DNA of 64,000 nt from NCBI RefSeq assembly GCF_024505145.1, contig NZ_JANIAA010000001.1, positions 868,001 through 932,000 on the forward strand, written 5' to 3'. The position numbers and the translations under genes are program-made. The notes beneath the pieces were generated by a model, which was not told where the DNA came from, did no database searches, and worked only from the letters and a program-made list of their open reading frames with translations. This DNA is from Streptomyces rugosispiralis. Lineage in GTDB: Bacteria > Actinomycetota > Actinomycetes > Streptomycetales > Streptomycetaceae. This document shows, in pieces, positions 1 to 64,000 of this stretch (the first letter of the stretch is position 1; each line of letters starts with the position of its first letter).

Positions 1-1
1 G

Positions 2-3000
2 GTGCGCCCGGCGGCGCACGTCCCGCTGCCGGTGGCCGACCTCACCGGCGCGGACGGGGACGCCGAGGCGCTGGACCGGCTGCTGCTGGCCGAGTACGCC
101 CGGCCGTTCGAGCTGCGGACCGGTCCGGCGCTGCGGGCGCTGCTGATCCGCCTGGCCGAGGACGCGCACGTACTGCTGCTCACGGCCCATCACATCGTCA
201 CCGACGGCTGGTCGATGGGGGTGCTGCAGGACGAGCTGTGCGCGCTGTACGACGCCGGGCCCGGCGCGGACCCGCTGCCCCCGGTGCCGGTGCAGTACCC
301 GGACTTCGCCGTGTGGCAGCGGGAGCGGCTCTCGGGGGCCGCCCTGGACCGTCAGCTCGACTACTGGAAGGGGCGGCTGGACGGGGTCGTCCCGCTGGAG
401 CTGCCCACCGACCGGCCCCGGCCCGCGGCGCCCACCTCGGCGGGGGCGATCCACGAGTTCACCGTGGGCCGCGCCACCGCGGACCGGCTGCGGGCGCTCG
501 CGGCGCACGAGCGGACCACGCTGTTCACGGCGCTGGTCGCCGCCTGCCAGGGGCTGTTCGCCCGCTGGTCGGGGCAGGACGACATCGCCATCGGCACCGT
601 CACCTCCGGCCGTGGCCGCACCGAACTCGAGCGCGCCGTCGGCTTCTTCGTCAACACGGTGGTGCTGCGCTCCGCGGTGGACACGGCCCGTTCCTACCGC
701 GAGCTGCTGGCCGACGCCGGGGCCACGGTGCTGGACGCCTTCGCCCATGACGAGGCGCCGTACCAGCGGCTGGTGGAGGCCGTGGGGGCGCGCCGGGAGG
801 CGGGCCGCAATCCGCTGTTCGACGCGATGGTGCTGCTGCACAGCGCGCCGAGGGGCGCGCCCCGGCTGTCCGGCCTGGCCGCGACGGGCGTGGCCGTGCC
901 GCGCCGGTCGGCCACCTTCGACCTCAGCGTCGAGTTCGTCGAGGACGGGGAGGAGCTGCGGGGGCTGCTGGAGTACAGCACCGAGCTGTTCGACCAGGCG
1001 ACCGCCGAGCGGATGGCGGGACATCTGCTGGTGCTGCTCGACGGGGTGGCCGCCGAACCGGACCGGCCGGTGCGCGAGCTGCCCCTGCTCACGGACGGGG
1101 AGCGGCGGCGGATGTCGGCCGCCGGGCACGGCCCCGTGCTCGCGGTCGAACCGGCCACGTTCCCGGCGGTGTTCGAGGCGGCGGCGGCCCGTACCCCGGA
1201 AGCCACGGCGCTGGTGGCCTCCGATGCCAGCTACGGCTTCGCGGAGCTGAACGCGGCCGCCAACCGGCTGGCGCATCATCTGATCGCCCGGGGCGTGGGC
1301 CCGGAGCGCGTGGTCGGGGTGCGGCTGCCCCGGACCTCCGACATGATCGTGGCGATCCTGGGTGTGCTCAAGGCGGGCGGGGTCTATCTGCCGCTCGATC
1401 CCGAACTCCCCGCCGAGCGCCTCGCGTTCCTCCTCGCCGACGCCGAGCCCGCGCTGGTGCTCGACGAGGCCGCCCTGCGCGCCGTCCCGGCCACGCTGCC
1501 GGTGGCGAATCCCACGGACGCGGACCGTACCGCCGCGCTGCGCCCCGACGGCGCCGCCTACGTCCTGTACACCTCGGGCTCCACCGGCCGCCCGAAGGGG
1601 GTGGCCGTGGAGCACCGGTCGATGGTCAATCTGCTGGTCGGCCACCGCGAGGGCTTCGTGGCCGAGGCGGGCGGCGGACCGCTGCGCGCGGCGCTGACCG
1701 CGTCGTTCTCCTTCGACACCTCGCTGGAGGGGTTGCTGCTGCTGGCCGACGGCCATGAGCTGCATCTCATCGACGAGGCCACCCGGCTCGACCCGGCCGC
1801 GCTCGTGGCACGCGTCGCCGAGCACCGTATCGACTTCCTCGACCTCACCCCCTCGTATCTGCGGCAGCTCCTCCCGGCCGGGCTGCTGGACCACCCCCGG
1901 CACCGGCCGCGGGTGCTGATGCTGGGCGGCGAGGCCATCGGCTCGTCGCTGTGGCGGCGGCTGGCGGACACGCCGGGGACGACGGCGTACAACTTCTACG
2001 GTCCGACCGAGTGCACCGTCGACGCGCTCGCCGCCCGGATCGGCGGCGCGGGGCGCCCGGTGGTGGGCCGCCCGCTGGGCAATCTGCGCGCCCATGTGCT
2101 CGACTCCCGGCTCCAGCCGGTGCCGGTGGGGGTGGCGGGTGAGCTGTATCTGGCGGGTGAGCAGGTGGCCCGGGGTTACCGGGGCCGTCCGGGGCTGACC
2201 GCGGCCCGCTTCGTGGCCGATCCGTACGGGCCCGCCGGGAGCCGGATGTACCGCACCGGCGACCTGGCCCGCTGGACCGCGGACGGGGAGCTGGACTACC
2301 TCGGCCGGGCCGACGACCAGGTGAAGATCCGGGGCCACCGGATCGAACCGGGCGAGATCGAGGCGGCGTTGCTGGATCTGCCGGCCGTCGCCGAGGCGGC
2401 CGTCGTCGCGGTGACCGACGACCGCGGCCACGTCCGGCTGGCCGCCTACTACGTGCCCGCGCCCGGCGGTGAGCCGCCCGCCTCCGGTGAGTTGCGCGCG
2501 GCCCTCGGGCGGACCCTGCCCGGCCATATGGTCCCCGGTGCCTTCGTCGCCCTCGACGCCATGCCGCTCAACACCAGCGGCAAGCTGGACCGCCGGGCGC
2601 TGCCCGCGCCGCGGCTCGACGCGGACCGGCCGGAGCGGGACACCACCGCGCCGCGTACCGAGGCGGAGCGGGAGCTGGCGCGGATCTGGGCCGAGGCGCT
2701 GGGCGCCCGGACCGTGGGGGTGAACGACAACTTCTTCGAGCTGGGCGGCGATTCGATCCTCAGCATCCAGATCGTCTCCCGCGCCCGCCAGGCCGGATTC
2801 GCGCTCACCTCGCGGGATGTCTTCCTGCACCAGACCATCGCCGAGCTGGCCGCGGCCGTGGCGCCGCGCGACGCGCCCGAAGCCGCCGCGTACGAGCCGG
2901 CCGAGGTGGCGGGTCCGGCGCCGCTCACACCGATCCAGCACTGGTTCTTCGCCACCCACGGCCCGCTGCGCCACTTCACCATGTCGATGGTCCTCGATCT

Positions 3001-4240
3001 CCCGCACGAGCTGGACGAGGGCGCGCTGGAGGCCGCGCTGGACGCGGTGGTCGCGCACCACCCGGCCCTGCGCACCCGGTTCGTCCAGGGCGAGGACGGC
3101 GGGTGGCGGCAGCTCGCGGACGGCGCGCCGGGCGGTCCGGTGCTGCGCCGCCACGATCTGTCCGGGCTGGGCGGCGCGGAGGGGACGGCGGCGGCAGAGG
3201 CGGCCGCGGAGGCCGCCCGTGCCGAACTCGACCTGGCCACCGGGGCGTTGCTGCGGGGCGCCCTGCTGCGGCGCGGGGCGGGGGCCCGGCCGCGGCTGTT
3301 CCTCACCGTGCACCACCTGGCCGTGGACAGCGTCTCGTGGCGCGTTCTGCTGGGCGATCTGGAGAGCGCCTACCGGCAGGCCGCCGCCGGGGAGCCGGTG
3401 CGTCCGGAGCCCGCCTCCACCTCCTTCACCACCTGGGCCCATCGGCTCGGCGAGCGGGTGCGGCGGGGCGAGCTGGACGGCGATCTGCCGTACTGGGAGG
3501 GGGTACTGCGGGCGGGCGGTACGGACCTTCCGGTGGACCGTCCCGGCACGGCCACCGCCGGGTCCACCCGCACCGTGCGCGTGACGCTCGACCGCGAGGT
3601 CACCGACGGGCTGCTGCGCCGGGTGCCCGGGGCGTACCGCACGCAGATCAACGATGTGCTCCTCGCCGCCCTGGGGCGGGTGCTCGCCGGGTGGACGGGC
3701 GAGGACCGGGTGCTGGTGGCCATGGAGGGCCACGGCCGGGAGGAGCTGGACGCGGCCGTCGACCTGTCCCGGACCGTGGGCTGGTTCACCACCCAGTACC
3801 CGGTGGCGCTGACGCTGCCCGGGGACGGCTGGGGCGCGGTGCTGAAGTCGGTGAAGGAGCAGCTCCGCGCGGTGCCGCACCGGGGGCTGAGCCATGAGGC
3901 GCTGGCGTATCTCAGCGCCCCGGACTCCCCCGCGCGGGCGCTCGCCGGCGCGCCGCTGCCGGGCATCTGCTTCAACTACCACGGCCAGTGGGACTCGGGC
4001 GGGGACGGCGGCGCGTTCACGCTCACCGGGGAGAGCCTGGGGCGGGATCTGGCCGCCGACGAGCCGTCGGTGTATCCGCTCGATGTGTCCGCCGTGGTGT
4101 CGGACGGTGAGCTGGAGCTGACCTGGCTGTACTCCGACCGGGTCCACGACGTGGCCACGGTGCGGGGGCTGGCGGACGGGATGCTCACGGCGCTGCGGGA
4201 GATCGTGGCGCACTGCGACGGACCGGACGCGGGCGGCCGG
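2..4240 (+). other. NRPS module 1 (C partial-A-T-E), D-residue
   Basis: C domain to about 1075 (HHIVTDGWS), A about 1165-2610, T about 2660-2865 with Ser at 2753-2755, E about 2920-4235 ([16 protein letters not shown]). Aligned by eye to the gramicidin PheA pocket, the ten specificity positions read D-T-E-D-M-G-F-V-D-K. The acidic residues at positions 239 and 278 suggest a basic or amide side chain, but I do not recognise the code. Residue set as D by the E domain. Confidence 0.85.
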
Positions 4241-7200
4241 ACCCCCTCCGACTTCCCGCTGGCCCGGCTGGACCAGGCCGCCGTCGACCGGCTGGTGGGC
4301 GACGGACGCCAGATCGAGGACGTCTATCCGCTGACCCCGCTTCAGGAGGGCATGCTCTTCCACCGGCTGGTCGGCGGCGAGGAGGACGTCTACCTCGACC
4401 AGGCCACGCTGATCCTGGACGGGGTGGGCGACCCGGAGGCGTTCGCCCGCGCCTGGCAGGAGACGGTGGACCGGACACCGGTGCTCCGTACCGGCGTCGT
4501 CTGGGAGGGCGTCGAGCGGCCGCTGCAGATCGTGCGCCACCGGGCCGGGGTGCCCGTGACCCTGCTGGACTGGCGCGGGCTGCCGGAGGAGCGGCGCGAG
4601 GCCGAGCTGGAGCGGTTCCGGGCCGAGGATCTGGCCCGGGGCATCGATCTGGCCGCGCCGCCGCTGATGCGGCTGGCCGTCGCCCGGCTGACCGACGCCC
4701 GGGTGGCGCTGATGTGGACCTCGCACCATCTGGTCCTGGACGGCTGGAGCCTGGCGCAGGTGTTCACCGAGGTGTGCGAGCGGTACACCGCGGCCGCTCA
4801 GGGACGTGCTCCGGCGCTCCCCGCCCGCCGCCCGTTCCGCGACTACCTGCAGTGGCTGGACGGGCGGGACGGACAGGAGGCCGAGCGCCACTGGCGGGAT
4901 GTGCTCGCCGGTTTCACCGCCCCGACCCCGCTGCCCGCCGACCGCGAGGCCATGGAGTCCCACCGGGCCCGGTCCTCGGCGACCGTGGCGGTGTCGCTCA
5001 CCCCCGAGGTGTCGGAGGAGCTGCGCCGTACGGCCCGGAGCGGCGGCCTGACCGTCAACACGATCGTGCAGGGCGCCTGGGCGCTGCTGCTGTCCCGGTA
5101 CGGCGGTGAGGAGGACGTGGTCTTCGGCACCACCGTCTCGGGCCGCCCGGCGGAGCTCGCCGGGGTCGAGTCGATGGTGGGGATGTTCATCAACACCCTG
5201 CCGACCCGGGTGCGGGTGGACACCGCCCGCAACACCGGGGACTGGCTGCGGGACCTTCAGATGGCGCAGTCCGCGTCCCGGCGTCACGAATCCGTCTCGC
5301 TGGCACAGGTGGCGGGCTGGAGCGAGATCCCGGCCGGGACTCCGCTCTTCGATTCGATGGTGGCCTTCGAGAACTACCCCTTTGACGACTCCTCGGCGCG
5401 CGAGGCGGGTCTGCGGATCGTCGAGGTCCGCTCGATCGACGCCACCAACTTCGGCCTGAGTCTGCGGGCCCATCTCTCCGACCGGCTGGGCTTCGACCTC
5501 GGCTATGACCCGGGGCTGTTCGACGCCCGGACCGCTGCCGCGCTGGCCGACCGGCTGTGCCGGCTGCTCACCGCGATCGCGGCCGACCCCGACCGTCCGC
5601 TGCGGGCGCTGCCGTGGACCACCGCCGAGGAGCGACGGCGGATCCTGGTGGACTGGGGCGGCGGCGACGCGGCCGGTGAGGCGCCGGAGCGGACGCTGGT
5701 GGAGCTGTTCGAGGAGCAGGCCGCCCGCGCCCCCGGGGCCATCGCCGTCTCCTGCGCCGGAGTGTCGCTCTCGTACGCCGAACTCGACGCGCGGGCGGGC
5801 CGGTTGGCGCATCGGCTGATCGCCGAGGGCGCCGGGCGGGAGCGGTATGTGGCGCTGGCGCTGCCCCGTTCGCCGGAGATGATCGTGGCGATCGTGGCGG
5901 TGCTGAAGACGGGGGCGGCCTATCTGCCCCTCGACCCGGACCAGCCGTCCGGCCGGATCGCGCGGATGCTCGCCGACGCCGAACCGGTGACCCTGCTGAC
6001 CACCGCGGCCTTCGCGGCACGGCTGGGTGGGGACGACGGCGCGGACCCCCGCGTGACCCGGCTGTGCCTGGACGACCCCGCCCTGCTCGCCGATCTGGAG
6101 CGCCGCCCCGCCACTCTCCCGGCCGGTTCCGGGCCACTGCCGGAGAGCCCCGCCTACGCCATCTACACCTCCGGGTCCACGGGCCTGCCCAAGGGCGTGG
6201 TGATCCCGCACTCCAATGTGGTCCGGCTGTTCTCCCGGACCCGGGAGTGGTTCGCGTACGACACGAGCGATGTGTGGACGCTGTTCCACAGCTACGCCTT
6301 CGACTTCTCCGTCTGGGAGATCTGGGGGCCGCTGCTGCACGGCGGCCGGCTCGTGGTCGTCCCGTACGCCGTCTCCCGCTCACCCGAGGACTTCCTGCGG
6401 CTGCTGGCGGACGAGGGGGTGACGGTGCTCAGCCAGACGCCGTCCGCCTTCCAGGGGCTGATGCGCGCCGACGAGGAGCGTCCGGGTGCCCAACTGGCCC
6501 TGCGCCGGGTGGTGTTCGGCGGTGAGGCGCTCGACGCGCGGCGGCTGGCGGGCTGGTACGCCCGGCATCCGGACACCTCGCCGGTGCTGGTCAACATGTA
6601 CGGGATCACCGAGACCACCGTGCATGTCACCTACGCCCCGCTGGACCGCGCCGCCACGTCCGTCGCGGCGAGCGCCATCGGCACCGGCATCCCCGATCTG
6701 CGGGTCCATGTGCTGGACGAGGCGCTGCAGCCGGTGCCACCGGGGGCGGTCGGCGAACTGTATGTGGCGGGGGCCGGGCTCGCCCGGGGCTATCTGCGCC
6801 GTCCGGGCCTGACCGCGTCCCGCTTCGTGGCCGATCCGTACGGACCCGCCGGGAGCCGGATGTACCGCACCGGCGACCTGGCCCGCTGGAGCGCGGACGG
6901 CGAGCTGGAGTATCTGGGCCGCGCCGACGACCAGGTGAAGATCCGTGGCTTCCGGATCGAGCCCGGGGAGATCGAGGCCGCGCTGGCCGCCCATCCGGGG
7001 GTCGGCGACGCGGTGGTGACCGTGCGGGAGGACCAGCCCGGGGTGCGGCGGCTGGTGGCCCATGTGGTGGCCGCCGGTTCGGCCGCGCCACCACAGGCCG
7101 GTGAGTTGCGGGAGTTCCTCCAGCGGTCGCTGCCCGCGCAGATGATCCCGGCGGCGTTCGTGGCGCTGGCCGCGCTGCCGCTGACCGCCAACGGCAAGCT

Positions 7201-10200
7201 GGACCGGCGTGCGCTGCCGGCGCCCGGCCTCGACGGCTTCGCGGCGAGCGCCGAGCGGATCGCCCCGCGCACCGAGGCCGAACGCACGGTGGCGCGGGTG
7301 TGGGCCGAGGTGCTCCCGGTCGAGGAGGCCGGGGCGACGGACGACTTCTTCGCCCTGGGCGGCGATTCGATCCTGGCCATCCGGGTGGCCTCCCGGCTGC
7401 GGGCGGCCTTCGGCGCCGAGGTCACCCCCCGCGCGCTGTTCACCCACACCACCGTGGCCGAGCTCGCCGCCGCGCTGAGCGCGCCGGAGACGGACGGAAC
7501 GCCGGATGACGGCGGGGCGGCGGACGCCATCCCGGCCGTGCCACGGGACGGTGAGCTGCCGTTGTCCTTCGCGCAGGCGCGCCTGTGGTTCCTGGACTCC
7601 TTCGACGGCGGCGGCACGGAGTATGTGACGCCGTTCGCGCTGCGGCTGCGCGGCCGCCTGGACACCGCCGCGCTGCGCACCGCACTGGACGCCCTGGTGG
7701 CCCGGCACGAGCCGCTGCGCACCACCTTCGCCGAGGTGGACGGCCGCGGGGTGCAGCGGGTGCACGCCCCGTATCCGGTGGCACTGCCGGTGCACGACCT
7801 GACGGACCACCCCGCCGCCGAGCGCGAGCGGGAGCTGGAGCGGCTGCTGGAGCGGGACGGCGCCACCCCCTTCGACCTGCGCACCGGGCCGCTGCTGCGG
7901 GCGTCCCTGATCCGGCTGGACGACGAGGAGCACGTGCTCACCCTGACGATGCACCACATCGTCACGGACGGCTGGTCCACGGCCGTCATCAGCGCCGACC
8001 TCAGCGAGCTGTACGGCGCGGCGGTCATGGCGCGGCGGCCCGCGCTCGCCCCGCTGCCGCTGGGGTACGCCGACTACGCGGCGTGGCAGCGTGATCCGCT
8101 CGGCGGCGCGGCACGGATGGAGCCGCAGCTCGAGTACTGGCGGGAGCGGCTGGCGGATCTGGCGCCGCTGGAGCTGCCGACCGACCGTCCGCGGCCGGCC
8201 GTGCAGACCAGATGCGGGGCGCTGCTGGAGTTCACCCTGCCCGCCGCGCTGGTGGAGCGGCTGCGCGCGGCCGGGCGGCGCCGCGACGGCACCCTCTTCA
8301 TGACGCTCCTCGCCACCTGCCAGGTGCTGCTGGCCCGCTGGTCGGGGCAGGAGGACATCGCGGTGGGCACCGTGACCTCGGGGCGGGAGCGGGCCGAACT
8401 GGAGCATCTGGTCGGGATGTTCGTGAACACGCTGGTGCTGCGCACCCGGGTGGCCGCCGACGAGCCGTTCGAGGAGCTGCTCACCCGGGTGCGGGGCACC
8501 GTGCTGGACGCCTTCGCCCACCAGGACGTGCCGTTCGAGCGGATCGTGGACGCGCTCCAGCCGGAGCGGGACACCAGCCGCACCCCGCTCTTCCAGGTCA
8601 TGGTGGCGCTGCACAACCTGGGCGCCGAGGTGCCCGACCTGCCCGGTCTCACCGTGGAGGCCGTACGGGTCCCGGGCCGGACCGCCGGTTTCGACCTGGG
8701 CTTCGACTTCGTGACGGGCCCCGGCGGCCTGACCGGCTTCGTGGAGTACAACACCGATCTGTTCGACGCGGCCACCGTGGAGCGGATGGTCCGTCAGCTC
8801 CGGCTGCTGCTGCGAGCGGTGGCCGAGGACACCGGGCGGCGGGTGGGCGAACTGCCGCTGCTGACCGCCGGGGAGCGGCGGACGGTGCTGGAGGAGTGGA
8901 ACGGCACCGCGCTCGCCGTGCCGGACACCACCTTCCCCGGGCTCTTCGAGGAGCGGGCCGCCCGCGCCCCGGGAGCCACCGCGCTGGTGGCCTCCGACGC
9001 CTCCTACGACTTCGCGGGGCTGAACGCGGCCGCCAACCGGCTGGCCCACCATCTGATCGCCCTCGGCGTGGGCCCGGAGAAGGTGGTCGCGGTCCGGCTT
9101 CCGCGCACCGCCGATCTGATGGTGGCCCTGCTCGCGGTCCTCAAGGCGGGCGGTACGCAGCTGTACGTGGACCCCGGACTGCCCGCCGAACGCGCGCGGT
9201 TCCTGCTGGACGACGCGGCGCCCGAGGTCGTCCTCACCCCCGAAACCCTGCGCGACGCGCCCCTCGACGGGCTGCCGGACACCGATCCCACCGACGCGGA
9301 CCGGCTGTCCCCGCTGCTGCCCGAGCACACCGCGTACATCACCTACACCTCGGGGTCCACCGGCCGCCCCAAGGGGGTCGCCGTCGAACACCGCCAGCTG
9401 GTCAACCTCTGCCTCGACCACCGGGCCGGGCTCATCGCCCCACACCAGGCCGAGGCGGGCCGTCCGCTGCGCTCGGCGCTGACCGCCGCGTTCTCCTTCG
9501 ACACCTCCTGGGAGGGCGCGGTGTTCCTGGCCTCGGGCCAGGAGGTGCATCTGGTGGACGACGCGATACGGCTCGACCCGGCCGCCCTCGTGGCGCTGGT
9601 CGAGGACCGTGGCCTGGACTTCCTGGACGTCACCCCGTCGTACCTGCATGAGCTGATGGCGGCCGGGCTGTTCACCGGGGACCGCCACCGTCCCCGGATC
9701 GTCATGGTGGGCGGCGAGGCCCTCGGGGCGGCGCTGTGGCGGGAGTTGCGCGCGGTGCCGGGCGTGGCGGCGTACAACTTCTACGGGCCCACCGAATGCG
9801 CCGTGGACGCGGTCTACGGCGAGCTGGCCGGTCTCGGTGACCGTCCGCTCATCGGACGGCCCGGCCGCAATCTGCGGGCGTACGTCCTGGACGGCGCGCT
9901 GCGGCCGGTGCCGCCCGGTGTCCCCGGTGAACTCCATCTGGCCGGGGCGCAGGTCGCCCGCGGCTATCTGCGCCGCCCCGGGCTCACCTCGGCGCACTTC
10001 GTCGCCGATCCGTACGGCCCTCCCGGCAGCCGGATGTACCGCACCGGCGACCGGGCGCGCTGGACGGCGGACGGGACGCTGGAGTTCCTGGGCCGCGCGG
10101 ACGAACAGCTCAAGATCCGCGGGTTCCGCATCGAGCCCGGCGAGATCGAGGCCGCGCTGCTGGGCCATCCGGCGGTGCAGGAGGCGGTGGTGGTGGCCCG

Positions 10201-13200
10201 CGAGGACACCGGCCACCGGCGGCTGGTGGCCTATCTGGTGACCTGCTCCGGCGTCCCGACCCACGCTCCCGACCCGGTGGAGCTGCGCGCCCTGCTCAAG
10301 CGCACCCTGCCCGACTACATGGTCCCGGCCGCCTTCGTGACGCTGGACCGGATGCCCCGCACCGACAGCGGCAAGGTGGACCGGCGTGCGCTGCCCGCTC
10401 CCCCGGACCGCCCGGAGCAGGGCTCGCCGTACGTGGCGCCCCGGACCCCCGCCGAGACGGTGCTGGCGGGCGTGTGGGCCGAGGTGCTGGGCGTCCCCGC
10501 GGTGGGGGTGGAGGACAACTTCTTCGCCCTGGGCGGCGATTCGATCCTGAGCATCCAGATCGTCTCCCGCGCCCGCCAGGCCGGGCTGACGCTCACCTCC
10601 AAGGACGTCTTCCGCCACCAGACCGTCGCGGAGCTCGCGCTGAGCGTCGAGACGGCCCGGCGGCAGCCGCCCGCCGAGACGGCCGGGGCGGTGGCCGGAC
10701 CGGCGCCGCTGACGCCCATCCAGCACTGGTACCTGGACGGGCGGCGGCCCGGGGACCGGCACCACTTCACCATGAGCCACCGGCTGGAGCTCACCGGCGA
10801 CCTCGACGAGGGCGCCCTGCGGCAGGCGGTGGACGCCCTGGTGGCGCACCACGCCGCGCTGCGCACCCGCTTCCTGGTCGTCGACGGGCAGTGGCGGCAG
10901 GAGGTTCTGCCCACCGCCCCCGGTGGCGTTCTGGAGCGGCACGATCTGTCCGGACTGGACGACGCGGGGCGCGCCGAAGCCGTACGGGAGGCCACGGTCG
11001 CGGCCCAGACGGGGCTGGACATCGCCGAGGGGGCCGTGCTGCGGGCGCTGCTGTTCACCTTCGGCCCCGGGCAGGCGCCCGAGTTGCTGCTCACCGCCCA
11101 CCATCTGGTGGTGGACGGCGTCTCCTGGCGGGTGCTGCTCGGAGATCTGGAAACCGCGTACCGGGGCGCCGCCGCCGGTGGCGCGCCCGCCCTGCCCCCG
11201 CCGAGCAGCGCCTTCACCCGGTGGGCCGCCCGGCTGGCGGACCATGTGCGCTCCGGCGGGCTCGACGGCGACCTGGCGTACTGGACGGGCGTGGCGCGCT
11301 CCGCGCCCGCCGCGCTCCCCGTCGACCGCGAGGGTCCCAACACCCATGAGACGGCGGCCACGGTGACCACGGTCCTCGGCCGGGCCGAGACCGAGGCGCT
11401 GCTGCGCCAGGTCCCCGGCGTCTACCGGACGCGGATCAACGACGTACTGCTCGCCGCGCTCGGCCGCAGCCTGGCGCGCTGGACCGGCGGGGACACCGTG
11501 CTGATCGGCGTGGAGGGACACGGTCGCGAGGATCTCTTCGAGGACCTGGACCTCTCCCGTACGGTCGGCTGGTTCACCGCCGAGTACCCGCTCGCGCTGG
11601 CCGTCGACGCCGGGGCGGGGTGGCGCGAGACCCTCCGGTCCGTCAAGGAGCAGCTGCGGGCCGTTCCGCACCACGGGCTCGGCCACGGAGCGCTGCGCCA
11701 GCCGGCCCCCGAGGGCTCCCCGGCCGCGGAGCTGCGCGACGGTCCGTCGCCGCAGATCGTCTTCAACTACCACGGCCAGTGGGACGTGGCCGCGGCCGAC
11801 GAGAGCGCCCCGGGCCTGTACCGCGCCGCCCTCCCGGTGACCGGCCAGGACGCCGCGCCCGGGGAGACCCGCCCGTGTCTGCTGGAGGTCACCGGGGCGG
11901 TCCAGGACGGCCGGCTGGAGCTGGGCTGGAGCTATCCGGCCCGGATGTACGACGAGGCGACCGTGCGCCGGGTCGCTGACGACTGCCTGGCCGCGCTGAA
12001 GGAGATCGTCGCGCACTGCGCGGAGCCCGGCGCGGGCGGGCGCACCCCGTCCGACTTCCCGCTCGCCCGGCTCGACCAGCGCCAGGTGGATCTGATCGCC
12101 GGTGACGGCGGCGCGGTGGAGGACGTGTATCCGCTGACCCCGCTCCAGGCGGGCATGCTCTTCCACGGTCTGGTGGACACCGGTGGCGCCTACTTCGACC
12201 AGATCGCCATCCGGATCGGCGGGATCGCCGACCCGGACGCGTTCGCGGCCGCCTGGCGGCGGGTGGTGGACCGTACGCCGGGCTTACGCACCTCCGTACG
12301 CTGGGAGGGGCTGGCCGAACCGGTCCAGGTCGTCCACCGCCGGGCCGAGCTGCCCACCGTCCGGCTGGACTGGCGGGAGTTGACGCCGTCCGCGCGGGAG
12401 GAGGCGCTGCGGCGGCTGCTGGCCGAGGACCGCGCCGCCGGGATGGAACTCACCTCGGCCCCGCTGAGCCGGATCGCGGTGGCCGGGCTGCCCGACGACG
12501 AGGTCATGCTGGTGTGGACCTCGCACCATCTGATGCTCGACGGCTGGAGCACCGGCCAGGTCTTCGCCGAGGTGTGCGGGACCTACGCGGCACTCGTGGC
12601 CGGGCGTTCGCCCCGGCCGCCCGCGCGCCGGGCCTTCCGGGACTTCCTGGGCTGGCTGGGTGAGCAGGACCAGGAGCGCGCGGAGCGCCACTGGCGCGAG
12701 GTGCTGGCCGGGTTCGGCACCCGCACGCCGCTGCCGTACGACCGGCCGCCCCGGGAGGCGCATCGCACCACCTCGACCGCGCTGACCCGGCTGGAGCTGA
12801 CCGAGGAGGTGTCCGCCCGGCTGCGGGAGACCGCGCGCGGTGGCGGGCTGACGGTCAACACGGTGGTGCAGGGCGCGTGGGCGCTGCTGCTCTCACGGTA
12901 CGGCGGTGTGCGCGACGTCGTGTTCGGCACCACCGTCTCGGGCCGTCCGGAGGGGCTGCCGGGCGTGGAGACGATGGTCGGCATGTTCATCAACACGGTC
13001 CCCACCCGGGCCGTGGCCGAGGGCGGCCGTGAGGTCGTGGCGTGGCTGCGGGAACTCCAGGAGCAGCAGAGCGAGTCCCGCCGCTTCGACTTCGTCGCCC
13101 TCCCCAGGATCCAGGCGCTCAGCGCGATCCCGGCCGGTGAGGCGCTCTTCGACAGCATGGTGGTGTTCGAGAACTACCCCTTCGACGAGGCGTCGGCGGC

Positions 13201-16200
13201 CGGGGCCGGGATCCGGGTTCGGGAGGTGCGGGCCGAGGACTCCACCAGTTTCCCGCTGTGTCTGCGCGCCTATCTCGGCGACCGGCTGGGCTTCGACCTC
13301 GCCTACGATCCGGCGCTGTTCGACGCGGCCACGGTCGAGCGGGCGGCGGCCCAGCTGGAGACGCTGCTGACCGGGATCGCGGACGGCGCCGGGCGGTCGC
13401 TGGACGAGCTGCCGCTGCTGACGGAGGCGGAGCGGCTGCGGGCGGCCGGCGAGTGGAACGCCACCGCCCGGCCGCTGCCGGAGGGCTCGCTGGCCGAGCT
13501 GTTCGCCGAGCGGGTCCGCCACACCCCGGACGCCGTCGCCGTCGCCGACGGCGCCACCTCGCTCAGCTATGCCCGACTCGACGAGTGGGCGGGCCGGCTG
13601 GCCGGTCATCTGCTGCGGTCCGGGGTGCGTCCCGAGGACCGGGTGGCGCTGCTCATGGACCGGTCGGTGGAACTGGTCGTGGCCCAGCTCGCGGTGGTCA
13701 GGGCCGGTGGGGTGTACGTACCGGTGGACGCCCGCGCCCCGCGCGACCGGCGGCGGACGCTACTGGACCAGGCGGGCGCGGCGGTCGTGCTGACGCCGGA
13801 GGAGGTGGCCGCCGCCCGGGAGGGCGAGCCGGTGGCGCCCGCGGTGCCGGTGCACCGGGACCAGCTGGCGTATGTGATGTTCACCTCCGGGTCGACCGGT
13901 GTGCCGAAGGCCGTGGGGGTGCGCCATCGCGATGTGGCGGCGCTCGCCCTCGACCGTGCCTTCGCCGGTGGCGGGCACGCTCGGGTGCCGCTGCATTCGC
14001 CGGTCGCGTTCGACGCCGCCACCTACGAGATGTGGGTGCCGCTGCTGAACGGTGGCCGGGTGGTGGTGACATCGGGCGAGCTGGACGCCGCCGCGGTGCG
14101 CCGTCTGGTGGCCGGGCAGGGGGTGACGGGGCTCTGGCTGACCGCCGGGCTGTTCCGGCTGCTGGCCAGGGACGCGCCGGACTGCTTCACGGGGTTGCGC
14201 GAGGTGTGGACCGGCGGCGATGTGGTGCCCGCGGCCTCGGTGCGCCGGGTGCTGGAGCGCTGCCCGGGGCTGACCGTGGTGGACGGCTACGGGCCGACCG
14301 AGACCACGACCTTCGCCACGTACTTCCCGATGTCCCGCGCCGACGAGGTGCCCGAGGTGGTGCCGATCGGCCGGCCGCTGGACAACATGCGGGTCCACGT
14401 CCTGGACTCCAGGATGCGGATCGTGCCGCCGGGTGTGGTCGGCGAGCTCTTCGTCGCCGGTGAGGGGGTGGCCCGTGGCTACCTCGGCCGCCCAGGACCG
14501 ACCGCCGCGGCGTTCCTCCCCGATCCTCACGGGCCCGCCGGGGAGCGGATGTACCGCACCGGCGATCTGGCGCGACGGCGGCCGGACGGCACGGTGGAGT
14601 TCCTCGGCCGCGCCGATGACCAGGTCAAGGTGCGTGGTTTCCGGATCGAGCCGGGCGAGGTGGAGGGGGTGCTGGCCGGGCATCCCGAGGTGGCGGATGT
14701 CGCGGTGGTGGCCCGCGCGGACGGCCCCGGCGGCAAGCGGCTGGTGGCCTATGTGGTGGCCGCCGGCGACGCTCCGGTGGAGGGTGACCGGCTGCGGGCG
14801 TACGCGGCCGAGCGCCTGCCGGACTACATGGTGCCGTCCGCCGTCGTCCCGCTGGAGGCGCTGCCGCTCGGCCCCACCGGGAAGCTGGACCGCGCGGCGC
14901 TGCCCGCCCCCGCCCCGGACACCCGCCGGACGCCCTACCGGGCGCCGCGCGAGGGGGCCGAACGGGCCGTGGCGGCGGTCTGGGCCGAGGTGCTGGAGGT
15001 GGAACGCGTCGGCGCCGGGGACAACTTCTTCGAGCTGGGTGGCGACTCGATCCTCTCCATCCGGCTCACCTCACGGCTGCGGGAGGTGCTCGGGGTGGAG
15101 CCGTCGCCCCGTCTGGTGTTCACCCATCCGACCGTCGCCGCCCTGGCCGCGGCGCTCGGTGGCGCGGACGGCCGCGGCGCGGACCGGCCCGCGCCGATCA
15201 CACCGGTGGCCCGGGACGGCGAGCTGCCGCTGTCGTATCCGCAGCAGCGGCTGTGGTTCCTGGACTCCTTCGCCCCCGACAGCGCCGAGTACATCACCCC
15301 GCTGGCGCTGCGGATGCGGGGAGCCCTCGATGTGGCCGCGCTCAGTGCGGCGCTGACCGCGCTGGTGGCCCGGCACGAGTCGCTGCGGACCACCTTCGAC
15401 GCGGTGGACGGCCGTGGGGTGCAGATCGTGCACGCCCCCCGGGAGATCCGGCTCGACCCGTACGACCTGTCCCATCTCCCCGCCGCCGAGCGGGAGGCGG
15501 AGCTGCGGGAGCTGCTGGCGTACGAACGGGCGCGCCCGTTCGATCTGCGGCGCGGCCCGCTGCTGCGGACCGGGCTGATCCGGCTCGGCGCCCAGGAGCA
15601 CATGCTGAGCCTGACGCTGCATCACATCATCACGGACGGCTGGTCCACCGGTGTGCTCACCGGCGATCTGCGGGAGCTGTACCGGGCGGCGCTGAGCGGC
15701 GAGCCCGTGGCGCTGCCCCCGCTCCCGGTGAGTTACGCGGACTTCGCAGCCTGGCAGCGGACCGAACTCACGGCTCCCCGGGCGGATGAGGAACTGGCCT
15801 ACTGGACACGGCAGTTGACCGGGGTGCCGCCGCTGGAGGTGCCCACCGACCGGCCCCGCCCCGCGGTGCGGACGAAGAACGGCGACACCGTGGAGTTCAC
15901 GGTGCCCGCCGGGGTGAGCGCACGCCTCAAGGAGTTCGGGCAGGCGCGGGGCACCACCCTGTTCATGACGCTGGTGGCGGCGGCCCAGATCCTGCTGGCC
16001 CGGCTGTCCGGCGGACGGGACATCGCGGTGGGCACCGTCACCTCGGGTCGGGAGCGCCCCGAGGTGGAGCGGCTGATCGGCTTCTTCGTCAACACCCTGG
16101 TGCTGCGCTCCACGGTCGATCCGCACGCCCGCTTCGGCGACTTCCTGGCCGAGGTGCGCGGCACCGTGCTGGACGCCTTCGCCCATCAGGCGGTGCCGTT

Positions 16201-19200
16201 CGAGCGGGTGGTGGACGAGGTGCGGCCGGTGCGGGACACCAGCCGGACACCGCTGTTCCAGGCGATGGTGGTGTTGCAGAACGCCCCGGGGCAGGCGCTT
16301 GAGCTGCCCGGTCTGGAGCTGGCGGACGTGGAGCTCGACAGCCGGACCGCCGCCTTCGACCTCACCTTCGAGTTCGCCGAGGCCGAGGGAGGTGTGCTGC
16401 GCGGGCTGATCGGCTACAGCACCGATCTGTTCGACGCCTCGACCGTGGAGCGGATGGGCACGGCCCTGCGGGCGCTGCTCGCCGGGATCGCGGAGGATCC
16501 CGAGCGGCCGGTGGGCGCGCTGCCGCTGGCCACCCCGGCCGAGCTGCGGCGCACCCTGGTCGAGTGGAACGACACCCGGCTGGAGGCGGACCGGGCCACG
16601 CTGCGCGAGCTGTTCGAGCGGCAGGTGGCCGTCTCGCCGGATGCCACGGCCGTGCGGTACGGGAAGGGCGATCTCACCTTCGCCGAGCTGGACACGGCCG
16701 CGAACCGGCTGGCGCACCGGCTGATCGGCCGGGGCGTGGGGCCGGAGCGGCTGGTGGCGCTGGTGCTGCCGCGTTCGGTGGAGATGCTGGTGGCGCAGCT
16801 GGCCGTGGCGAAGGCGGGCGGCGCGTTCCTGCCGGTCGACCCCGGCTATCCGAAGGAGCGGGTGGCGTTCATGCTGCGGGACGCCGCGCCCTCGGTGGTG
16901 CTCGGCGACGCGGCCTCGGTGTGGGCCGAGGAGGGCCCCGCCGGGCCGCCGCCACTCCGTGGTCTGACGCCGGACCATCCGGCGTATGTCATCTACACCT
17001 CCGGCTCCACCGGTGTGCCCAAAGCGGTCGTGGTCACCCATGCCGGGCTGGCCGGTTTCTCGGCCGCCGCGGCCGCGCACTACGACGTACGGGCCGGGGA
17101 CCGGGTGCTGCAGTTCTCCTCCCCCAGCTTCGACGCCTCCGTCCTGGAGCTGTGTGTCTCGCTGCCCCGTGGCGCGACGCTGGTGATCGGCGACGAGGGC
17201 CCGCTGCTGGGCGAGCGGCTGGCCGAGGTGCTCGGCGGGCAGCGGATCACCCATGCGCTGATCCCCCCGGCCGCGCTGGCCACCGTGGAGGAGACGGATC
17301 GGCGGACCGCGCTGCCGGATCTGCGAACCCTCATCGTCGGCGCCGACGCCTGCTCCGCCGAGCTGGTGGACCGCTGGGCACCTGGGCGGCGGATGGTCAA
17401 CTCCTACGGCCCGACCGAGGCCACGGTGGTGAGCACCTGGTCCGGACCGCTGACCGCCGGGTCGGGGGTGCCGCCGATCGGCCGGCCGATCCCGAACACC
17501 CGGGTCTACGTACTGGACGAGGCGCTGCGCCCGGTGCCGGTGGGTGTGGCCGGGGAGCTGTATGTGGCGGGCACGAGCCTGGCGCGCGGCTATCTGGGCC
17601 GTCCGGGGCTGACCGCCGCGCGGTTCGTGGCCGATCCGTTCGGCCCGGCGGGCGGCCGGATGTACCGCACCGGCGATGTGGTGCGGTGGACCGGCGACGG
17701 TGAACTCGTGTTCCTGGGCCGGGCCGACGACCAGGTCAAGGTGCGGGGCTTCCGGATCGAACTGGGCGAGGTGGAGAGCGCGCTGCGGCGCAGCCCGGAG
17801 GTGCGGGAAGCGGTGGTCGCCGTACGGGAGACCGCCCCGACACCGGAGCAGCCCTCCGGCGGGAAGCGCCTGGTGGGCTATGTGGTCCCGGCGCCGGGCA
17901 CCTCGCCGACCGCCGCCTCGCTGCGCGACGTCCTGGGGCGGACCCTGCCGTCCCATATGGTGCCGTCGGCGTTCGCCACCCTGGACGCCCTTCCGCTCAC
18001 GGCCAACGGCAAGGTGGACCGCGGGGCACTGCCCGATCCGGACCCGGTGCCCGTCACCTCCGGCGCGGGACATGTCGCCCCGCGCACCCCGATGGAGCAC
18101 CGGATCGCGGACATCTGGGCCGATGTGCTCGGCCTGGAGGGGGTGGGCGTGGAGGACAACTTCTTCGAACTCGGCGGGGACTCCATCCTCAGCATCCAGG
18201 TGGTCTCCCGCGCCCGGCAGGCCGGGCTGCGGATGACCACCAAGGACCTGTTCACCCATCAGACGGTGGCGGCGCTCGCCACCGTGACCACGGCCGAGCG
18301 GGACGAGGGCCGCGCGGAGCCGGTGACCGGGTCGCTTCCGCTCACCCCGATCCAGCGCTGGTTCTTCGCCACCCACACCGTGAACCCGCGCCACTTCAAC
18401 CAGTCCACACTGCTGGAGCTGCACCAGGAGCCGGACGAGAAGGCGCTGGAGGGGGCGCTGGCCGCGCTCCTGGCCCACCATGACGCGCTGCGCACCCGGT
18501 TCACCGAGGAGGGCGGCGAGTGGCACGGCCACGTCCCGGAACCGGACGGCGACGGCGCCGTCCTGGACCGCCACGACCTGTCCGGGCTGCCGGCCCGGGA
18601 GGCGGACGCGGCCATGGAGCAGGCGGCCGACGCCCTCCACGCGGGCTTCGACCTGGGCCGGGGGCCGCTGCTGCGAGCCGCGCTGTTCCGCTTCGGCGAG
18701 GCCAGGCGGCCGTTCCTCTTCCTGACCGCGCACCATCTGGTCATCGACGGGGTGTCCTGGCGGATCCTGCTGGACGACCTGGACATCGCCTATCAGCAGG
18801 GCGTACGGGGCGAACCGGTGGACCTCGGCACCAAGACCACCGCCTTCCGCGACTGGGCGCGGCGGCTCGCGGAGCATGTGGCCGGGGGCGGCCTGGACCA
18901 CGAGGCCGACCACTGGTGCGAGGCCCTCGACGCCCGGCCGCTGCCGGTCGACCATCAAGTGGCCGCGCCTGGGCCCGAGATCGGTACGGTGCCGGTCGAG
19001 CTCGACGAGCGGGACACCGAGGCGCTGCTGCGCTCGGCGCCCACCGCCTACCGCACCCGGATCAACGATGTGCTGCTCGCCGCGCTCGCGCTGGCGCTGT
19101 CCCGCTGGACGGGCCAGGAGCGGGTGTCGGTGGAGCTGGAGGGCCATGGGCGCGAGGACATCCTGGACGGTGTCGATCTCTCCCGTACGGTGGGCTGGTT

Positions 19201-19672
19201 CACCACCATGTATCCGGTCTCCTTCGAGCTGCCGGACATCCCCGAGGGCGGACCCGCCGACTGGCGAGGGCTGGTGAAGTCGGTGCGGCGGCGGCTGCGG
19301 ACCGTCCCCGGCAACGGCTTCGGCTTCGGGGCGCTGCGCGCCTTCGGCCCGCCCGAGCCGCGCGAGCGGCTGTCCCGGCACGGCACCGGGCCGCAGATCG
19401 TGTTCAACTACCTCGGCCAGTGGGACGCCCGGTCGGCCGAGTCCCAGGGCGGTCTGGTCCACGCCGAGCACGGCTCGTTCGGCCAGGACCACGATCCACG
19501 CGAGGGCGGCTCCCATCTGCTGGAGGTGGTGGGCGCGGTGCAGGACGGCCGGCTCGGCTTCACCTGGCGCTACCGCCCCGATGTGCACGAGAGGCGGACC
19601 GTGGAGGCGGTGGCCGGGGACTTCGCGGAGGCACTGCGCCGGATCGCCGGGGACTGCCGGGGCGCCGTATGA
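2..19672 (+). CDS. Five-module non-ribosomal peptide synthetase, 5' end missing
   Basis: Cytosolic multimodular NRPS that activates amino acids and joins them on carrier-protein thioesters. The frame is open from the left edge to TGA at 19670, giving 6556 visible residues; the true start lies upstream. Domain order is C-A-T-E, C-A-T, C-A-T-E, C-A-T, C-A-T-E. All five carrier domains keep GGDSI. C domains show HHxxxDGWS, and the E domains show HHxxxDxxSW with EGHGRE and TVGWFT. The C domains after the two internal E domains (motifs [20 protein letters not shown]) are of the type that accepts a D-residue donor; the others look LCL-like. The protein ends after an E domain, with no thioesterase or reductase. 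One in-frame TTA codon lies at 12284-12286. The stop overlaps the exporter start (ATGA). The product family was not identified. Confidence 0.97.
4318..7485 (+). other. NRPS module 2 (C-A-T), predicted L-Thr
   Basis: C about 4318-5640 begins [10 protein letters not shown] and carries [10 protein letters not shown], fitting a domain that takes a D-configured donor from module 1. A about 5700-7225; T about 7270-7480 (GGDSILAI). The pocket reads D-F-W-S-V-G-M-V-H-K, one or two residues from the well-known threonine code DFWNIGMVHK. No E domain, so the residue stays L. Confidence 0.85.
7540..12040 (+). other. NRPS module 3 (C-A-T-E), same pocket as module 1, D-residue
   Basis: LCL-like C about 7540-8880 (HHIVTDGWS), A about 8945-10420, T about 10450-10655, E about 10700-12030 ([10 protein letters not shown]). 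The pocket reads D-T-E-D-M-G-F-V-D-K, the same ten residues as module 1, so both should load the same amino acid. Confidence 0.85.
12115..15160 (+). other. NRPS module 4 (C-A-T), predicted L-Val
   Basis: C about 12115-13435 ([21 protein letters not shown]-donor type), A about 13490-14915, T about 14950-15160 (GGDSILSI). The pocket reads D-A-Y-W-W-G-G-T-F-K, which matches a code I associate with valine. The in-frame TTA codon at 12284-12286 lies in this C domain. Confidence 0.85.
15190..19669 (+). other. NRPS module 5 (C-A-T-E), hydrophobic D-residue, no release domain
   Basis: LCL-like C about 15190-16555 (HHIITDGWS), A about 16600-18045, T about 18090-18290, E about 18330-19660 ([18 protein letters not shown]). 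The pocket reads D-A-L-L-I-G-S-V-V-K, pointing to a hydrophobic or aromatic residue without a firm assignment. The polypeptide ends directly after this E domain. Confidence 0.85.
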
Positions 19673-20919
19673 CCGCGGCCCCGCCGGTGTCCCCGCCGGT
19701 TCCGCTGTCGCGCAACCGGGACTACCGGCTGCTGTGGGGCGGTCAGGCGCTCTCGGAGTTCGGCTTCCACACGGCGCTGATCGCGTTTCCGCTGCTGGTC
19801 CTCGCGCTCACCGGTTCGGGCGCCGCCTCCGGTCTGGTCATGGGCACCATCGCCGCCGCGCAGATGGTGGCCGGGCTCCCGGCGGGTGTCCTGGTGGACC
19901 GCTACGACCGCAAGGCCATCATGCTGGGCTGTGAGGCGGCCCAGGCGGTCTCGGCCATCAGCCTGGTGGCCGCCGTGTGGGCGGGCGCGGTCACCGTCTG
20001 GCACATGGTCGTCGTGGCGGCGGTGTTCGGGGCGAGCGCGGCCCTCTTCGAACCGGCGGAGAGCGCGTCGTTGCCCGGTCTGGTGGCGGAGGAGCATCTG
20101 CCCACGGCGGTGGCGATGAACACGGCACGGGCCTCGATGGGGCAGCTGGCGGGCACCGCGACCGGCGGGTTCCTGTTCGCCGTGGGGCGGTTCGTGCCCT
20201 TCCTGGTGGACGCCGTGACGCACACGCTCTCCTTCGTCGCGCTGTTCTTCGTCCGGCTGCCCCGGCGGGAGCGGTCCGCGGTCGGGGCGGGCCCGCTGGG
20301 CCGGGAGGCGCTGGCCGGGCTGCGGTGGGTGTGGCGGGAGCGCCGGATCCGGGTCACGGTGGTGTGCGCGGTGGTGCTCAACCTGTTCTTCAGCGCCTTC
20401 TACCTCGTCGTCATCGTGCTCGCCGAGTCCCGGGGGGTGCCCTCCGGGGAGGTCGGCGTGATGGCGGCCATGCTCGGGGTGGGCGGGGTGGCGGGCGCGC
20501 TGCTGGCGCCCGTACTGCACCGCCGGCTGGGGGCGTACGGCGGGATCATCGCGGCGTTCTGGGCGCTGGCCGTGCTCGCCCCGGTCACCGTGCTGATGGA
20601 CAGCGGCTATCTCATCGGGGTGCTGTTCGCCCTGATCGCGCTGTTCCCGCCGACGGCGAACACCGCGATCATGACCGACCAACTGCTGCGCACCCCGGAC
20701 GAGCTGCGCGGCAGGCTCACCAGCACACTCGTCCTGGCCTGCGGTGCCGCGGGCGCGGCGGGCCCCGCGCTGGGCGGATCGCTCGCCCAGGCCCTGCCGG
20801 GCGACCGGGCGATCCTGCTCTGCTCGGCGGGGATGGCCGTCGCGGCCGTCCTGGCCACCGTCAGCCCGACCCTGCGCACGCTGTCCCGCCGCCATGAGGC
20901 CGGGCGGCCGGCCGACTGA
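19669..20919 (+). CDS. MFS exporter of the NRPS locus (EntS/MFS_3-like)
   Basis: A 416-residue inner-membrane transporter of the major facilitator superfamily, of the EntS-like group that exports siderophores and peptides. It has about 12 hydrophobic segments and the loop motif [12 protein letters not shown] between segments 2 and 3. The ATG overlaps the synthetase stop as ATGA, so the two genes are probably translationally coupled and the likely cargo is the NRPS product. It could also give self-resistance; the substrate cannot be read from sequence. Confidence 0.9.
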
Positions 20920-20953
20920 CCGCCATCCGCCACTTCACCGACCATTTTCCCGG

Positions 20954-21009
20954 CCTGACCGATCCAACCGATCCGACCGACCTGACCGACCTGACCGACC
21001 TGACCGATC
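20954..21009 (+). repeat. Short degenerate tandem repeat before the MbtH gene
   Basis: A run of CTGACCGAC / GATCCAACC-like 9-mers, about six copies, fills most of the gap between the exporter stop and the MbtH gene. It ends just before the AGGAG ribosome binding site. The unit is not a multiple of known operators and no open frame uses it. Confidence 0.75.
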
Positions 21010-21029
21010 ATCGACAGGAGAGACCGACC

Positions 21030-21233
21030 ATGGACGACAACGCCCGCTACCAGGTGCTGCGCAACGACGAGGACCAGTACTCGCTGTGGCCCGCCAACCT
21101 CGAGGTGCCCGAGGGCTGGCACGCCGTCGGCAAGGAGGGCACCAAGGACGAGTGCTCCGCGTACGTCGACGAGGTGTGGACCGACATGCGGCCGCGCAGC
21201 CTGCGCGAACGCATGGACAACGCGGCCTCCTGA
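21030..21233 (+). CDS. mbtH: MbtH-like protein
   Basis: A 67-residue chaperone of NRPS adenylation domains; it binds the A domain and aids folding and activity. The family signature is complete: NDEDQYSLWP, then VPEGW, then VWTDMRPRSL. An AGGAG site lies about 10 bases before the ATG. It sits 110 bases after the exporter gene on the same strand, so it belongs to the synthetase operon and probably serves one or more of its five A domains. Confidence 0.96.
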   Translation: MDDNARYQVLRNDEDQYSLWPANLEVPEGWHAVGKEGTKDECSAYVDEVWTDMRPRSLRERMDNAAS

Positions 21234-21382
21234 CCCGGGCCTCGTAACACGGCGCGGCCGGCGCGTGCCGGCGCCGGCCGCACCGGGCCCCTCAACTTCC
21301 CCGTACGATCACGCGGTTACCATCCTTTGGACAGTCGGCCGCGGCGTGAGGGATCACGCCCGGATACGGAGGAGAACACCAC

Positions 21383-22246
21383 GTGACCGCGCAAGGGGTA
21401 GCATCCCAGACCGGAAGCGGGCCGGAGCCCCCCAACACCCCCCTCAACCAGGGACGACCGCACAGCGCCCGGATGTACGACTACTTCCTGGGCGGCAAGG
21501 ACAACTACGTCGCCGACCGTGAGGCCGCGGCCAAGGTGCTCACCCTGTGGCCAGGTGTCATGATCGCCGCCCGGACCAACCGGGCCTGGATGCACCGCGC
21601 GATCCGGTTCCTCGCCGCCGAGCGGGGCATCCGCCAGTTCCTCGACATCGGCACCGGCATTCCCACCCGGCCGAATCTGCACGAGGTCGCCCAGGGGATC
21701 GCCCCGGAGGCCCGGGTCGTCTACGTGGACAACGACCCCATCGTCCTCGCCCACGCCCAGGCCCTGCTCAAGAGCCGCCCCGAGGGCCGCACCGCCTATG
21801 TGCACGGGGACGTCACCGAGCCCGAGGCCATCCTCGCCTCGCCCGACCTCACCGAGGTGCTGGACCTCTCCCAGCCGGTCGCGCTGAGCCTGGTCTCGCT
21901 CCTGCATTTCGTGCCCGACGAGTGGGGCCCGTACGACCTCGTCCAGCGGCTGGTCGACGCGCTCGCCCCCGGCTCGTTCCTGGTGCTGAGCCACATCACC
22001 CCGGACTTCGACCCCGAGGCCACCCAGAAGACCGTGCAGGTCTACCACAGCGGCGGCATCCAGGGGCAGATCCGCAGCAGGGACGAGGTGGAGCGCTTCT
22101 TCACCGGTCTGGAGCTGGTCGAACCGGGTCTGGAGGTGCCGCACCGCTGGCGCACCGACCTGGCCGAAAGGGACTCCCATGTGGAGACCGGCGATGTGAC
22201 CGACGAAGAGGTCTCCTTCTGGGCGGGCGTCGCGCGGAAGTCCTGA
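21383..22246 (+). CDS. SAM-dependent methyltransferase, DUF574/SCO-type
   Basis: A 287-residue member of the actinomycete S-adenosylmethionine methyltransferase-like family formerly called DUF574. It has N-terminal RPHSARMYDYFLGGKDNY, the SAM-loop-like FLDIGTGIPT, and VVYVDNDPIVLAHA, where an acidic residue would hold the ribose. Starts at GTG with GGAGGAG 8-9 bases upstream. It has its own gap of about 150 bases after the MbtH gene and is convergent with the ferredoxin gene, so membership of the NRPS cluster is uncertain. Many paralogues occur per Streptomyces genome and most substrates are unknown. Confidence 0.88.
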   Translation: MTAQGVASQTGSGPEPPNTPLNQGRPHSARMYDYFLGGKDNYVADREAAAKVLTLWPGVMIAARTNRAWMHRAIRFLAAERGIRQFLDIGTGIPTRPNLHEVAQGIAPEARVVYVDNDPIVLAHAQALLKSRPEGRTAYVHGDVTEPEAILASPDLTEVLDLSQPVALSLVSLLHFVPDEWGPYDLVQRLVDALAPGSFLVLSHITPDFDPEATQKTVQVYHSGGIQGQIRSRDEVERFFTGLELVEPGLEVPHRWRTDLAERDSHVETGDVTDEEVSFWAGVARKS

Positions 22247-22268
22247 CGCGGGGTCTCCCGGACAGGGT

Positions 22269-22493
22269 TCAGGGACGCGGTCCGACGGTCGTGGTGCCGT
22301 CGCGGATGGTGATCGCCAGCGCGGGACAGGAGTCCGCCGCGTCCAGCACCCGCTCCTCCTCCGGGACCTCCTCGCGTCGCGGCCGGGCGTGCTCCTCGTC
22401 CAGGGCGAACAGGTCGGGGGCGATACCGGCGCACATGCCGGACGCCATGCACCGGCCGCCGTCGACCTCCGCCTTCCAGGTCATCCGGCTCAC
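22269..22493 (-). CDS. Three-cysteine ferredoxin, partner of the adjacent P450
   Basis: A 74-residue ferredoxin that passes electrons to a cytochrome P450. Three cluster-binding cysteines are visible, in CMASGMC and later SCPALAI, the usual pattern of Streptomyces P450-coupled [3Fe-4S] ferredoxins. The GTG at 22493 overlaps the P450 stop (GTGA), so I chose it as the start; an ATG at 22484 is the alternative. A longer upstream reading frame runs inside the P450 gene and is not coding. Tight coupling to the P450 predicts dedicated electron delivery. Confidence 0.92.
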   Translation of the reverse strand: MSRMTWKAEVDGGRCMASGMCAGIAPDLFALDEEHARPRREEVPEEERVLDAADSCPALAITIRDGTTTVGPRP

Positions 22494-23680
22494 CACCCGA
22501 TGGGCATGACGCGGGGCCCGCGGACCAGCATCCGGCCCTTCCACTCCACATCCCCGGCCAGCCGCAGGGTCGGGAAGCGGGCGATCAGCGCGCCGAGCGC
22601 CTCCTGGAGCTCCAGCCGGGCCAGGGGCGCGCCCAGGCAGTGGTGCACACCGTGGCCGAAGCCCAGGTGCTGGGTGGCGGGGCGGGCGACGTTCAGGGTG
22701 CCGGGCTCGTCGAAGCGCAGCGCGTCGCGGTTGGCCGAGCCGACGGCGACGAGCACGGGCTCCCCGGCGCGCACCAGGGTGCCGCCCACCTCGACGTCCT
22801 CGGTGGCGTAACGGGGCATGGAGGCCGCCATGCCCAGCGGGACGAAGCGCAACAGCTCCTCGACGGCGCCGTGGAGGAGAGCGGGCTCCTCGCGCAGCCG
22901 GCGCAGTTCGTCCGGGTGGTCCAGCAGCGTCAGCACGAAATTGGGGATCTGGGTGGCCGTGGTCTCGTGCCCGGCCACCAGGATGCCCACGCACAGATCG
23001 ACGAGCTCGAGCTCGGACAGCCGGTCGCCCGCGTCCCTCGCCTCGATCAGCGAGGTCATGATGTCGTCCCGCGGGCTGATGCGATGGTCCTCGATCAGCC
23101 CGGCCATATAGGCGCGCAGCTCATCGGTGTTGCGGCTGAACTCCTCCGCGCTCAGGGAGCTGGTGGACAGCGCGGCGTCGCTCCAGGCGCGGAACTTGGG
23201 CCGGTCCTCCTCCGGGACGCCGAGCATGGTGCAGATGACCCCGACCGGAATGGGCAGGGCGTAGCGGTCGACGAGATCGACGGGTGGCCCGGCGGCCTCG
23301 AGCTGGTCGAGCAGGCCATGGGTCAACTGCCGGACCCACGGGCGGAGTTTCTCCACCTGGTGGACGGTGAACGCCTTGGCGACGAGGGTGCGCAGCCGGG
23401 TGTGGTCGGGCGGGTCCATGGTCAGGATGCCGCTGTCGCGCCGGCCCTCGGACTGCCGTGGCTCGTCGTGGTGGAGCGCCGCGGCCCGGCTGAAGCGCCG
23501 GTCCCCGAGCACCAGCCGGGCGTCGGCGTACCGCGTGGCCAGCCAGGCGGGCTCGCCGTAGGGCATGCGCACCCGGAGTAATCCGGTGTGGTTCCTGGCC
23601 TGGTCGTACGCCTCGCTGAGCGCGAGCCCCTCGGCGGAGTTGAAGGGATAGGCGATGGGTGTCGTCTCCGCTGTGGTCAC
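22490..23680 (-). CDS. Cytochrome P450 (bacterial class I)
   Basis: A 396-residue soluble monooxygenase. The I-helix motif AGHETT is at about 236-241, ExxR at 275-278 (ELLR), and the haem loop FGHGVHHCLG puts the haem-binding cysteine at about 348. Codon 34 is TTA (23579-23581), implying bldA-dependent translation. The ferredoxin gene follows with a 4-base overlap, and a TetR gene is divergent with a palindrome 15-30 bases upstream of this start. It may hydroxylate or cross-link the NRPS product or a bound residue, but the opposite orientation leaves this as inference. Confidence 0.95.
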   Translation of the reverse strand: MTTAETTPIAYPFNSAEGLALSEAYDQARNHTGLLRVRMPYGEPAWLATRYADARLVLGDRRFSRAAALHHDEPRQSEGRRDSGILTMDPPDHTRLRTLVAKAFTVHQVEKLRPWVRQLTHGLLDQLEAAGPPVDLVDRYALPIPVGVICTMLGVPEEDRPKFRAWSDAALSTSSLSAEEFSRNTDELRAYMAGLIEDHRISPRDDIMTSLIEARDAGDRLSELELVDLCVGILVAGHETTATQIPNFVLTLLDHPDELRRLREEPALLHGAVEELLRFVPLGMAASMPRYATEDVEVGGTLVRAGEPVLVAVGSANRDALRFDEPGTLNVARPATQHLGFGHGVHHCLGAPLARLELQEALGALIARFPTLRLAGDVEWKGRMLVRGPRVMPIGW

Positions 23681-23695
23681 CGTGACCTCCCTTGC

Positions 23696-23711
23696 GTAAG
23701 CACGTGCTTAC
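23696..23711. promoter_or_regulatory. Perfect 16-bp palindrome, probable TetR operator
   Basis: GTAAGCACGTGCTTAC is its own reverse complement. It lies in the 132-base gap between the divergent P450 and TetR genes, close to the P450 start. Size and place fit an operator for the TetR product controlling the P450-ferredoxin operon and perhaps itself. Confidence 0.8.
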
Positions 23712-23812
23712 AAACGTAGGAGGCGGCTGCTGGTACGGTCAACGGCCCCTTTGCGCCGTTGATCCGACGGGCCGGAGGGTAATCGCCGGAGGCAGACGAG
23801 AGGGGTGTCGTG

Positions 23813-24406
23813 ATGGGGACGACCGTGTCCGAGGGGCAGCGCCGGGACGCGCGGAACACACGTCGGCGGCTGCTGGAGGCCGCGGCGGCGCTGTTCGCGG
23901 AGCGGGGCTATGAACGGGCGACGGTCCGGGACATCGCCGATCGCGCGGGGGTCAACCAGGCGCTGCTGTTCCGCTATTTCGGCTCGAAGGGAGCGCTGTT
24001 CGGCGAGGTGATTTCGCACAACGGGGAGGAGCAGCTGCGCACCACCCCACCCGATGAGCTGCTGGAGGCCGCCCTGCGCGGGCTGCTGGGCCACGGCGGC
24101 AGGGAACCGGGCAGCCGCGCGCTGGCCACGCTGCTGCGCTCGGTGGACAGCGGCGACGAGATCGGTACGGCGGTGCGCGCCATCAGCGACGACTACGCGC
24201 GGGTGCTGGCCTCCCTGTCCAGCGCCGACAACCACGAGCTGCGGGCGGATCTGGCGCTGTCCTGGCTGCTCGGCATAGGGATGATGCGGGTGCTGGTGGG
24301 CAAGGAGCCGCTGGCGGACGCGGACCCGGACGAGGTGTGCGCGCTGGTCACGGCCGCGCTCGGCACCCTCCTGGACGGCCTTCCGGCGGCGGACGGCAGG
24401 CGGTAG
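23813..24406 (+). CDS. TetR-family transcriptional regulator
   Basis: A one-domain repressor of about 197 residues. The N-terminal helix-turn-helix is clear (ATVRDIADRAGVNQALLFRYF, residues about 38-58), followed by a variable ligand-binding half. ATG at 23813 sits 7-8 bases from GAGAGGGG; an adjoining GTG at 23810 is possible. It is divergent from the P450-ferredoxin operon across a perfect palindrome, so it most likely represses that operon until an inducer binds. The ligand is unknown. Confidence 0.93.
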   Translation: MGTTVSEGQRRDARNTRRRLLEAAAALFAERGYERATVRDIADRAGVNQALLFRYFGSKGALFGEVISHNGEEQLRTTPPDELLEAALRGLLGHGGREPGSRALATLLRSVDSGDEIGTAVRAISDDYARVLASLSSADNHELRADLALSWLLGIGMMRVLVGKEPLADADPDEVCALVTAALGTLLDGLPAADGRR

Positions 24407-24447
24407 AACGCCATGTCGGAGCGGGCCGTGGCGTTGGAGGCCGGGCG

Positions 24448-27132
24448 CTACTCGCGGAACTCCCCGCGGGGCGTGGTGACCACGCGCCGGGCCCGGGCCG
24501 GGGTGACCACCTCGCGGAAGGCCGGATCGGTGAGCAGGACGACCGGGGCGATGCGGTGCGGGGAGTCGCTGTGCCAGTGCGGCAGGGCGGCCTCGATCAC
24601 GGCCCAGGACTGATCGGTGGCGCCACGGTCGGCCAGCGCCCTGGCCAGGTCCAGAGCCTGCTGGAAGGTGCGGGACTCGGGCAGGGCGGGCGGGGCGAAG
24701 GCGGCGGCCCTGGCCATCCAGGCGGCGGTGTCGGCGCCCTCGGCGGCGGCGCCGCTCGCGGCCACACCGCCCACGCCCACGACACCGTCCACGCCGGCCG
24801 GGAGCCGCGGCAGGATGTCGCCGAGGGCCGAGAGATAGCCACCGGGGGCGCCGGTCCACTCCTCGGCCGCGCAGCGCAGATAGAGCGGGGCGGCCTCGGC
24901 GCGTAACTGCTCCATGCCGATCGCCTCGAGAACCCGCGGGTCCCCGAGGATGCCGGTGCGTATCCAGTGGTGGGCTGCGCTGATGTCGAGGAACGCCCCC
25001 AGGATGATGCCCAGATACGCACCGGCGCCCGAGCCCTTGACCGCGGCCTGCTCGAAGGTGGCCATCGCCTTGCGCACCTCGCCCCGCAGGGCCTGCGCCC
25101 TGCCCTCGGCCACCAGATCCTCGGCGGTCTCGGGACGCCCCATGCGCACCTCATGGGCCACCTGGTCCTCGAAGCCCTTGCGCTCCTCGGCGACCAACTC
25201 GGCGAACGAGGCGTGCCGGTCCCCCAGGGCCGGGTACCAGCTCGCCCAGATGTACGCGGCCCACTCCCCGTCCTCGGACACATCGGCGGGGTCCAGCAGC
25301 CAGTGCTGGGCGTCGCCCTCCTCGGAGACCAGCAGCGCCCGGTCCATGAACGCGGTGTCGTCCCAGTCCTCGCCGTCGCCGCCCCGGATGACGCTCCAGG
25401 TCTCGGGGTCGGCCTCGCGCAGCCAGCCGACGGTCTTGGCCGGGCGCATCCGCCACATGAACGGGCTGATGTTCAGCCAGCCGTCGGAGGCGCCCAGGAA
25501 GGTGCGGTAGCTCGGCGGGAGCCGGGTGCCGAGCCGCTCCTCCAGGGCGAGGACGCTCTCCTCGTCCGCGCCCTCGAACCCCAGCCACCCGGCCGCCCGC
25601 TGCCCGTCGTCGACCTGGCTCAGCTCCTCCTCGTCGGCCACCCGCAGGATGGTCGCGCTGTAATCGGCCAGATAGGACCGCCACTGCTCGACGGTGCGCG
25701 GCGGCGCCGTCATGGACTCCCGGTCCGGGGTGGCCGACACCGCTGTGCCCCGGTACCGGGTGGGCGCCTCGCCCGCCCGCTGGTAGTGGCCGATGAAGCC
25801 CTTCGGCTGGGGGGCGGAGGTGAAGAGGCGGACCTGGGAGAGCTGGATCTGGTCCTCCCCCGCGTTCCGGGTGATCTCCAGGCGGTAGTGGCGGTAGGCC
25901 GTGGTGGCGGCGAAGGTGAATCCCCGGGGCTGATGGCGGTGCGCGAAGCCCTCCTCGACGCGGGAGTCCAGGTCCACCCAGTGCTCCCCGTCGTTCGAGC
26001 CCTTGAGGGTCCAGTCCTTCGGGTCGCGGCCCGGGACGTCGTTGGCCGAGGTCAGGACGTAGTGGCCGACCGCCACCGGCCGCCGCAGGGTGAACTCCAG
26101 CCAGGCGCGGTCGCCATGGCCCAGCCACTTGTGCCATGAGTCGTGCAGCAGATTCTCCGCGACCTCGCCCACCTCGGCGAACTCGCCGTGCGCCCGGACC
26201 TTGGTGACCAGGTCGGTCACCTCGGCCTCCGGACCGGGTTCGGCGGCGAGCAGCGACACCGTGCCCGAGTGCCCCGACGGATCGCCCCAGATCACCCGCT
26301 CGACGGGCGACCCCCCGTCCTCGATCAGCAGGCGCAGCTCCTGACGGGCGCCCGGACCCCCGGCGCCACAGCCCTCCACCGTGTGGAAGCGGTGCATCAC
26401 CTCCTCCAGCGCGCTGTCCCGCAGCGGTGAGCGGCCCTCCAGCACCCCCCGGTACTCGGTGAGCGTGCCGTCGGCCGCCCTGCGGTGCCCGTAGAACTCC
26501 GTCATCGCCGGCGGGAAGCCGATCGACGCCTCCGCGCCGTCCTGCCCGCGCCAGGCGAGCCGGACCGGCAGCGAGCCCTCGCCCCGGTCGAGATGGACCA
26601 GCAGCCGTGGGGCGGGCCGCCATTCGGCGGAGCCCGGGGCGCGCCACTCGGTGCGGTAGGCGCACACCGCCGCCTCGGCGGGCCGCTCCTCCGCCATGAG
26701 GTGCATCCGGGCGCAGATGCGGGACGGCTCGACGGCGATCCGGTACAGCCAGAGCAGCCCGCGCGCCTCGGCGCGCCCCTGGACGCACAGCGTGTTCACG
26801 CCCGCCACCAGCGCCTCACCGGGAACCGCGAAGGCCACCTCCCGGCGGCGGGCACCACCGGGCACGGTGAACCGCGAGATCACCGCATGCCCGTTGACGG
26901 TGATGTCGATGGGCGCCCATCCCAGGGACTCCCCCAGCGGTGAGACCCGCGCGATCAGGGTCAACGTGAGCTGCTCCGGCAGTTCGCCGCCGTCCAGCGC
27001 GAAGTCGAGCTCGACACGTCCGCCCGCGCCGATCGCGAGCCGGTCCCGGTCGGGATGGCACCGGATGTACCGGGCCGTGCCATTGCCGAATCGAGGCGGA
27101 TCGATGGTGAAATCCGCAAAAGTCGCTCGCAA
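24448..27132 (-). CDS. Discoidin-like / SMI1-KNR4 fusion protein, function unknown
   Basis: An 894-residue protein without signal peptide or clear membrane segments. The N-terminal ~300 residues look beta-rich. Residues about 300-440 resemble an F5/8 type C (discoidin-like) fold, with DWTLKGSNDGEHWVDL and YRHYRLEITRNAG. Residues about 510-655 match the SMI1/KNR4 family (ALEERLGTRLPPSYRTFL, GASDGW, then acidic DWDDTAF), often found in toxin-immunity proteins. The last ~240 residues are helical and repeat-like. I chose the TTG start at 27132 because AGGAG lies 7 bases before it; upstream in-frame starts lack this. A TTA codon occurs at 24904-24906. It stands alone, convergent with the TetR gene. 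Confidence 0.85.
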   Translation of the reverse strand: MRATFADFTIDPPRFGNGTARYIRCHPDRDRLAIGAGGRVELDFALDGGELPEQLTLTLIARVSPLGESLGWAPIDITVNGHAVISRFTVPGGARRREVAFAVPGEALVAGVNTLCVQGRAEARGLLWLYRIAVEPSRICARMHLMAEERPAEAAVCAYRTEWRAPGSAEWRPAPRLLVHLDRGEGSLPVRLAWRGQDGAEASIGFPPAMTEFYGHRRAADGTLTEYRGVLEGRSPLRDSALEEVMHRFHTVEGCGAGGPGARQELRLLIEDGGSPVERVIWGDPSGHSGTVSLLAAEPGPEAEVTDLVTKVRAHGEFAEVGEVAENLLHDSWHKWLGHGDRAWLEFTLRRPVAVGHYVLTSANDVPGRDPKDWTLKGSNDGEHWVDLDSRVEEGFAHRHQPRGFTFAATTAYRHYRLEITRNAGEDQIQLSQVRLFTSAPQPKGFIGHYQRAGEAPTRYRGTAVSATPDRESMTAPPRTVEQWRSYLADYSATILRVADEEELSQVDDGQRAAGWLGFEGADEESVLALEERLGTRLPPSYRTFLGASDGWLNISPFMWRMRPAKTVGWLREADPETWSVIRGGDGEDWDDTAFMDRALLVSEEGDAQHWLLDPADVSEDGEWAAYIWASWYPALGDRHASFAELVAEERKGFEDQVAHEVRMGRPETAEDLVAEGRAQALRGEVRKAMATFEQAAVKGSGAGAYLGIILGAFLDISAAHHWIRTGILGDPRVLEAIGMEQLRAEAAPLYLRCAAEEWTGAPGGYLSALGDILPRLPAGVDGVVGVGGVAASGAAAEGADTAAWMARAAAFAPPALPESRTFQQALDLARALADRGATDQSWAVIEAALPHWHSDSPHRIAPVVLLTDPAFREVVTPARARRVVTTPRGEFRE

Positions 27133-27279
27133 CGCTGTGCTCCTGATAGGGCCGTCTGGTCCATTGACATGTCGTCGGGGCATGGGTGCGGGTGGTCTCA
27201 CAACACCCGGATGCTGCCGATGCTAGGGCGGCCGACCGGCACCGTCCGTGATCCGCGACGATCACTAGGGGGATGCGGG

Positions 27280-28626
27280 TCAGCCCCTCCCTCCCCCGCG
27301 CAGCACGGCCCCGAGGACGGCGGGGCGCAGCAGCGCGGTGGGCGCCGCGACCATCGACATCACCTCGTGCAGGGCCTTGCAGACCCCCGGGTCGACGGTG
27401 GCACGCCGGATGACCCGGTCCAGATAGCGGTGCTGGGCCCGCACCCCCACTCCGGTGGGACCGCCCGTGGTGGTGGGGAAGCGCACGTCCTCACTGGAGG
27501 ACAGCATCCACGCGGTGTCCGCGGCGGCCGCGATGCCCTTACGGGCGGTGTGCGCCGTACGGTGGCCGATGCCGCCGTGGCGCTCGGCCGCGGCCCGCAG
27601 GGCGCGGGCGCCGAGCGCGGACACGGTGATGCCCTGGCCGTAGACCGGGTTGAAGGTGCATACGGCGTCACCGATGACGACCAGCCCGCGCGGCGCCCGG
27701 CGCTCGTAGTGCCGCCGCAGACCGGGGCCGGGCCAGAAGCCGCGGACCGCACCGGCGGGCTCGGCCCCGGCCAGCAGCTCGCGCAGGCTCGGGTCGCGCA
27801 GCAGACGCAACTGCCGGTCGAAACCGGCCGCGCCCGGCTCGGCCTGCGCTCCCCGCATACTGCCGACGCTGGCGATCCACCGGCCGTCCTCCACGGGCAG
27901 CACCACGCCGAGCCTGGGCGCGCCGGGGGCCTTGGTCTGCAGATAGAGCGCGTCGAAGCCCGGATCCGCCCCGGCGGGGCGGTGGTACATCCGGCTGACG
28001 TACGACACCCCCGCGTCGACCCGCTCCTCGGGGGTGGGCGGACAGCCCAGCCGGGCCAGCCAGGCGGGGACCGAGGAGGTGCGCCCGGAGGCGTCGACCA
28101 CCATCTCCGCGCGCAGCTCGCGCACCCGGGCGCGGGCGTCACCCCGCGCCCGGACCTGGACGCCCGTCAGCTCGCCCGGGGTGCCGAGGACTCCGACGAC
28201 GTCGGTGTTCTCCAGCCAGCGCACCGAGGGCTCGGCGCGCACCCGGCGCAGCACCGCGTGGTCGAGCAGCGGTCTGGTGCAGGAGAGGAACGCGACCTCG
28301 CTCTCGTACTCCGCGAGCCACCCGGCCGCGCTGAGCCAGCGCACGCCCGACATCGGCACCCGCACCGCGCCGGCGGCCAGCAACTCCTCGCGTGCGCCGG
28401 GCATCAGTTCATCCAGCGCCCGATGCCCGGCCTCCAGCAGCAGATGTGCGTGCCGCGCCTGCGGAACGCCCGAGCGGAACGCGGGCCCCTCGGGATAGCG
28501 GTCACGCTCGACCATGACAATGCGCTCGGCATATCCCCGCAGCGCCCATGCGGCCAGCAGCCCGGCGAGACCTCCGCCGATCACCACCGCGGTCCCTCGC
28601 TCCGTACCTTCCCCCGGCACCCCCAT
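27280..28626 (-). CDS. FAD-dependent oxidoreductase / monooxygenase
   Basis: A 448-residue flavoprotein. It begins with the dinucleotide-binding motif VVIGGGLAGLLAAWAL and has the second FAD motif VVIGDAVCTFNPVYGQGIT, as in the aromatic hydroxylase / geranylgeranyl reductase-like group. ATG at 28626 is chosen because the Rossmann motif starts soon after it. No reductase partner or pathway neighbour is evident. The substrate is unknown; relatives oxidise aromatic or lipid substrates. Confidence 0.87.
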   Translation of the reverse strand: MGVPGEGTERGTAVVIGGGLAGLLAAWALRGYAERIVMVERDRYPEGPAFRSGVPQARHAHLLLEAGHRALDELMPGAREELLAAGAVRVPMSGVRWLSAAGWLAEYESEVAFLSCTRPLLDHAVLRRVRAEPSVRWLENTDVVGVLGTPGELTGVQVRARGDARARVRELRAEMVVDASGRTSSVPAWLARLGCPPTPEERVDAGVSYVSRMYHRPAGADPGFDALYLQTKAPGAPRLGVVLPVEDGRWIASVGSMRGAQAEPGAAGFDRQLRLLRDPSLRELLAGAEPAGAVRGFWPGPGLRRHYERRAPRGLVVIGDAVCTFNPVYGQGITVSALGARALRAAAERHGGIGHRTAHTARKGIAAAADTAWMLSSSEDVRFPTTTGGPTGVGVRAQHRYLDRVIRRATVDPGVCKALHEVMSMVAAPTALLRPAVLGAVLRGGGRG

Positions 28627-28699
28627 GCTACGGAGCGTAGTGCAGAACCATCCGAGCGTCACCACCTCCAAGGGTGGCGAATTCAAGCGCTTCGACGGC

Positions 28700-30649
28700 T
28701 CAGGCGCCTCCGGCCGCCTCGGTGAGGAAGGTGTCGAGCACCCCATCGGCGATGCGCACCGGACCCTCGGGGCGGGTCTCGCCCGGGATGGTGCGGATCT
28801 CCCCGGCCCGCCGCGCGTCGGCCGCCGCCTCGGCGAACCACTGTGCCGCCTGGGCGTCATGGCCGTCGAGACGGGCGCCCAGTGCGTCCAGGGTGCGCTC
28901 GAAGGCGCGCCCCCACAGCGACAGCGCGTCCAGCCAGGGCGCGCAGTCCGCCACGAATCCCGGGTCCGCGACACCGGCTCTGATCCGCTCGGGCGCCGCG
29001 GCGAGCAGCCGGGCGTACGGGCGCAGTTCCCGCAGGGCCGCGCGCTCGTGCCCCGCCTCCCAGGCGGTGTGGAACCGGTCGAGCCGGGCGGCGAGTTCGG
29101 GGGCCTGCGGTTGCCAGGGTTCGGCGCCGAAGGTGGGCGCGAGGTGCTGGGTGTCGAAGAAGGCGAGCAGTGAGCGAACGGTCCCGTCCGTACGGCCCGG
29201 GTGCGCGCCGGGGCCGTCCCCGGCGAGGTAGCGGGCGGCGGCCTCCCAGGTGCGGGTGGCGTCGTAGCCGGTGTCGTTCCAGGCGAAGTCCGCGCCGCCG
29301 AAGAGGGCGACCTTGCTGGCGGCGGCCTGGTTCATCGGATTGAGGACCAGACCGGAGAGCTGCCGGTGCAGCCCGGACTCACGGGCGTCGTAAGGAGCGA
29401 GCAGCAGCCGGCCCTCGGCCTGGCCGTAGTCGTTGACCGGGTAGTTGTCCCAGACGAAGACCTTGCGCCCCCACACGGTGGCGGCCCGCTCCGCGTCGGC
29501 CACGGTGATCCGCGGCGGCACCACATCGGTTCCGGTCCACATCACCTCGACCCGCGAGTCCAGCCGCTCGCGCAGGACACGCTTGTACGGGGTGTCGGTG
29601 ACGTCCCCGTACTCGGTCGGCACCATCTGGAGCGGATTGGTGTCCGCCCGCTCGTCCAGGAAGGTCTTCTGCACCGTGTTGAGCAGGTCGGACTGGGCCT
29701 TGGCGGCGGCCTCCGACGAGGGGTTTCCGTAAACGGCGCGGTCGGATTCGCAGTTCCAGCGGGTGTAGCTGATGTCGTCCAGCGGCATGGAGAAGCTGCG
29801 CACCCCGAGGCCGTGGACCGCGTCCAGCTTGGCCTCCAGCGCGGCGAGGTCGGCGGGGTCGCTGTAGCAGATGGAGTTGCCCGGGGAGACGGCGAAGGTG
29901 AACCGCACATGGTGGTCGGCGGCCTGCCGGACGAGCCGGCCGAGTTCGGCGAGTTTGGCGGCCGGATACGGCTCGCGCCACTTCTCGCGGTGGTACGGGT
30001 CGTCCTTCGGCGCGTAGATGTAGGTGTTCATCTTGACGTCCCCGTAGAACGCCAGTTGGTCCATGCGCTCGGCGTGGGTCCAGGGGCTTCCGTAGAAGCC
30101 CTCGATCACCCCGCGCAGCGGCATCAGCGGATGGTCGGTGACCGAGACGGACGCGATCGTGCGGTGGCCGGACACGAGCTGACGCAGCGTCTGCGCCGCG
30201 TAGTACGTCCCGTCCGAGTCGGCGCCCGCGAGCGCCACCGAGGCGCGTCCGGCGGCGAGCGCGTAGCCCTCGGCGGGCAGTTGGGCGGGCACCCGGCCCC
30301 CGGCGGCCCGAAGCGCCCGCGCGACCCGTGGATCGGCGATCCGGCCGACGGTCACGGTCAGCTTCGGCCCGGGGCCGTCCTGGATCCGCGCGGCCCCCGC
30401 GCGGCGCAGCACGGAGGTGACGAGATCGCGGGTGGGACGGTCCACACCGTCCGATATGACGAGGCGGACGCGGGAGGGGACCTGGATGTCCGCTCCGACG
30501 CGGGACATCTCCTGCGGGCGCGGGGTGACGACCGGCAGCGGCCCGGGGGTGGTGGCGGCCGCGGTGGCGACCGCGCCGGTGGGCAGCAGCAGGGCGAGGA
30601 GGGTGAACAACACCGTGACGGGTGCCAGGGTTCTGAAGCGACTGCGCAT
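28700..30649 (-). CDS. Secreted GH84 beta-N-acetylglucosaminidase
   Basis: A 649-residue secreted hydrolase removing beta-linked N-acetylglucosamine. Residues 1-~32 form a Sec signal peptide (arginines, LFTLLALLLP core, ATA cleavage region). Residues ~40-170 resemble the N-terminal domain of GlcNAc hydrolases. The catalytic domain starts LRGVIEGFYGSPW and has NTYIYAPKDDPYHREKWR. The adjacent aspartates D291-D292 in MPLDDISYT fit the GH84 substrate-assisted acid/base pair. A helical C-terminal part follows. Likely role is breakdown of glycoproteins or hyaluronan-like polymers in the environment. Confidence 0.92.
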   Translation of the reverse strand: MRSRFRTLAPVTVLFTLLALLLPTGAVATAAATTPGPLPVVTPRPQEMSRVGADIQVPSRVRLVISDGVDRPTRDLVTSVLRRAGAARIQDGPGPKLTVTVGRIADPRVARALRAAGGRVPAQLPAEGYALAAGRASVALAGADSDGTYYAAQTLRQLVSGHRTIASVSVTDHPLMPLRGVIEGFYGSPWTHAERMDQLAFYGDVKMNTYIYAPKDDPYHREKWREPYPAAKLAELGRLVRQAADHHVRFTFAVSPGNSICYSDPADLAALEAKLDAVHGLGVRSFSMPLDDISYTRWNCESDRAVYGNPSSEAAAKAQSDLLNTVQKTFLDERADTNPLQMVPTEYGDVTDTPYKRVLRERLDSRVEVMWTGTDVVPPRITVADAERAATVWGRKVFVWDNYPVNDYGQAEGRLLLAPYDARESGLHRQLSGLVLNPMNQAAASKVALFGGADFAWNDTGYDATRTWEAAARYLAGDGPGAHPGRTDGTVRSLLAFFDTQHLAPTFGAEPWQPQAPELAARLDRFHTAWEAGHERAALRELRPYARLLAAAPERIRAGVADPGFVADCAPWLDALSLWGRAFERTLDALGARLDGHDAQAAQWFAEAAADARRAGEIRTIPGETRPEGPVRIADGVLDTFLTEAAGGA

Positions 30650-30809
30650 GGGACATCTCCTCCGTGGCGTTCGGTGGCCTTCGGGGGCGGTGCGGTGCCG
30701 TGCGGTGATGCCGGGGTGGTGCGCGGTGTGCCGTACCCGGAGCGGGCCCGCGGCCGGGCCCGGCCTATCCCTACCCAGCGATGAGCCCGGATGATCGGCG
30801 CGGGAGCGG

Positions 30810-30834
30810 GGCCACCGGCGAACCCGAGGTGGCC
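30810..30834 (-). terminator. Short hairpin after the SRPBCC gene
   Basis: GGCCACC and GGTGGCC pair as a 7-bp stem across 11 bases, just downstream of the SRPBCC stop in its direction of transcription. No U-tract. It may be a weak factor-independent terminator. Confidence 0.4.
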
Positions 30835-30835
30835 G

Positions 30836-31270
30836 TCACCCCCTGAGCAACGCGTCGACCACTCGGCCGAAGAACAGGCGGCCGGACCAGACCGTGGGCG
30901 GGTCGAACAGGCGGGGCAGTCCCCGGAGTCGCACCTCCTCGCGCCATACCACCTCGGATCCGCCGTCCCGGGGGCGCACCTCGATCTCGGCCCATCCGAG
31001 GACCACCGAGCCGCGCTTCTCGAGCCTGCAGCCGCCGGGAGCGTCGCCGGTGGGCGGGTCCCAGCGCACGACCTCCATGGGGTCGTCGAATCCGGCGCGG
31101 CCGACGCCCGTGCGCACCACGACCACGGTGCCCACCCGGGTCGGCCCCGCCGGGCGGACGGTGACGCCGCTCAGCGGCACATGGGCGCCGTGGCGCGGCC
31201 AGTCGGTGAGCCGTCGCCAGGTCTCGTCGACGGGCAGCGGGGAGCGCCGCTCGATGCGGAAGGTGGCCAC
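30836..31270 (-). CDS. SRPBCC-family (polyketide cyclase/START-like) protein
   Basis: A 144-residue protein with the START/Bet v 1-like fold pattern: FRIERRSPLPVDETWRRLTDWPRHGAHVPL at the N-terminus, an alternating strand region, and a long C-terminal helix (FFGRVVDALL). The family binds hydrophobic ligands; few members are true cyclases. No biosynthetic partner lies next to it: the GH84 gene follows on the same strand about 190 bases away and the GH28-like gene is divergent. Function not assignable. Confidence 0.8.
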   Translation of the reverse strand: MATFRIERRSPLPVDETWRRLTDWPRHGAHVPLSGVTVRPAGPTRVGTVVVVRTGVGRAGFDDPMEVVRWDPPTGDAPGGCRLEKRGSVVLGWAEIEVRPRDGGSEVVWREEVRLRGLPRLFDPPTVWSGRLFFGRVVDALLRG

Positions 31271-31493
31271 GGCGGGATCGTAGGCGATCGACGGCCGGGG
31301 AGGCGGTCGTGGCGGCTGAGGCCATTGACAGCTCGGATCTGCCTGTTACCTTCCACAGCAGGAGAGAGATCCTACCTTTCTGGCTCGGCGCAGACCAATA
31401 CCGCCCCGCCAGAGGGATCCTCCCAGCTCAAGCAGGTCCAGACCTTCCAACACGTCGGATCTCCATGGCTCCGCAGGAGAAGGAGAACGAGAG

Positions 31494-33011
31494 ATGAAGA
31501 GACTCGCCGCAGGCGCGGCGCTCGCCCTCGCCGCCGTCTTCGGGTTATCCCAGGTGCCCCAGGCGGCCGCCGCCCCCACACCGGAGACGGCCACCACCGC
31601 GGCACCCGTGTTCAGCGTGATGGACTACGGCGCGAAGGCCGACGGTTCGTCCAATGACTCGGCCGCCATCGAGAAGGCCATCACGGCGGCCAACGGCGCC
31701 GGGGGCGGAATCGTCCGCTTCCCGTCCGGACAGTACAAGTCCAAGAACACCGTCCACCTCAAGAGCGAGGTGACGCTCCAGCTGGACTCCGGGGCCACGA
31801 TCCTCGGGTCGAGCGCGGACACCTATGACAAGCCCGAGTCCAATCCGAACGACGACTACCAGGACTACGGCCACAGTCACTTCCACAACGCGATGTTCTA
31901 CGGCGACAAGCTCACCAACATCGGGTTCACCGGTTCGGGCACCATCGACGGCGCGGGCAACCTCATCACCGGCAACCCCGACTCCGGCGAGGCGGACAAG
32001 ATCATTTCGCTGACCCGCTGCGACGGGCTGACCCTCGACGGGATCACCTTGCGGCGCGGTGGCCACTTCGCGGCCCTCATCAACGGCTGCAAGAACGTGA
32101 CCTCGGACCATCTCACCATCGACACGGCGAGCGACCGCGACGGCTGGAACATCATCAGCACCACCAATGTGACCATCACCCATGCCGACATCGCCGCCAA
32201 CGACGACGCGCTCGTCTTCAAGAGCGACTACGCCCTGGGTGCCAAGCTGTCCAACGGCCATGTGAAGGTGACCGATTCACGGCTCTCCGCGAAGTGCTGC
32301 AACGCCCTGATGTTCGGCTCCGAGACCTGTGGTGACTTCTCGGACTACGACTTCCAGGGCATCACCATCAACGGTGCGGACAAGTCCGGGCTCGGCATGG
32401 TCTCGATGGACGGCGCCAACATCTCCGATGTGCACTATCGCGACATCACCATGACCAATGTGCACTCCCCCATCATGCAGAAGATCGGGACGAGAAAACG
32501 GTGTGGGGGAAATCCGGGAGTCGGCCACATCAGCGACATCACCTACGACAACATCACCGGGACCGGGAACACCCCCTCCTTCAGCCCGACGCTGTGGGGT
32601 GAGTCCGGTGGCAACCACATCAGCGGTGTGACCTTCGACAACGTCAATCTCACCGTGCCCGGCGGCAACGCCACCATGTCCACCGGTGTTCCCAGCAACG
32701 ACTCCGACGACTACAACCCGAAGAGCATCGGCACCCGCCCCGCCTTCGGCTGGTATCTGCACAACGCGGATCACATCACCTTCAAGGACAGCTCGGTGCG
32801 GTTCGCCAAGAACGACGGACGTCCGGCGGTCATCGCCAACTCCGGGAGCGCGCTGCGCTTCGACCACTTCACCGCACAGCGCGGCAGCGACAGCCCGGCG
32901 GACGTCATCGTCCAGAACGTGTCCGGCTACTGCCTCGCCGACAGCGCCAACACCTCCGGCGGAGCGCTGCGGGTGAGTTCCAGCGGATCCGGCGAGAACT
33001 GCTCCTCGTGA
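31494..33011 (+). CDS. Secreted GH28-like right-handed beta-helix glycosidase
   Basis: A 505-residue secreted protein with a Sec signal peptide (residues 1-~27, ending PQAAAA). The body begins FSVMDYGAKADGSSNDSAAI, typical of polygalacturonase/pectate-lyase-fold proteins, followed by many short beta-helix coils. The double aspartate is present in NDDALVFKS, but the usual GH28 NTD, GHG and RIK elements look altered (SDRDGWN, GSETCGD, GTRKRCG). It may act on an unusual polyuronide or rhamnogalacturonan-like polymer. Codon 18 is TTA (31545-31547), suggesting developmental control. A strong GGAG-rich ribosome binding site precedes the ATG. Confidence 0.88.
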   Translation: MKRLAAGAALALAAVFGLSQVPQAAAAPTPETATTAAPVFSVMDYGAKADGSSNDSAAIEKAITAANGAGGGIVRFPSGQYKSKNTVHLKSEVTLQLDSGATILGSSADTYDKPESNPNDDYQDYGHSHFHNAMFYGDKLTNIGFTGSGTIDGAGNLITGNPDSGEADKIISLTRCDGLTLDGITLRRGGHFAALINGCKNVTSDHLTIDTASDRDGWNIISTTNVTITHADIAANDDALVFKSDYALGAKLSNGHVKVTDSRLSAKCCNALMFGSETCGDFSDYDFQGITINGADKSGLGMVSMDGANISDVHYRDITMTNVHSPIMQKIGTRKRCGGNPGVGHISDITYDNITGTGNTPSFSPTLWGESGGNHISGVTFDNVNLTVPGGNATMSTGVPSNDSDDYNPKSIGTRPAFGWYLHNADHITFKDSSVRFAKNDGRPAVIANSGSALRFDHFTAQRGSDSPADVIVQNVSGYCLADSANTSGGALRVSSSGSGENCSS

Positions 33012-33127
33012 CCCACGGCGGCCGGCCCGCGCCCCCGGGTATCCCCCGCCACCGGCGGCGCAGCGTCTGCTCGGCGGGGTTGCCATGGGGGTGTGGGCCG
33101 GCCGTGGGGCGGTCTCGCCGGTGGGCT

Positions 33128-35422
33128 TCACCCCTCGGAGCCGTCGGCCGCCTCCCGACCGGCCGCGTCGAGCAGACCGGCCGGATCCGGCACGCCGACC
33201 AGGTCGCGCAGGCCCTCCGGAAGCGGCCCGGTGTGCACCACGCCCAGCCGCTGGGTGGCCCGGGTGAGCGCCACATAGAGGTCGCTGGTGCCGAACTCCG
33301 CGGGCTCGGCCACGATCACGGTGTCGAACTCAAGACCCTTGGCCTGCCGGGGGTCGAGCAGCACCACCGCGCTGGTCAGGTCCGGGGACCGGCCGGTGGA
33401 CGCCTGCGGAAGGGCGGCTGACAGCACGTCATGGCGGTCCTTGGGGGCGATCACCGCGAGCCGGCCCTCGGCTCCGGTCTCCCGCGCCACGGCCGCGGCC
33501 ACCGCGCCGGGCAGATCGCCGGTGTGCTCCGCCCAGGGCCGCACCCCGGTGGCGCGGACCGAGCGGGGCGGCTGGAAGGCGGGGTCGACGGTACGGGCCA
33601 CCCGCGCCGCGACGTCCATGATCTCGGTCGGGGTGCGGTAGTTGACACCGAGCCGGCTGTGCTCCCAGCGGTCGCCGACGTACGGCTCCAGGATCGAGGA
33701 CCAGGAGCCGCAGCCACCCGGCTCCGCGGTCTGCGCGGGGTCGCCGACCAGCGTCATCGAACGGGTCGGGCTGCGCCGCATCAGCAGCCGCCACGCCATC
33801 GCGGACAGCTCCTGGGCCTCGTCCACGATGATGTGGCCGAAGGCCCAGGTGCGGTCGGCGGCGGCGCGTTCGGCGGCGCTGCGGTGGTCGCGCTCCTCGG
33901 CGCGGTCGGCCAGCCGTTCGGCGTCGATGAGGTCGTGGGCGGCCAGCACCTCCGACTCCTCGTCCTCGCGGTCCTCGAACTCCAGGGTGCGGGAGCCGTA
34001 GGAGAGGTCGAGGACGCCCTGGGCGTACTCGATGCGCTCCTGGCGCTCGGCCTCCGCGGCGGCGCGGGCCGCCGCGTCGTCATGGCCGAGGAGTTCGGCC
34101 GCCTCGTCCAGCAACGGCACGTCGGCGGGGGTCCATTCGCCGTCGGTGCGGCGGATCGCGGCGGCGTCGGCGTCGGAGAGGTGGACGGGGTCGCCGAGGA
34201 AGTCGGCCACGAGCCGCTGCGGGGTGAGCACCGGCCACAGCTCCGCGATGGCCGCGTGCACCTCGGGGTTGACCGCGATCGCCTTGCCGAGCTGGGCGAC
34301 GTCGTCCGCGCCGAGGAGGTTGGGCCCGCCGAGGGGGTCCGCGCCGATCCGGTCCACGAGCTGGTCGGTGAGGGAGTCGATGACGCGGAAGGCGAAGTGC
34401 GGACGGGCGAGGTTGTGCGGCAGCCCGGTCTCCCGGGCCTTGTGGCCCGCCTCGGACGCGATGTCCTTGTCCAGCACCAGATCGCCGTCGTCGTGCTCGA
34501 TGACGATCGCGGGGTCGGGCAGCGTCTGCCGGTCCCGTACGTAGCGGGCCAGCGCATCCGCCATCTCCGCGCGGCCCTTGACCTCGGCCGCCTCGGGGGT
34601 GTCGGTGCCGGTGGCCGTCACCCCGGGGAAGAGCTCGCCGAGCGTGGCCAGGAGCACACCGGTCTCGCCGAGCGACGGCAGCACCTCGCCGATGTAACCG
34701 AGGAACGCCGGGTTGGGCCCGACGATCAGCACCGCGCGGCGGGCCAGCGACTCCCGGTGCGCGTAGAGCAGATACGCGGCCCGGTGCAGCGCCACGACGG
34801 TCTTGCCGGTGCCGGGGCCGCCCTCCACGACGTGGACGCCGTGGTGCGGGGCGCGGATGATCTGGTCCTGTTCGGCCTGGATGGTCTGCACGATGTCATG
34901 CATCCGGCCGGTGCGGGCGGCGTCGAGCGCGGCGAGCAGCACGGCGTCCGCGTCGGATCCCTCATGTCCGGTCCGTATGGTGTCCGAGAGGTCCAGGATC
35001 TCGTCGTGCAACCCGGTGACCTTGGGTCCCTCGGTGGTGATGTGGCGCCTGCGGCGCAGCCCCATGGGGGTGTGCCCGGTGGCGAGGTAGAACGGACGGG
35101 CCACATCGGCCCGCCAGTCGATGACCAGCGGGGTGCGGTCCGCGTCATCGCGCCGGATGCCGATGCGGCCGATGTGGTAGTCGTGGCCGTCGCGGAACAG
35201 CAGCCGGCCGAAACACAGCCCCCGCTCCCCCGCCTCGAACGCGGCGAGCAGCCCGGACCGCTCGGCCACCAGCACATCGCGCTCCAGCCGCGCCTGGAAG
35301 GTGGTGCCCTCCAAGGACAGGGCCTCGGTCACCGACTCCTCGGCTCGTGTCCTGAGCTCGGCGAGGCGCCCGTTGAGCAGATCAAGGAATTCTTGCTCAT
35401 GGGCCCATTCCTCGTTTGACAA
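33128..35422 (-). CDS. helD: HelD-family RNA polymerase-associated helicase
   Basis: A 764-residue superfamily 1 ATPase related to UvrD. An N-terminal coiled-coil arm (residues ~1-65) precedes the helicase core, with Walker A GGPGTGKT at 201-208, motif II IIVDEAQELS, motif III LVGDPAQTAEPGG, and motif VI VALTRATQRL. Length and layout fit actinobacterial HelD proteins, which enter RNA polymerase and release stalled complexes; some (HelR) give rifamycin tolerance. I did not find a convincing rifamycin-associated element upstream. Convergent with the GH28-like gene. Confidence 0.9.
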   Translation of the reverse strand: MSNEEWAHEQEFLDLLNGRLAELRTRAEESVTEALSLEGTTFQARLERDVLVAERSGLLAAFEAGERGLCFGRLLFRDGHDYHIGRIGIRRDDADRTPLVIDWRADVARPFYLATGHTPMGLRRRRHITTEGPKVTGLHDEILDLSDTIRTGHEGSDADAVLLAALDAARTGRMHDIVQTIQAEQDQIIRAPHHGVHVVEGGPGTGKTVVALHRAAYLLYAHRESLARRAVLIVGPNPAFLGYIGEVLPSLGETGVLLATLGELFPGVTATGTDTPEAAEVKGRAEMADALARYVRDRQTLPDPAIVIEHDDGDLVLDKDIASEAGHKARETGLPHNLARPHFAFRVIDSLTDQLVDRIGADPLGGPNLLGADDVAQLGKAIAVNPEVHAAIAELWPVLTPQRLVADFLGDPVHLSDADAAAIRRTDGEWTPADVPLLDEAAELLGHDDAAARAAAEAERQERIEYAQGVLDLSYGSRTLEFEDREDEESEVLAAHDLIDAERLADRAEERDHRSAAERAAADRTWAFGHIIVDEAQELSAMAWRLLMRRSPTRSMTLVGDPAQTAEPGGCGSWSSILEPYVGDRWEHSRLGVNYRTPTEIMDVAARVARTVDPAFQPPRSVRATGVRPWAEHTGDLPGAVAAAVARETGAEGRLAVIAPKDRHDVLSAALPQASTGRSPDLTSAVVLLDPRQAKGLEFDTVIVAEPAEFGTSDLYVALTRATQRLGVVHTGPLPEGLRDLVGVPDPAGLLDAAGREAADGSEG

Positions 35423-35507
35423 TTCGACTCCCGCCGGGATACGATGACTTCATCAGGTTTCCTCATGCCGCAAATTCAATGGCACAAGGAAATCCCCAAT
35501 ATACGCC

Positions 35508-35547
35508 GAGAAACGCCCCGGCCGTCAAGGCAGCCGGGGCGTTTCTC
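35508..35547. terminator. 15-bp-stem hairpin between two minus-strand genes
   Basis: A perfect inverted repeat: GAGAAACGCCCCGGC at 35508-35522 and its complement at 35533-35547, loop 10 bases. It lies just downstream of the MDR oxidoreductase stop in that gene's direction and before the HelD promoter region. On the plus strand it is followed by TGTTTT, so it may act both ways. Confidence 0.85.
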
Positions 35548-35559
35548 TGTTTTACGGCC

Positions 35560-36519
35560 TCATTTCACCTGGATGACGTGTTTACCGCGGACACCGCCCG
35601 CTTCCATGGCGCGATGGGCCTTTGCGATGTCGGAGAGCGGATGGACGGTGTCGACGACCGGCCGGATCGCCCCGTTCTCCACATACGCGGCGAGATCCGC
35701 GAAGAGCTGGTGCAGGGGGTTTCCCGTGAAGGACCGCACCCGCCGGGTGCCGTGCACGGTGGAGAGGAGCACGGCGCCCAGCGAGGACAGCGGGCGGTCG
35801 GTGTCGAAGGCGATGCCCACCATCCGCCCGCCGGGCGCCAGCAGCCCGCGATAGGCGCCGAGGTCGGTGCCCACGGTGTCCAGCACGGCGTCGAACGGCC
35901 CGAGGTCGGCCGGGCCGGTGGTCCGGTAGTCATGCGCCTCGTCGGCGCCGAGCTCCCGGACGAAGTCGAGCGCCTTCGCACCGGCGAGCGCGGTGACATG
36001 GGCGCCGAGCGCGTGTCCGAGTTGGACGGCGACGCTGCCGACACCGCCGGCCGCCCCACGCACCAGCAGCCGCTCGCCACCCATCAGGCCGATCTTGTCG
36101 CGCAGCGCCGTGATGGCCGTGGTGCCGACGCCGGGCAGGGCCGCGGCCCGGACGAGGTCGATGCCCTCGGGGGCGTAGGAGAGCTGACGGGGCCGGACGG
36201 CCACGTACTCGGCGGCCGCGCCGAACCTCAAGTGCGGCATGGTGCCCCACACCCGCTCGCCCACCGCGAGATGGTGCACGGAGGAGCCCACCTCGGCGAT
36301 CTCCCCGGCGATGTCGATGCCGGTGCGCTGTGGGAACTTCCGCCCGGTCACCAGCTTCAGCTTGCCCGCCCGGCCCGAGAGCTCGCCGCCGTTCACACTC
36401 GTGGCGTGCACCCGCACCAGCACCTCGCCCGGACCGGCCACCGGCTTCGGCAGTGTGCCCTCGTACAGCACCTCGGGAGGTCCGTACCGGTCGTACCGCG
36501 CCGCGCGCATCTCGCTCAT
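35560..36519 (-). CDS. MDR-family NADPH:quinone oxidoreductase
   Basis: About 319 residues; a zinc-free medium-chain dehydrogenase/reductase. The N-terminal GroES-like half has RYGPPEVLYE and GTGIDIAGEIAEVG-like segments; the NADP Rossmann motif is GAAGGVGSVAVQLG; the C-terminus ends GGVRGKHVIQVK. Three nearby ATGs are possible; 36519 has the best spacing from GGGAAG, and 36528 is the alternative. It is divergent from a TetR gene 90 bases away, so it is probably that regulator's target and may reduce quinones or enones under stress. Confidence 0.88.
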   Translation of the reverse strand: MSEMRAARYDRYGPPEVLYEGTLPKPVAGPGEVLVRVHATSVNGGELSGRAGKLKLVTGRKFPQRTGIDIAGEIAEVGSSVHHLAVGERVWGTMPHLRFGAAAEYVAVRPRQLSYAPEGIDLVRAAALPGVGTTAITALRDKIGLMGGERLLVRGAAGGVGSVAVQLGHALGAHVTALAGAKALDFVRELGADEAHDYRTTGPADLGPFDAVLDTVGTDLGAYRGLLAPGGRMVGIAFDTDRPLSSLGAVLLSTVHGTRRVRSFTGNPLHQLFADLAAYVENGAIRPVVDTVHPLSDIAKAHRAMEAGGVRGKHVIQVK

Positions 36520-36609
36520 CGCCCTCATCTTCCCTTTCGCACATCGGGGTCGTCGTCACGCTAATGCGCGCGAAGGGGGAAACCGCCCGGTCGGCGTAAG
36601 GTGAGAAAC

Positions 36610-37293
36610 ATGCCTGCTGACGTCTCTCATATAGCGTCCGCCACCGGTGTTCGGGACACCGAGAGCCCGGGGTTGCGGTCCGACGCGGCGTCCAACCGCC
36701 GGCGTGTCCTCGAGGCGGCCAGGGCGCTGTTCGTCTCACGTGGGCTCGATGTGCCGATGGCCACCATCGCCCGTCACGCCGGGGTCGGGGTGGCCACGCT
36801 CTACCGGCGCTTCCCCACCCGGGAGGCGCTGGTCACGGAGGTGTTCTCGGACGAGTTCACCGCCTGTGCGACGATCGTCGACGACGCCCTGGCCGACGAC
36901 GACGCGTGGCGGGCCTTCCGCCGGATCATCGAGACGGTGTGTGCTTCACAGACACGGGACAAGGAGTTCAACGACGCCCTGCTGTCGTCGTTTTCCGACG
37001 TGGCCGGCTTCGAGGGAGAGCTGCCGCGCATCGAAGAGGGCTTCGCCGAGGTGGTCCGGCGCGCCAAGGCCGCGGGGCGGCTGCGCGAGGACTTCGACGT
37101 GTCCGACCTGAGCCTCGTCTTCCTGGCCAACCGGGGTGTCATCGGCGACCCGGCGACCGCACCGGCCGCGTCCCGGCGGCTGGTCGCCCACCTGCTGCGG
37201 TCCTTCGAGGCGGGGCGGGCCGAACCGGCCCGCCCCCTCCCGCCACCCGCCCCGCTGGGGCTGGGCCGGTTGCCCAGGACAGCCGAGGGATGA
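36610..37293 (+). CDS. TetR-family transcriptional regulator
   Basis: A 227-residue repressor. The helix-turn-helix reads MATIARHAGVGVATLYRRF near residues 45-65, followed by an alpha-helical ligand domain and a Pro-rich tail. I chose ATG at 36610 because AAGGTGAG lies just upstream; a GTG at 36601 is the alternative. Its divergence from the MDR oxidoreductase suggests local control of that gene, though I see no clean palindrome in the gap. Confidence 0.9.
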   Translation: MPADVSHIASATGVRDTESPGLRSDAASNRRRVLEAARALFVSRGLDVPMATIARHAGVGVATLYRRFPTREALVTEVFSDEFTACATIVDDALADDDAWRAFRRIIETVCASQTRDKEFNDALLSSFSDVAGFEGELPRIEEGFAEVVRRAKAAGRLREDFDVSDLSLVFLANRGVIGDPATAPAASRRLVAHLLRSFEAGRAEPARPLPPPAPLGLGRLPRTAEG

Positions 37294-37294
37294 G

Positions 37295-37816
37295 CTATCG
37301 GGCGGTGCCGAAGTCCTGCGTCCAGTAGTTGCCGGGCTGCGCCAGGCCGACGCCGATCTCCTTGAAGTCGCAGTTCAGAATGTTGGCCTTGTGACCGGAG
37401 CTGTTCATCCAGCCCTCCATGACGCTCTTGGGCGAGTCATAGCCGTAGGCCACGTTCTCGCCGTAGGCGCGCCAGGAGTAGCCCGCGCGCTCGATCCGGT
37501 CACCCGGGGAGGAGCCGTCGGAGCCGGTGTGCGACATGTTGCCGTGGGCCGCCATGTCCTCGCTGTGGTCCTGGGCGGCCTTGGTCAGCTTCTCGTTCAC
37601 GGTCAGCGGCTCACAACCGGCCTTGGCGCGCTCGCTGTTGACGAGATCCACCACTTCCTGCTGGTCGCTCGCGGCCGCGGAGGTGGCGGAGCGGGTTCCG
37701 GCGGGTGCGGCGGACTGCGACGCCATCGCGGCCGAGGGAACGCCCACGGCGGCCACGGCGAGCGTGGCGATGGCTATCTTGCGGCGGTGCGTCGTGCTGC
37801 TGCGGTGCTTGCTCAT
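37295..37816 (-). CDS. Secreted CAP/SCP-domain protein
   Basis: A 173-residue secreted protein. After an N-terminal Arg/Lys-rich stretch and a hydrophobic core (IAIATLAVAAVGV, cleavage near AMA) comes a CAP domain: DLVNSERAKAGCEPL, AAQDHSEDMAAHGNMSHTGSDGSSP, GYSWRAYGENVAYGY, MEGWMNSSGHKANIL. The HxxH-type His, Glu and the second His of the CAP cavity are present. ATG at 37816 is chosen with GAGG about 7 bases upstream. Bacterial CAP proteins are widespread in Streptomyces secretomes; the molecular role is not settled. Confidence 0.92.
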   Translation of the reverse strand: MSKHRSSTTHRRKIAIATLAVAAVGVPSAAMASQSAAPAGTRSATSAAASDQQEVVDLVNSERAKAGCEPLTVNEKLTKAAQDHSEDMAAHGNMSHTGSDGSSPGDRIERAGYSWRAYGENVAYGYDSPKSVMEGWMNSSGHKANILNCDFKEIGVGLAQPGNYWTQDFGTAR

Positions 37817-38166
37817 TCGGGACCTCACACTCGGTTGAGGCCCGTCATTCTTGGAGCCGTCCGCCACACGGGCAACACACGTGTTCGTACGACACAGTTT
37901 CGTAGCGACGACGGAACTTGCGCTCAGCGGCGAGTCATGCTGAGCGGTTTCCGCGGAGGGCCACGGTGGCCCGACTCGCCATCAGAAATCGCGACAACCA
38001 GGCGAGTGGGTGGCGGGACCGAAGTGGCGTGGGTCGCGGCGATACGGAATCCACCATGTCCGACAGCGCAGACAAAAACCACTATGCCGCCTAGTCGCTA
38101 TGCACCGCTACGCCCTCTTTACTCCTGCGCTCGATGTGAGAGATGTCATGACATGGCGGTGGGCGG
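37817..38166. other. Intergenic region, 350 bases
   Basis: Holds the upstream region of the CAP gene and the region downstream of the membrane glycosyltransferase. A 12-base palindrome ATGTCATGACAT sits at 38143-38154, close to the glycosyltransferase stop. I see no convincing gene or riboswitch. Confidence 0.5.
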
Positions 38167-39855
38167 TCAGCGGCGGTAGATGGTGATCGAGTGGCCGACC
38201 TCGTCGATCGGCTCGCTGCCGTCGATCAGCGCCGCCAGCCGCCCGGTGGCCTGGGCGATCGAGGAGTCCGAGACCACCAGCAGCCCGCGCACCTCGTCCG
38301 GGGCGACCCGGCGCGGGTCGGAGGCGTGGACGCCGTAGGCGGACGGCACACCGCCGCCCTTGTAGACGAGCCAGATCCGCTCACCCCGGTAGCGCTCCCG
38401 GAGGCGGTCGGCCAGCCGCCCCAGGTCCTGCCCCCAGTCCACGTTCGAGTCGTGCAGCCGCAGATGGGTCCGGGACGGGCCGCCGAACGCCTCGTTGGAG
38501 TACGGCAGATAGTACGGATACGTCCGCAGCGAGCTGACCGCGACGAACAGGACCAGCGCCAGCGTGGCCCCGTACACCCATCGCCGCCGCACGGCCATCA
38601 GCCCGGCCGCCGCCACCCCCAGGAACATCGGCAGGAAGATGGCGTACCGCACCCCGAGGTTGCGGGCCCCGTCCAGGGCGGCGAGCAGCAGCACGGCCGC
38701 GGGGACGAGCACATACGGCGCCGCGGGCCGCAGCCGGGGCACCACCAGCATCGTGACCGCCCCGGCCGACCAGAGCGCCAGCATGCCCAGGGGCGTCTTC
38801 ACCAGCAGCGCGACGGGCAGGTAGTACCACAGCGACCCGAGGTAGCGGCGGCCGAGCAGAAACCCATGCCAGGTGTCCTGCTCGAAACCGAACTGGATGC
38901 GCATCCCGTCGCGGTACGCCTCCGGGAGCGGCAGCCAGCGGACGGCGAGCCCGCGCAGCCCGTGGACGGCGGGCACCGGCCCGGTGGGCGTCCAGCGCAG
39001 CCGGGGGTCGACGAGGAGGTAGGTGGCCCACACCACGGCCACCGCGATCAGCGCCATGGCCACCGCCGCCGCCACTCCGATCCCGAGCGACCGCACATGG
39101 TCGCGCGGTGTGCGGTGGTGCGTACCGCGGGCGTACCAGACGGAGAACACGGCCAGGAGCAGCAGCACCGGGACCGCGGCCAGCATGCTCATCTTCGTGG
39201 CGAGGGCGGCGCCGAGCGCCACCCCGGCGAGCGGAAGGTGCCATCGTGGCCGCCGCCGCGCCCGCCACAGCAGCCAGACCGATGTCAGCAGGAACCCGGC
39301 CGCCGGCACGTCGAGCGTGGCGAGCGAGCCGTGCGCGATGATGTCCGGCGAGAAGGCGTACAGGGCGAGCGCCACCGCCCCGCCCGCGGGGCCGGTCAGT
39401 TCGCGGGCGAACGCGAACACCACCAGCCCGAACAGCAGCGTCAGCGCGATCATCGGCAGCCGTGCGCACAGCATCAGCCGCCAGGGGTCGTTCCCCGCCT
39501 CGTACAGCACATGCCGCCCGAGCGCCGTCTGGTCACCGGTGAACCCGGCGTCGAGGTGCGGCCGGGCGAACGCCACCCCCACCTCGATGACGAGCTTGCC
39601 CAGCGGGGGGTGTTCGGGGTTGTAGCGCACCCGGTGATGGTGCAGGGAGTCCACCGCCGCGCCGACGTACACGGGTTCGTCGATGGTCGGCGTCTGCTCC
39701 ACCGCCGTGGTGACCATCGCGACGGCCATCTGGACGAGGAGCGCCGCGACGGCGGCCACCGCCGGCCACCGCCGCCGGGCGGGCGCCGCCGACCACCGGC
39801 CCTTCGGCCCGCCGACGGTCCTGGTCACGCTGTCGATCACACCGGCCCACCGCAT
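38167..39855 (-). CDS. Membrane glycosyltransferase, GT39/PMT-like
   Basis: A 562-residue polytopic protein with about 10-12 hydrophobic segments. The first external loop has TIDEPVYVGAA and YNPEHPPLGKL; the acidic DE and HPP resemble the metal-binding loop of GT-C enzymes such as protein mannosyltransferase-like members, which use polyprenyl-phosphate sugars. A soluble C-terminal region (LHDSNVDWGQDLGRLADRL onward) completes it. ATG at 39855 is chosen because a long upstream extension of the frame lacks a site and overlaps the TetR gene. It may glycosylate an envelope protein or polymer. Confidence 0.86.
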   Translation of the reverse strand: MRWAGVIDSVTRTVGGPKGRWSAAPARRRWPAVAAVAALLVQMAVAMVTTAVEQTPTIDEPVYVGAAVDSLHHHRVRYNPEHPPLGKLVIEVGVAFARPHLDAGFTGDQTALGRHVLYEAGNDPWRLMLCARLPMIALTLLFGLVVFAFARELTGPAGGAVALALYAFSPDIIAHGSLATLDVPAAGFLLTSVWLLWRARRRPRWHLPLAGVALGAALATKMSMLAAVPVLLLLAVFSVWYARGTHHRTPRDHVRSLGIGVAAAVAMALIAVAVVWATYLLVDPRLRWTPTGPVPAVHGLRGLAVRWLPLPEAYRDGMRIQFGFEQDTWHGFLLGRRYLGSLWYYLPVALLVKTPLGMLALWSAGAVTMLVVPRLRPAAPYVLVPAAVLLLAALDGARNLGVRYAIFLPMFLGVAAAGLMAVRRRWVYGATLALVLFVAVSSLRTYPYYLPYSNEAFGGPSRTHLRLHDSNVDWGQDLGRLADRLRERYRGERIWLVYKGGGVPSAYGVHASDPRRVAPDEVRGLLVVSDSSIAQATGRLAALIDGSEPIDEVGHSITIYRR

Positions 39856-39947
39856 AGCGACAGACGCTAACGCCCTCGTGGCCCCGCATCCGGCATCCGC
39901 CCGAAACTTGCGCCAAGTCCGCAAACCGGTCCGGACGTTGCGGTGGG

Positions 39948-40529
39948 CTATCGCTGACCGGCCGCGGGCCAGCCGTGTTCGAGGAGGGCGAAGGCCGCCT
40001 CGATGGACCGCCGGGCGTCGGCCCGGCCCCGGGCGAAGCCGACGGTCTCCAGCGCGAAGTGGGCGAGCGCGGCACATCCCGGGTCGTCCGCGGGGACGCC
40101 GGTGGTCTCGGCGATGGCGGCCGCGAGAGCGGCTTCGTGGCGCATCAACATGCGGCGGCCGTACTCCCGCAGCCCCGGGGTGCTCTCCGTCAGCTCGACG
40201 AACCGCGCCATCTCGGGGTCGTCCGTGCCGTCGGAGTGCATCCGCAACGTGTGCTCGCACAGGGCGCGGGGGACGGACATCCCCTCGGGCCGGTCGCGCA
40301 CGGCGGCTATGAGGGCGGCTTCCCGGTCGGAGTCCAGGTCGAAGAGCAGGGCCTCCTTGCTGGGGAAGTGCTTGAAGACCGTGGTGGTGGAGACGTCGGC
40401 GGCCTCCGCGATGTCCCGCACGCTCACCTGGTCGAAACCGCGGTCGAGGAACAGCCTCAGTGCCGCGTCCGCCAGTGCCTGGCGGGTGGCGGCCTTCTTG
40501 CGCTCACGGCGCCCCATCGTCTCGCTCAC
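39948..40529 (-). CDS. TetR-family regulator of the adjacent efflux pump
   Basis: About 193 residues. N-terminal GRRERKKAATRQALADAAL leads into the helix-turn-helix SVRDIAEAADVSTTTVFKHF. GTG at 40529 has AGGGTGG about 5 bases upstream; GTG at 40538 and ATG at 40517 are alternatives. It is divergent from the DHA2 efflux gene, a common repressor/pump arrangement in which the pump substrate is the inducer. Confidence 0.92.
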   Translation of the reverse strand: MSETMGRRERKKAATRQALADAALRLFLDRGFDQVSVRDIAEAADVSTTTVFKHFPSKEALLFDLDSDREAALIAAVRDRPEGMSVPRALCEHTLRMHSDGTDDPEMARFVELTESTPGLREYGRRMLMRHEAALAAAIAETTGVPADDPGCAALAHFALETVGFARGRADARRSIEAAFALLEHGWPAAGQR

Positions 40530-40562
40530 GGGGACCACCCTACCCGCAGGTGGACCGAATTG

Positions 40563-40585
40563 AAAAGTTGAGTCGTTGCACTTTT
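40563..40585. promoter_or_regulatory. Possible TetR operator in the efflux promoter region
   Basis: AAAAGT and ACTTTT arms flank TGAGTCGTTGC in the gap between the divergent TetR and DHA2 genes. This AT-rich patch is unusual for the region; symmetry is only partial. Confidence 0.4.
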
Positions 40586-40667
40586 TTAGTCAGTGTGCTC
40601 TTCTGTTCGGGGCGAGGACCCGGCCCTTCGGCTCCCGTCTTCCGGAACCCCGGTGAAAAGGAAGTGA

Positions 40668-42239
<1,572 letters not shown>

Positions 42240-42263
42240 CGCCCCAGCCGGCCCGTAGTCTCG

Positions 42264-42349
42264 CCGAGCCGAGCTGGCCCGCACCGAGCCGAGCTGGCCC
42301 GCACCGGGCCGAGCCGGGCCGGGCCGCGCCGCGCCGCGCCGCGCCGCGC
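42264..42349. repeat. 20-bp tandem duplication followed by a GCGCC run
   Basis: A 20-base unit starting CCGAGCCGAGCTGG is repeated head-to-tail at 42264-42303, then a partial copy grades into a period-5 GCGCC tract up to the stop of the minus-strand ABC gene. It fills the gap between two convergent genes and looks like slippage; a terminator role is possible. Confidence 0.8.
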
Positions 42350-45222
42350 TAGAGCGTCTGCCGCCGCACCAGCTCGTGCAGTTTGCCGCCCGCGATGGCC
42401 ATCAGCTCGGCCGGGGCGCCCTGCTCCACGATCCGGCCGTCCTCCATGACCAGTACGCGGTCGGCGTCCATGACGGTCGACAGCCGGTGGGCGATCACCA
42501 GCCGGCTGGCGTTGAGCCGGCGGGTGCTGTCGATGACGATGCGCTGGGTCTCGTTGTCCAGCGCGCTGGTGGCCTCGTCGAAGAAGAGGACGCGCGGACG
42601 GCGGATGAGGGCCTGGGCGATCATCAGCCGCTGCCGCTGGCCGCCGGAGATGGCGCCGCTGCCGGAGATCATGGTCTGGAGCCCCATGGGCATCTGCCGG
42701 ATGTCCTCGGCCAGACCCGCCAGTTCGGCGGCCTCCATGGCCTCCTCGGGGGTGTACGGCTCGGCGCCCCGGATGCAGTCGAGGATCGTGCCGCCCAGGG
42801 GCTGGGCGTTCTGGAGCACCACCCCGCACTGGCGGCGCACGGCCGCCTGGTCCAGGGCGGCGAGGTCCTGGCCGTCGTAGAGCACACTGCCGGACACCGG
42901 CCGTTCGAAGCCGATGAGCAACCGCAGCAGCGTCGACTTGCCGCAGCCGCTCGGGCCGACGACGGCCACGAACTCGCCCGGCCGGATCTCCAGCGAGACG
43001 TCGTCGAGCACCAGCGGCCCGTCGTCGCCGTAGCGGAAGGTGAGGCTTCGGGCCCGGAGGTCACCGGAGAGCTGCCCCGGCTGGGCGCTGCCGCCGCGCA
43101 CCTCGGGCGGCTCGTCCAGGATCGGCTTGACCTGCTCGAACATGGGCAGGACGGCAACCACGGAGACCAGGGAGTTGGTGAGCTGCGTGAGCGAGGTGAG
43201 CAGCATGGTCACGGAGGTGTTGAAGGTCAGGAAGGCGCCCGCCGACATGCTCCCCCGCGCCGGACCGGCCAGCAGCATGAACACGGCCAGGGAGACCAGC
43301 GGGAGGTAGACGGAGTCCAGCACCTGGGTGAGGTTCTTGATGCGCCCGGTGCGCTGGTGCAGATCGCGGGAGTGGGCGAAGCCACGGGCCCAGGCCGCGT
43401 AGGCGAAGTTCTCGGCCGCGGCCACCCGCAGCTTGGGCAGACCGCGCAGGGTCTGGAACGCCTGGTTGTTGAGCTTGTTCTCGCTCTCCACCAGCCGTCG
43501 CTGCCAGCGCACCTGCCACAGCCCCATGCCGAGGAAGACCCCGGAGACCACCAGCAGTACGGCGATCACCGCGAGCGCCAGCGAGGCGCTGTAGTACAGC
43601 AGCAGGGCGAGGTTCATCACGCCCACGGTGCCGGCCTGGAGGACCGTCGGGGCGATCCCGGACATCACCCGGCGCATGGTGCTGATGCCCAGTGCCGCGC
43701 TGGCCAGCTCTCCGGTGGAGCGCTGGGCGAAGAAGGTGGTGGGCAGCCGCAGCAGCCGGTCCCACACCGCGGGCTGGAGGGTGGACTCCAGCCGCCCCTC
43801 GAGACGCAGCAGCGTCAGGTTCTGCAGCAGCATGAAGGCGGCCGCGACGACACCGGCGACGATCAGGGCCAGGGAGATCTGGACGATCGGACTCTTCTCG
43901 GCGCGGGGTACGAAGCCGCCCAGCACCTGGCCGGTGGCGAGCGGCACCAGCGCGCCGAGCGCCACCGTCACCAGCCCGCTGATCAGGAGGTTGCGGACGT
44001 CCCCGGCGGCGCCGCGCACGCTGAAGCGCATCAGCCGCCAGACCGTCATCGGCCGGTCGGGCAGCGGACGGTAGAACATCACGCCGCGCGGCTCGAACTC
44101 CTCCGCGTTGCCGCCGCCCACCCGGATCCGCAGGCCGGAGGCGGGGTTGACCGCCTCGTACCGGCCGCGCCGCCACAGCAGCGCCACCGGCGCCCCGGAC
44201 TTGGCGCGGTAGCCCACCAGCGGTCCGGCGTCGTCCCGCCACCACTGGCCCTCCAGCCGGACGGCGCGGGTGCGGATCCGGGCGTGGGCGGCGATGCGCT
44301 CCACCGGGTCCGTACGGTCGTCGGTGGCGCGGCCCCTCGGCGGGTCGGGCAGGTTGATCCCGGCGGCGTCCGCCACGGCGCGGCACACCGCGTGCACGGC
44401 GTCGTCGGTGCTCTCCTCCGACGGCCGCCGGTCCCGCCGGGGCCCTCCGATGGAGGCGATCAGCGCCTGGTCGGCGCGGGTGCGCACGGCCTCACCGGCC
44501 CGGATGCCGGCCGCCGTACGGTCGGCGTGGGCCCGCTCCATGGTCTCGATCCAGCGGTCCACGGCGGTGCCGAGGCGGTACTGCTGGTTGACCATCCGCT
44601 GCCACAGCGCGCCGTCGATCAGCAGGTCACCGGCGGCCTGGGCGCTGTACTCGGCGCCGTAGCGCACACTGCCGGGCGGCACCGGAAGCCACAGCAGATC
44701 CTCGTCGGCCGCCTCCGCCTCGGACGCGGCACCACCGTCCAGCGGGGCCTGGAAGAGGACGCCGAGGCTGCGGCTCACCCCGAGCGCCACGGCGTGCTCC
44801 AGCGGGGTGGGCGGGGTGTCCTGGAATCCGCCGTCCCCGTAGGCGCCGTACGGATCGTGGGCCTGGGCCGTGCCGTACGCGTCGTACGCCTCCGGGCGGT
44901 ACAGCTCGCGCAGCGGGATCCGGCGCACCAGGCAGTCCTGCGAGGGCCTCCCCAGCAGGGTGTGGCGCGGTCCCTCGACCGGGCCGGGGAGCGCCGCGCC
45001 CGTCTCCAGGCGGCCGAGGAAGTGCCATTGCCCCTCCTCGGCGGCGTCCACCGCGAACAGGTCCAGGGCGCCGCCGACGACGAGCCAGAGCACCTGCGGG
45101 CCCTCCAGCGGGAGGCTGCGCAGCCCGGCGCAGTCGACGGGCGTGCCGAGGGCGCCCAGCGCCTGCACCACCGCGTCGCCGCCGTCCGCGGCCACCGCCG
45201 CGGCCGGGTGAACGGACGCCAT
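42349..45222 (-). CDS. NHLM-type bacteriocin ABC transporter (permease/ATPase)
   Basis: A 957-residue half transporter. Residues 1-~330 form a long soluble N-terminal region without C39 catalytic residues; about six membrane segments follow (residues ~400-690), then an ATPase with Walker A GPSGCGKST, signature ISGGQRQRL and Walker B VLFFDEATSALD. The layout matches the NHLM bacteriocin system ATP-binding subunit, which pairs with a peptidase-bearing ABC protein. Its ATG lies one base past the stop of that partner gene, so the two are co-translated. Likely role is export of the double-glycine peptide. Confidence 0.93.
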   Translation of the reverse strand: MASVHPAAAVAADGGDAVVQALGALGTPVDCAGLRSLPLEGPQVLWLVVGGALDLFAVDAAEEGQWHFLGRLETGAALPGPVEGPRHTLLGRPSQDCLVRRIPLRELYRPEAYDAYGTAQAHDPYGAYGDGGFQDTPPTPLEHAVALGVSRSLGVLFQAPLDGGAASEAEAADEDLLWLPVPPGSVRYGAEYSAQAAGDLLIDGALWQRMVNQQYRLGTAVDRWIETMERAHADRTAAGIRAGEAVRTRADQALIASIGGPRRDRRPSEESTDDAVHAVCRAVADAAGINLPDPPRGRATDDRTDPVERIAAHARIRTRAVRLEGQWWRDDAGPLVGYRAKSGAPVALLWRRGRYEAVNPASGLRIRVGGGNAEEFEPRGVMFYRPLPDRPMTVWRLMRFSVRGAAGDVRNLLISGLVTVALGALVPLATGQVLGGFVPRAEKSPIVQISLALIVAGVVAAAFMLLQNLTLLRLEGRLESTLQPAVWDRLLRLPTTFFAQRSTGELASAALGISTMRRVMSGIAPTVLQAGTVGVMNLALLLYYSASLALAVIAVLLVVSGVFLGMGLWQVRWQRRLVESENKLNNQAFQTLRGLPKLRVAAAENFAYAAWARGFAHSRDLHQRTGRIKNLTQVLDSVYLPLVSLAVFMLLAGPARGSMSAGAFLTFNTSVTMLLTSLTQLTNSLVSVVAVLPMFEQVKPILDEPPEVRGGSAQPGQLSGDLRARSLTFRYGDDGPLVLDDVSLEIRPGEFVAVVGPSGCGKSTLLRLLIGFERPVSGSVLYDGQDLAALDQAAVRRQCGVVLQNAQPLGGTILDCIRGAEPYTPEEAMEAAELAGLAEDIRQMPMGLQTMISGSGAISGGQRQRLMIAQALIRRPRVLFFDEATSALDNETQRIVIDSTRRLNASRLVIAHRLSTVMDADRVLVMEDGRIVEQGAPAELMAIAGGKLHELVRRQTL

Positions 45223-45223
45223 G

Positions 45224-47506
45224 TCAGTGCTCCTTCATCAGCTCGGCGTACGGGCCTCCGGCGGCGGCGAGGTCCTCGTGCCGTCCGCGTTCGACGACCG
45301 TGCCGCGGTTCAGGACGAGGATCTCGTCGCTGTCCCGCACGGTGCTGAGCCGGTGGGCGATCACCACACACGCACAGCCGCGGCGCCGCAGGTTGTCCAT
45401 GACGAGCTGCTCGGTCCGCGCGTCCAGGGCGCTGGTGACCTCGTCGAGCACCAGCACGCTGGGGCGGCGCACCAGGGCGCGGGCGATCTCCAGCCGCTGC
45501 CGCTGGCCGCCGGAGAAGTTGCGGCCGTCCTGCTCCACCCGGCAGTGGATCCCCTCCGGGCGCCGTGCGATCACATCGTCGTAGAGCGCGGCGTCCCGCA
45601 GGGCCTCCACCACCGCCTCGTCCGGGATCGACGGGTCCCACAGCGCCACGTTGTCCCGCACGGTCCCCTCGAACAGGAAGATCTCCTGGTCGACGAAGGA
45701 GACGGAGGCGGCCAGCGCACCGCGGGGGATGTCCTCCAGGCGCTGTCCGTCGATGCGGATGACCCCTTCCCAGGGAGCGTAGAGGCCGGAGACTAGCCGG
45801 GAGACGGTGGACTTGCCGCTGCCGGAGGCGCCGACCAGCGCCACCTGCCGGCCGGGGCCGACGGACAGCGAGAAGTCGCGCAGCAGCGGCTCGTCCAGCG
45901 GGTTGTAGCCGAAGGTGATGTTCTCCAGGGTCACCTGCCCGGTCAGCCGGCGGGTGTCCTCGCGCGGCTCGTCGCGGGTGTAGAGCGAGTCCACCGGGAA
46001 GTTCTCGACGTCCTTGAGCCGGGCCACGTCGGCGGAGAAGTCCTGGATGCGCCCGGCCACCCCGTTGAGCCGGGTGATGGGCGCGGTGAAGCGGGTCACC
46101 AGCGCCTGGAAGGCGACCAGCAGACCGATGGAGATATGGCCCTCGACGGCCCGCAGCCCGCCGATCCAGAGGATGAGGGCGCTGTTGAGCGTGGCGAGGG
46201 TGGGGGCGACCACGGCCAGTACGGAGCTGGGCACGCCGAGGCGCTGCTGCTCCTCCAGGGTGATGGCGTGCTGACCGGCCCAGCGGCGGAAGTAGCCCGC
46301 CTCGCCACCGGTGGCCTTGACCGTCTCGATGAGCTGGAGACCGGTGTACGAGGTGGTGGTCAGCCGCGCGGTGTCGGCCCGCAGCTTCTGGGTCCTGGTG
46401 GCCCGCAGCCGCACCACCACCCGTATCGCCACCACGTTGAGCAGCGCCAACCCGACGCCCACGCCGGTGAGTTGGGGGTCGTAGGTCCACAGCAGCACGG
46501 CGTAGAGCACCACGACGACCCCGTCGACGGCCGCGGCGGCCAGATCACGGGCGAGCGTCTCGGCCACGGTGTCGTTGGAGCGCAGCCGCTGGACCAGGTC
46601 GGCCGGGCTGCGCTGGGCGAAGAAGGTGACGGGCAGCCGCAGCAGATGGCGCAGGAACCGCGCGCTGCTGAGGGTGGAGGAGATGATGCGCCCGCGCAGC
46701 AGGTTCGCCTGCTGCACACCGGTGAGCACGGCGGTGAGGACCACCGCCACCGCCATGGACGCGAACAGCGGCTGAAGCGTCGAGTCCTGGCCGGCGATCA
46801 GGAAGGTGTCGATGAAGGTGCGGCTGAGCGCCGGGACCGCGGCGCCCACCGCCACCAGCAGCAGGCTGGCCAGCAGCGACGCGAGCAGGGTGCCGGTGGT
46901 GCCGCGCATGCGCGCGGGCAGGGCGCCCAGCACCCCGGGGCGGCGCCCGCCCCGGCGGAAGGAGTCCTCGGGTTCGAAGACCAGGACCACACCGGTGAAG
47001 CTGGTGTCGAACTCCTCGATGGGGACGAAGCGGCGCCCCTTGTCGGGGTCGTTGATGTGGACGCCGCGCTTGCCGAACCGCCGCCCCATGCCGTCGTAGA
47101 CGACGTAGTGGTTGAACTCCCAGAACAGGATGGCCGGGGCCTGGACCTCCACCAGGGCCTCGGGCTCCATCTGCATGCCCTTGGCGCGCAGGCCGTAGCT
47201 CCGGGCGGCCTTGAGGAGATTGCTGGCGCGCGAGCCGTCCCGGGAGACACCGCAGGCGATCCGCAGCTCCTCCAGGGGCACATGGCGCCCGTAGTGTCCG
47301 AGCACCATGGCGAGCGACGCCGCACCGCACTCCAGGGCCTCCATCTGGAGCACGGTGGGGGTGCGTACGGTACGGCGCCGGGACTTCCTCGGTCCGCCTC
47401 CGCCACGCGGGGCGCGCCGCCGTCCGCGGGCCGGCTGGGGGCGGCGTGCCCCGCTGCTTCCGGCGGGTGCGGGCCGGGGCGGTCCGGCCTCGTTCGTCGC
47501 GGTCAC
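45224..47506 (-). CDS. C39 peptidase/ABC exporter of the bacteriocin cassette
   Basis: A 760-residue bifunctional exporter that cuts double-glycine leaders and moves the peptide across the membrane. A basic N-terminal tail precedes the C39 domain: MEALECGAASLAMVLGHYG with nucleophile C60, EFNHYVVYDG with H133, and NDPDKG with D153. Then come about six membrane segments and an ATPase with Walker A GASGSGKST and FSGGQRQRLEIARAL. GTG at 47506 overlaps the upstream stop (GTGA), so I prefer it to a TTG four codons earlier. Confidence 0.94.
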   Translation of the reverse strand: MTATNEAGPPRPAPAGSSGARRPQPARGRRRAPRGGGGPRKSRRRTVRTPTVLQMEALECGAASLAMVLGHYGRHVPLEELRIACGVSRDGSRASNLLKAARSYGLRAKGMQMEPEALVEVQAPAILFWEFNHYVVYDGMGRRFGKRGVHINDPDKGRRFVPIEEFDTSFTGVVLVFEPEDSFRRGGRRPGVLGALPARMRGTTGTLLASLLASLLLVAVGAAVPALSRTFIDTFLIAGQDSTLQPLFASMAVAVVLTAVLTGVQQANLLRGRIISSTLSSARFLRHLLRLPVTFFAQRSPADLVQRLRSNDTVAETLARDLAAAAVDGVVVVLYAVLLWTYDPQLTGVGVGLALLNVVAIRVVVRLRATRTQKLRADTARLTTTSYTGLQLIETVKATGGEAGYFRRWAGQHAITLEEQQRLGVPSSVLAVVAPTLATLNSALILWIGGLRAVEGHISIGLLVAFQALVTRFTAPITRLNGVAGRIQDFSADVARLKDVENFPVDSLYTRDEPREDTRRLTGQVTLENITFGYNPLDEPLLRDFSLSVGPGRQVALVGASGSGKSTVSRLVSGLYAPWEGVIRIDGQRLEDIPRGALAASVSFVDQEIFLFEGTVRDNVALWDPSIPDEAVVEALRDAALYDDVIARRPEGIHCRVEQDGRNFSGGQRQRLEIARALVRRPSVLVLDEVTSALDARTEQLVMDNLRRRGCACVVIAHRLSTVRDSDEILVLNRGTVVERGRHEDLAAAGGPYAELMKEH

Positions 47507-48309
47507 GGGAGCAGCCAATCGATGGGGTGCTGGGCGTCCAGGTGGACGGTGCCGTCGGTCAGGGTCATGGAGCCGAGGGCGAACGGCGGGCCGTCGGGGG
47601 ACGACCAGCGGTAGCCGGAGCGGGTTCCGGAGCTGCGGTCGAGGCGTACCTGGACGGCGACCGGCGGGCCGTGCTTGGAGAACTCCTCGCCGAGTTGCTC
47701 ACTGCCGAGGTAGGAGCCGATCTGCTGGCTGGACTGGGCGGTCCGGCCGACGGCCCGCACCTCACCGCGGAGCACACCGTAGGTCTGCGTCGGCGCGGAC
47801 TGCACACCGAGGTCGACCGACGCGCCCACCCGCACCGAGGCCGCCCGGTCCGCGGGGACGTACAGGGTCGCCACCAGGGGGTCGCCGGAGTGTCGGACCC
47901 GCTCCACGGAGGCCACGTTCGCGCCGGTGTTCAGCACGGAGCCGATCGAGGCGGAGACGGTGGTGAGGCGGCCGGCGGCGATGGTGCGCACGACGGTGGT
48001 GCCACGGGTGGTGCGGACCTTCAGCAGCGGCGCGCCCGCCGGGAGGGTGCTGCCCTCCTGTGCGAGCACGGAGGTCACCTGGCCCGAGATCGGGCTCTGC
48101 AGCACATAGCTGCCCTGCCCGTGGGTGAGGATCCCGGTGGCGTCGAGGGTGTTGGACACGGTGCCCGTGACGGCCCATACGGCGGCCCCGGCCATGACCA
48201 CCACCGTGACCGCCAGCGCCAGCCATCCCTGGGGGCGGGCGTAGCGCACCGGCAGGTCGATGTCCTCTGCCGACTGTGCCTTGGAGAGGGCCTGCTGGCG
48301 GAACTGCAC
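47503..48309 (-). CDS. HlyD-type secretion protein of the NHLM system
   Basis: A 268-residue membrane-fusion-like protein. One membrane helix (about residues 28-47, WLALAVTVVVMAGAAVWAV) follows a short cytoplasmic tail. A biotinyl-lipoyl-like strand region (VLQSPISGQVTSVLAQEGSTLP, and VRTIAAGRLT) comes next. It is much shorter than Gram-negative HlyD because no outer membrane needs to be spanned. GTG start with GAGGAAAG upstream; the stop overlaps the C39 exporter start. Likely forms the outer part of the peptide exporter. Confidence 0.9.
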   Translation of the reverse strand: MQFRQQALSKAQSAEDIDLPVRYARPQGWLALAVTVVVMAGAAVWAVTGTVSNTLDATGILTHGQGSYVLQSPISGQVTSVLAQEGSTLPAGAPLLKVRTTRGTTVVRTIAAGRLTTVSASIGSVLNTGANVASVERVRHSGDPLVATLYVPADRAASVRVGASVDLGVQSAPTQTYGVLRGEVRAVGRTAQSSQQIGSYLGSEQLGEEFSKHGPPVAVQVRLDRSSGTRSGYRWSSPDGPPFALGSMTLTDGTVHLDAQHPIDWLLP

Positions 48310-48366
48310 GAGAGTCTTTCCTCAACCGCGAAGGGAGTGATCCAAAAGGGTGCCGTGGACCGCCGA

Positions 48367-48395
48367 GTGCCCCGGACCAGGCAGGCCCGGGGCAC
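48367..48395 (-). terminator. Hairpin between the peptide gene and its exporter genes
   Basis: GTGCCCCGG (48367-48375) and CCGGGGCAC (48387-48395) form a perfect 9-bp stem with an 11-base loop, starting 22 bases after the peptide stop on the transcribed strand. There is no U-tract. A partial terminator or 3'-end protector here would let the peptide gene outproduce the transporter genes. Confidence 0.65.
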
Positions 48396-48416
48396 AGGGA
48401 AGGCGGTGTGTCAGCC

Positions 48417-48635
48417 TCAGAGGCTGCCGACGACCCCACCGACGATGCCGGTGGTGTTCAGGCCGGTGACGCCGTCAACCGTGCCGGTGACGGTGCCGAG
48501 GGCGCCGGTCACCGGGCCGGTGACGGTGTCGACGGTGCCGAGGACGTCGCCCACGGGGTTGCCGATGCCACCGGCCACGTTGTCCAGCTCGGCGTCGGAG
48601 ATCTCCTGGGTCGCGACCTTGGGCGCGTTGTTCAT
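48417..48635 (-). CDS. Double-glycine leader bacteriocin-like precursor peptide
   Basis: A 72-residue precursor. The leader (residues 1-23) has ATQEISDAELDNVAGG, the typical acidic leader ending Gly-Gly cut by C39 peptidases. The predicted core (24-72) is 49 residues, rich in Gly, Thr and Val, with Asp the only charged residue type seen. It has no Cys, Lys or Arg, and repeats of the type GTVDTVTG / GTVTGTVDG. With no cysteine it cannot form lanthionine rings, although similar peptides tend to be labelled lantipeptides. GGGAG lies about 8 bases before the ATG. It is the first gene of the export cassette. Confidence 0.88.
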   Translation of the reverse strand: MNNAPKVATQEISDAELDNVAGGIGNPVGDVLGTVDTVTGPVTGALGTVTGTVDGVTGLNTTGIVGGVVGSL

Positions 48636-49096
48636 TGTTGCGTCTCCCTTGGGTGACTGTCTCGTTGAGCTTGCAACAGCGCATGGGTGCCGAGGGGAAT
48701 CGGCTCCCGCGGCATGGTCACGGGGCTCCGGAAGGAACCGGGGATCCGTGGATGCCGAGCGCGGAATGGGATGTAACCACGGGGCTCGCCCCGTTGCGAA
48801 TCAGCCAAGTCCGGAACCGGGCATTCCGCCACTTTCCGATCACACGACGGGCACAAGTGCACACCTCACCGGCGCCGTTCCCTCACAGAAAAGTCACCGA
48901 GCCGACCCGGCGGCGCGTCCCTTGTGCGAGGTGACGCGCGTCATGTCGGGCCTGGCCACCACGGTTGGAGCCGAGGTGGCACACGAGCGGGGGCGCACAC
49001 CTGGCATGTGTGTAACAGGTGTGCCGATCACTTGAAGAGCGGGCGAACGAAGCGACATGCGGCGTCGGGCGGCACGGGAATGCGACATGTGCGACT
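48636..49096. other. Intergenic region upstream of the peptide gene, 461 bases
   Basis: Should contain the promoter of the peptide-export operon and the 3' end of the quinone reductase transcript. CACACCT (48996-49002) and AGGTGTG (49017-49023) could form a 7-bp stem downstream of the reductase. Small open frames here lack ribosome binding sites; I see no further gene. Confidence 0.5.
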
Positions 49097-50119
49097 TCAA
49101 GCCACCCGGCCCTCCTCCGGCACCCCCTCGTCGTCCAGTACCGGTCCGGGCGCGGTGCCGTCGCCGAACGGGCGCCCGCCCAGCTCCTCGCGGTGATGCG
49201 GCGTCAGCCACCCGGAGAGGTCGGGGCCGAGCGGAACGATGCGGCGGGGGGTGATGTTGGTGTGCACCTGGTAGTAGTGGCGCTTGATGTGGTCGAAGTC
49301 GACGGTGTCCCCGAAACCCGGCGTCTGGAAGAGATCACGGACATATCCCCACAGCACCGGGTCCTCGCTGAGCTTGTTCCGGTTGCACTTGAAGTGGCCG
49401 TGGTACACGGCGTCGAACCGGACCAGCGTGGTGAACAGCCGGATGTCGGCCTCGGTGATGGTGTCGCCGACCAGATAGCGCCGCGTGGCCAGCCGCCCGG
49501 ACAGCTCGTCGAGGCGGGCGAAGAGCCGCCGGTACGCGTCGTCGTAGCTGTCCTGGTGCTCGGCGAAGCCCGCCCGGTACACACCGTTGTTCACATCGCG
49601 GTAGATGCCCTCCGCCACGTCGTCGATCTCGTCGCGGTGCTCCTCGGGGTACAGATCCGGGGCGCCCTCGCGATGGAGGGCGGTCCATTCGGTGGCGAGG
49701 TCCAGGGTGATCCGGTGGTAGTCGTTGGTGACCAGCCGGCCACTGGGCACGTCCACCACCGCGGGCACGCTCACCCCGCCCGGATATCCCGTCTCGCGGG
49801 CGTCGTACGCCTCGCTGAGGAACCCGATGTCCAGCACCGGGTCCCGGTCCCCCGGGTCCAGGGTGAAGCGCCAGCTGCGCTCGTCCTGGATGGGGTCGGT
49901 GATGGCCAGCGAGAGGGTCGGCTCCAGGCCGAGCAGCCGCCGTGAGACCAGCGCGCGGCTCGCCCAGGGGCAGGCCCGGCTGACCACCAGCCGATAGCGC
50001 CCGGCCTCCACCGGCCAGCCGTCCCGGCCGTCGGCGGTGATCCGGTCGGCGAAGTGCGGCGTGGAGCGGCGGAACTCCTCGCGCGGTGTCTCCTGGTCAG
50101 CGGTGTTCAACGGGACCAC
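49097..50119 (-). CDS. Xi-class glutathionyl-hydroquinone reductase-like protein
   Basis: A 340-residue member of the YqjG/ECM4 family, which reductively removes a thiol from hydroquinone adducts. The catalytic motif is SRACPWASR with C50. ITDPIQDERSWRFT is followed by the conserved ETGYPGGVSVPAVVD and VTNDYHRIT. The C-terminal GST helical domain has YLVGDTITEADIRLFTTLVRFDAVYHGHFKCN. Actinomycetes use mycothiol rather than glutathione, so the cosubstrate is probably mycothiol or another thiol. GTG at 50119 has AAGGG about 6 bases upstream. Stands alone, divergent from the EamA gene. Confidence 0.92.
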   Translation of the reverse strand: MVPLNTADQETPREEFRRSTPHFADRITADGRDGWPVEAGRYRLVVSRACPWASRALVSRRLLGLEPTLSLAITDPIQDERSWRFTLDPGDRDPVLDIGFLSEAYDARETGYPGGVSVPAVVDVPSGRLVTNDYHRITLDLATEWTALHREGAPDLYPEEHRDEIDDVAEGIYRDVNNGVYRAGFAEHQDSYDDAYRRLFARLDELSGRLATRRYLVGDTITEADIRLFTTLVRFDAVYHGHFKCNRNKLSEDPVLWGYVRDLFQTPGFGDTVDFDHIKRHYYQVHTNITPRRIVPLGPDLSGWLTPHHREELGGRPFGDGTAPGPVLDDEGVPEEGRVA

Positions 50120-50334
50120 CTTCCACCCTTCCGAAGCGGGAACCGTCGTGGACGGTCCGGGTCACGGGTCGGCTGCCGCGGCTCTGGTGCCACGGATGAC
50201 ACTTACCCGGTTCCACATCCCGGGAAGGGGTATTCCTCACGGAACGGACAGGGTGGCGGTACGGAACGGGTGGCGCCGGGGCGGCGCACCAGCGTTCAAG
50301 ACCGCGGGCGAGGCCACGGGCCAGGGTCGGGGGC

Positions 50335-51360
50335 ATGTCTGAAGACAAGGGATGGAAGAGCCCGTACCTCCTGCTCACGGTCACCATGCTGCTGTGGGGC
50401 AGCGCCTTCTCCAGCTCCAAGTCGGTGGTGGCCCAGCTGCCGCACACCGTGGCGGCGCTGCTGCGCTTCGGTGGCGGGGCGGTCGCCCTGCTGGCGGCGG
50501 TGGTGGTCTTCGGCAAACCGGCGGCCACCCCGTCCGCGACCGCCCCGACGGCGGCCACCTCGGCCGCGACCGCCCCGGCCGCGACCGCCCCCGCTTCCGG
50601 GCGTGGCGGCGGGCGGCGGGCGGCGCTCGCGGGCGTCCTCGGGGTCTTCGCCTACAACGGCTTCTTCTTCTGGGGGCTGTCGCTGGCGCCCTCGCTCGAC
50701 GCGGGCATCGTCATCCCCGTCCTCAGCCCCGTGCTGACCAGCGCCTTCCTCCTGGTCACCGGCCGTGAGCGGGCCTCCGGGGGGCGGCTGGCGGGGCTCG
50801 CCCTCGGGCTCGCCGGGGCGGTGGTGTTCTTCTTCGGCGCGGGCGGCAGCGCACACGGCGGCACCACCCGGCTCACGGGCGATCTGCTGTATCTGCTCAG
50901 CGCGGTGTGCTGGGCCGCGTACACGCTCATCGGGCCCCGGGTGCTGGCCGGGATCGACCCGCTGCGCGCCACGACGTACGCGACATGTGCGGGGGCGGTG
51001 CTGCTGGGGGCGCTCGCCGCGCCCGACCTCGGCGAGGTGCACTGGGACGGGCTGCCGGCCGGCCTCTGGCTGAACGTGGTGTTCCTCGCCATCGGCCCGG
51101 CGGCCGTGGCCAATCTCCTGTACTACCGGGGAGTGGGTGCGGTGGGCCCCGCGTCCGCGTCCTTGATGATGTTCATGGTCCCGGTGGTCAACACCGTGTG
51201 CGCCATGGTCTTCCTGGACGAGTCCTTCGGCGGTCTGCAGGCGCTGGGCGCCCTGGTGCTGCTGTCGGGCGCGGTGCTCGCCGTCACTCGGGGACGTGTA
51301 CCGGCACGTCCCCGAGCGCGAACCACGCCCACCGCGGGAAAGAAGCCCTCGGAGCTGTGA
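50335..51360 (+). CDS. EamA-family (DMT) transporter
   Basis: A 341-residue membrane protein with about ten hydrophobic segments in two EamA halves (LLTVTMLLWGSAFSSSKSVV; LLYLLSAVCWAAYTLIGP). An Ala/Thr/Pro-rich insert of about 30 residues, built from repeats of the type ATAPAATAPAS, lies in a loop after segment 2. The family exports amino acids, purines or other metabolites; the substrate is unknown. The frame continues past the EamA fold into an Arg/Pro/Lys-rich tail. Confidence 0.92.
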   Translation: MSEDKGWKSPYLLLTVTMLLWGSAFSSSKSVVAQLPHTVAALLRFGGGAVALLAAVVVFGKPAATPSATAPTAATSAATAPAATAPASGRGGGRRAALAGVLGVFAYNGFFFWGLSLAPSLDAGIVIPVLSPVLTSAFLLVTGRERASGGRLAGLALGLAGAVVFFFGAGGSAHGGTTRLTGDLLYLLSAVCWAAYTLIGPRVLAGIDPLRATTYATCAGAVLLGALAAPDLGEVHWDGLPAGLWLNVVFLAIGPAAVANLLYYRGVGAVGPASASLMMFMVPVVNTVCAMVFLDESFGGLQALGALVLLSGAVLAVTRGRVPARPRARTTPTAGKKPSEL

Positions 51361-51480
51361 GCACCGTACGGCGCCGGGCTGCATCACTCCCCACGTGGTG
51401 ATACAGACCGCCCGCCACTCTGGGAGGCGGGGTTTCGTTTCCGCGCGGTGCGGCAGGAGTGACGCTAAAACGGATCACCG

Positions 51481-51516
51481 GGGCGGGCAACGGTGCACGG
51501 TGCGCATCGCCCGCCC
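51481..51516. terminator. Hairpin between convergent EamA and PucR-type genes
   Basis: GGGCGGGC at 51481-51488 pairs with GCCCGCCC at 51509-51516 across 20 bases. It lies between the 3' ends of two convergent genes and may end transcription from both sides. Confidence 0.55.
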
Positions 51517-51538
51517 GCGACATGTGCACGGTGCGCAG

Positions 51539-53218
51539 TCAGACCGCCGAGTGGAGCCCGGTGATGTGCAGGGCGTGCACCAGGTCGTGGATCCCGGAGC
51601 CGGTGGTGAGCAGATCCCGGCCGAGCAGGAGTTCGGCGGCCCGCAGATGCGCCCGGACGGTGTTCCGGCTGAGACCGAGATGGCGGGCGGTCCGCTGGGC
51701 GTCGGTGTTCGCGTCGATCCAGGCGCGCAGGGTGGTGTGCAGATCGCGGCCACGGGTGTCCTGGAGCGGGCGGAGGAACTCCCGCGCCCAGGCGTGGGCG
51801 GGCCCGGTGCGGAACAGCTCGTCCAGGGTGGGCACCGGCCGCCCGCGCTGGGCGCCGAAGCCACCGTGGGGGCCGGAGCCACCGTCGAGGCCGGAGCCAC
51901 CGTCGGGGCCAAAGCCACCATCCGGACCGAAGCCACCATCCGGGCCGAAGTCGCCCTCGGAGCCGAAGCCGCCGTCCGGCTGCCCTCCGGTCAGGCAGAA
52001 GGCCAGGTCGAGGGCGGCCCGGGTGCGCACCTCGCCCAGGTCGAGGCCGAGGGTGGCCTCCACCCGGCCGAGGTGGTGGGACACGGTGTTACGGCTGATG
52101 TCCAGCAGCCGCGCCACCGCCGACCGGGGGAAGGTGACGGCGAGCCGGGTGATGTCCAGGGTGGCCCTCGGGGTGGACCCCAGTGGCCGCAGCAGGGCGC
52201 GGGCCCAGGTGCCCGCCTCCGTGGGGGGCAGCAGTGGCACGAGCGGTGTCCGGCCGAGGTAGGCGGCCATTCGCTCGGGCGTTTGGCGCGCCGCCGCCAG
52301 GGCGTGCAGGGCCTGCCCGTACGCCTCGGCCGTGGCGCCGAGCGGATACGGGCTGCTGATGCCCAGCGCGTAGTGCGAGTTGTCCCGCACCAGACGGCGC
52401 AGTACCGCGCCCTGACCGCGGGGCGTCTCGGGGTCGTCGGCGAAGTCATGGGGGCCGGACTCGTCGTCGGGCGTGCCACCGGTCTCGTCGGCGGACTCGT
52501 CGCCGGATCCGTCGGCGGGCCCGTCCGCGACGAGACAGATGAGGTGCTCCTTGAAGGCCGGGCAGTGCACCATCAGACCCGTGCCGTGGTAGCCCGAGCC
52601 GTCCTGGTAGGTCTGCGCCAGGCGGTCCCGGTCCTCCGGCGGGCAGTGCAGCAGATAGACGCGCAGCCGTTCCGCGTCCAGCAGCGCGGGGACGGCGCCG
52701 GTGGTCATCCGGCGGGCCAGGGTGAGGTCTCCCGCCAGCAGGGCGCTGAAGACGGCGAACCGCAGCTGCCGCGCCTTGTGCTGATAGCCGCGGAAGGTGA
52801 TGTCCGCGTCCTGCGCCCGGTCCAGGAGCGCGATGAGACTCCCGGTGTGCGAGACCAGCGACGCCGCTTCGCGGGTGGGCGCCGCGGTGCCCGCCACCAC
52901 CAGCACGGGCCGTGGCGCATGCGGGCCGAGCGCCTCGAGACGCACCTGAAGGGCGCCGCTCTCGGTGGCCGCCGCGGCCATCTGCCCACCGGACAGCCGT
53001 GCCAGCGTCGGTCCGAGCGAGGGGAGGATCTGCCGCGGGAAACGCGCGGTCGACGTCTCGACCGCGCCCGCGCCGCCGACCAGCGCGACATCGGCGTCGA
53101 TCTGCCGGCCCAGCCAGTCGAGTACCGGTCGCGGATCCGCCCCGGCCCCTCGGCTCATCTGTCGCCGCACCTCGTGCAGCAGCTCGTCCAGCCGCCCGGT
53201 GTGCGCCCGTGCCTCCAC
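51539..53218 (-). CDS. PucR-type regulator with two helix-turn-helix units
   Basis: A 559-residue transcription factor. Residues ~1-350 form a sensor-like region with an acidic Gly/Asp/Glu/Ser linker. A first PucR-type HTH lies near 355-410 (RSAVARLLDISRNTVSHHLGRVE). A Gly/Asp linker follows with repeats of FGPDGG (about 411-453). A second, C-terminal HTH is near 486-559 (QRTARHLGLSRNTVRAHLRAAE). The start is set at GTG 53218 because AGGAGGAG lies 7 bases upstream; a GTG at 53236 overlaps that site. No ligand or target can be inferred; the nearest genes are a convergent transporter and a divergent lipoprotein. Confidence 0.85.
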   Translation of the reverse strand: MEARAHTGRLDELLHEVRRQMSRGAGADPRPVLDWLGRQIDADVALVGGAGAVETSTARFPRQILPSLGPTLARLSGGQMAAAATESGALQVRLEALGPHAPRPVLVVAGTAAPTREAASLVSHTGSLIALLDRAQDADITFRGYQHKARQLRFAVFSALLAGDLTLARRMTTGAVPALLDAERLRVYLLHCPPEDRDRLAQTYQDGSGYHGTGLMVHCPAFKEHLICLVADGPADGSGDESADETGGTPDDESGPHDFADDPETPRGQGAVLRRLVRDNSHYALGISSPYPLGATAEAYGQALHALAAARQTPERMAAYLGRTPLVPLLPPTEAGTWARALLRPLGSTPRATLDITRLAVTFPRSAVARLLDISRNTVSHHLGRVEATLGLDLGEVRTRAALDLAFCLTGGQPDGGFGSEGDFGPDGGFGPDGGFGPDGGSGLDGGSGPHGGFGAQRGRPVPTLDELFRTGPAHAWAREFLRPLQDTRGRDLHTTLRAWIDANTDAQRTARHLGLSRNTVRAHLRAAELLLGRDLLTTGSGIHDLVHALHITGLHSAV

Positions 53219-53446
53219 AGCCGTACTCCTCCTCACCCCCGCGCCGCGTCATCCCGTGCGGATCGATCGGCGATCCGCACATCGACGTACTTTATTGACC
53301 ACTACACGGGACCCCGGCCAGTGCCGTACGCATCAAGCCGCGGGCCCGCCGCATCGGGGGGTGTCCGCGCAGGCCAGGGCCCTGCAGGGGGCCGTGGTGG
53401 GGCCTGTTAGGTTGACGTGCTCAGTTGTACGGGGAAAGGAATGCAC

Positions 53447-53932
53447 GTGCGCAAGACAGTGCACATGACGGTCACTTCGGTCATTGTCGGCCTCGTCGTC
53501 AGCGGCTGCGGAGGCGGCGACGACGGGAAGAAGGAATCGAAGCCGAGCGGCGCGGCCACCAAGGCCACTCAGTCCGCCCAGCAGTCGCCGAGTTCGGGCC
53601 CGTCGGCCCGGGGCACGATCCTCGAGCGTTCGGCGGGCTCCTGGAAGTCCATCGTGGCGGCGAAGTCCGCCGACGACCTGGCGACGCTCACCATCGCGGA
53701 CGGCAAGGTCACGGCGAAGGGCCCGAAGCTCGACTGCACGGGCACGCTCGAGCCCGGCCAGAAGGGCGGCGAGGACGAGCCCTCCCTGACCCTGTCGTGC
53801 AAGGGCGGCAGCGACGGAGGGCGGGGCCAGGGCACCGTCGGAATGAAGGGCGATGACGCCCTGGCGATCAACTGGAAGGGCCCCGAGGGCGGCTTCGGCG
53901 GCCCCGTCGACAGCTTCCGCAGGGCGGGCTGA
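53447..53932 (+). CDS. Small secreted lipoprotein, function unknown
   Basis: A 161-residue lipoprotein. The signal is short (RKTVHMTVTSVIVGL) with lipobox VSGC, so the acylated cysteine is about residue 21. A Ser/Lys/Ala/Gln linker follows, then a beta-rich region (ADGKVTAKGPKLDCTGTLEPG ... SLTLSCKGG) with two cysteines that may form a disulfide. I chose GTG 53447, 6 bases after AAAGGA; an ATG two codons earlier is also possible. Divergent from the PucR-type gene. No family recognised. Confidence 0.82.
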   Translation: MRKTVHMTVTSVIVGLVVSGCGGGDDGKKESKPSGAATKATQSAQQSPSSGPSARGTILERSAGSWKSIVAAKSADDLATLTIADGKVTAKGPKLDCTGTLEPGQKGGEDEPSLTLSCKGGSDGGRGQGTVGMKGDDALAINWKGPEGGFGGPVDSFRRAG

Positions 53933-54044
53933 CACTCAGAGGCACTCAGGGCCCCTCACGGCACTCAGGGCCCTCACAGCCCTCACAGCACATCAGCGTT
54001 CAGCCGCTTGACGAAGCACCATGCCGAACGGAACAGGACCGGAC

Positions 54045-54653
54045 TCAGACCACCGAGCGGAACAGGCCCTCCAGCGCCATCGCCACCTGCTCGGTGGAGA
54101 GCGGGTCGGCGACACCGCCCGCCGCGTAGATGCCCCGGTCCAGTTTGATGCCACGCGTCATCGCGCCGAGCAGCGCGGCCATTTCGGTGCCCCGCAGGGC
54201 GGGCTCGTGGCCGGCCCGGTCGAACAGCCCGTCCAGCATGGTGCCGATCCGGCGGCTGAACCGCTTCTCATGGTCCACCAGCGCGGCGGCGGCATCGCCG
54301 TCCCGGAGCGCCATCAGCCGGAACTCCAGATGGATGAAGACCCAGCGGGTGTCCAGGCGCTCGCCGTTGAAGATCTCGGCGAAGGTCCGGGCGAGCTGGG
54401 GGGCCAGATCCCGCTCGGTGTCCATCTCGTCGATCTGCTCCCCGATGTAGTCGGCGGTGCGGTCGCTGTGCCGCCGGAAGACATCGAGGAAGAGCTTCAG
54501 CTTGCTGTCGTAGTTGGAGTAGAAGGCCCCGGTGGTCCTGCCCGCGCACTGGCAGATGTAGCCGATCGACGCCCCGTGGAAGCCGCGTTCGGCGAACGCC
54601 CGCTCCGCCCCGACGATCAGCGCTTCCACGGTCTTTGACCGCTGCGGCGGCAT
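54045..54653 (-). CDS. TetR-family regulator, divergent from a P450
   Basis: A 202-residue repressor with N-terminal HTH GASIGYICQCAGRTTGAFYSNY near residues 28-49 and a helical ligand domain. The HTH is unusual in having cysteines (ICQCAG). The gap to the P450 gene holds a TAGGGAAC inverted repeat, a likely operator, so the P450 is the probable target. Confidence 0.93.
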   Translation of the reverse strand: MPPQRSKTVEALIVGAERAFAERGFHGASIGYICQCAGRTTGAFYSNYDSKLKLFLDVFRRHSDRTADYIGEQIDEMDTERDLAPQLARTFAEIFNGERLDTRWVFIHLEFRLMALRDGDAAAALVDHEKRFSRRIGTMLDGLFDRAGHEPALRGTEMAALLGAMTRGIKLDRGIYAAGGVADPLSTEQVAMALEGLFRSVV

Positions 54654-54728
54654 CGGTGTGCCCCTCTCCCCCAGCTGTTCGGAAACCTGGCCAGATCCGT
54701 ACGGTAGCCGATCTGTCCCTCTGTTCAG

Positions 54729-54756
54729 TAGGGAACCCTATCGGTAGCGTTCCCTA
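54729..54756. promoter_or_regulatory. Inverted repeat, probable TetR operator
   Basis: TAGGGAAC at 54729-54736 and its complement GTTCCCTA at 54749-54756 are separated by 12 bases. CCCTATCG also occurs directly repeated at 54736-54743 and 54752-54759. The site is 73 bases before the P450 start in the TetR-P450 gap. Confidence 0.75.
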
Positions 54757-54828
54757 TCGAAGGCCGCGGCCGACGGCTCCGGGACGTTCGCCCCGGGCAC
54801 AGTTCGAGGATCACGAAGGAGAGCCATC

Positions 54829-56052
54829 GTGAACGCTCCGATGCCCACGACCCATGACGACCTCCGAGACCTCCAGGACCTCCCTTCGTATCCGAAAGAG
54901 CGGGACGACTACATCAACCCGGCACGCGCACTGCTCACCGGGCCGCCGGTCAGCCCGCTGAGGTTCGCGGGCGGCAGCACCGGCTGGCTGGTGACCGGCT
55001 ATCACGAGGCGCGGGAGGTGCTGCGGGATCCCCGGTTCAGCGCCGAGCGCTGGCGTGGCGACGACACGATGCGGCCGGTCCCCGAGTCGATCCGCAGGGA
55101 CCGGAGCAGCGGGGCGGGGTCGTTCCTGGCCATGGACGCGCCGCAGCACGGCCACTACCGGGGCCAGCTCACGCGGTACTTCACGGTGCGTCGGATGCGG
55201 GAGCTGGAGGCTCGCATCGAGGACATCGTGGCCGACCAGCTGGACGCGCTGGAGGCGGCGGGCAAACCGGCCGATCTGGTGCGGCACTTCGCCCTGCCCA
55301 TCCCCTCGCTGGTGATCTGCGAGATGCTCGGCGTGCCGTACGAGGAGCGGGAGCTCTTCCAGTCCGTCGCCGCGCGGCTGCTCCGCCAGGACCGCACCGA
55401 CGCGGAGTTCGTCGCCGGGAAGACCGAGCTCGACACCTTCCTGGGCGCCCTGGTCGAGGCCAAGCGCAAGGACCCGCGGGACGATCTGATCTCCCTGCTG
55501 ACCGCCGTCGACGAGTTCGGCGACGAGGAGATCGGCGGCATCGCGGGGCTGCTGCTGATCGCCGGTCACGAGACCACCACCAATATGCTCAGCCTCGGCA
55601 CCTTCGCCCTGCTGCGCGACCCCGAGCAGTTGGAGCGGCTGCGGGCCGACGAGTCGCTCCTGCCCCAGGCCGTCGAGGAGCTGCTGCGCTATCTGAGCAT
55701 CGTCAACGCCTTCCCGGTCCGTATCGCGCTGGAGGACGTCGTCGTCGGCGATGTCACCGTCACGGCGGGCCAGTCCGTGGCCGTCTCGGTCCCGGCGGCG
55801 AACCGGGACCCGGCACTGGTGGACGACCCGGACACGCTCGACGTCGGACGCCCCCGCAGCAGCCACCTCGCCTTCGGCTACGGCATCCATCAGTGTCTCG
55901 GACAGCATCTGGCCAGGATCGAGCTGGTTGCGGGCTACCGCGGACTGCTCCGCCGGTTCCCGGGGCTGCGGCTCGCCGTGCCCCCGGAGGAGGTCCGGAT
56001 GCGCAGCGACATGGTCATCTACGGAGCGCATGAACTGCCCGTCACCTGGTGA
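54829..56052 (+). CDS. Cytochrome P450 (bacterial class I)
   Basis: A 407-residue soluble monooxygenase. I-helix AGHETT at about 245-250, ExxR at about 284-287 (ELLR), haem loop FGYGIHQCLG with the haem cysteine at about 356. GTG start with AAGGAG about 8 bases upstream. Divergent from a TetR gene across an inverted repeat. No ferredoxin follows, so electrons must come from a partner elsewhere. The substrate is unknown. Confidence 0.95.
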   Translation: MNAPMPTTHDDLRDLQDLPSYPKERDDYINPARALLTGPPVSPLRFAGGSTGWLVTGYHEAREVLRDPRFSAERWRGDDTMRPVPESIRRDRSSGAGSFLAMDAPQHGHYRGQLTRYFTVRRMRELEARIEDIVADQLDALEAAGKPADLVRHFALPIPSLVICEMLGVPYEERELFQSVAARLLRQDRTDAEFVAGKTELDTFLGALVEAKRKDPRDDLISLLTAVDEFGDEEIGGIAGLLLIAGHETTTNMLSLGTFALLRDPEQLERLRADESLLPQAVEELLRYLSIVNAFPVRIALEDVVVGDVTVTAGQSVAVSVPAANRDPALVDDPDTLDVGRPRSSHLAFGYGIHQCLGQHLARIELVAGYRGLLRRFPGLRLAVPPEEVRMRSDMVIYGAHELPVTW

Positions 56053-56116
56053 CGGCCCCCGGGTGAGACCCGGTCTCCACACGGCGGACACCGTCCCACG
56101 GTTCCCGCACAACCGA

Positions 56117-56160
56117 AATCATCACATGAGCTACACAGACACGGAGTTCATGTGATGATT
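56117..56160. other. 13-bp inverted repeat containing a 9-codon open frame
   Basis: AATCATCACATGA (56117-56129) and TCATGTGATGATT (56148-56160) are perfect complements separated by 18 bases. Between the arms is an open frame of nine codons from ATG 56126 to TGA 56155, with no good ribosome binding site. It lies between the P450 stop and the amidase gene; a terminator or operator seems more likely than a peptide. Confidence 0.75.
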
Positions 56161-56207
56161 CGGTGACCCCGGCCCGTCCGGTCCGGGGGTGTGGAGGGGA
56201 AATACAC

Positions 56208-57350
56208 GTGAAGTCAACGACCTTCAGATCCGCCGTGGGGGCCGTGCTGACGGCGGCCCTGTCCGCCGTGGTTCTGCCCGCCTCCGCCGCGAACGCGGCG
56301 GAGAGCCCGGCGGCGGCCGGTACCGTGGACACCGCGACCGCGCGGTCCTTCGGACGGCTGGCCGAAGCGGTGCTGACCCAGCGCACGGCGGCTCTGCTGG
56401 ACAACAACAAGCAGTCGGTGCGGCGCGCGGCCCCGCTCGCCGAGCAGAACGTCCGCCTGTCGGCCGGGCAGACCCGGACCGAGGACACCGCGCTGTCCAC
56501 GCTGCGCACCCGCAAGGCGCGGCTCGCGACCCTGGGCGAGGCGTACACCTCCGCCGACACCCGGGTGGCGGTGGACCGGATACGGGTCAAGGCCGGGCAC
56601 GCCACGGTCCAGGCCACCGAGACCACGACGCTGGCCTACAAGAAGATACGCGGCGACGAGCCCGCGACCACCGGCTTCCAGGCGCACCACCGGCTGAGCT
56701 TCACCGCCACGGCGGACGGGAAGTGGCAGCTGACCGGCCTCACCTCGACCGACGACGGCCCGCTGGCGGTCAACGAGCCCGCCACGGCGCGGGTGGCGAC
56801 GGCCAGGACGACGGCACTGCCCGAGGCAACACCCGCCGCCATCTCCAAGCCGTCCCAGCCGCAGACGAAGCCCGCCGGAAGCTACAACTACGCGGCGATG
56901 GCCTCGTACGCGGAGAAGTACTGGCAGAACTACAACCCCGCCTACCGGAAGTTCAACGAGGCCGGCGGGGACTGCACCAACTTCGTGAGCCAGGCCCTCA
57001 AGGCGGGCGGCTGGGCCAACAAGTCCGGGGACGCCGAGGACTACCGCAGCTGGTGGTACGACACCTCGTACCAGTCGACGTCCTGGGTGGGCGCCAACGA
57101 GTGGTCCTGGTTCACCCTGGACGCCAAGCGGGCCACCAACCTGGCGAACGTCTACTACATGGGCGTCGGTGACGTCATGCAGATGGACTTCGACAAGGAC
57201 GGGTCCAAGGACCACACCATGATCGTCACCTACCGGAGCTCCAGCGGTGTGCCGTACATGACCTACCACTCGGTGAACACCTACCGGAAGTCCGTGGCCA
57301 GCATCATCGCCTCGTACCCGAACTCGCTCTACTACGCCTACCGCACCTGA
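56208..57350 (+). CDS. Secreted amidase-domain (NlpC/CHAP-like) protein
   Basis: A 380-residue secreted protein. Residues 1-~31 form a signal peptide (VGAVLTAALSAVVLPASAANA). A middle region of ~200 residues is rich in Thr/Ala, and the C-terminus matches the putative amidase domain family (Amidase_6): YNYAAMASYAEKYWQNYNP, GGDCTNFVSQALKAGGW with Cys about 256, KDHTMIVTYR with His about 336. The Cys-His pair suggests a peptidoglycan amidase or similar cysteine hydrolase. GTG at 56208 follows GGAGGGG at good distance. Followed by a strong hairpin terminator. Confidence 0.9.
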   Translation: MKSTTFRSAVGAVLTAALSAVVLPASAANAAESPAAAGTVDTATARSFGRLAEAVLTQRTAALLDNNKQSVRRAAPLAEQNVRLSAGQTRTEDTALSTLRTRKARLATLGEAYTSADTRVAVDRIRVKAGHATVQATETTTLAYKKIRGDEPATTGFQAHHRLSFTATADGKWQLTGLTSTDDGPLAVNEPATARVATARTTALPEATPAAISKPSQPQTKPAGSYNYAAMASYAEKYWQNYNPAYRKFNEAGGDCTNFVSQALKAGGWANKSGDAEDYRSWWYDTSYQSTSWVGANEWSWFTLDAKRATNLANVYYMGVGDVMQMDFDKDGSKDHTMIVTYRSSSGVPYMTYHSVNTYRKSVASIIASYPNSLYYAYRT

Positions 57351-57383
57351 CGCGCCCGGCGCGCATCCGTATTCCCCGTGACA

Positions 57384-57411
57384 GTGGACCCCGCCCCCGG
57401 GCGGGGTCCAC
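57384..57411 (+). terminator. Strong hairpin terminator after the amidase gene
   Basis: GTGGACCCCGCC and GGCGGGGTCCAC form a perfect 12-bp stem with a 4-base loop, 33 bases after the amidase stop. The GC-rich, U-poor form is common for Streptomyces terminators. Confidence 0.85.
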
Positions 57412-57557
57412 CGCGTTTGCGCCCGGCCAGGGGCTGTGTGTCAGACCCGGGCTCCGCTCTGCCGCGCTTCGGCGCGGCGCGCCGACGGCCGACCGGCTCG
57501 GCCGGGCCGGCGCCGGGCCGTGACCCGGCTCGACGGTCCCCGTGGCCATGTGCGGCG

Positions 57558-57710
57558 CTGACCTCCTGGCTCACCCGGTACGCCGTACGCCGGCACGGCT
57601 TCTGCACCCTGTGACAGCTCGCCGACAACGCCCCCGCCGAACGGCTCTCCACCCGTCTCGGCTACCGCGACGAGGACCTCTGCGTGGCCGCGCGGATCGC
57701 CGCCCGCTGA
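57558..57710 (+). pseudogene. Decayed GNAT acetyltransferase C-terminal fragment
   Basis: One frame reads LTSWLTRYAVRRHGFCTL, then TGA at 57612-57614, then QLADNAPAERLSTRLGYRDED and onward to TGA at 57708. The second part is the usual GNAT ending in which a residue stretch of the type NAPAERLYxRLGYRD follows the last strand. With no N-terminal half in frame and an internal stop, this looks like a gene remnant rather than a working enzyme. Confidence 0.6.
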
Positions 57711-57786
57711 CCGGCGACACCTCGATCCAGAAACCCGGCGCACCCCGGCGAGCGGCCGACCCCGTGATGTGATGTCCGCACGGTGT

Positions 57787-57853
57787 TCAGAGCCTGTGTC
57801 ATATCCCCGGCCGGGCGTGCGACGCCCGGCCGGGGATATGACACGGGCTCTGA
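57787..57853. repeat. 31-bp-arm inverted repeat with 5-base loop
   Basis: Two 31-base arms (57787-57817 and 57823-57853) beginning TCAGAGCC and ending CCGGGCG are complementary except for one position (57795 against 57845). Such a long, nearly perfect hairpin exceeds a normal terminator and could be a MITE-like element or a recombination remnant. It lies between the GNAT remnant and the GH3 gene. Confidence 0.88.
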
Positions 57854-57929
57854 CCCGACGGACACCGCAGCCACGTCAGCACGCCTGCGTACACACACGT
57901 CTTCGAGCCGCGAGAGATGGAGTGACGCC

Positions 57930-60419
57930 ATGCCGGGCGCCCTGTCACGCCGTTCCGCCCTGTCCCTCCTGGGAGGGGCGATGGCCGTCGCCGCCACCGG
58001 TGGGGGCGGATGGCCGGTGGCCGCCGCCGAGCCCGCCACCGGACTCGGCCCCGAGCCCGGCTCCCGGGTGGACTCCCTCATCGGCCGGATGACCCTGGAG
58101 GAGAAGCTCGCGCTGCTGCACGGCACGAAGGATCCCCACGGCCTCGGGCAGGCGGGGCACACCCCCGGTGTGCCCCGGCTCGGCATTCCGCCACTGCGGC
58201 TCGCGGACGGACCCGCCGGCGTACGGGTCGCCCGGCATGCCACCGCGCTGCCCGCGCCGGTGCTGCTCGCCTCCGCCTTCGATCCGGCCCTGGCGCGGGA
58301 GTACGGGCGCGTCCTCGGGCGCGAGGGCCGTGCGCTGGGCCAGGATGTGCTGCTCTCCCCCATGGTCAATCTCATCCGCACCCCGTACGCCGGGCGCAAC
58401 TTCGAGACCTTCGGCGAGGACCCCCTGCTCGCCTCCGAGCTGGTCGCCGAGGAGGTCCGCGGCATCCAGGGCGAGGGCCTGATCGCCACCGTCAAGCACT
58501 TCGCCATGAACAACCAGGAGCGCGAGCGGGAGTCGATCGACGTCATCGTCGACGAGCGGACGATGCGGGAGATGGAGCTGCCCGGCTTCGAGGCGGCCGT
58601 ACGGGCGGGCGCGGGGGCGGTCATGGGTGCCTACAACAAGGTCAACGGGGCCTTCGCCGGCGAGAGCGGTCCGCTGCTGACCGGGGTGTTGCGCGAGGAC
58701 TGGGGCTTCGACGGCTGGGTGATGACCGACTGGCACGCGGCGCACAGCACCGCGGCGGCCCTCGGCGCGGGGCTCGACATGGAGATGCCGGACGGCACGT
58801 ACTTCGGCGACGCCCTGCGGAAGGCGGTGGCCGACGGGACCGTACCGGAGGCAGAGGTGGACCGCGCCGTCGGTCGCGTCCTGACCGTCATGGACCGCTT
58901 CGGGCTGCTGGACGGCGGCACCCCGCCACGGCCCGGCCGGGACCCCGCAGCCGGGTCGCGCACCGCGCTGAAGGTCGCCACGGCGGGTGGCGTCCTGCTG
59001 CGCAACGAGCACGGCACACTGCCGTTGACCGGGTCCGCCGCCCGGTCGATCGCCGTGGTCGGGCCCACCGGCTCCATCCCCTTCGTCAGTGGCGGCGGCA
59101 GCGCCCATGTGGTCCCCGACCACGCCGCGAGCCCGCTGGAGACGATCCGGGAGCGCGCCGGAAAGGGGGCCCGGGTGCGCTACGCCCTGGGCGAGGACGT
59201 GTTCGGCGAGAAGATCCCCGCCTCCGCGCTCTCCCCGGCCACCGGGCTGGAGAAGCGGAAGGTGGCGGCGGGCGGGAGCTGGACGTACGACGGCACCCTC
59301 ACCGTCGCCGAGGCCGATGAGTGGACGTTCGTGCTGCACTTCGGCGGTCCGCCCACCGGCCGCCCGAAGGTGCTGCTGGACGGCGAGGAGCTGTTCCCGT
59401 TCCGTTCCGGCCTGGGCGAGTACTTCACCGGTGGCCTCGTCAGCGCCGCCCCGGACGGGCTCGCCGTGCGCCGGGCGGCCGTCAAGCTGACGGCGGGAAA
59501 GCACCGGCTGAAGATCACCGCCAAGGGCGGCGGGAAGGGGCTGGCCTTCCGGCTGCGCCGCACCACCTCCGCCACGCGCGCCGCCGATGTGGCCGGGGCC
59601 GTGCGCGCCGCCCGCGCCGCGCACAGCGTGGTGCTCTTCGCCTACGAGGACGCCACCGAGGGCAGGGACCGCACCACCATCGCCCTCCCCGGCCACCAGA
59701 ACGCGCTGATCGCCGCCGTCGCCGAGGCCAACCCGCGCACGACCGTCGTCCTCAACACCTCGTCGTGCGTCTCGATGCCCTGGCTGAAGCAGACCGGAGC
59801 CGTGCTCCAGATGTACTACCCCGGCCAGGAGGGCGCCGCCGCCACCACCGCCCTGCTCTTCGGCGACGCCAACCCCGGCGGCAGGCTCACCCAGTCCTTC
59901 CCCGTCTCCGACGACCGCCACCCGATGGCCGGAGACCCCCGGCGCTACCCCGGGGTGAACGGCCGTGAGGAGTACTCCGAGGGCGTCCATGTCGGCTACC
60001 GCTGGTACGACGCCGAGGGGGTGCGGCCGCTCTTCCCCTTCGGCCACGGCCTGTCGTACACCACCTTCGCCTATGCGGGGCTGCGGCTGCGGCGGCGCGG
60101 AAGCGGCCTGGAGGCGGTCTTCACCGTGCGCAACACCGGGCGGCGGGCCGGGGCGGAGGTGGCCCAGGTGTATGTGGGGCCCTCGCCCGATCTGCCGCTC
60201 GACCAGGCCGTGCGGGCGCTGGCGGGATTCCGGCGGGTCCAGCTGCGGCCCGGTCAGGCGCGGAAGGTGACGGTGCGGGTGACCGCCCGGACGCTGTCCG
60301 CATGGGACTCCGAACGCCATGGATGGGTACTCGGCACCGGGCGCCGGACCGTGGAAGTGGGCTCCTCCTCGCGCGATCGGAGGTTGCGGGGGCACGTCGA
60401 GATCCGCCATGGGTCCTGA
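57930..60419 (+). CDS. Tat-exported GH3 beta-glucosidase with PA14-like insert
   Basis: An 829-residue secreted glycosidase. The N-terminus has a twin-arginine signal (SRRSALSLLGGAMAVAA). The GH3 N-domain has KHFAMNNQERERESIDV and GFDGWVMTDWHAAHST, with nucleophile D267. Residues ~445-560 resemble a PA14 carbohydrate-binding insert (WTYDGTLTVAEADEWTFVL ... LTAGKHRLKI). The C-domain has YEDATEGRDRTTIALP, followed by a fibronectin III-like end. ATG 57930 follows GGAG by about 7 bases. Likely releases glucose or related sugars from plant-derived oligomers. Confidence 0.93.
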   Translation: MPGALSRRSALSLLGGAMAVAATGGGGWPVAAAEPATGLGPEPGSRVDSLIGRMTLEEKLALLHGTKDPHGLGQAGHTPGVPRLGIPPLRLADGPAGVRVARHATALPAPVLLASAFDPALAREYGRVLGREGRALGQDVLLSPMVNLIRTPYAGRNFETFGEDPLLASELVAEEVRGIQGEGLIATVKHFAMNNQERERESIDVIVDERTMREMELPGFEAAVRAGAGAVMGAYNKVNGAFAGESGPLLTGVLREDWGFDGWVMTDWHAAHSTAAALGAGLDMEMPDGTYFGDALRKAVADGTVPEAEVDRAVGRVLTVMDRFGLLDGGTPPRPGRDPAAGSRTALKVATAGGVLLRNEHGTLPLTGSAARSIAVVGPTGSIPFVSGGGSAHVVPDHAASPLETIRERAGKGARVRYALGEDVFGEKIPASALSPATGLEKRKVAAGGSWTYDGTLTVAEADEWTFVLHFGGPPTGRPKVLLDGEELFPFRSGLGEYFTGGLVSAAPDGLAVRRAAVKLTAGKHRLKITAKGGGKGLAFRLRRTTSATRAADVAGAVRAARAAHSVVLFAYEDATEGRDRTTIALPGHQNALIAAVAEANPRTTVVLNTSSCVSMPWLKQTGAVLQMYYPGQEGAAATTALLFGDANPGGRLTQSFPVSDDRHPMAGDPRRYPGVNGREEYSEGVHVGYRWYDAEGVRPLFPFGHGLSYTTFAYAGLRLRRRGSGLEAVFTVRNTGRRAGAEVAQVYVGPSPDLPLDQAVRALAGFRRVQLRPGQARKVTVRVTARTLSAWDSERHGWVLGTGRRTVEVGSSSRDRRLRGHVEIRHGS

Positions 60420-60460
60420 GCGGCCACGGCCGTCGTCGCATCGGACTGCGCTAGCATGGC

Positions 60461-60484
60461 GCGTGCGCAATTAAAGGCGCACGC
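60461..60484. promoter_or_regulatory. Inverted repeat upstream of the SDR gene, possible operator
   Basis: GCGTGCGC (60461-60468) and GCGCACGC (60477-60484) flank AATTAAAG, and GCAATTA occurs twice. The AT-rich centre and place about 36 bases before the SDR start suggest a promoter or operator; the cognate regulator is unknown. Confidence 0.55.
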
Positions 60485-60519
60485 AAGCAATTAGGCATCG
60501 AAATCGACGAAGGAGCGCC

Positions 60520-61314
60520 GTGCAGATCGACCTCTCCGGTAAGACCGCCCTGGTCACCGGCTCCACGCAGGGCATCGGATACGCCATCGCCGCCGGGCTG
60601 GCGCGGGCGGGCGCCCGTGTCGCCGTCAACGGGCGTCGGCAGGAGTCCGTCGAGGCCGCCATCCAGAAGCTGGAGGAGGACACGGAGGGCGGCTCGTTCG
60701 TCTCCGCCCCCGGCGACATCACCACCGATGACGGCACCCGCCAGGTCACCAGCGCCGTTCCGGACGCCGACATCCTGGTCAACAACCTCGGCATCTTCGG
60801 GGCCACTCCGCCGCTGGAGATCGGCGACGATGAGTGGCGGCGCTATTTCGAGGTGAACGTCCTGGCCTCCGTCCGGATGATCCGCGCCTACCTGCCCGGG
60901 ATGAAGGACCGCTCCTGGGGCCGGATCATGAACGTGGCCAGTGACTCCGCCGTCGTCATCCCCGCCGAGATGATCCACTACGGCACGTCGAAGACCGCGC
61001 TGCTCGCCGTCACCCGCGGCTTCGCCAAGGACGCGGCCGGGACCGGGGTCACGGTCAACTCGCTGATCGCCGGGCCGACCCACACCGGCGGGGTCGAGGA
61101 CTTCGTGTACGAGCTGGTGGACCCGGAGCTGCCCTGGGACGAGGCGCAGCGGGAGTTCATGGCCAAGCACCGGCCGCAGTCGCTGCTCCAGCGGCTGATC
61201 GAGCCCGAGGAGATCGCCAACATGGCGGTCTACCTGAGTTCCTCCTTCGCCTCGGCCACCACCGGCGGAGCCGTGCGCGTCGACGGCGGCTACGTCGACT
61301 CGATCCTCCCCTGA
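60520..61314 (+). CDS. Short-chain dehydrogenase/reductase
   Basis: A 264-residue NAD(P)-dependent oxidoreductase. The cofactor loop is TGSTQGIG (13-20), NNLG at 88-91, and the catalytic set is SDSAVV (Ser about 141-143) with YGTSK (Tyr 154, Lys 158). GTG start with GAAGGAG upstream. It is the last non-phage gene before the tail module and has its own upstream repeat. The Arg pair after the first strand (NGRR) favours NADP. The substrate is unknown. Confidence 0.93.
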   Translation: MQIDLSGKTALVTGSTQGIGYAIAAGLARAGARVAVNGRRQESVEAAIQKLEEDTEGGSFVSAPGDITTDDGTRQVTSAVPDADILVNNLGIFGATPPLEIGDDEWRRYFEVNVLASVRMIRAYLPGMKDRSWGRIMNVASDSAVVIPAEMIHYGTSKTALLAVTRGFAKDAAGTGVTVNSLIAGPTHTGGVEDFVYELVDPELPWDEAQREFMAKHRPQSLLQRLIEPEEIANMAVYLSSSFASATTGGAVRVDGGYVDSILP

Positions 61315-61452
61315 CCCTCGCCGCGGCGCCTTCCTGACGCCTGCTTCGGCCCTTCCCCGATCCCTGCGTCCACCCGCCCTTCCGGTGGGAACCGTTCCGC
61401 GTGGACCTGGGGTCCCTAGGGAGCGAAGCAGCAGACGACCTGGGGGGTTCTG

Positions 61453-62121
61453 TTGAGCAATGACGCACTCGCGCATCCCGACCGCGTCAGGGCGGGCCAC
61501 TGGATCGCCGTCCTGACCCGGCGATTCCCCGAACTTCAGGCGGAGTTGGCGCCGTCCCCGCACCGTCCCGGCCTCGGCCGGCAGCGGGGAGGCACCGACC
61601 GGCGCGGGCCCTCGGAGCCGTTACGCCTGCGGGTCTCCGACACCGTACGCGACATCACCGACGGCGTCGTGGAACTCGAGGAGGCCGTGCACGACCGGCT
61701 CGGGCTGCCGCCCGCGGGCAGGGGAACGGTCGAGGTCAGGCTGGCCCGTCTCGCGGGGCTGCTGGAACGGGTCGCGGCCGACCCGTTGCTGATGCGCCAT
61801 CTGCTGGACGAGGTCAGCGGCATGGCGCGGCGCTGCTCGGGCGTGCTCGGGGACACCGAGCCCGTGGTCCGGCTGCGCGGCCGGTGCCCACTGTGCGCCT
61901 CGGTCTCGCTGCGGGCCTTTCCGCTGCGCCGGGCGGTGCTGTGCATCAACCCCGGCTGCCGCTGCCCGCACACCGCGTGCGGCTGCCACGCGGACCGGGC
62001 GCATCGGCACTCCTGGCCGGAGGGCGAGTGGGCGGAGCTGGCGGCCGGCGGGACGCTCGCCCCGGAGGAGATCACCGCCGCCCTGGACGGCGGTTCCACG
62101 GTCGTGGCGGTGAGCCGATGA
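61453..62121 (+). CDS. Cys-rich zinc-binding-like phage-module protein
   Basis: A 222-residue protein of unknown function. The N-terminal half is helical (DTVRDITDGVVELEEAVHDRL). Residues ~143-180 hold a Cys/His cluster (CPLCASVSL, LCINPGCRCPHTACGCHADRAH), likely a zinc-binding fold. TTG start with a GGGGGG-containing site 5-7 bases upstream. Codon 57 is TTA (61621-61623). The stop overlaps the next ATG (ATGA). Similar proteins are common at the start of actinobacterial prophage structural regions; the role is unknown. Confidence 0.8.
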   Translation: MSNDALAHPDRVRAGHWIAVLTRRFPELQAELAPSPHRPGLGRQRGGTDRRGPSEPLRLRVSDTVRDITDGVVELEEAVHDRLGLPPAGRGTVEVRLARLAGLLERVAADPLLMRHLLDEVSGMARRCSGVLGDTEPVVRLRGRCPLCASVSLRAFPLRRAVLCINPGCRCPHTACGCHADRAHRHSWPEGEWAELAAGGTLAPEEITAALDGGSTVVAVSR

Positions 62122-62315
62122 GGACCACACGGGCGCCCGAGTATCCGCTGCTGACCGCCGCCGTGGCCGCCGCGGAGGTGGGCGTCGCCCCGGCCACCCT
62201 CCGCAAGTGGGTGCAGCTGAAGCATCTGCGGCCCGCGGGGCGTCAGGGCAAGGCGTTCCTCTATCGGCTGGAGGATGTGTTCGCGGCCGAGCGGGCCACA
62301 CGACGACGTACGTGA
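62118..62315 (+). CDS. Small MerR/HTH_17-like DNA-binding protein
   Basis: A 65-residue protein made almost only of a winged helix-turn-helix: LLTAAVAAAEVGVAPATLRKW followed by a wing with GRQGKAFLYRLEDVFAAE. Translationally coupled to the preceding Cys-rich gene by ATGA. Excisionase-like or regulatory roles are common for such proteins in phage modules; here it may regulate the tail genes that follow a hairpin. Confidence 0.85.
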   Translation: MRTTRAPEYPLLTAAVAAAEVGVAPATLRKWVQLKHLRPAGRQGKAFLYRLEDVFAAERATRRRT

Positions 62316-62395
62316 CCTGCGGGACCCATGGTCATCTCGGCATAAGTGACGACAAGTGGTTGTCAATGGGCATCCCGTGCATCACACTTGATGCC

Positions 62396-62440
62396 AGCGG
62401 CGGAGCTGTGCCCCCTGGGGGCCACGGCCCCGCCGCTTTT
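62396..62440 (+). terminator. Hairpin with T-tract between the HTH and tail genes
   Basis: An imperfect ~20-bp stem with central CCCCC/GGGGG and outer AGCGGCGG / CCGCCGCT arms is followed by TTTT. It separates the two-gene regulatory unit from the structural genes and could end the first transcript or act as an attenuator. Confidence 0.7.
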
Positions 62441-62478
62441 CGCTGTGCGCAGCCCTGACCACAGCAAGGAGTGCGCGC

Positions 62479-62886
62479 ATGACCGAGCCCTTGGTGATCT
62501 TTCCCGACGTCGAACGCCTCGTCGTCGAGCATCTGAAGAACCGCCCCGAACTGGCCGGGGTACTCGTGGACAACCGGACCCCGCCGGACTTCGACGGGAC
62601 GCAGAAGGCCGTACTGGTCTCCCGGGCGGGCGGCGTCTGGGTGGAGGACATCCACCTCGACCAGCCGCTGGTCGACCTCGAGGTGTACGGCCCGGACAAA
62701 CCCACGGCCCACACCGTCGCCACGGCCGCCCGCACGGCGCTGTTCACCATGCGCGGCACCACGTTCGGCACCGCCTGTGTCACCGATGTCTCCGAGATGG
62801 ACGGCCCCCGGTGGCTGCCCGACTACCTGCACGCCGCGGCCAGCCGCTATCTGTCCACGGCCCGGCTCTCCATCCGCCCGGCGTAG
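62479..62886 (+). CDS. Phage tail terminator/completion-like protein
   Basis: A 135-residue protein at the place of a siphovirus tail terminator, directly before the tail tube gene. It has LVIFPDVERLVVEHLKNRPE and DLEVYGPDKPTAHTVATAARTAL, a common pattern in tail-completion (gpU-like) proteins that cap the tail tube. AAGGAG about 7 bases before the ATG. The assignment rests mainly on gene order; the family link is by resemblance only. Confidence 0.72.
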   Translation: MTEPLVIFPDVERLVVEHLKNRPELAGVLVDNRTPPDFDGTQKAVLVSRAGGVWVEDIHLDQPLVDLEVYGPDKPTAHTVATAARTALFTMRGTTFGTACVTDVSEMDGPRWLPDYLHAAASRYLSTARLSIRPA

Positions 62887-62940
62887 GCCACCCACCAGCC
62901 GACCGTTCGCCCTCATCTCCACGCCACAAGGAGCACTCGT

Positions 62941-63516
62941 ATGCCCGGAATGAACCCCAATGAGATCCGTGTCGCGGGCACCGGCCGCATCCTGACCGCC
63001 CCGCTCGGCACCGCCGTCCCGGCCGATGTCTCCACGGCGTGGGCGTCGGACTGGCGGGACCTCGGGTACACCACCACCGACGGCATCAAGTTCAACAAGA
63101 AGGACAAGATCGACCCGGTGGACACCTGGCAGTCGGTCAGCCCGGCCCGCTTCGTCTACTCCGACCGCGACCTCACCGTGAAGTTCCAGCTGCTCCAGCT
63201 CAACGAGGACACCCTGCCGTTCTTCTTCGGCGGAGCCGCGGTGACGGAGACGGAGGCCGAGTCCAAGGTGTATCGCTACGAACTCGCCGCCGAGCCGAAG
63301 AAGGACGAGCGGATGCTGGGCGTGGAGTTCGCGGACGGCGATGTCATCAAGTACCGGTTCGTCCTCCGCCGTGGCCAGGTCACCGAGACCGATGAGCTCC
63401 AGCTCACCCGCACGGCCGCGATCCGGCTCGGGGTCACCTTCACGGCACTGGCCGTGGACAACGACACCCCGCTGGCCACCTGGCTGATGAACGACCCGGC
63501 GTTCGTCACGCCCTGA
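62941..63516 (+). CDS. Major tail tube protein-like
   Basis: A 191-residue protein with the features of actinophage tail tube proteins: N-terminal MNPNEIRVAGTGRILTAPLGT, WRDLGYTTTDGIKF, strand-rich body, and KYRFVLRRGQVTETDELQL. It follows the terminator-like gene and precedes a chaperone pair that normally sits between tube and tape-measure genes. Hexameric rings of this protein would build the tail tube. AAGGAG 7 bases before the ATG. Confidence 0.85.
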   Translation: MPGMNPNEIRVAGTGRILTAPLGTAVPADVSTAWASDWRDLGYTTTDGIKFNKKDKIDPVDTWQSVSPARFVYSDRDLTVKFQLLQLNEDTLPFFFGGAAVTETEAESKVYRYELAAEPKKDERMLGVEFADGDVIKYRFVLRRGQVTETDELQLTRTAAIRLGVTFTALAVDNDTPLATWLMNDPAFVTP

Positions 63517-63555
63517 TCCCCTCTCCGCCACGTCGATCGCGAAGGAGCCGCCGCC

Positions 63556-63846
63556 ATGGCCGCGTTCAATGTCAACGCCGCCCGCGCCCAGCGCCTGGAA
63601 GCGCTGGGCCTCACCTGGGACTTCGAGGTGGACGGGGAGACGTTCTCCCTCCCCACCGAGATCCCCCGCCGCTCGGCGCACGCGCTGGCCGAGCTGAAGG
63701 ACAACGACCTGGACGGGCTGCTCGCCCTCCTCATGGGCGAGGAGAGCTACCAGCGGCTGTGCCAACACGAGGTGAGCGTGCAGGACATCGCCGCGATCCT
63801 CGAGGCGTACGGCCAGGACACCGGGCTCGGCGTGGGGGAAGGCTGA
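63556..63846 (+). CDS. Tail assembly chaperone, short form
   Basis: A 96-residue protein placed right after the tail tube gene, as in lambda gpG-type chaperones. It begins MAAFNVNAARAQRLEALGL and has SLPTEIPRRSAHALAELKD. It ends with GVGEG then TGA just after a GGGGGAA run, and the -1 frame continues as an open frame for the rest of the window. AAGGAG lies 8 bases before the ATG. Confidence 0.87.
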   Translation: MAAFNVNAARAQRLEALGLTWDFEVDGETFSLPTEIPRRSAHALAELKDNDLDGLLALLMGEESYQRLCQHEVSVQDIAAILEAYGQDTGLGVGEG

Positions 63847-64000
63847 GCCTCGGCGCGCTCGTGGAGGAGCACGCCGAGGCTCTGGAGGCCGATCTGCTGC
63901 GGTACTACGGCGTCGACCTGCTCGACTGGCACCGCGAGGCGCTGTCCTCGCGGCGCCTGGCGGTCCTGGTGCGCCACCTGCCGCCGGACTCGGCGTTCGT
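63834..64000 (+). CDS. Frameshifted C-terminal extension of the tail assembly chaperone, partial
   Basis: In the -1 frame after GGGGGAA the reading is open to the right edge: ALVEEHAEALEADLLRYYGV, then DLLDWHREALSSRRLAVLVRHLPPDSAFV. This resembles the gpGT-type long form made by programmed -1 frameshift. An in-frame GTG at 63861 could be an independent start, but no good ribosome binding site precedes it. The 3' end lies outside the window. Confidence 0.78.

Follow-up and report, generated by a model that had tools for sequence, protein, structure and literature searches.

The locus analysed here raised the question of what an NHLM-type export cassette of Streptomyces rugosispiralis secretes, whether its product is modified, and whether it serves one peptide or several. 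The cassette lay in a 64,000-nucleotide stretch of contig NZ_JANIAA010000001.1 (positions 868,001 to 932,000; assembly GCF_024505145.1), which we refer to as the window.

The export cassette and its precursor peptide

An earlier note, made from the DNA alone, had described a tight four-gene operon, and the open reading frames, gaps and family matches bore this out. Namely, the minus strand between 42349 and 48635 encoded a precursor, an HlyD-type protein, a C39 ABC exporter and a second NHLM ABC protein (Table 1). The precursor and HlyD genes were separated by 107 nt, the HlyD and exporter genes overlapped by 16 nt, and 1 nt lay between the exporter gene and the last gene. The precursor gene started with ATG and had the ribosome-binding site AAGGGAG 8 nt ahead. 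No gene for a modifying enzyme was found between or directly beside the four cassette genes in the window.

Table 1. Positions of the cassette features in the window
Feature	Coordinates	Strand	Evidence or position
Precursor peptide gene, 72 aa	48417..48635	-	Open reading frame and ribosome-binding site; 310 homologues; adjoins HlyD gene in 80/80 loci
GG leader, 23 aa, MNNAPKVATQEISDAELDNVAGG	48567..48635	-	Alignments; hydrophobic residues as in PCAT leaders
Predicted mature core, 49 aa, without Cys, Lys or Arg	48420..48566	-	
Strong stem-loop between precursor stop codon and HlyD gene	48367..48395	-	Folding
HlyD-type membrane-fusion/adaptor protein, 268 aa	47503..48309	-	TIGR03794, 144.1 bits (cut-off 156.2); PF13437, 48.7 bits
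C39 peptidase ABC exporter (NHLM_micro_ABC1)	45224..47518	-	TIGR03796, 1001.5 bits (cut-off 853.3); PF03412 (Peptidase_C39), 124 bits
Second ABC exporter subunit (NHLM_micro_ABC2), 957 aa, lacking a peptidase domain	42349..45222	-	TIGR03797, 888.1 bits (cut-off 709.4)
Promoter-like motif CGTGGTTACATCC	48769..48781	-	134-146 nt upstream of precursor ATG
Possible upstream promoter half TGATTCG, inferred role	48797..48803	-	15 nt before the motif

Both ABC proteins scored above the cut-offs of TIGR03796 and TIGR03797, as expected of an NHLM/NHLP-type export cassette. The HlyD-type protein fell just below the cut-off of its best family, TIGR03794, and was shorter than the model (length 421). Residues 51-759 of ABC1 aligned with PCAT1 (4ry2) and residues 54-757 with ComA (8hf4). 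Peptide export by the cassette, as the earlier note had proposed, was very likely, as predicted from the protein families and the operon layout.

Translation of the precursor gene agreed with the claim that the leader ended in NVAGG and was followed by a 49-residue core (IGNPV...VVGSL) free of Cys, Lys and Arg. This core (4466 Da, GRAVY 0.79, pI about 4) was anionic and hydrophobic and contained 13 Gly, 11 Val and 10 Thr. The GTV/DTVTG-type repeats reported for it were present as a loose similarity but did not form a regular array. An AlphaFold prediction for the peptide (A1) gave a pLDDT of 53.5 and no fold. In PCAT leaders, hydrophobic residues are expected at -4, -7, -12 and -15, of which three or four count (PMC7018657). 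The leader studied here had V-4, L-7 and I-12 with Thr at -15, and with three of the four positions hydrophobic it is, as predicted from its residues, a leader of the GG-peptide/PCAT type.

The precursor gene was more than a chance open reading frame, because it had 310 homologues (E<=0.01) and the HlyD gene adjoined it in all 80 loci that were kept. Precursor length ranged from 69 to 74 aa among these loci, and Cys, Lys and Arg were absent from the cores of all 120 listed main-type homologues. For 58 group B genes (see below), dN/dS was 0.54 in the core and 0.26 in the leader, indicating that the core evolved faster, yet under constraint; the group A sample (9 genes) was too small for use.

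When 16 other loci were folded, most had a hairpin of like shape behind the precursor; its sequence differed in group B, and it was weak in two of them (L012 and L015). A scan of 42000-49500 against Rfam gave no match. A conserved hairpin in the 5' UTR of 16 group B loci was also considered as an RNA element, but only 4 of its 24 pairs were changed on both sides and the covariation term was only -0.13, and we did not claim it.

Distribution of the cassette

Streptomyces was the only genus in which the four-gene unit was found, and the unit was conserved across it. Besides the HlyD gene, ABC1 was present in 79 and ABC2 in 76 of the 80 loci, all missing cases being at contig ends. These loci formed two clades, group A (16 loci) and the broader group B (64 loci). 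The window neighbours, encoding GST, EamA, PucR-type regulator, MFS, TetR and PMT proteins, were clade-specific and stood outside the unit. In neighbour-family counts, which were taken from ten reference loci without a GC3 filter, a Ppx/GppA gene followed the cassette in 29-30 of the 64 group B loci.

Among 151 Streptomyces genomes, whose mutual relatedness means that the counts are not independent, the TIGR03796 exporter (E<=1e-200) was found in 112, with a single match in each. Scoring at most 39 candidates per genome, we found leader peptides in 109 genomes, all of them among these 112, and in none of the 39 genomes without the exporter. Moreover, 51 of the 151 genomes had at least two leader-peptide matches, and every one of these possessed the exporter.

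Dispersed leader genes and a shared promoter-like motif

From 47 of the 51 multi-match genomes we read 54 further genes with the same leader, whose cores fell into 16 groups. No relative of the C39 exporter with a peptidase domain was found around these dispersed genes (about 4-16 kb read for each). They also had no common partner gene: no neighbour family occurred in more than 7 of the 54 loci, and the commonest one (7/54) appeared by eye to be a helix-turn-helix regulator. In the window genome itself, homology searches for a second cargo gave no other match better than E 0.4. This genome would represent the simplest form of the system, with one cassette and one cargo, and therefore the case for multiple cargos rests on its relatives.

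The cassette and 33 of the 54 dispersed genes had a rare promoter-like motif, CGTGNTTWSATC, in common. It occurred within 250 nt upstream in 16/16 group A loci, 56/64 group B loci and 33/54 dispersed genes, counts made in part on the same loci from which the motif had been derived; the full motif was missing from this interval in 8 group B loci and 21 dispersed genes. No match was found in 4.16 Mb of other DNA from these loci, with both strands counted. In the 11.0-Mb window genome, CGTGNTTWSATCC matched twice, and one match was the site upstream of the cassette. The second CGTGNTTWSATCC site (C40) was considered as the mark of a second cargo and rejected, as it lay inside a 136-aa open reading frame. 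Across the 151 genomes, 91 of 106 CGTGCTTTGATC sites preceded a listed leader peptide by 53-153 nt, and reading of all 15 remaining sites revealed a leader peptide at 4 more. For CGTGNTTTGATC, 30 of 128 sites were not followed by a listed leader peptide, and 11 of the 128 belonged to ten genomes that lacked a peptide match altogether. By eye, many of the main and dispersed genes had TGATTGG, TGATTCG or (C/T)TGG about 15 nt before the motif. A sigma-70 scan gave no site.

Proposed explanation

These observations are best accounted for, with a probability of roughly 0.6, by a family of likely unmodified peptides that are encoded by dispersed, co-regulated genes, share one exporter and probably act at the hyphal envelope. 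The motif would serve a single regulon as its promoter or activator site. In S. coelicolor, expression of SCO0753-0756 depends on SCO5282/5283, and this two-component system may control the regulon there (PMC6629963). GarR/GarS (PMC11043171) is a different two-component system. The stem-loop behind the precursor gene may hold exporter levels below precursor levels. The C39 domain would recognise the constant leader as an address label and is predicted to cut it after Gly-Gly; export of the 49-residue, likely unmodified hydrophobic peptide would be driven by ABC1 and ABC2, which would hydrolyse ATP as a pair, together with the HlyD adaptor. As their most likely role, which is the weakest step, the peptides would alter the surface or envelope of the hyphae and not act by killing. 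Weaker C39 exporters exist, such as C17 of the window genome (540 bits), and could carry some of the cargos.

A broader proposition, to which we gave even odds, is a genome-wide "one exporter, swappable cargo" system. In this system, a fixed promoter and leader would have been copied around the chromosome with new cores, giving co-regulated, unmodified, surface-remodelling secreted peptides that all leave through a single C39 NHLM exporter mislabelled as lantipeptide machinery. Such a peptide is carried by 109 of the 151 sampled Streptomyces genomes, but is catalogued under lantipeptides. If the explanation is true, a model genus has a peptide regulon open to testing, with SCO5282/5283 as a known trigger, where the rare motif points to cargo genes and the leader to exporter substrates; the leader might also be used to tag small peptides for secretion in Streptomyces.

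Alternative explanations

The peptides might instead be an unmodified class II-type bacteriocin set that kills competitors, with the dispersed genes as alternative bacteriocins, a reading that we considered possible but rather unlikely. The cassette has the arrangement by which class II bacteriocins are exported, with a GG leader, a C39 ABC exporter and an accessory protein. Bacteriocins are mostly cationic, whereas the listed main-type cores lacked Lys and Arg in 120 of 120 cases and the window core had its acidic pI. No immunity-like partner recurred beside the dispersed genes, whose commonest neighbour family looked like a regulator. Both points made the bacteriocin suggested in the earlier note less likely, although variable cores with one exporter resemble pneumococcal GG peptides (PMC7018657) and the S. 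coelicolor locus has been labelled a bacteriocin locus in two publications.

It was unlikely, in our judgement, that the peptide is a RiPP whose Thr, Val or Ile residues are altered by a remotely encoded enzyme, such as a LanM or, as for the TigB methylcyclopropylglycine peptides, a radical SAM enzyme. Relatives of the precursor were annotated as "type A2 lantipeptide". A class II (type A2) lanthipeptide was rejected, as Cys occurred in none of the 120 listed homologues and no LanM accompanied the cassette; the Pfam L_biotic_typeA score (20.3 bits) was under the cut-off of 21.7 bits. The window neighbours and the nine neighbour families that were scanned included neither a LanM nor a radical SAM gene. 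The statement of the earlier note that the peptide cannot be a lanthipeptide gained support from the lack of Cys and from the 83 of 109 peptide genomes without a PF13575 LanM match, and the type A2 label is not supported.

A remote enzyme would be consistent with the Thr-rich core, with the two LanM genes and four SPASM matches elsewhere in the window genome, and with TigB as the only NCBIfam match of the precursor. However, that match reached 18.6 bits, far under the cut-off of 70, and no radical SAM enzyme was adjacent, so a TigB-type RiPP was rejected. Moreover, 50 of the 109 peptide genomes lacked SPASM and 35 lacked both LanM and SPASM, and LanM was rarer with the peptide (26/109 genomes) than without it (18/42). 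The neighbourhood survey sustained the claim of a missing modifying enzyme in that no enzyme family near the cassette was common to groups A and B among the 80 loci, but it also revealed a haem-oxygenase-like iron enzyme with a methyltransferase 7-9 kb downstream in 18 of the 64 group B loci, which would suit modification.

A signalling role, with the peptide family as a secreted cue for an envelope two-component system, was quite improbable. GG peptides also serve in cell-to-cell communication (PMC7018657) and expression in S. coelicolor depends on such a system, but a variable, hydrophobic core of 49 residues is long for a pheromone, and no gene, hence no receptor, recurred beside the dispersed genes. 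Finally, it was very improbable that the dispersed genes are decaying, functionless duplicates and only the peptide of the cassette matters: 21 of 54 lacked the full motif, cores varied strongly and three genes (L116, L138 and L149) had no clear start codon, but frames were open, the motif and ribosome-binding site were kept before unlike cores, and cores were conserved within families, one of which had 17 members from 17 genomes.

Comparison with known systems

Returning to the co-regulated family with one exporter, we compared it with described systems. Class II (type A2) lanthipeptides share the short leader ending in GG and differ from this peptide in having Cys and a LanM. TigB peptides are modified by a radical SAM enzyme; the weak profile match extended over leader and core, and the scanned neighbour families contained no radical SAM gene. 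SapB is a lanthipeptide containing Cys, unlike the cassette peptide. Like SapB, the cassette peptide would be a small, secreted, hydrophobic Streptomyces peptide tied to morphology, and SCO0753 has been compared with SapB (PMC6629963).

The pneumococcal RtgAB and ComAB/BlpAB systems share with the proposed one the principle that several co-regulated GG peptides leave the cell through a peptidase-containing ABC transporter, with the leader directing the choice (PMC7018657). In Streptomyces, by contrast, the NHLM-type ABC1 is accompanied by an HlyD-type protein and a separate ABC2, and many of the predicted cargo genes are far from the exporter. NHLP/Nif11-related precursors (Haft et al. 2010, PMC2887384) share TIGR03794/03796/03797, the GG site, hypervariable cores and precursor genes distant from the export genes. 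However, their leaders have about 70-83 residues compared with 23 here, and no modifying enzyme accompanies the Streptomyces unit. The NCBIfam scan gave no match (E<=0.01) to the NHLP/N11P precursor models TIGR03793 and TIGR03798.

In S. coelicolor, SCO0753-SCO0756 had the same order of peptide, HlyD and two ABC proteins, followed by the exopolyphosphatase SCO0757; the presumed orthology is based on gene order and family. Arroyo-Perez et al. 2019 (PMC6629963) noted that the SCO0753 peptide has no cysteines, is widely conserved and is likely exported. The multiple leader matches per genome, the dispersed leader genes and the shared rare promoter-like motif are new here, and the portion of that article considered makes no mention of dispersed cargo genes or a shared motif for SCO0753-0756. 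In the sco5282-D125G strain, SCO0753 was overexpressed more strongly than any other gene, whereas the null strain hardly expressed it (PMC6629963). Because the gene for the S. coelicolor peptide ranked first in a strain with dispersed growth (PMC6629963), the system may bear on the control of pellet formation in liquid culture.

The four-gene unit

The four open reading frames were found where the earlier note had placed them, all on the minus strand, and its observation on the cassette was right. The precursor and HlyD genes lay 107 nt apart, the HlyD and ABC1 genes overlapped by 16 nt, and a single nucleotide separated ABC1 from ABC2.

Features of the cassette in window coordinates
Feature	Position	Strand	Remark
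Precursor	48417-48635	minus	first gene of four
HlyD-type protein	47503-48309	minus	144.1 bits vs TIGR03794 cut-off 156.2
C39 ABC exporter (ABC1)	45224-47518	minus	clear TIGR03796 member
Second ABC protein (ABC2)	42349-45222	minus	clear TIGR03797 member
Hairpin	48367-48395		directly 3' of the precursor stop; RNA folding

Two proteins with solved structures, PCAT1 (4ry2) and ComA (8hf4), aligned with the C39 exporter over almost its full length. AlphaFold gave no confident fold for the peptide. A residue count bore out the absence of Cys, Lys and Arg (0 of each) from the 49-residue core, the predicted mature part. The C39 domain is predicted to cut the precursor after GG, and ABC1 and ABC2 would export the peptide together with the HlyD-type protein.

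At E<=0.01 the precursor had 310 homologues, and details were taken from the best 120 of them; those with a named organism were all from Streptomyces, most were labelled 'type A2 lantipeptide', and all 120 cores were free of Cys, Lys and Arg. A search of genome contigs gave 338 places encoding precursor relatives, of which the best 80 were retained. The precursor was followed by the HlyD gene in 80/80 loci, by ABC1 in 79/80 and by ABC2 in 76/80, with all missing cases at contig ends. These loci formed two clades: group A (16 loci, L003-L018), which included the window's relatives, and group B (64 loci), spread over broader Streptomyces. The group A locus of S. violaceusniger NBRC 13459 (L007, ~11150-16281) matched ABC1 and ABC2 in fragments only, probably reflecting a broken cassette or assembly errors. 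Among 58 group B genes, a simple count gave dN/dS of 0.54 for the core vs 0.26 for the leader; thus, the core changed faster.

The hairpin after the precursor stop was rated strong against shuffle controls that keep base content only. A similar hairpin occupied the same place in most of 16 other loci folded, with a different sequence in group B, and was weak in two loci (L012 and L015). It could account for the stronger rise of the peptide transcript, compared with the exporter transcripts, in S. coelicolor. Additionally, the 5' UTR of group B (e.g., L069:9874-10000) carried an almost invariant hairpin in the CTGTCCCCAGAGGGGGCCGC region, between the upstream motif described below and the start codon, and its conservation was too high for covariation to be informative.

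The cassette itself was not new, since PMC6629963 describes SCO0753-0756 of S. coelicolor in the same gene order, followed by the exopolyphosphatase SCO0757. Its authors noted that the SCO0753 peptide lacks cysteines and that the four genes are kept in many species, and proposed an altered hyphal surface as a possible effect. The exported peptides may have a surface role. In other studies, SCO0756 was among the raised efflux genes of a ppm1 mutant (PMC5882110) and SCO0753 among the raised genes of an aor1 mutant (PMC5733086), and a mutant in copper homeostasis had slightly less SCO0756 expression (0.6-fold; PMC6414726). In S. melanosporofaciens STM-2, a gene labelled as a lantipeptide, with a Peptidase_C39 gene in its region, may belong to the same family (PMC13047742).

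The question of a modifying enzyme

The survey for a conserved modifying enzyme that the earlier note had proposed was run on the neighbours of the 80 loci, using tblastn with all ORFs from ten reference loci, and no candidate tracked the unit in both groups. The single family beyond the four genes reaching both was a 402-aa protein 7 kb off (7/16 A, 4/64 B). A separate count by the GC3 rule, which is lossy, merged dissimilar MFS proteins 5-8 kb off as one family (5 A, 26 B). Neighbours of group A were its own, none present in more than 9/16 loci. In group B, the unit had an alpha-lytic-type secreted protease as a neighbour in 61/64 loci. Counts for a SpoIIE-type phosphatase varied with the reference locus, from 30 to 52 of 64; a thioesterase-type protein was present in 31 to 36 loci and Ppx/GppA in 29 to 30. 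The protease gene was divergent, upstream of the peptide and alongside a SpoIIE/GAF phosphatase (e.g., L020:5375-9383), an arrangement of group B that the window's clade does not share; perhaps the protease trims the peptide once it is secreted. Farther off, 7-9 kb downstream (e.g., L021:17543-19897), a methyltransferase and a haem-oxygenase-like iron enzyme each occurred in 18/64 loci, a minority of group B, and were missing from group A; they possibly tailor the peptide there or are unrelated. Thus, no candidate enzyme accompanied the whole unit.

The genome sample had 151 members: the genome of the window plus an even draw of 150 from the same genus, which was taken to be Streptomyces from the named relatives of the precursor. 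LanM (PF13575) was present in 44/151 and SPASM in 80/151; of the 109 that encoded a leader peptide (see below), 26 had LanM, 59 SPASM and 35 neither. LanM was rarer alongside the peptide (26/109) than without it (18/42). Neither this survey nor the neighbours of the 80 loci revealed a dedicated modifying enzyme. The claim that the peptide is no lanthipeptide was well supported by cores without Cys in the best 120 of 310 homologues and by the absence of a LanM match from 83/109 peptide genomes. A trans-acting enzyme is possible for the window's strain because its genome had two LanM genes and four SPASM matches, all outside the cassette. At G000:C17:63265-67809 (locus L108 on a contig of the window's genome), one LanM gene lay near a C39 exporter scoring 540 bits for TIGR03796 and probably belonged to a separate lanthipeptide cluster; the second was at C45:4320-5429.

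Dispersed genes with the same leader

Built from the main peptides, a first profile matched 107/151 genomes, frequently with an additional match that covered the leader alone. Such places were short genes with the same leader and different cores, without an adjacent NHLM exporter. A wider leader-peptide profile (at most 39 candidates scored per genome) matched in 109/151 genomes, 51 of them with two or more matches. From the places among the matches listed, 54 dispersed genes were read in 47 of the 51 multi-match genomes. Their leader was constant, while clustering divided the cores into 16 groups (9 families and 7 singletons); three start codons were ambiguous (L116, L138, L149). One Cys occurred in 10/54 cores, and Lys or Arg in 17/54. 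A seven-member family (L087, L094, L110, L112, L127, L129, L137) retained a single Cys, which may form a disulphide-linked dimer.

No relative of the C39 exporter spanning the peptidase domain was found in ~4-16 kb around each of the 54 genes, stretches that ended early at contig ends; two loci had generic ABC proteins only (~30-33% identity). The commonest neighbour family was present at no fewer than 7/54 loci, at least, given the lossy GC3 ORF rule, and members of one core family frequently kept one neighbourhood across genomes, as orthologues do. In a class-wide draw (393 genomes, 122 genera, up to 15 scored candidates for each genome, E<=1e-6), matches occurred in 34/393 genomes, all from the window's genus (1/122).

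TIGR03796 at E<=1e-200 was present in 112/151 genomes with a single match in each. All 109 peptide genomes held this exporter, including 51/51 with multiple matches, and the profile search found no leader peptide in the 39 exporter-less genomes; Fisher values for this link exaggerate the evidence since the sampled genomes are akin. This co-occurrence suggested that dispersed peptides would leave through the same exporter as the cassette peptide. Three genomes (G026, G036, G113) had the exporter without a match of this peptide family, at the lowest exporter scores, and may carry another kind of cargo.

A shared promoter-like motif

The motif CGTGNTT(T/A)(G/C)ATC stood upstream of main and dispersed peptide genes. 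Within 250 nt upstream, it was present in 16/16 group A loci, 56/64 group B loci and 33/54 dispersed genes, with 0 occurrences in the remaining 4.16 Mb of the same loci (both strands counted); it was first seen on part of the loci later counted. The main loci share it by descent, and it was also kept by dispersed genes whose other upstream DNA differs. Many dispersed genes had a (C/T)TGG or TGATTGG element 15 nt ahead of it.

In the full window genome, CGTGNTTWSATCC occurred at two places, the window site (48769-48781) and one inside an ORF. With one mismatch allowed, the 64-kb window had 1 match vs a mean of 1.15 in shuffles, so this looser form was not rarer than in shuffles. Across 151 genomes, CGTGNTTTGATC occurred at 128 places in 88 genomes, and the reversed control pattern at 18. 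A listed leader peptide lay 53-153 nt downstream of 98/128 sites: 91/106 for CGTGCTTTGATC and 7/22 for the other three variants. Ten genomes that had no peptide match at all accounted for eleven of the sites. Of the 30 sites that had no listed peptide, 20 were read, including all 15 of the CGTGCTTTGATC kind. At four of these 15 a leader peptide was present (L157, L158 and L160, plus L167, where it is the peptide of a cassette), raising the total to 95/106; none was found at the other 11 or at the five other-variant sites read. The four are no independent predictions because the tally fits profile matches whose places were unlisted. Two identical sites (L156 and L166, in G109 and G063, genomes without peptide matches) lay 58 nt upstream of a ~960-aa ORF instead of a peptide gene; they may reflect chance or mark a further gene under this regulator. 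Regulation of the peptide genes may run via SCO5282/5283, the two-component system on which SCO0753 expression depends (PMC6629963).

Comparison with known systems

The portion deserving further work was the dispersed, putatively co-regulated cargo family rather than the cassette. Judged by titles, abstract openings and selected passages, no paper listed in the openly accessible literature searched described the motif or the scattered genes that carry this leader. The system was a variation on a known theme, since both co-regulated GG peptides and distant precursors have precedents. The nearest working analogue was pneumococcal RtgAB, in which leaders steer co-regulated GG peptides to the exporter (PMC7018657). 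Precursors with hypervariable cores, distant from the export genes, are likewise known from the NHLP/N11P families; by contrast, those carry long leaders and modifying enzymes (PMC2887384).
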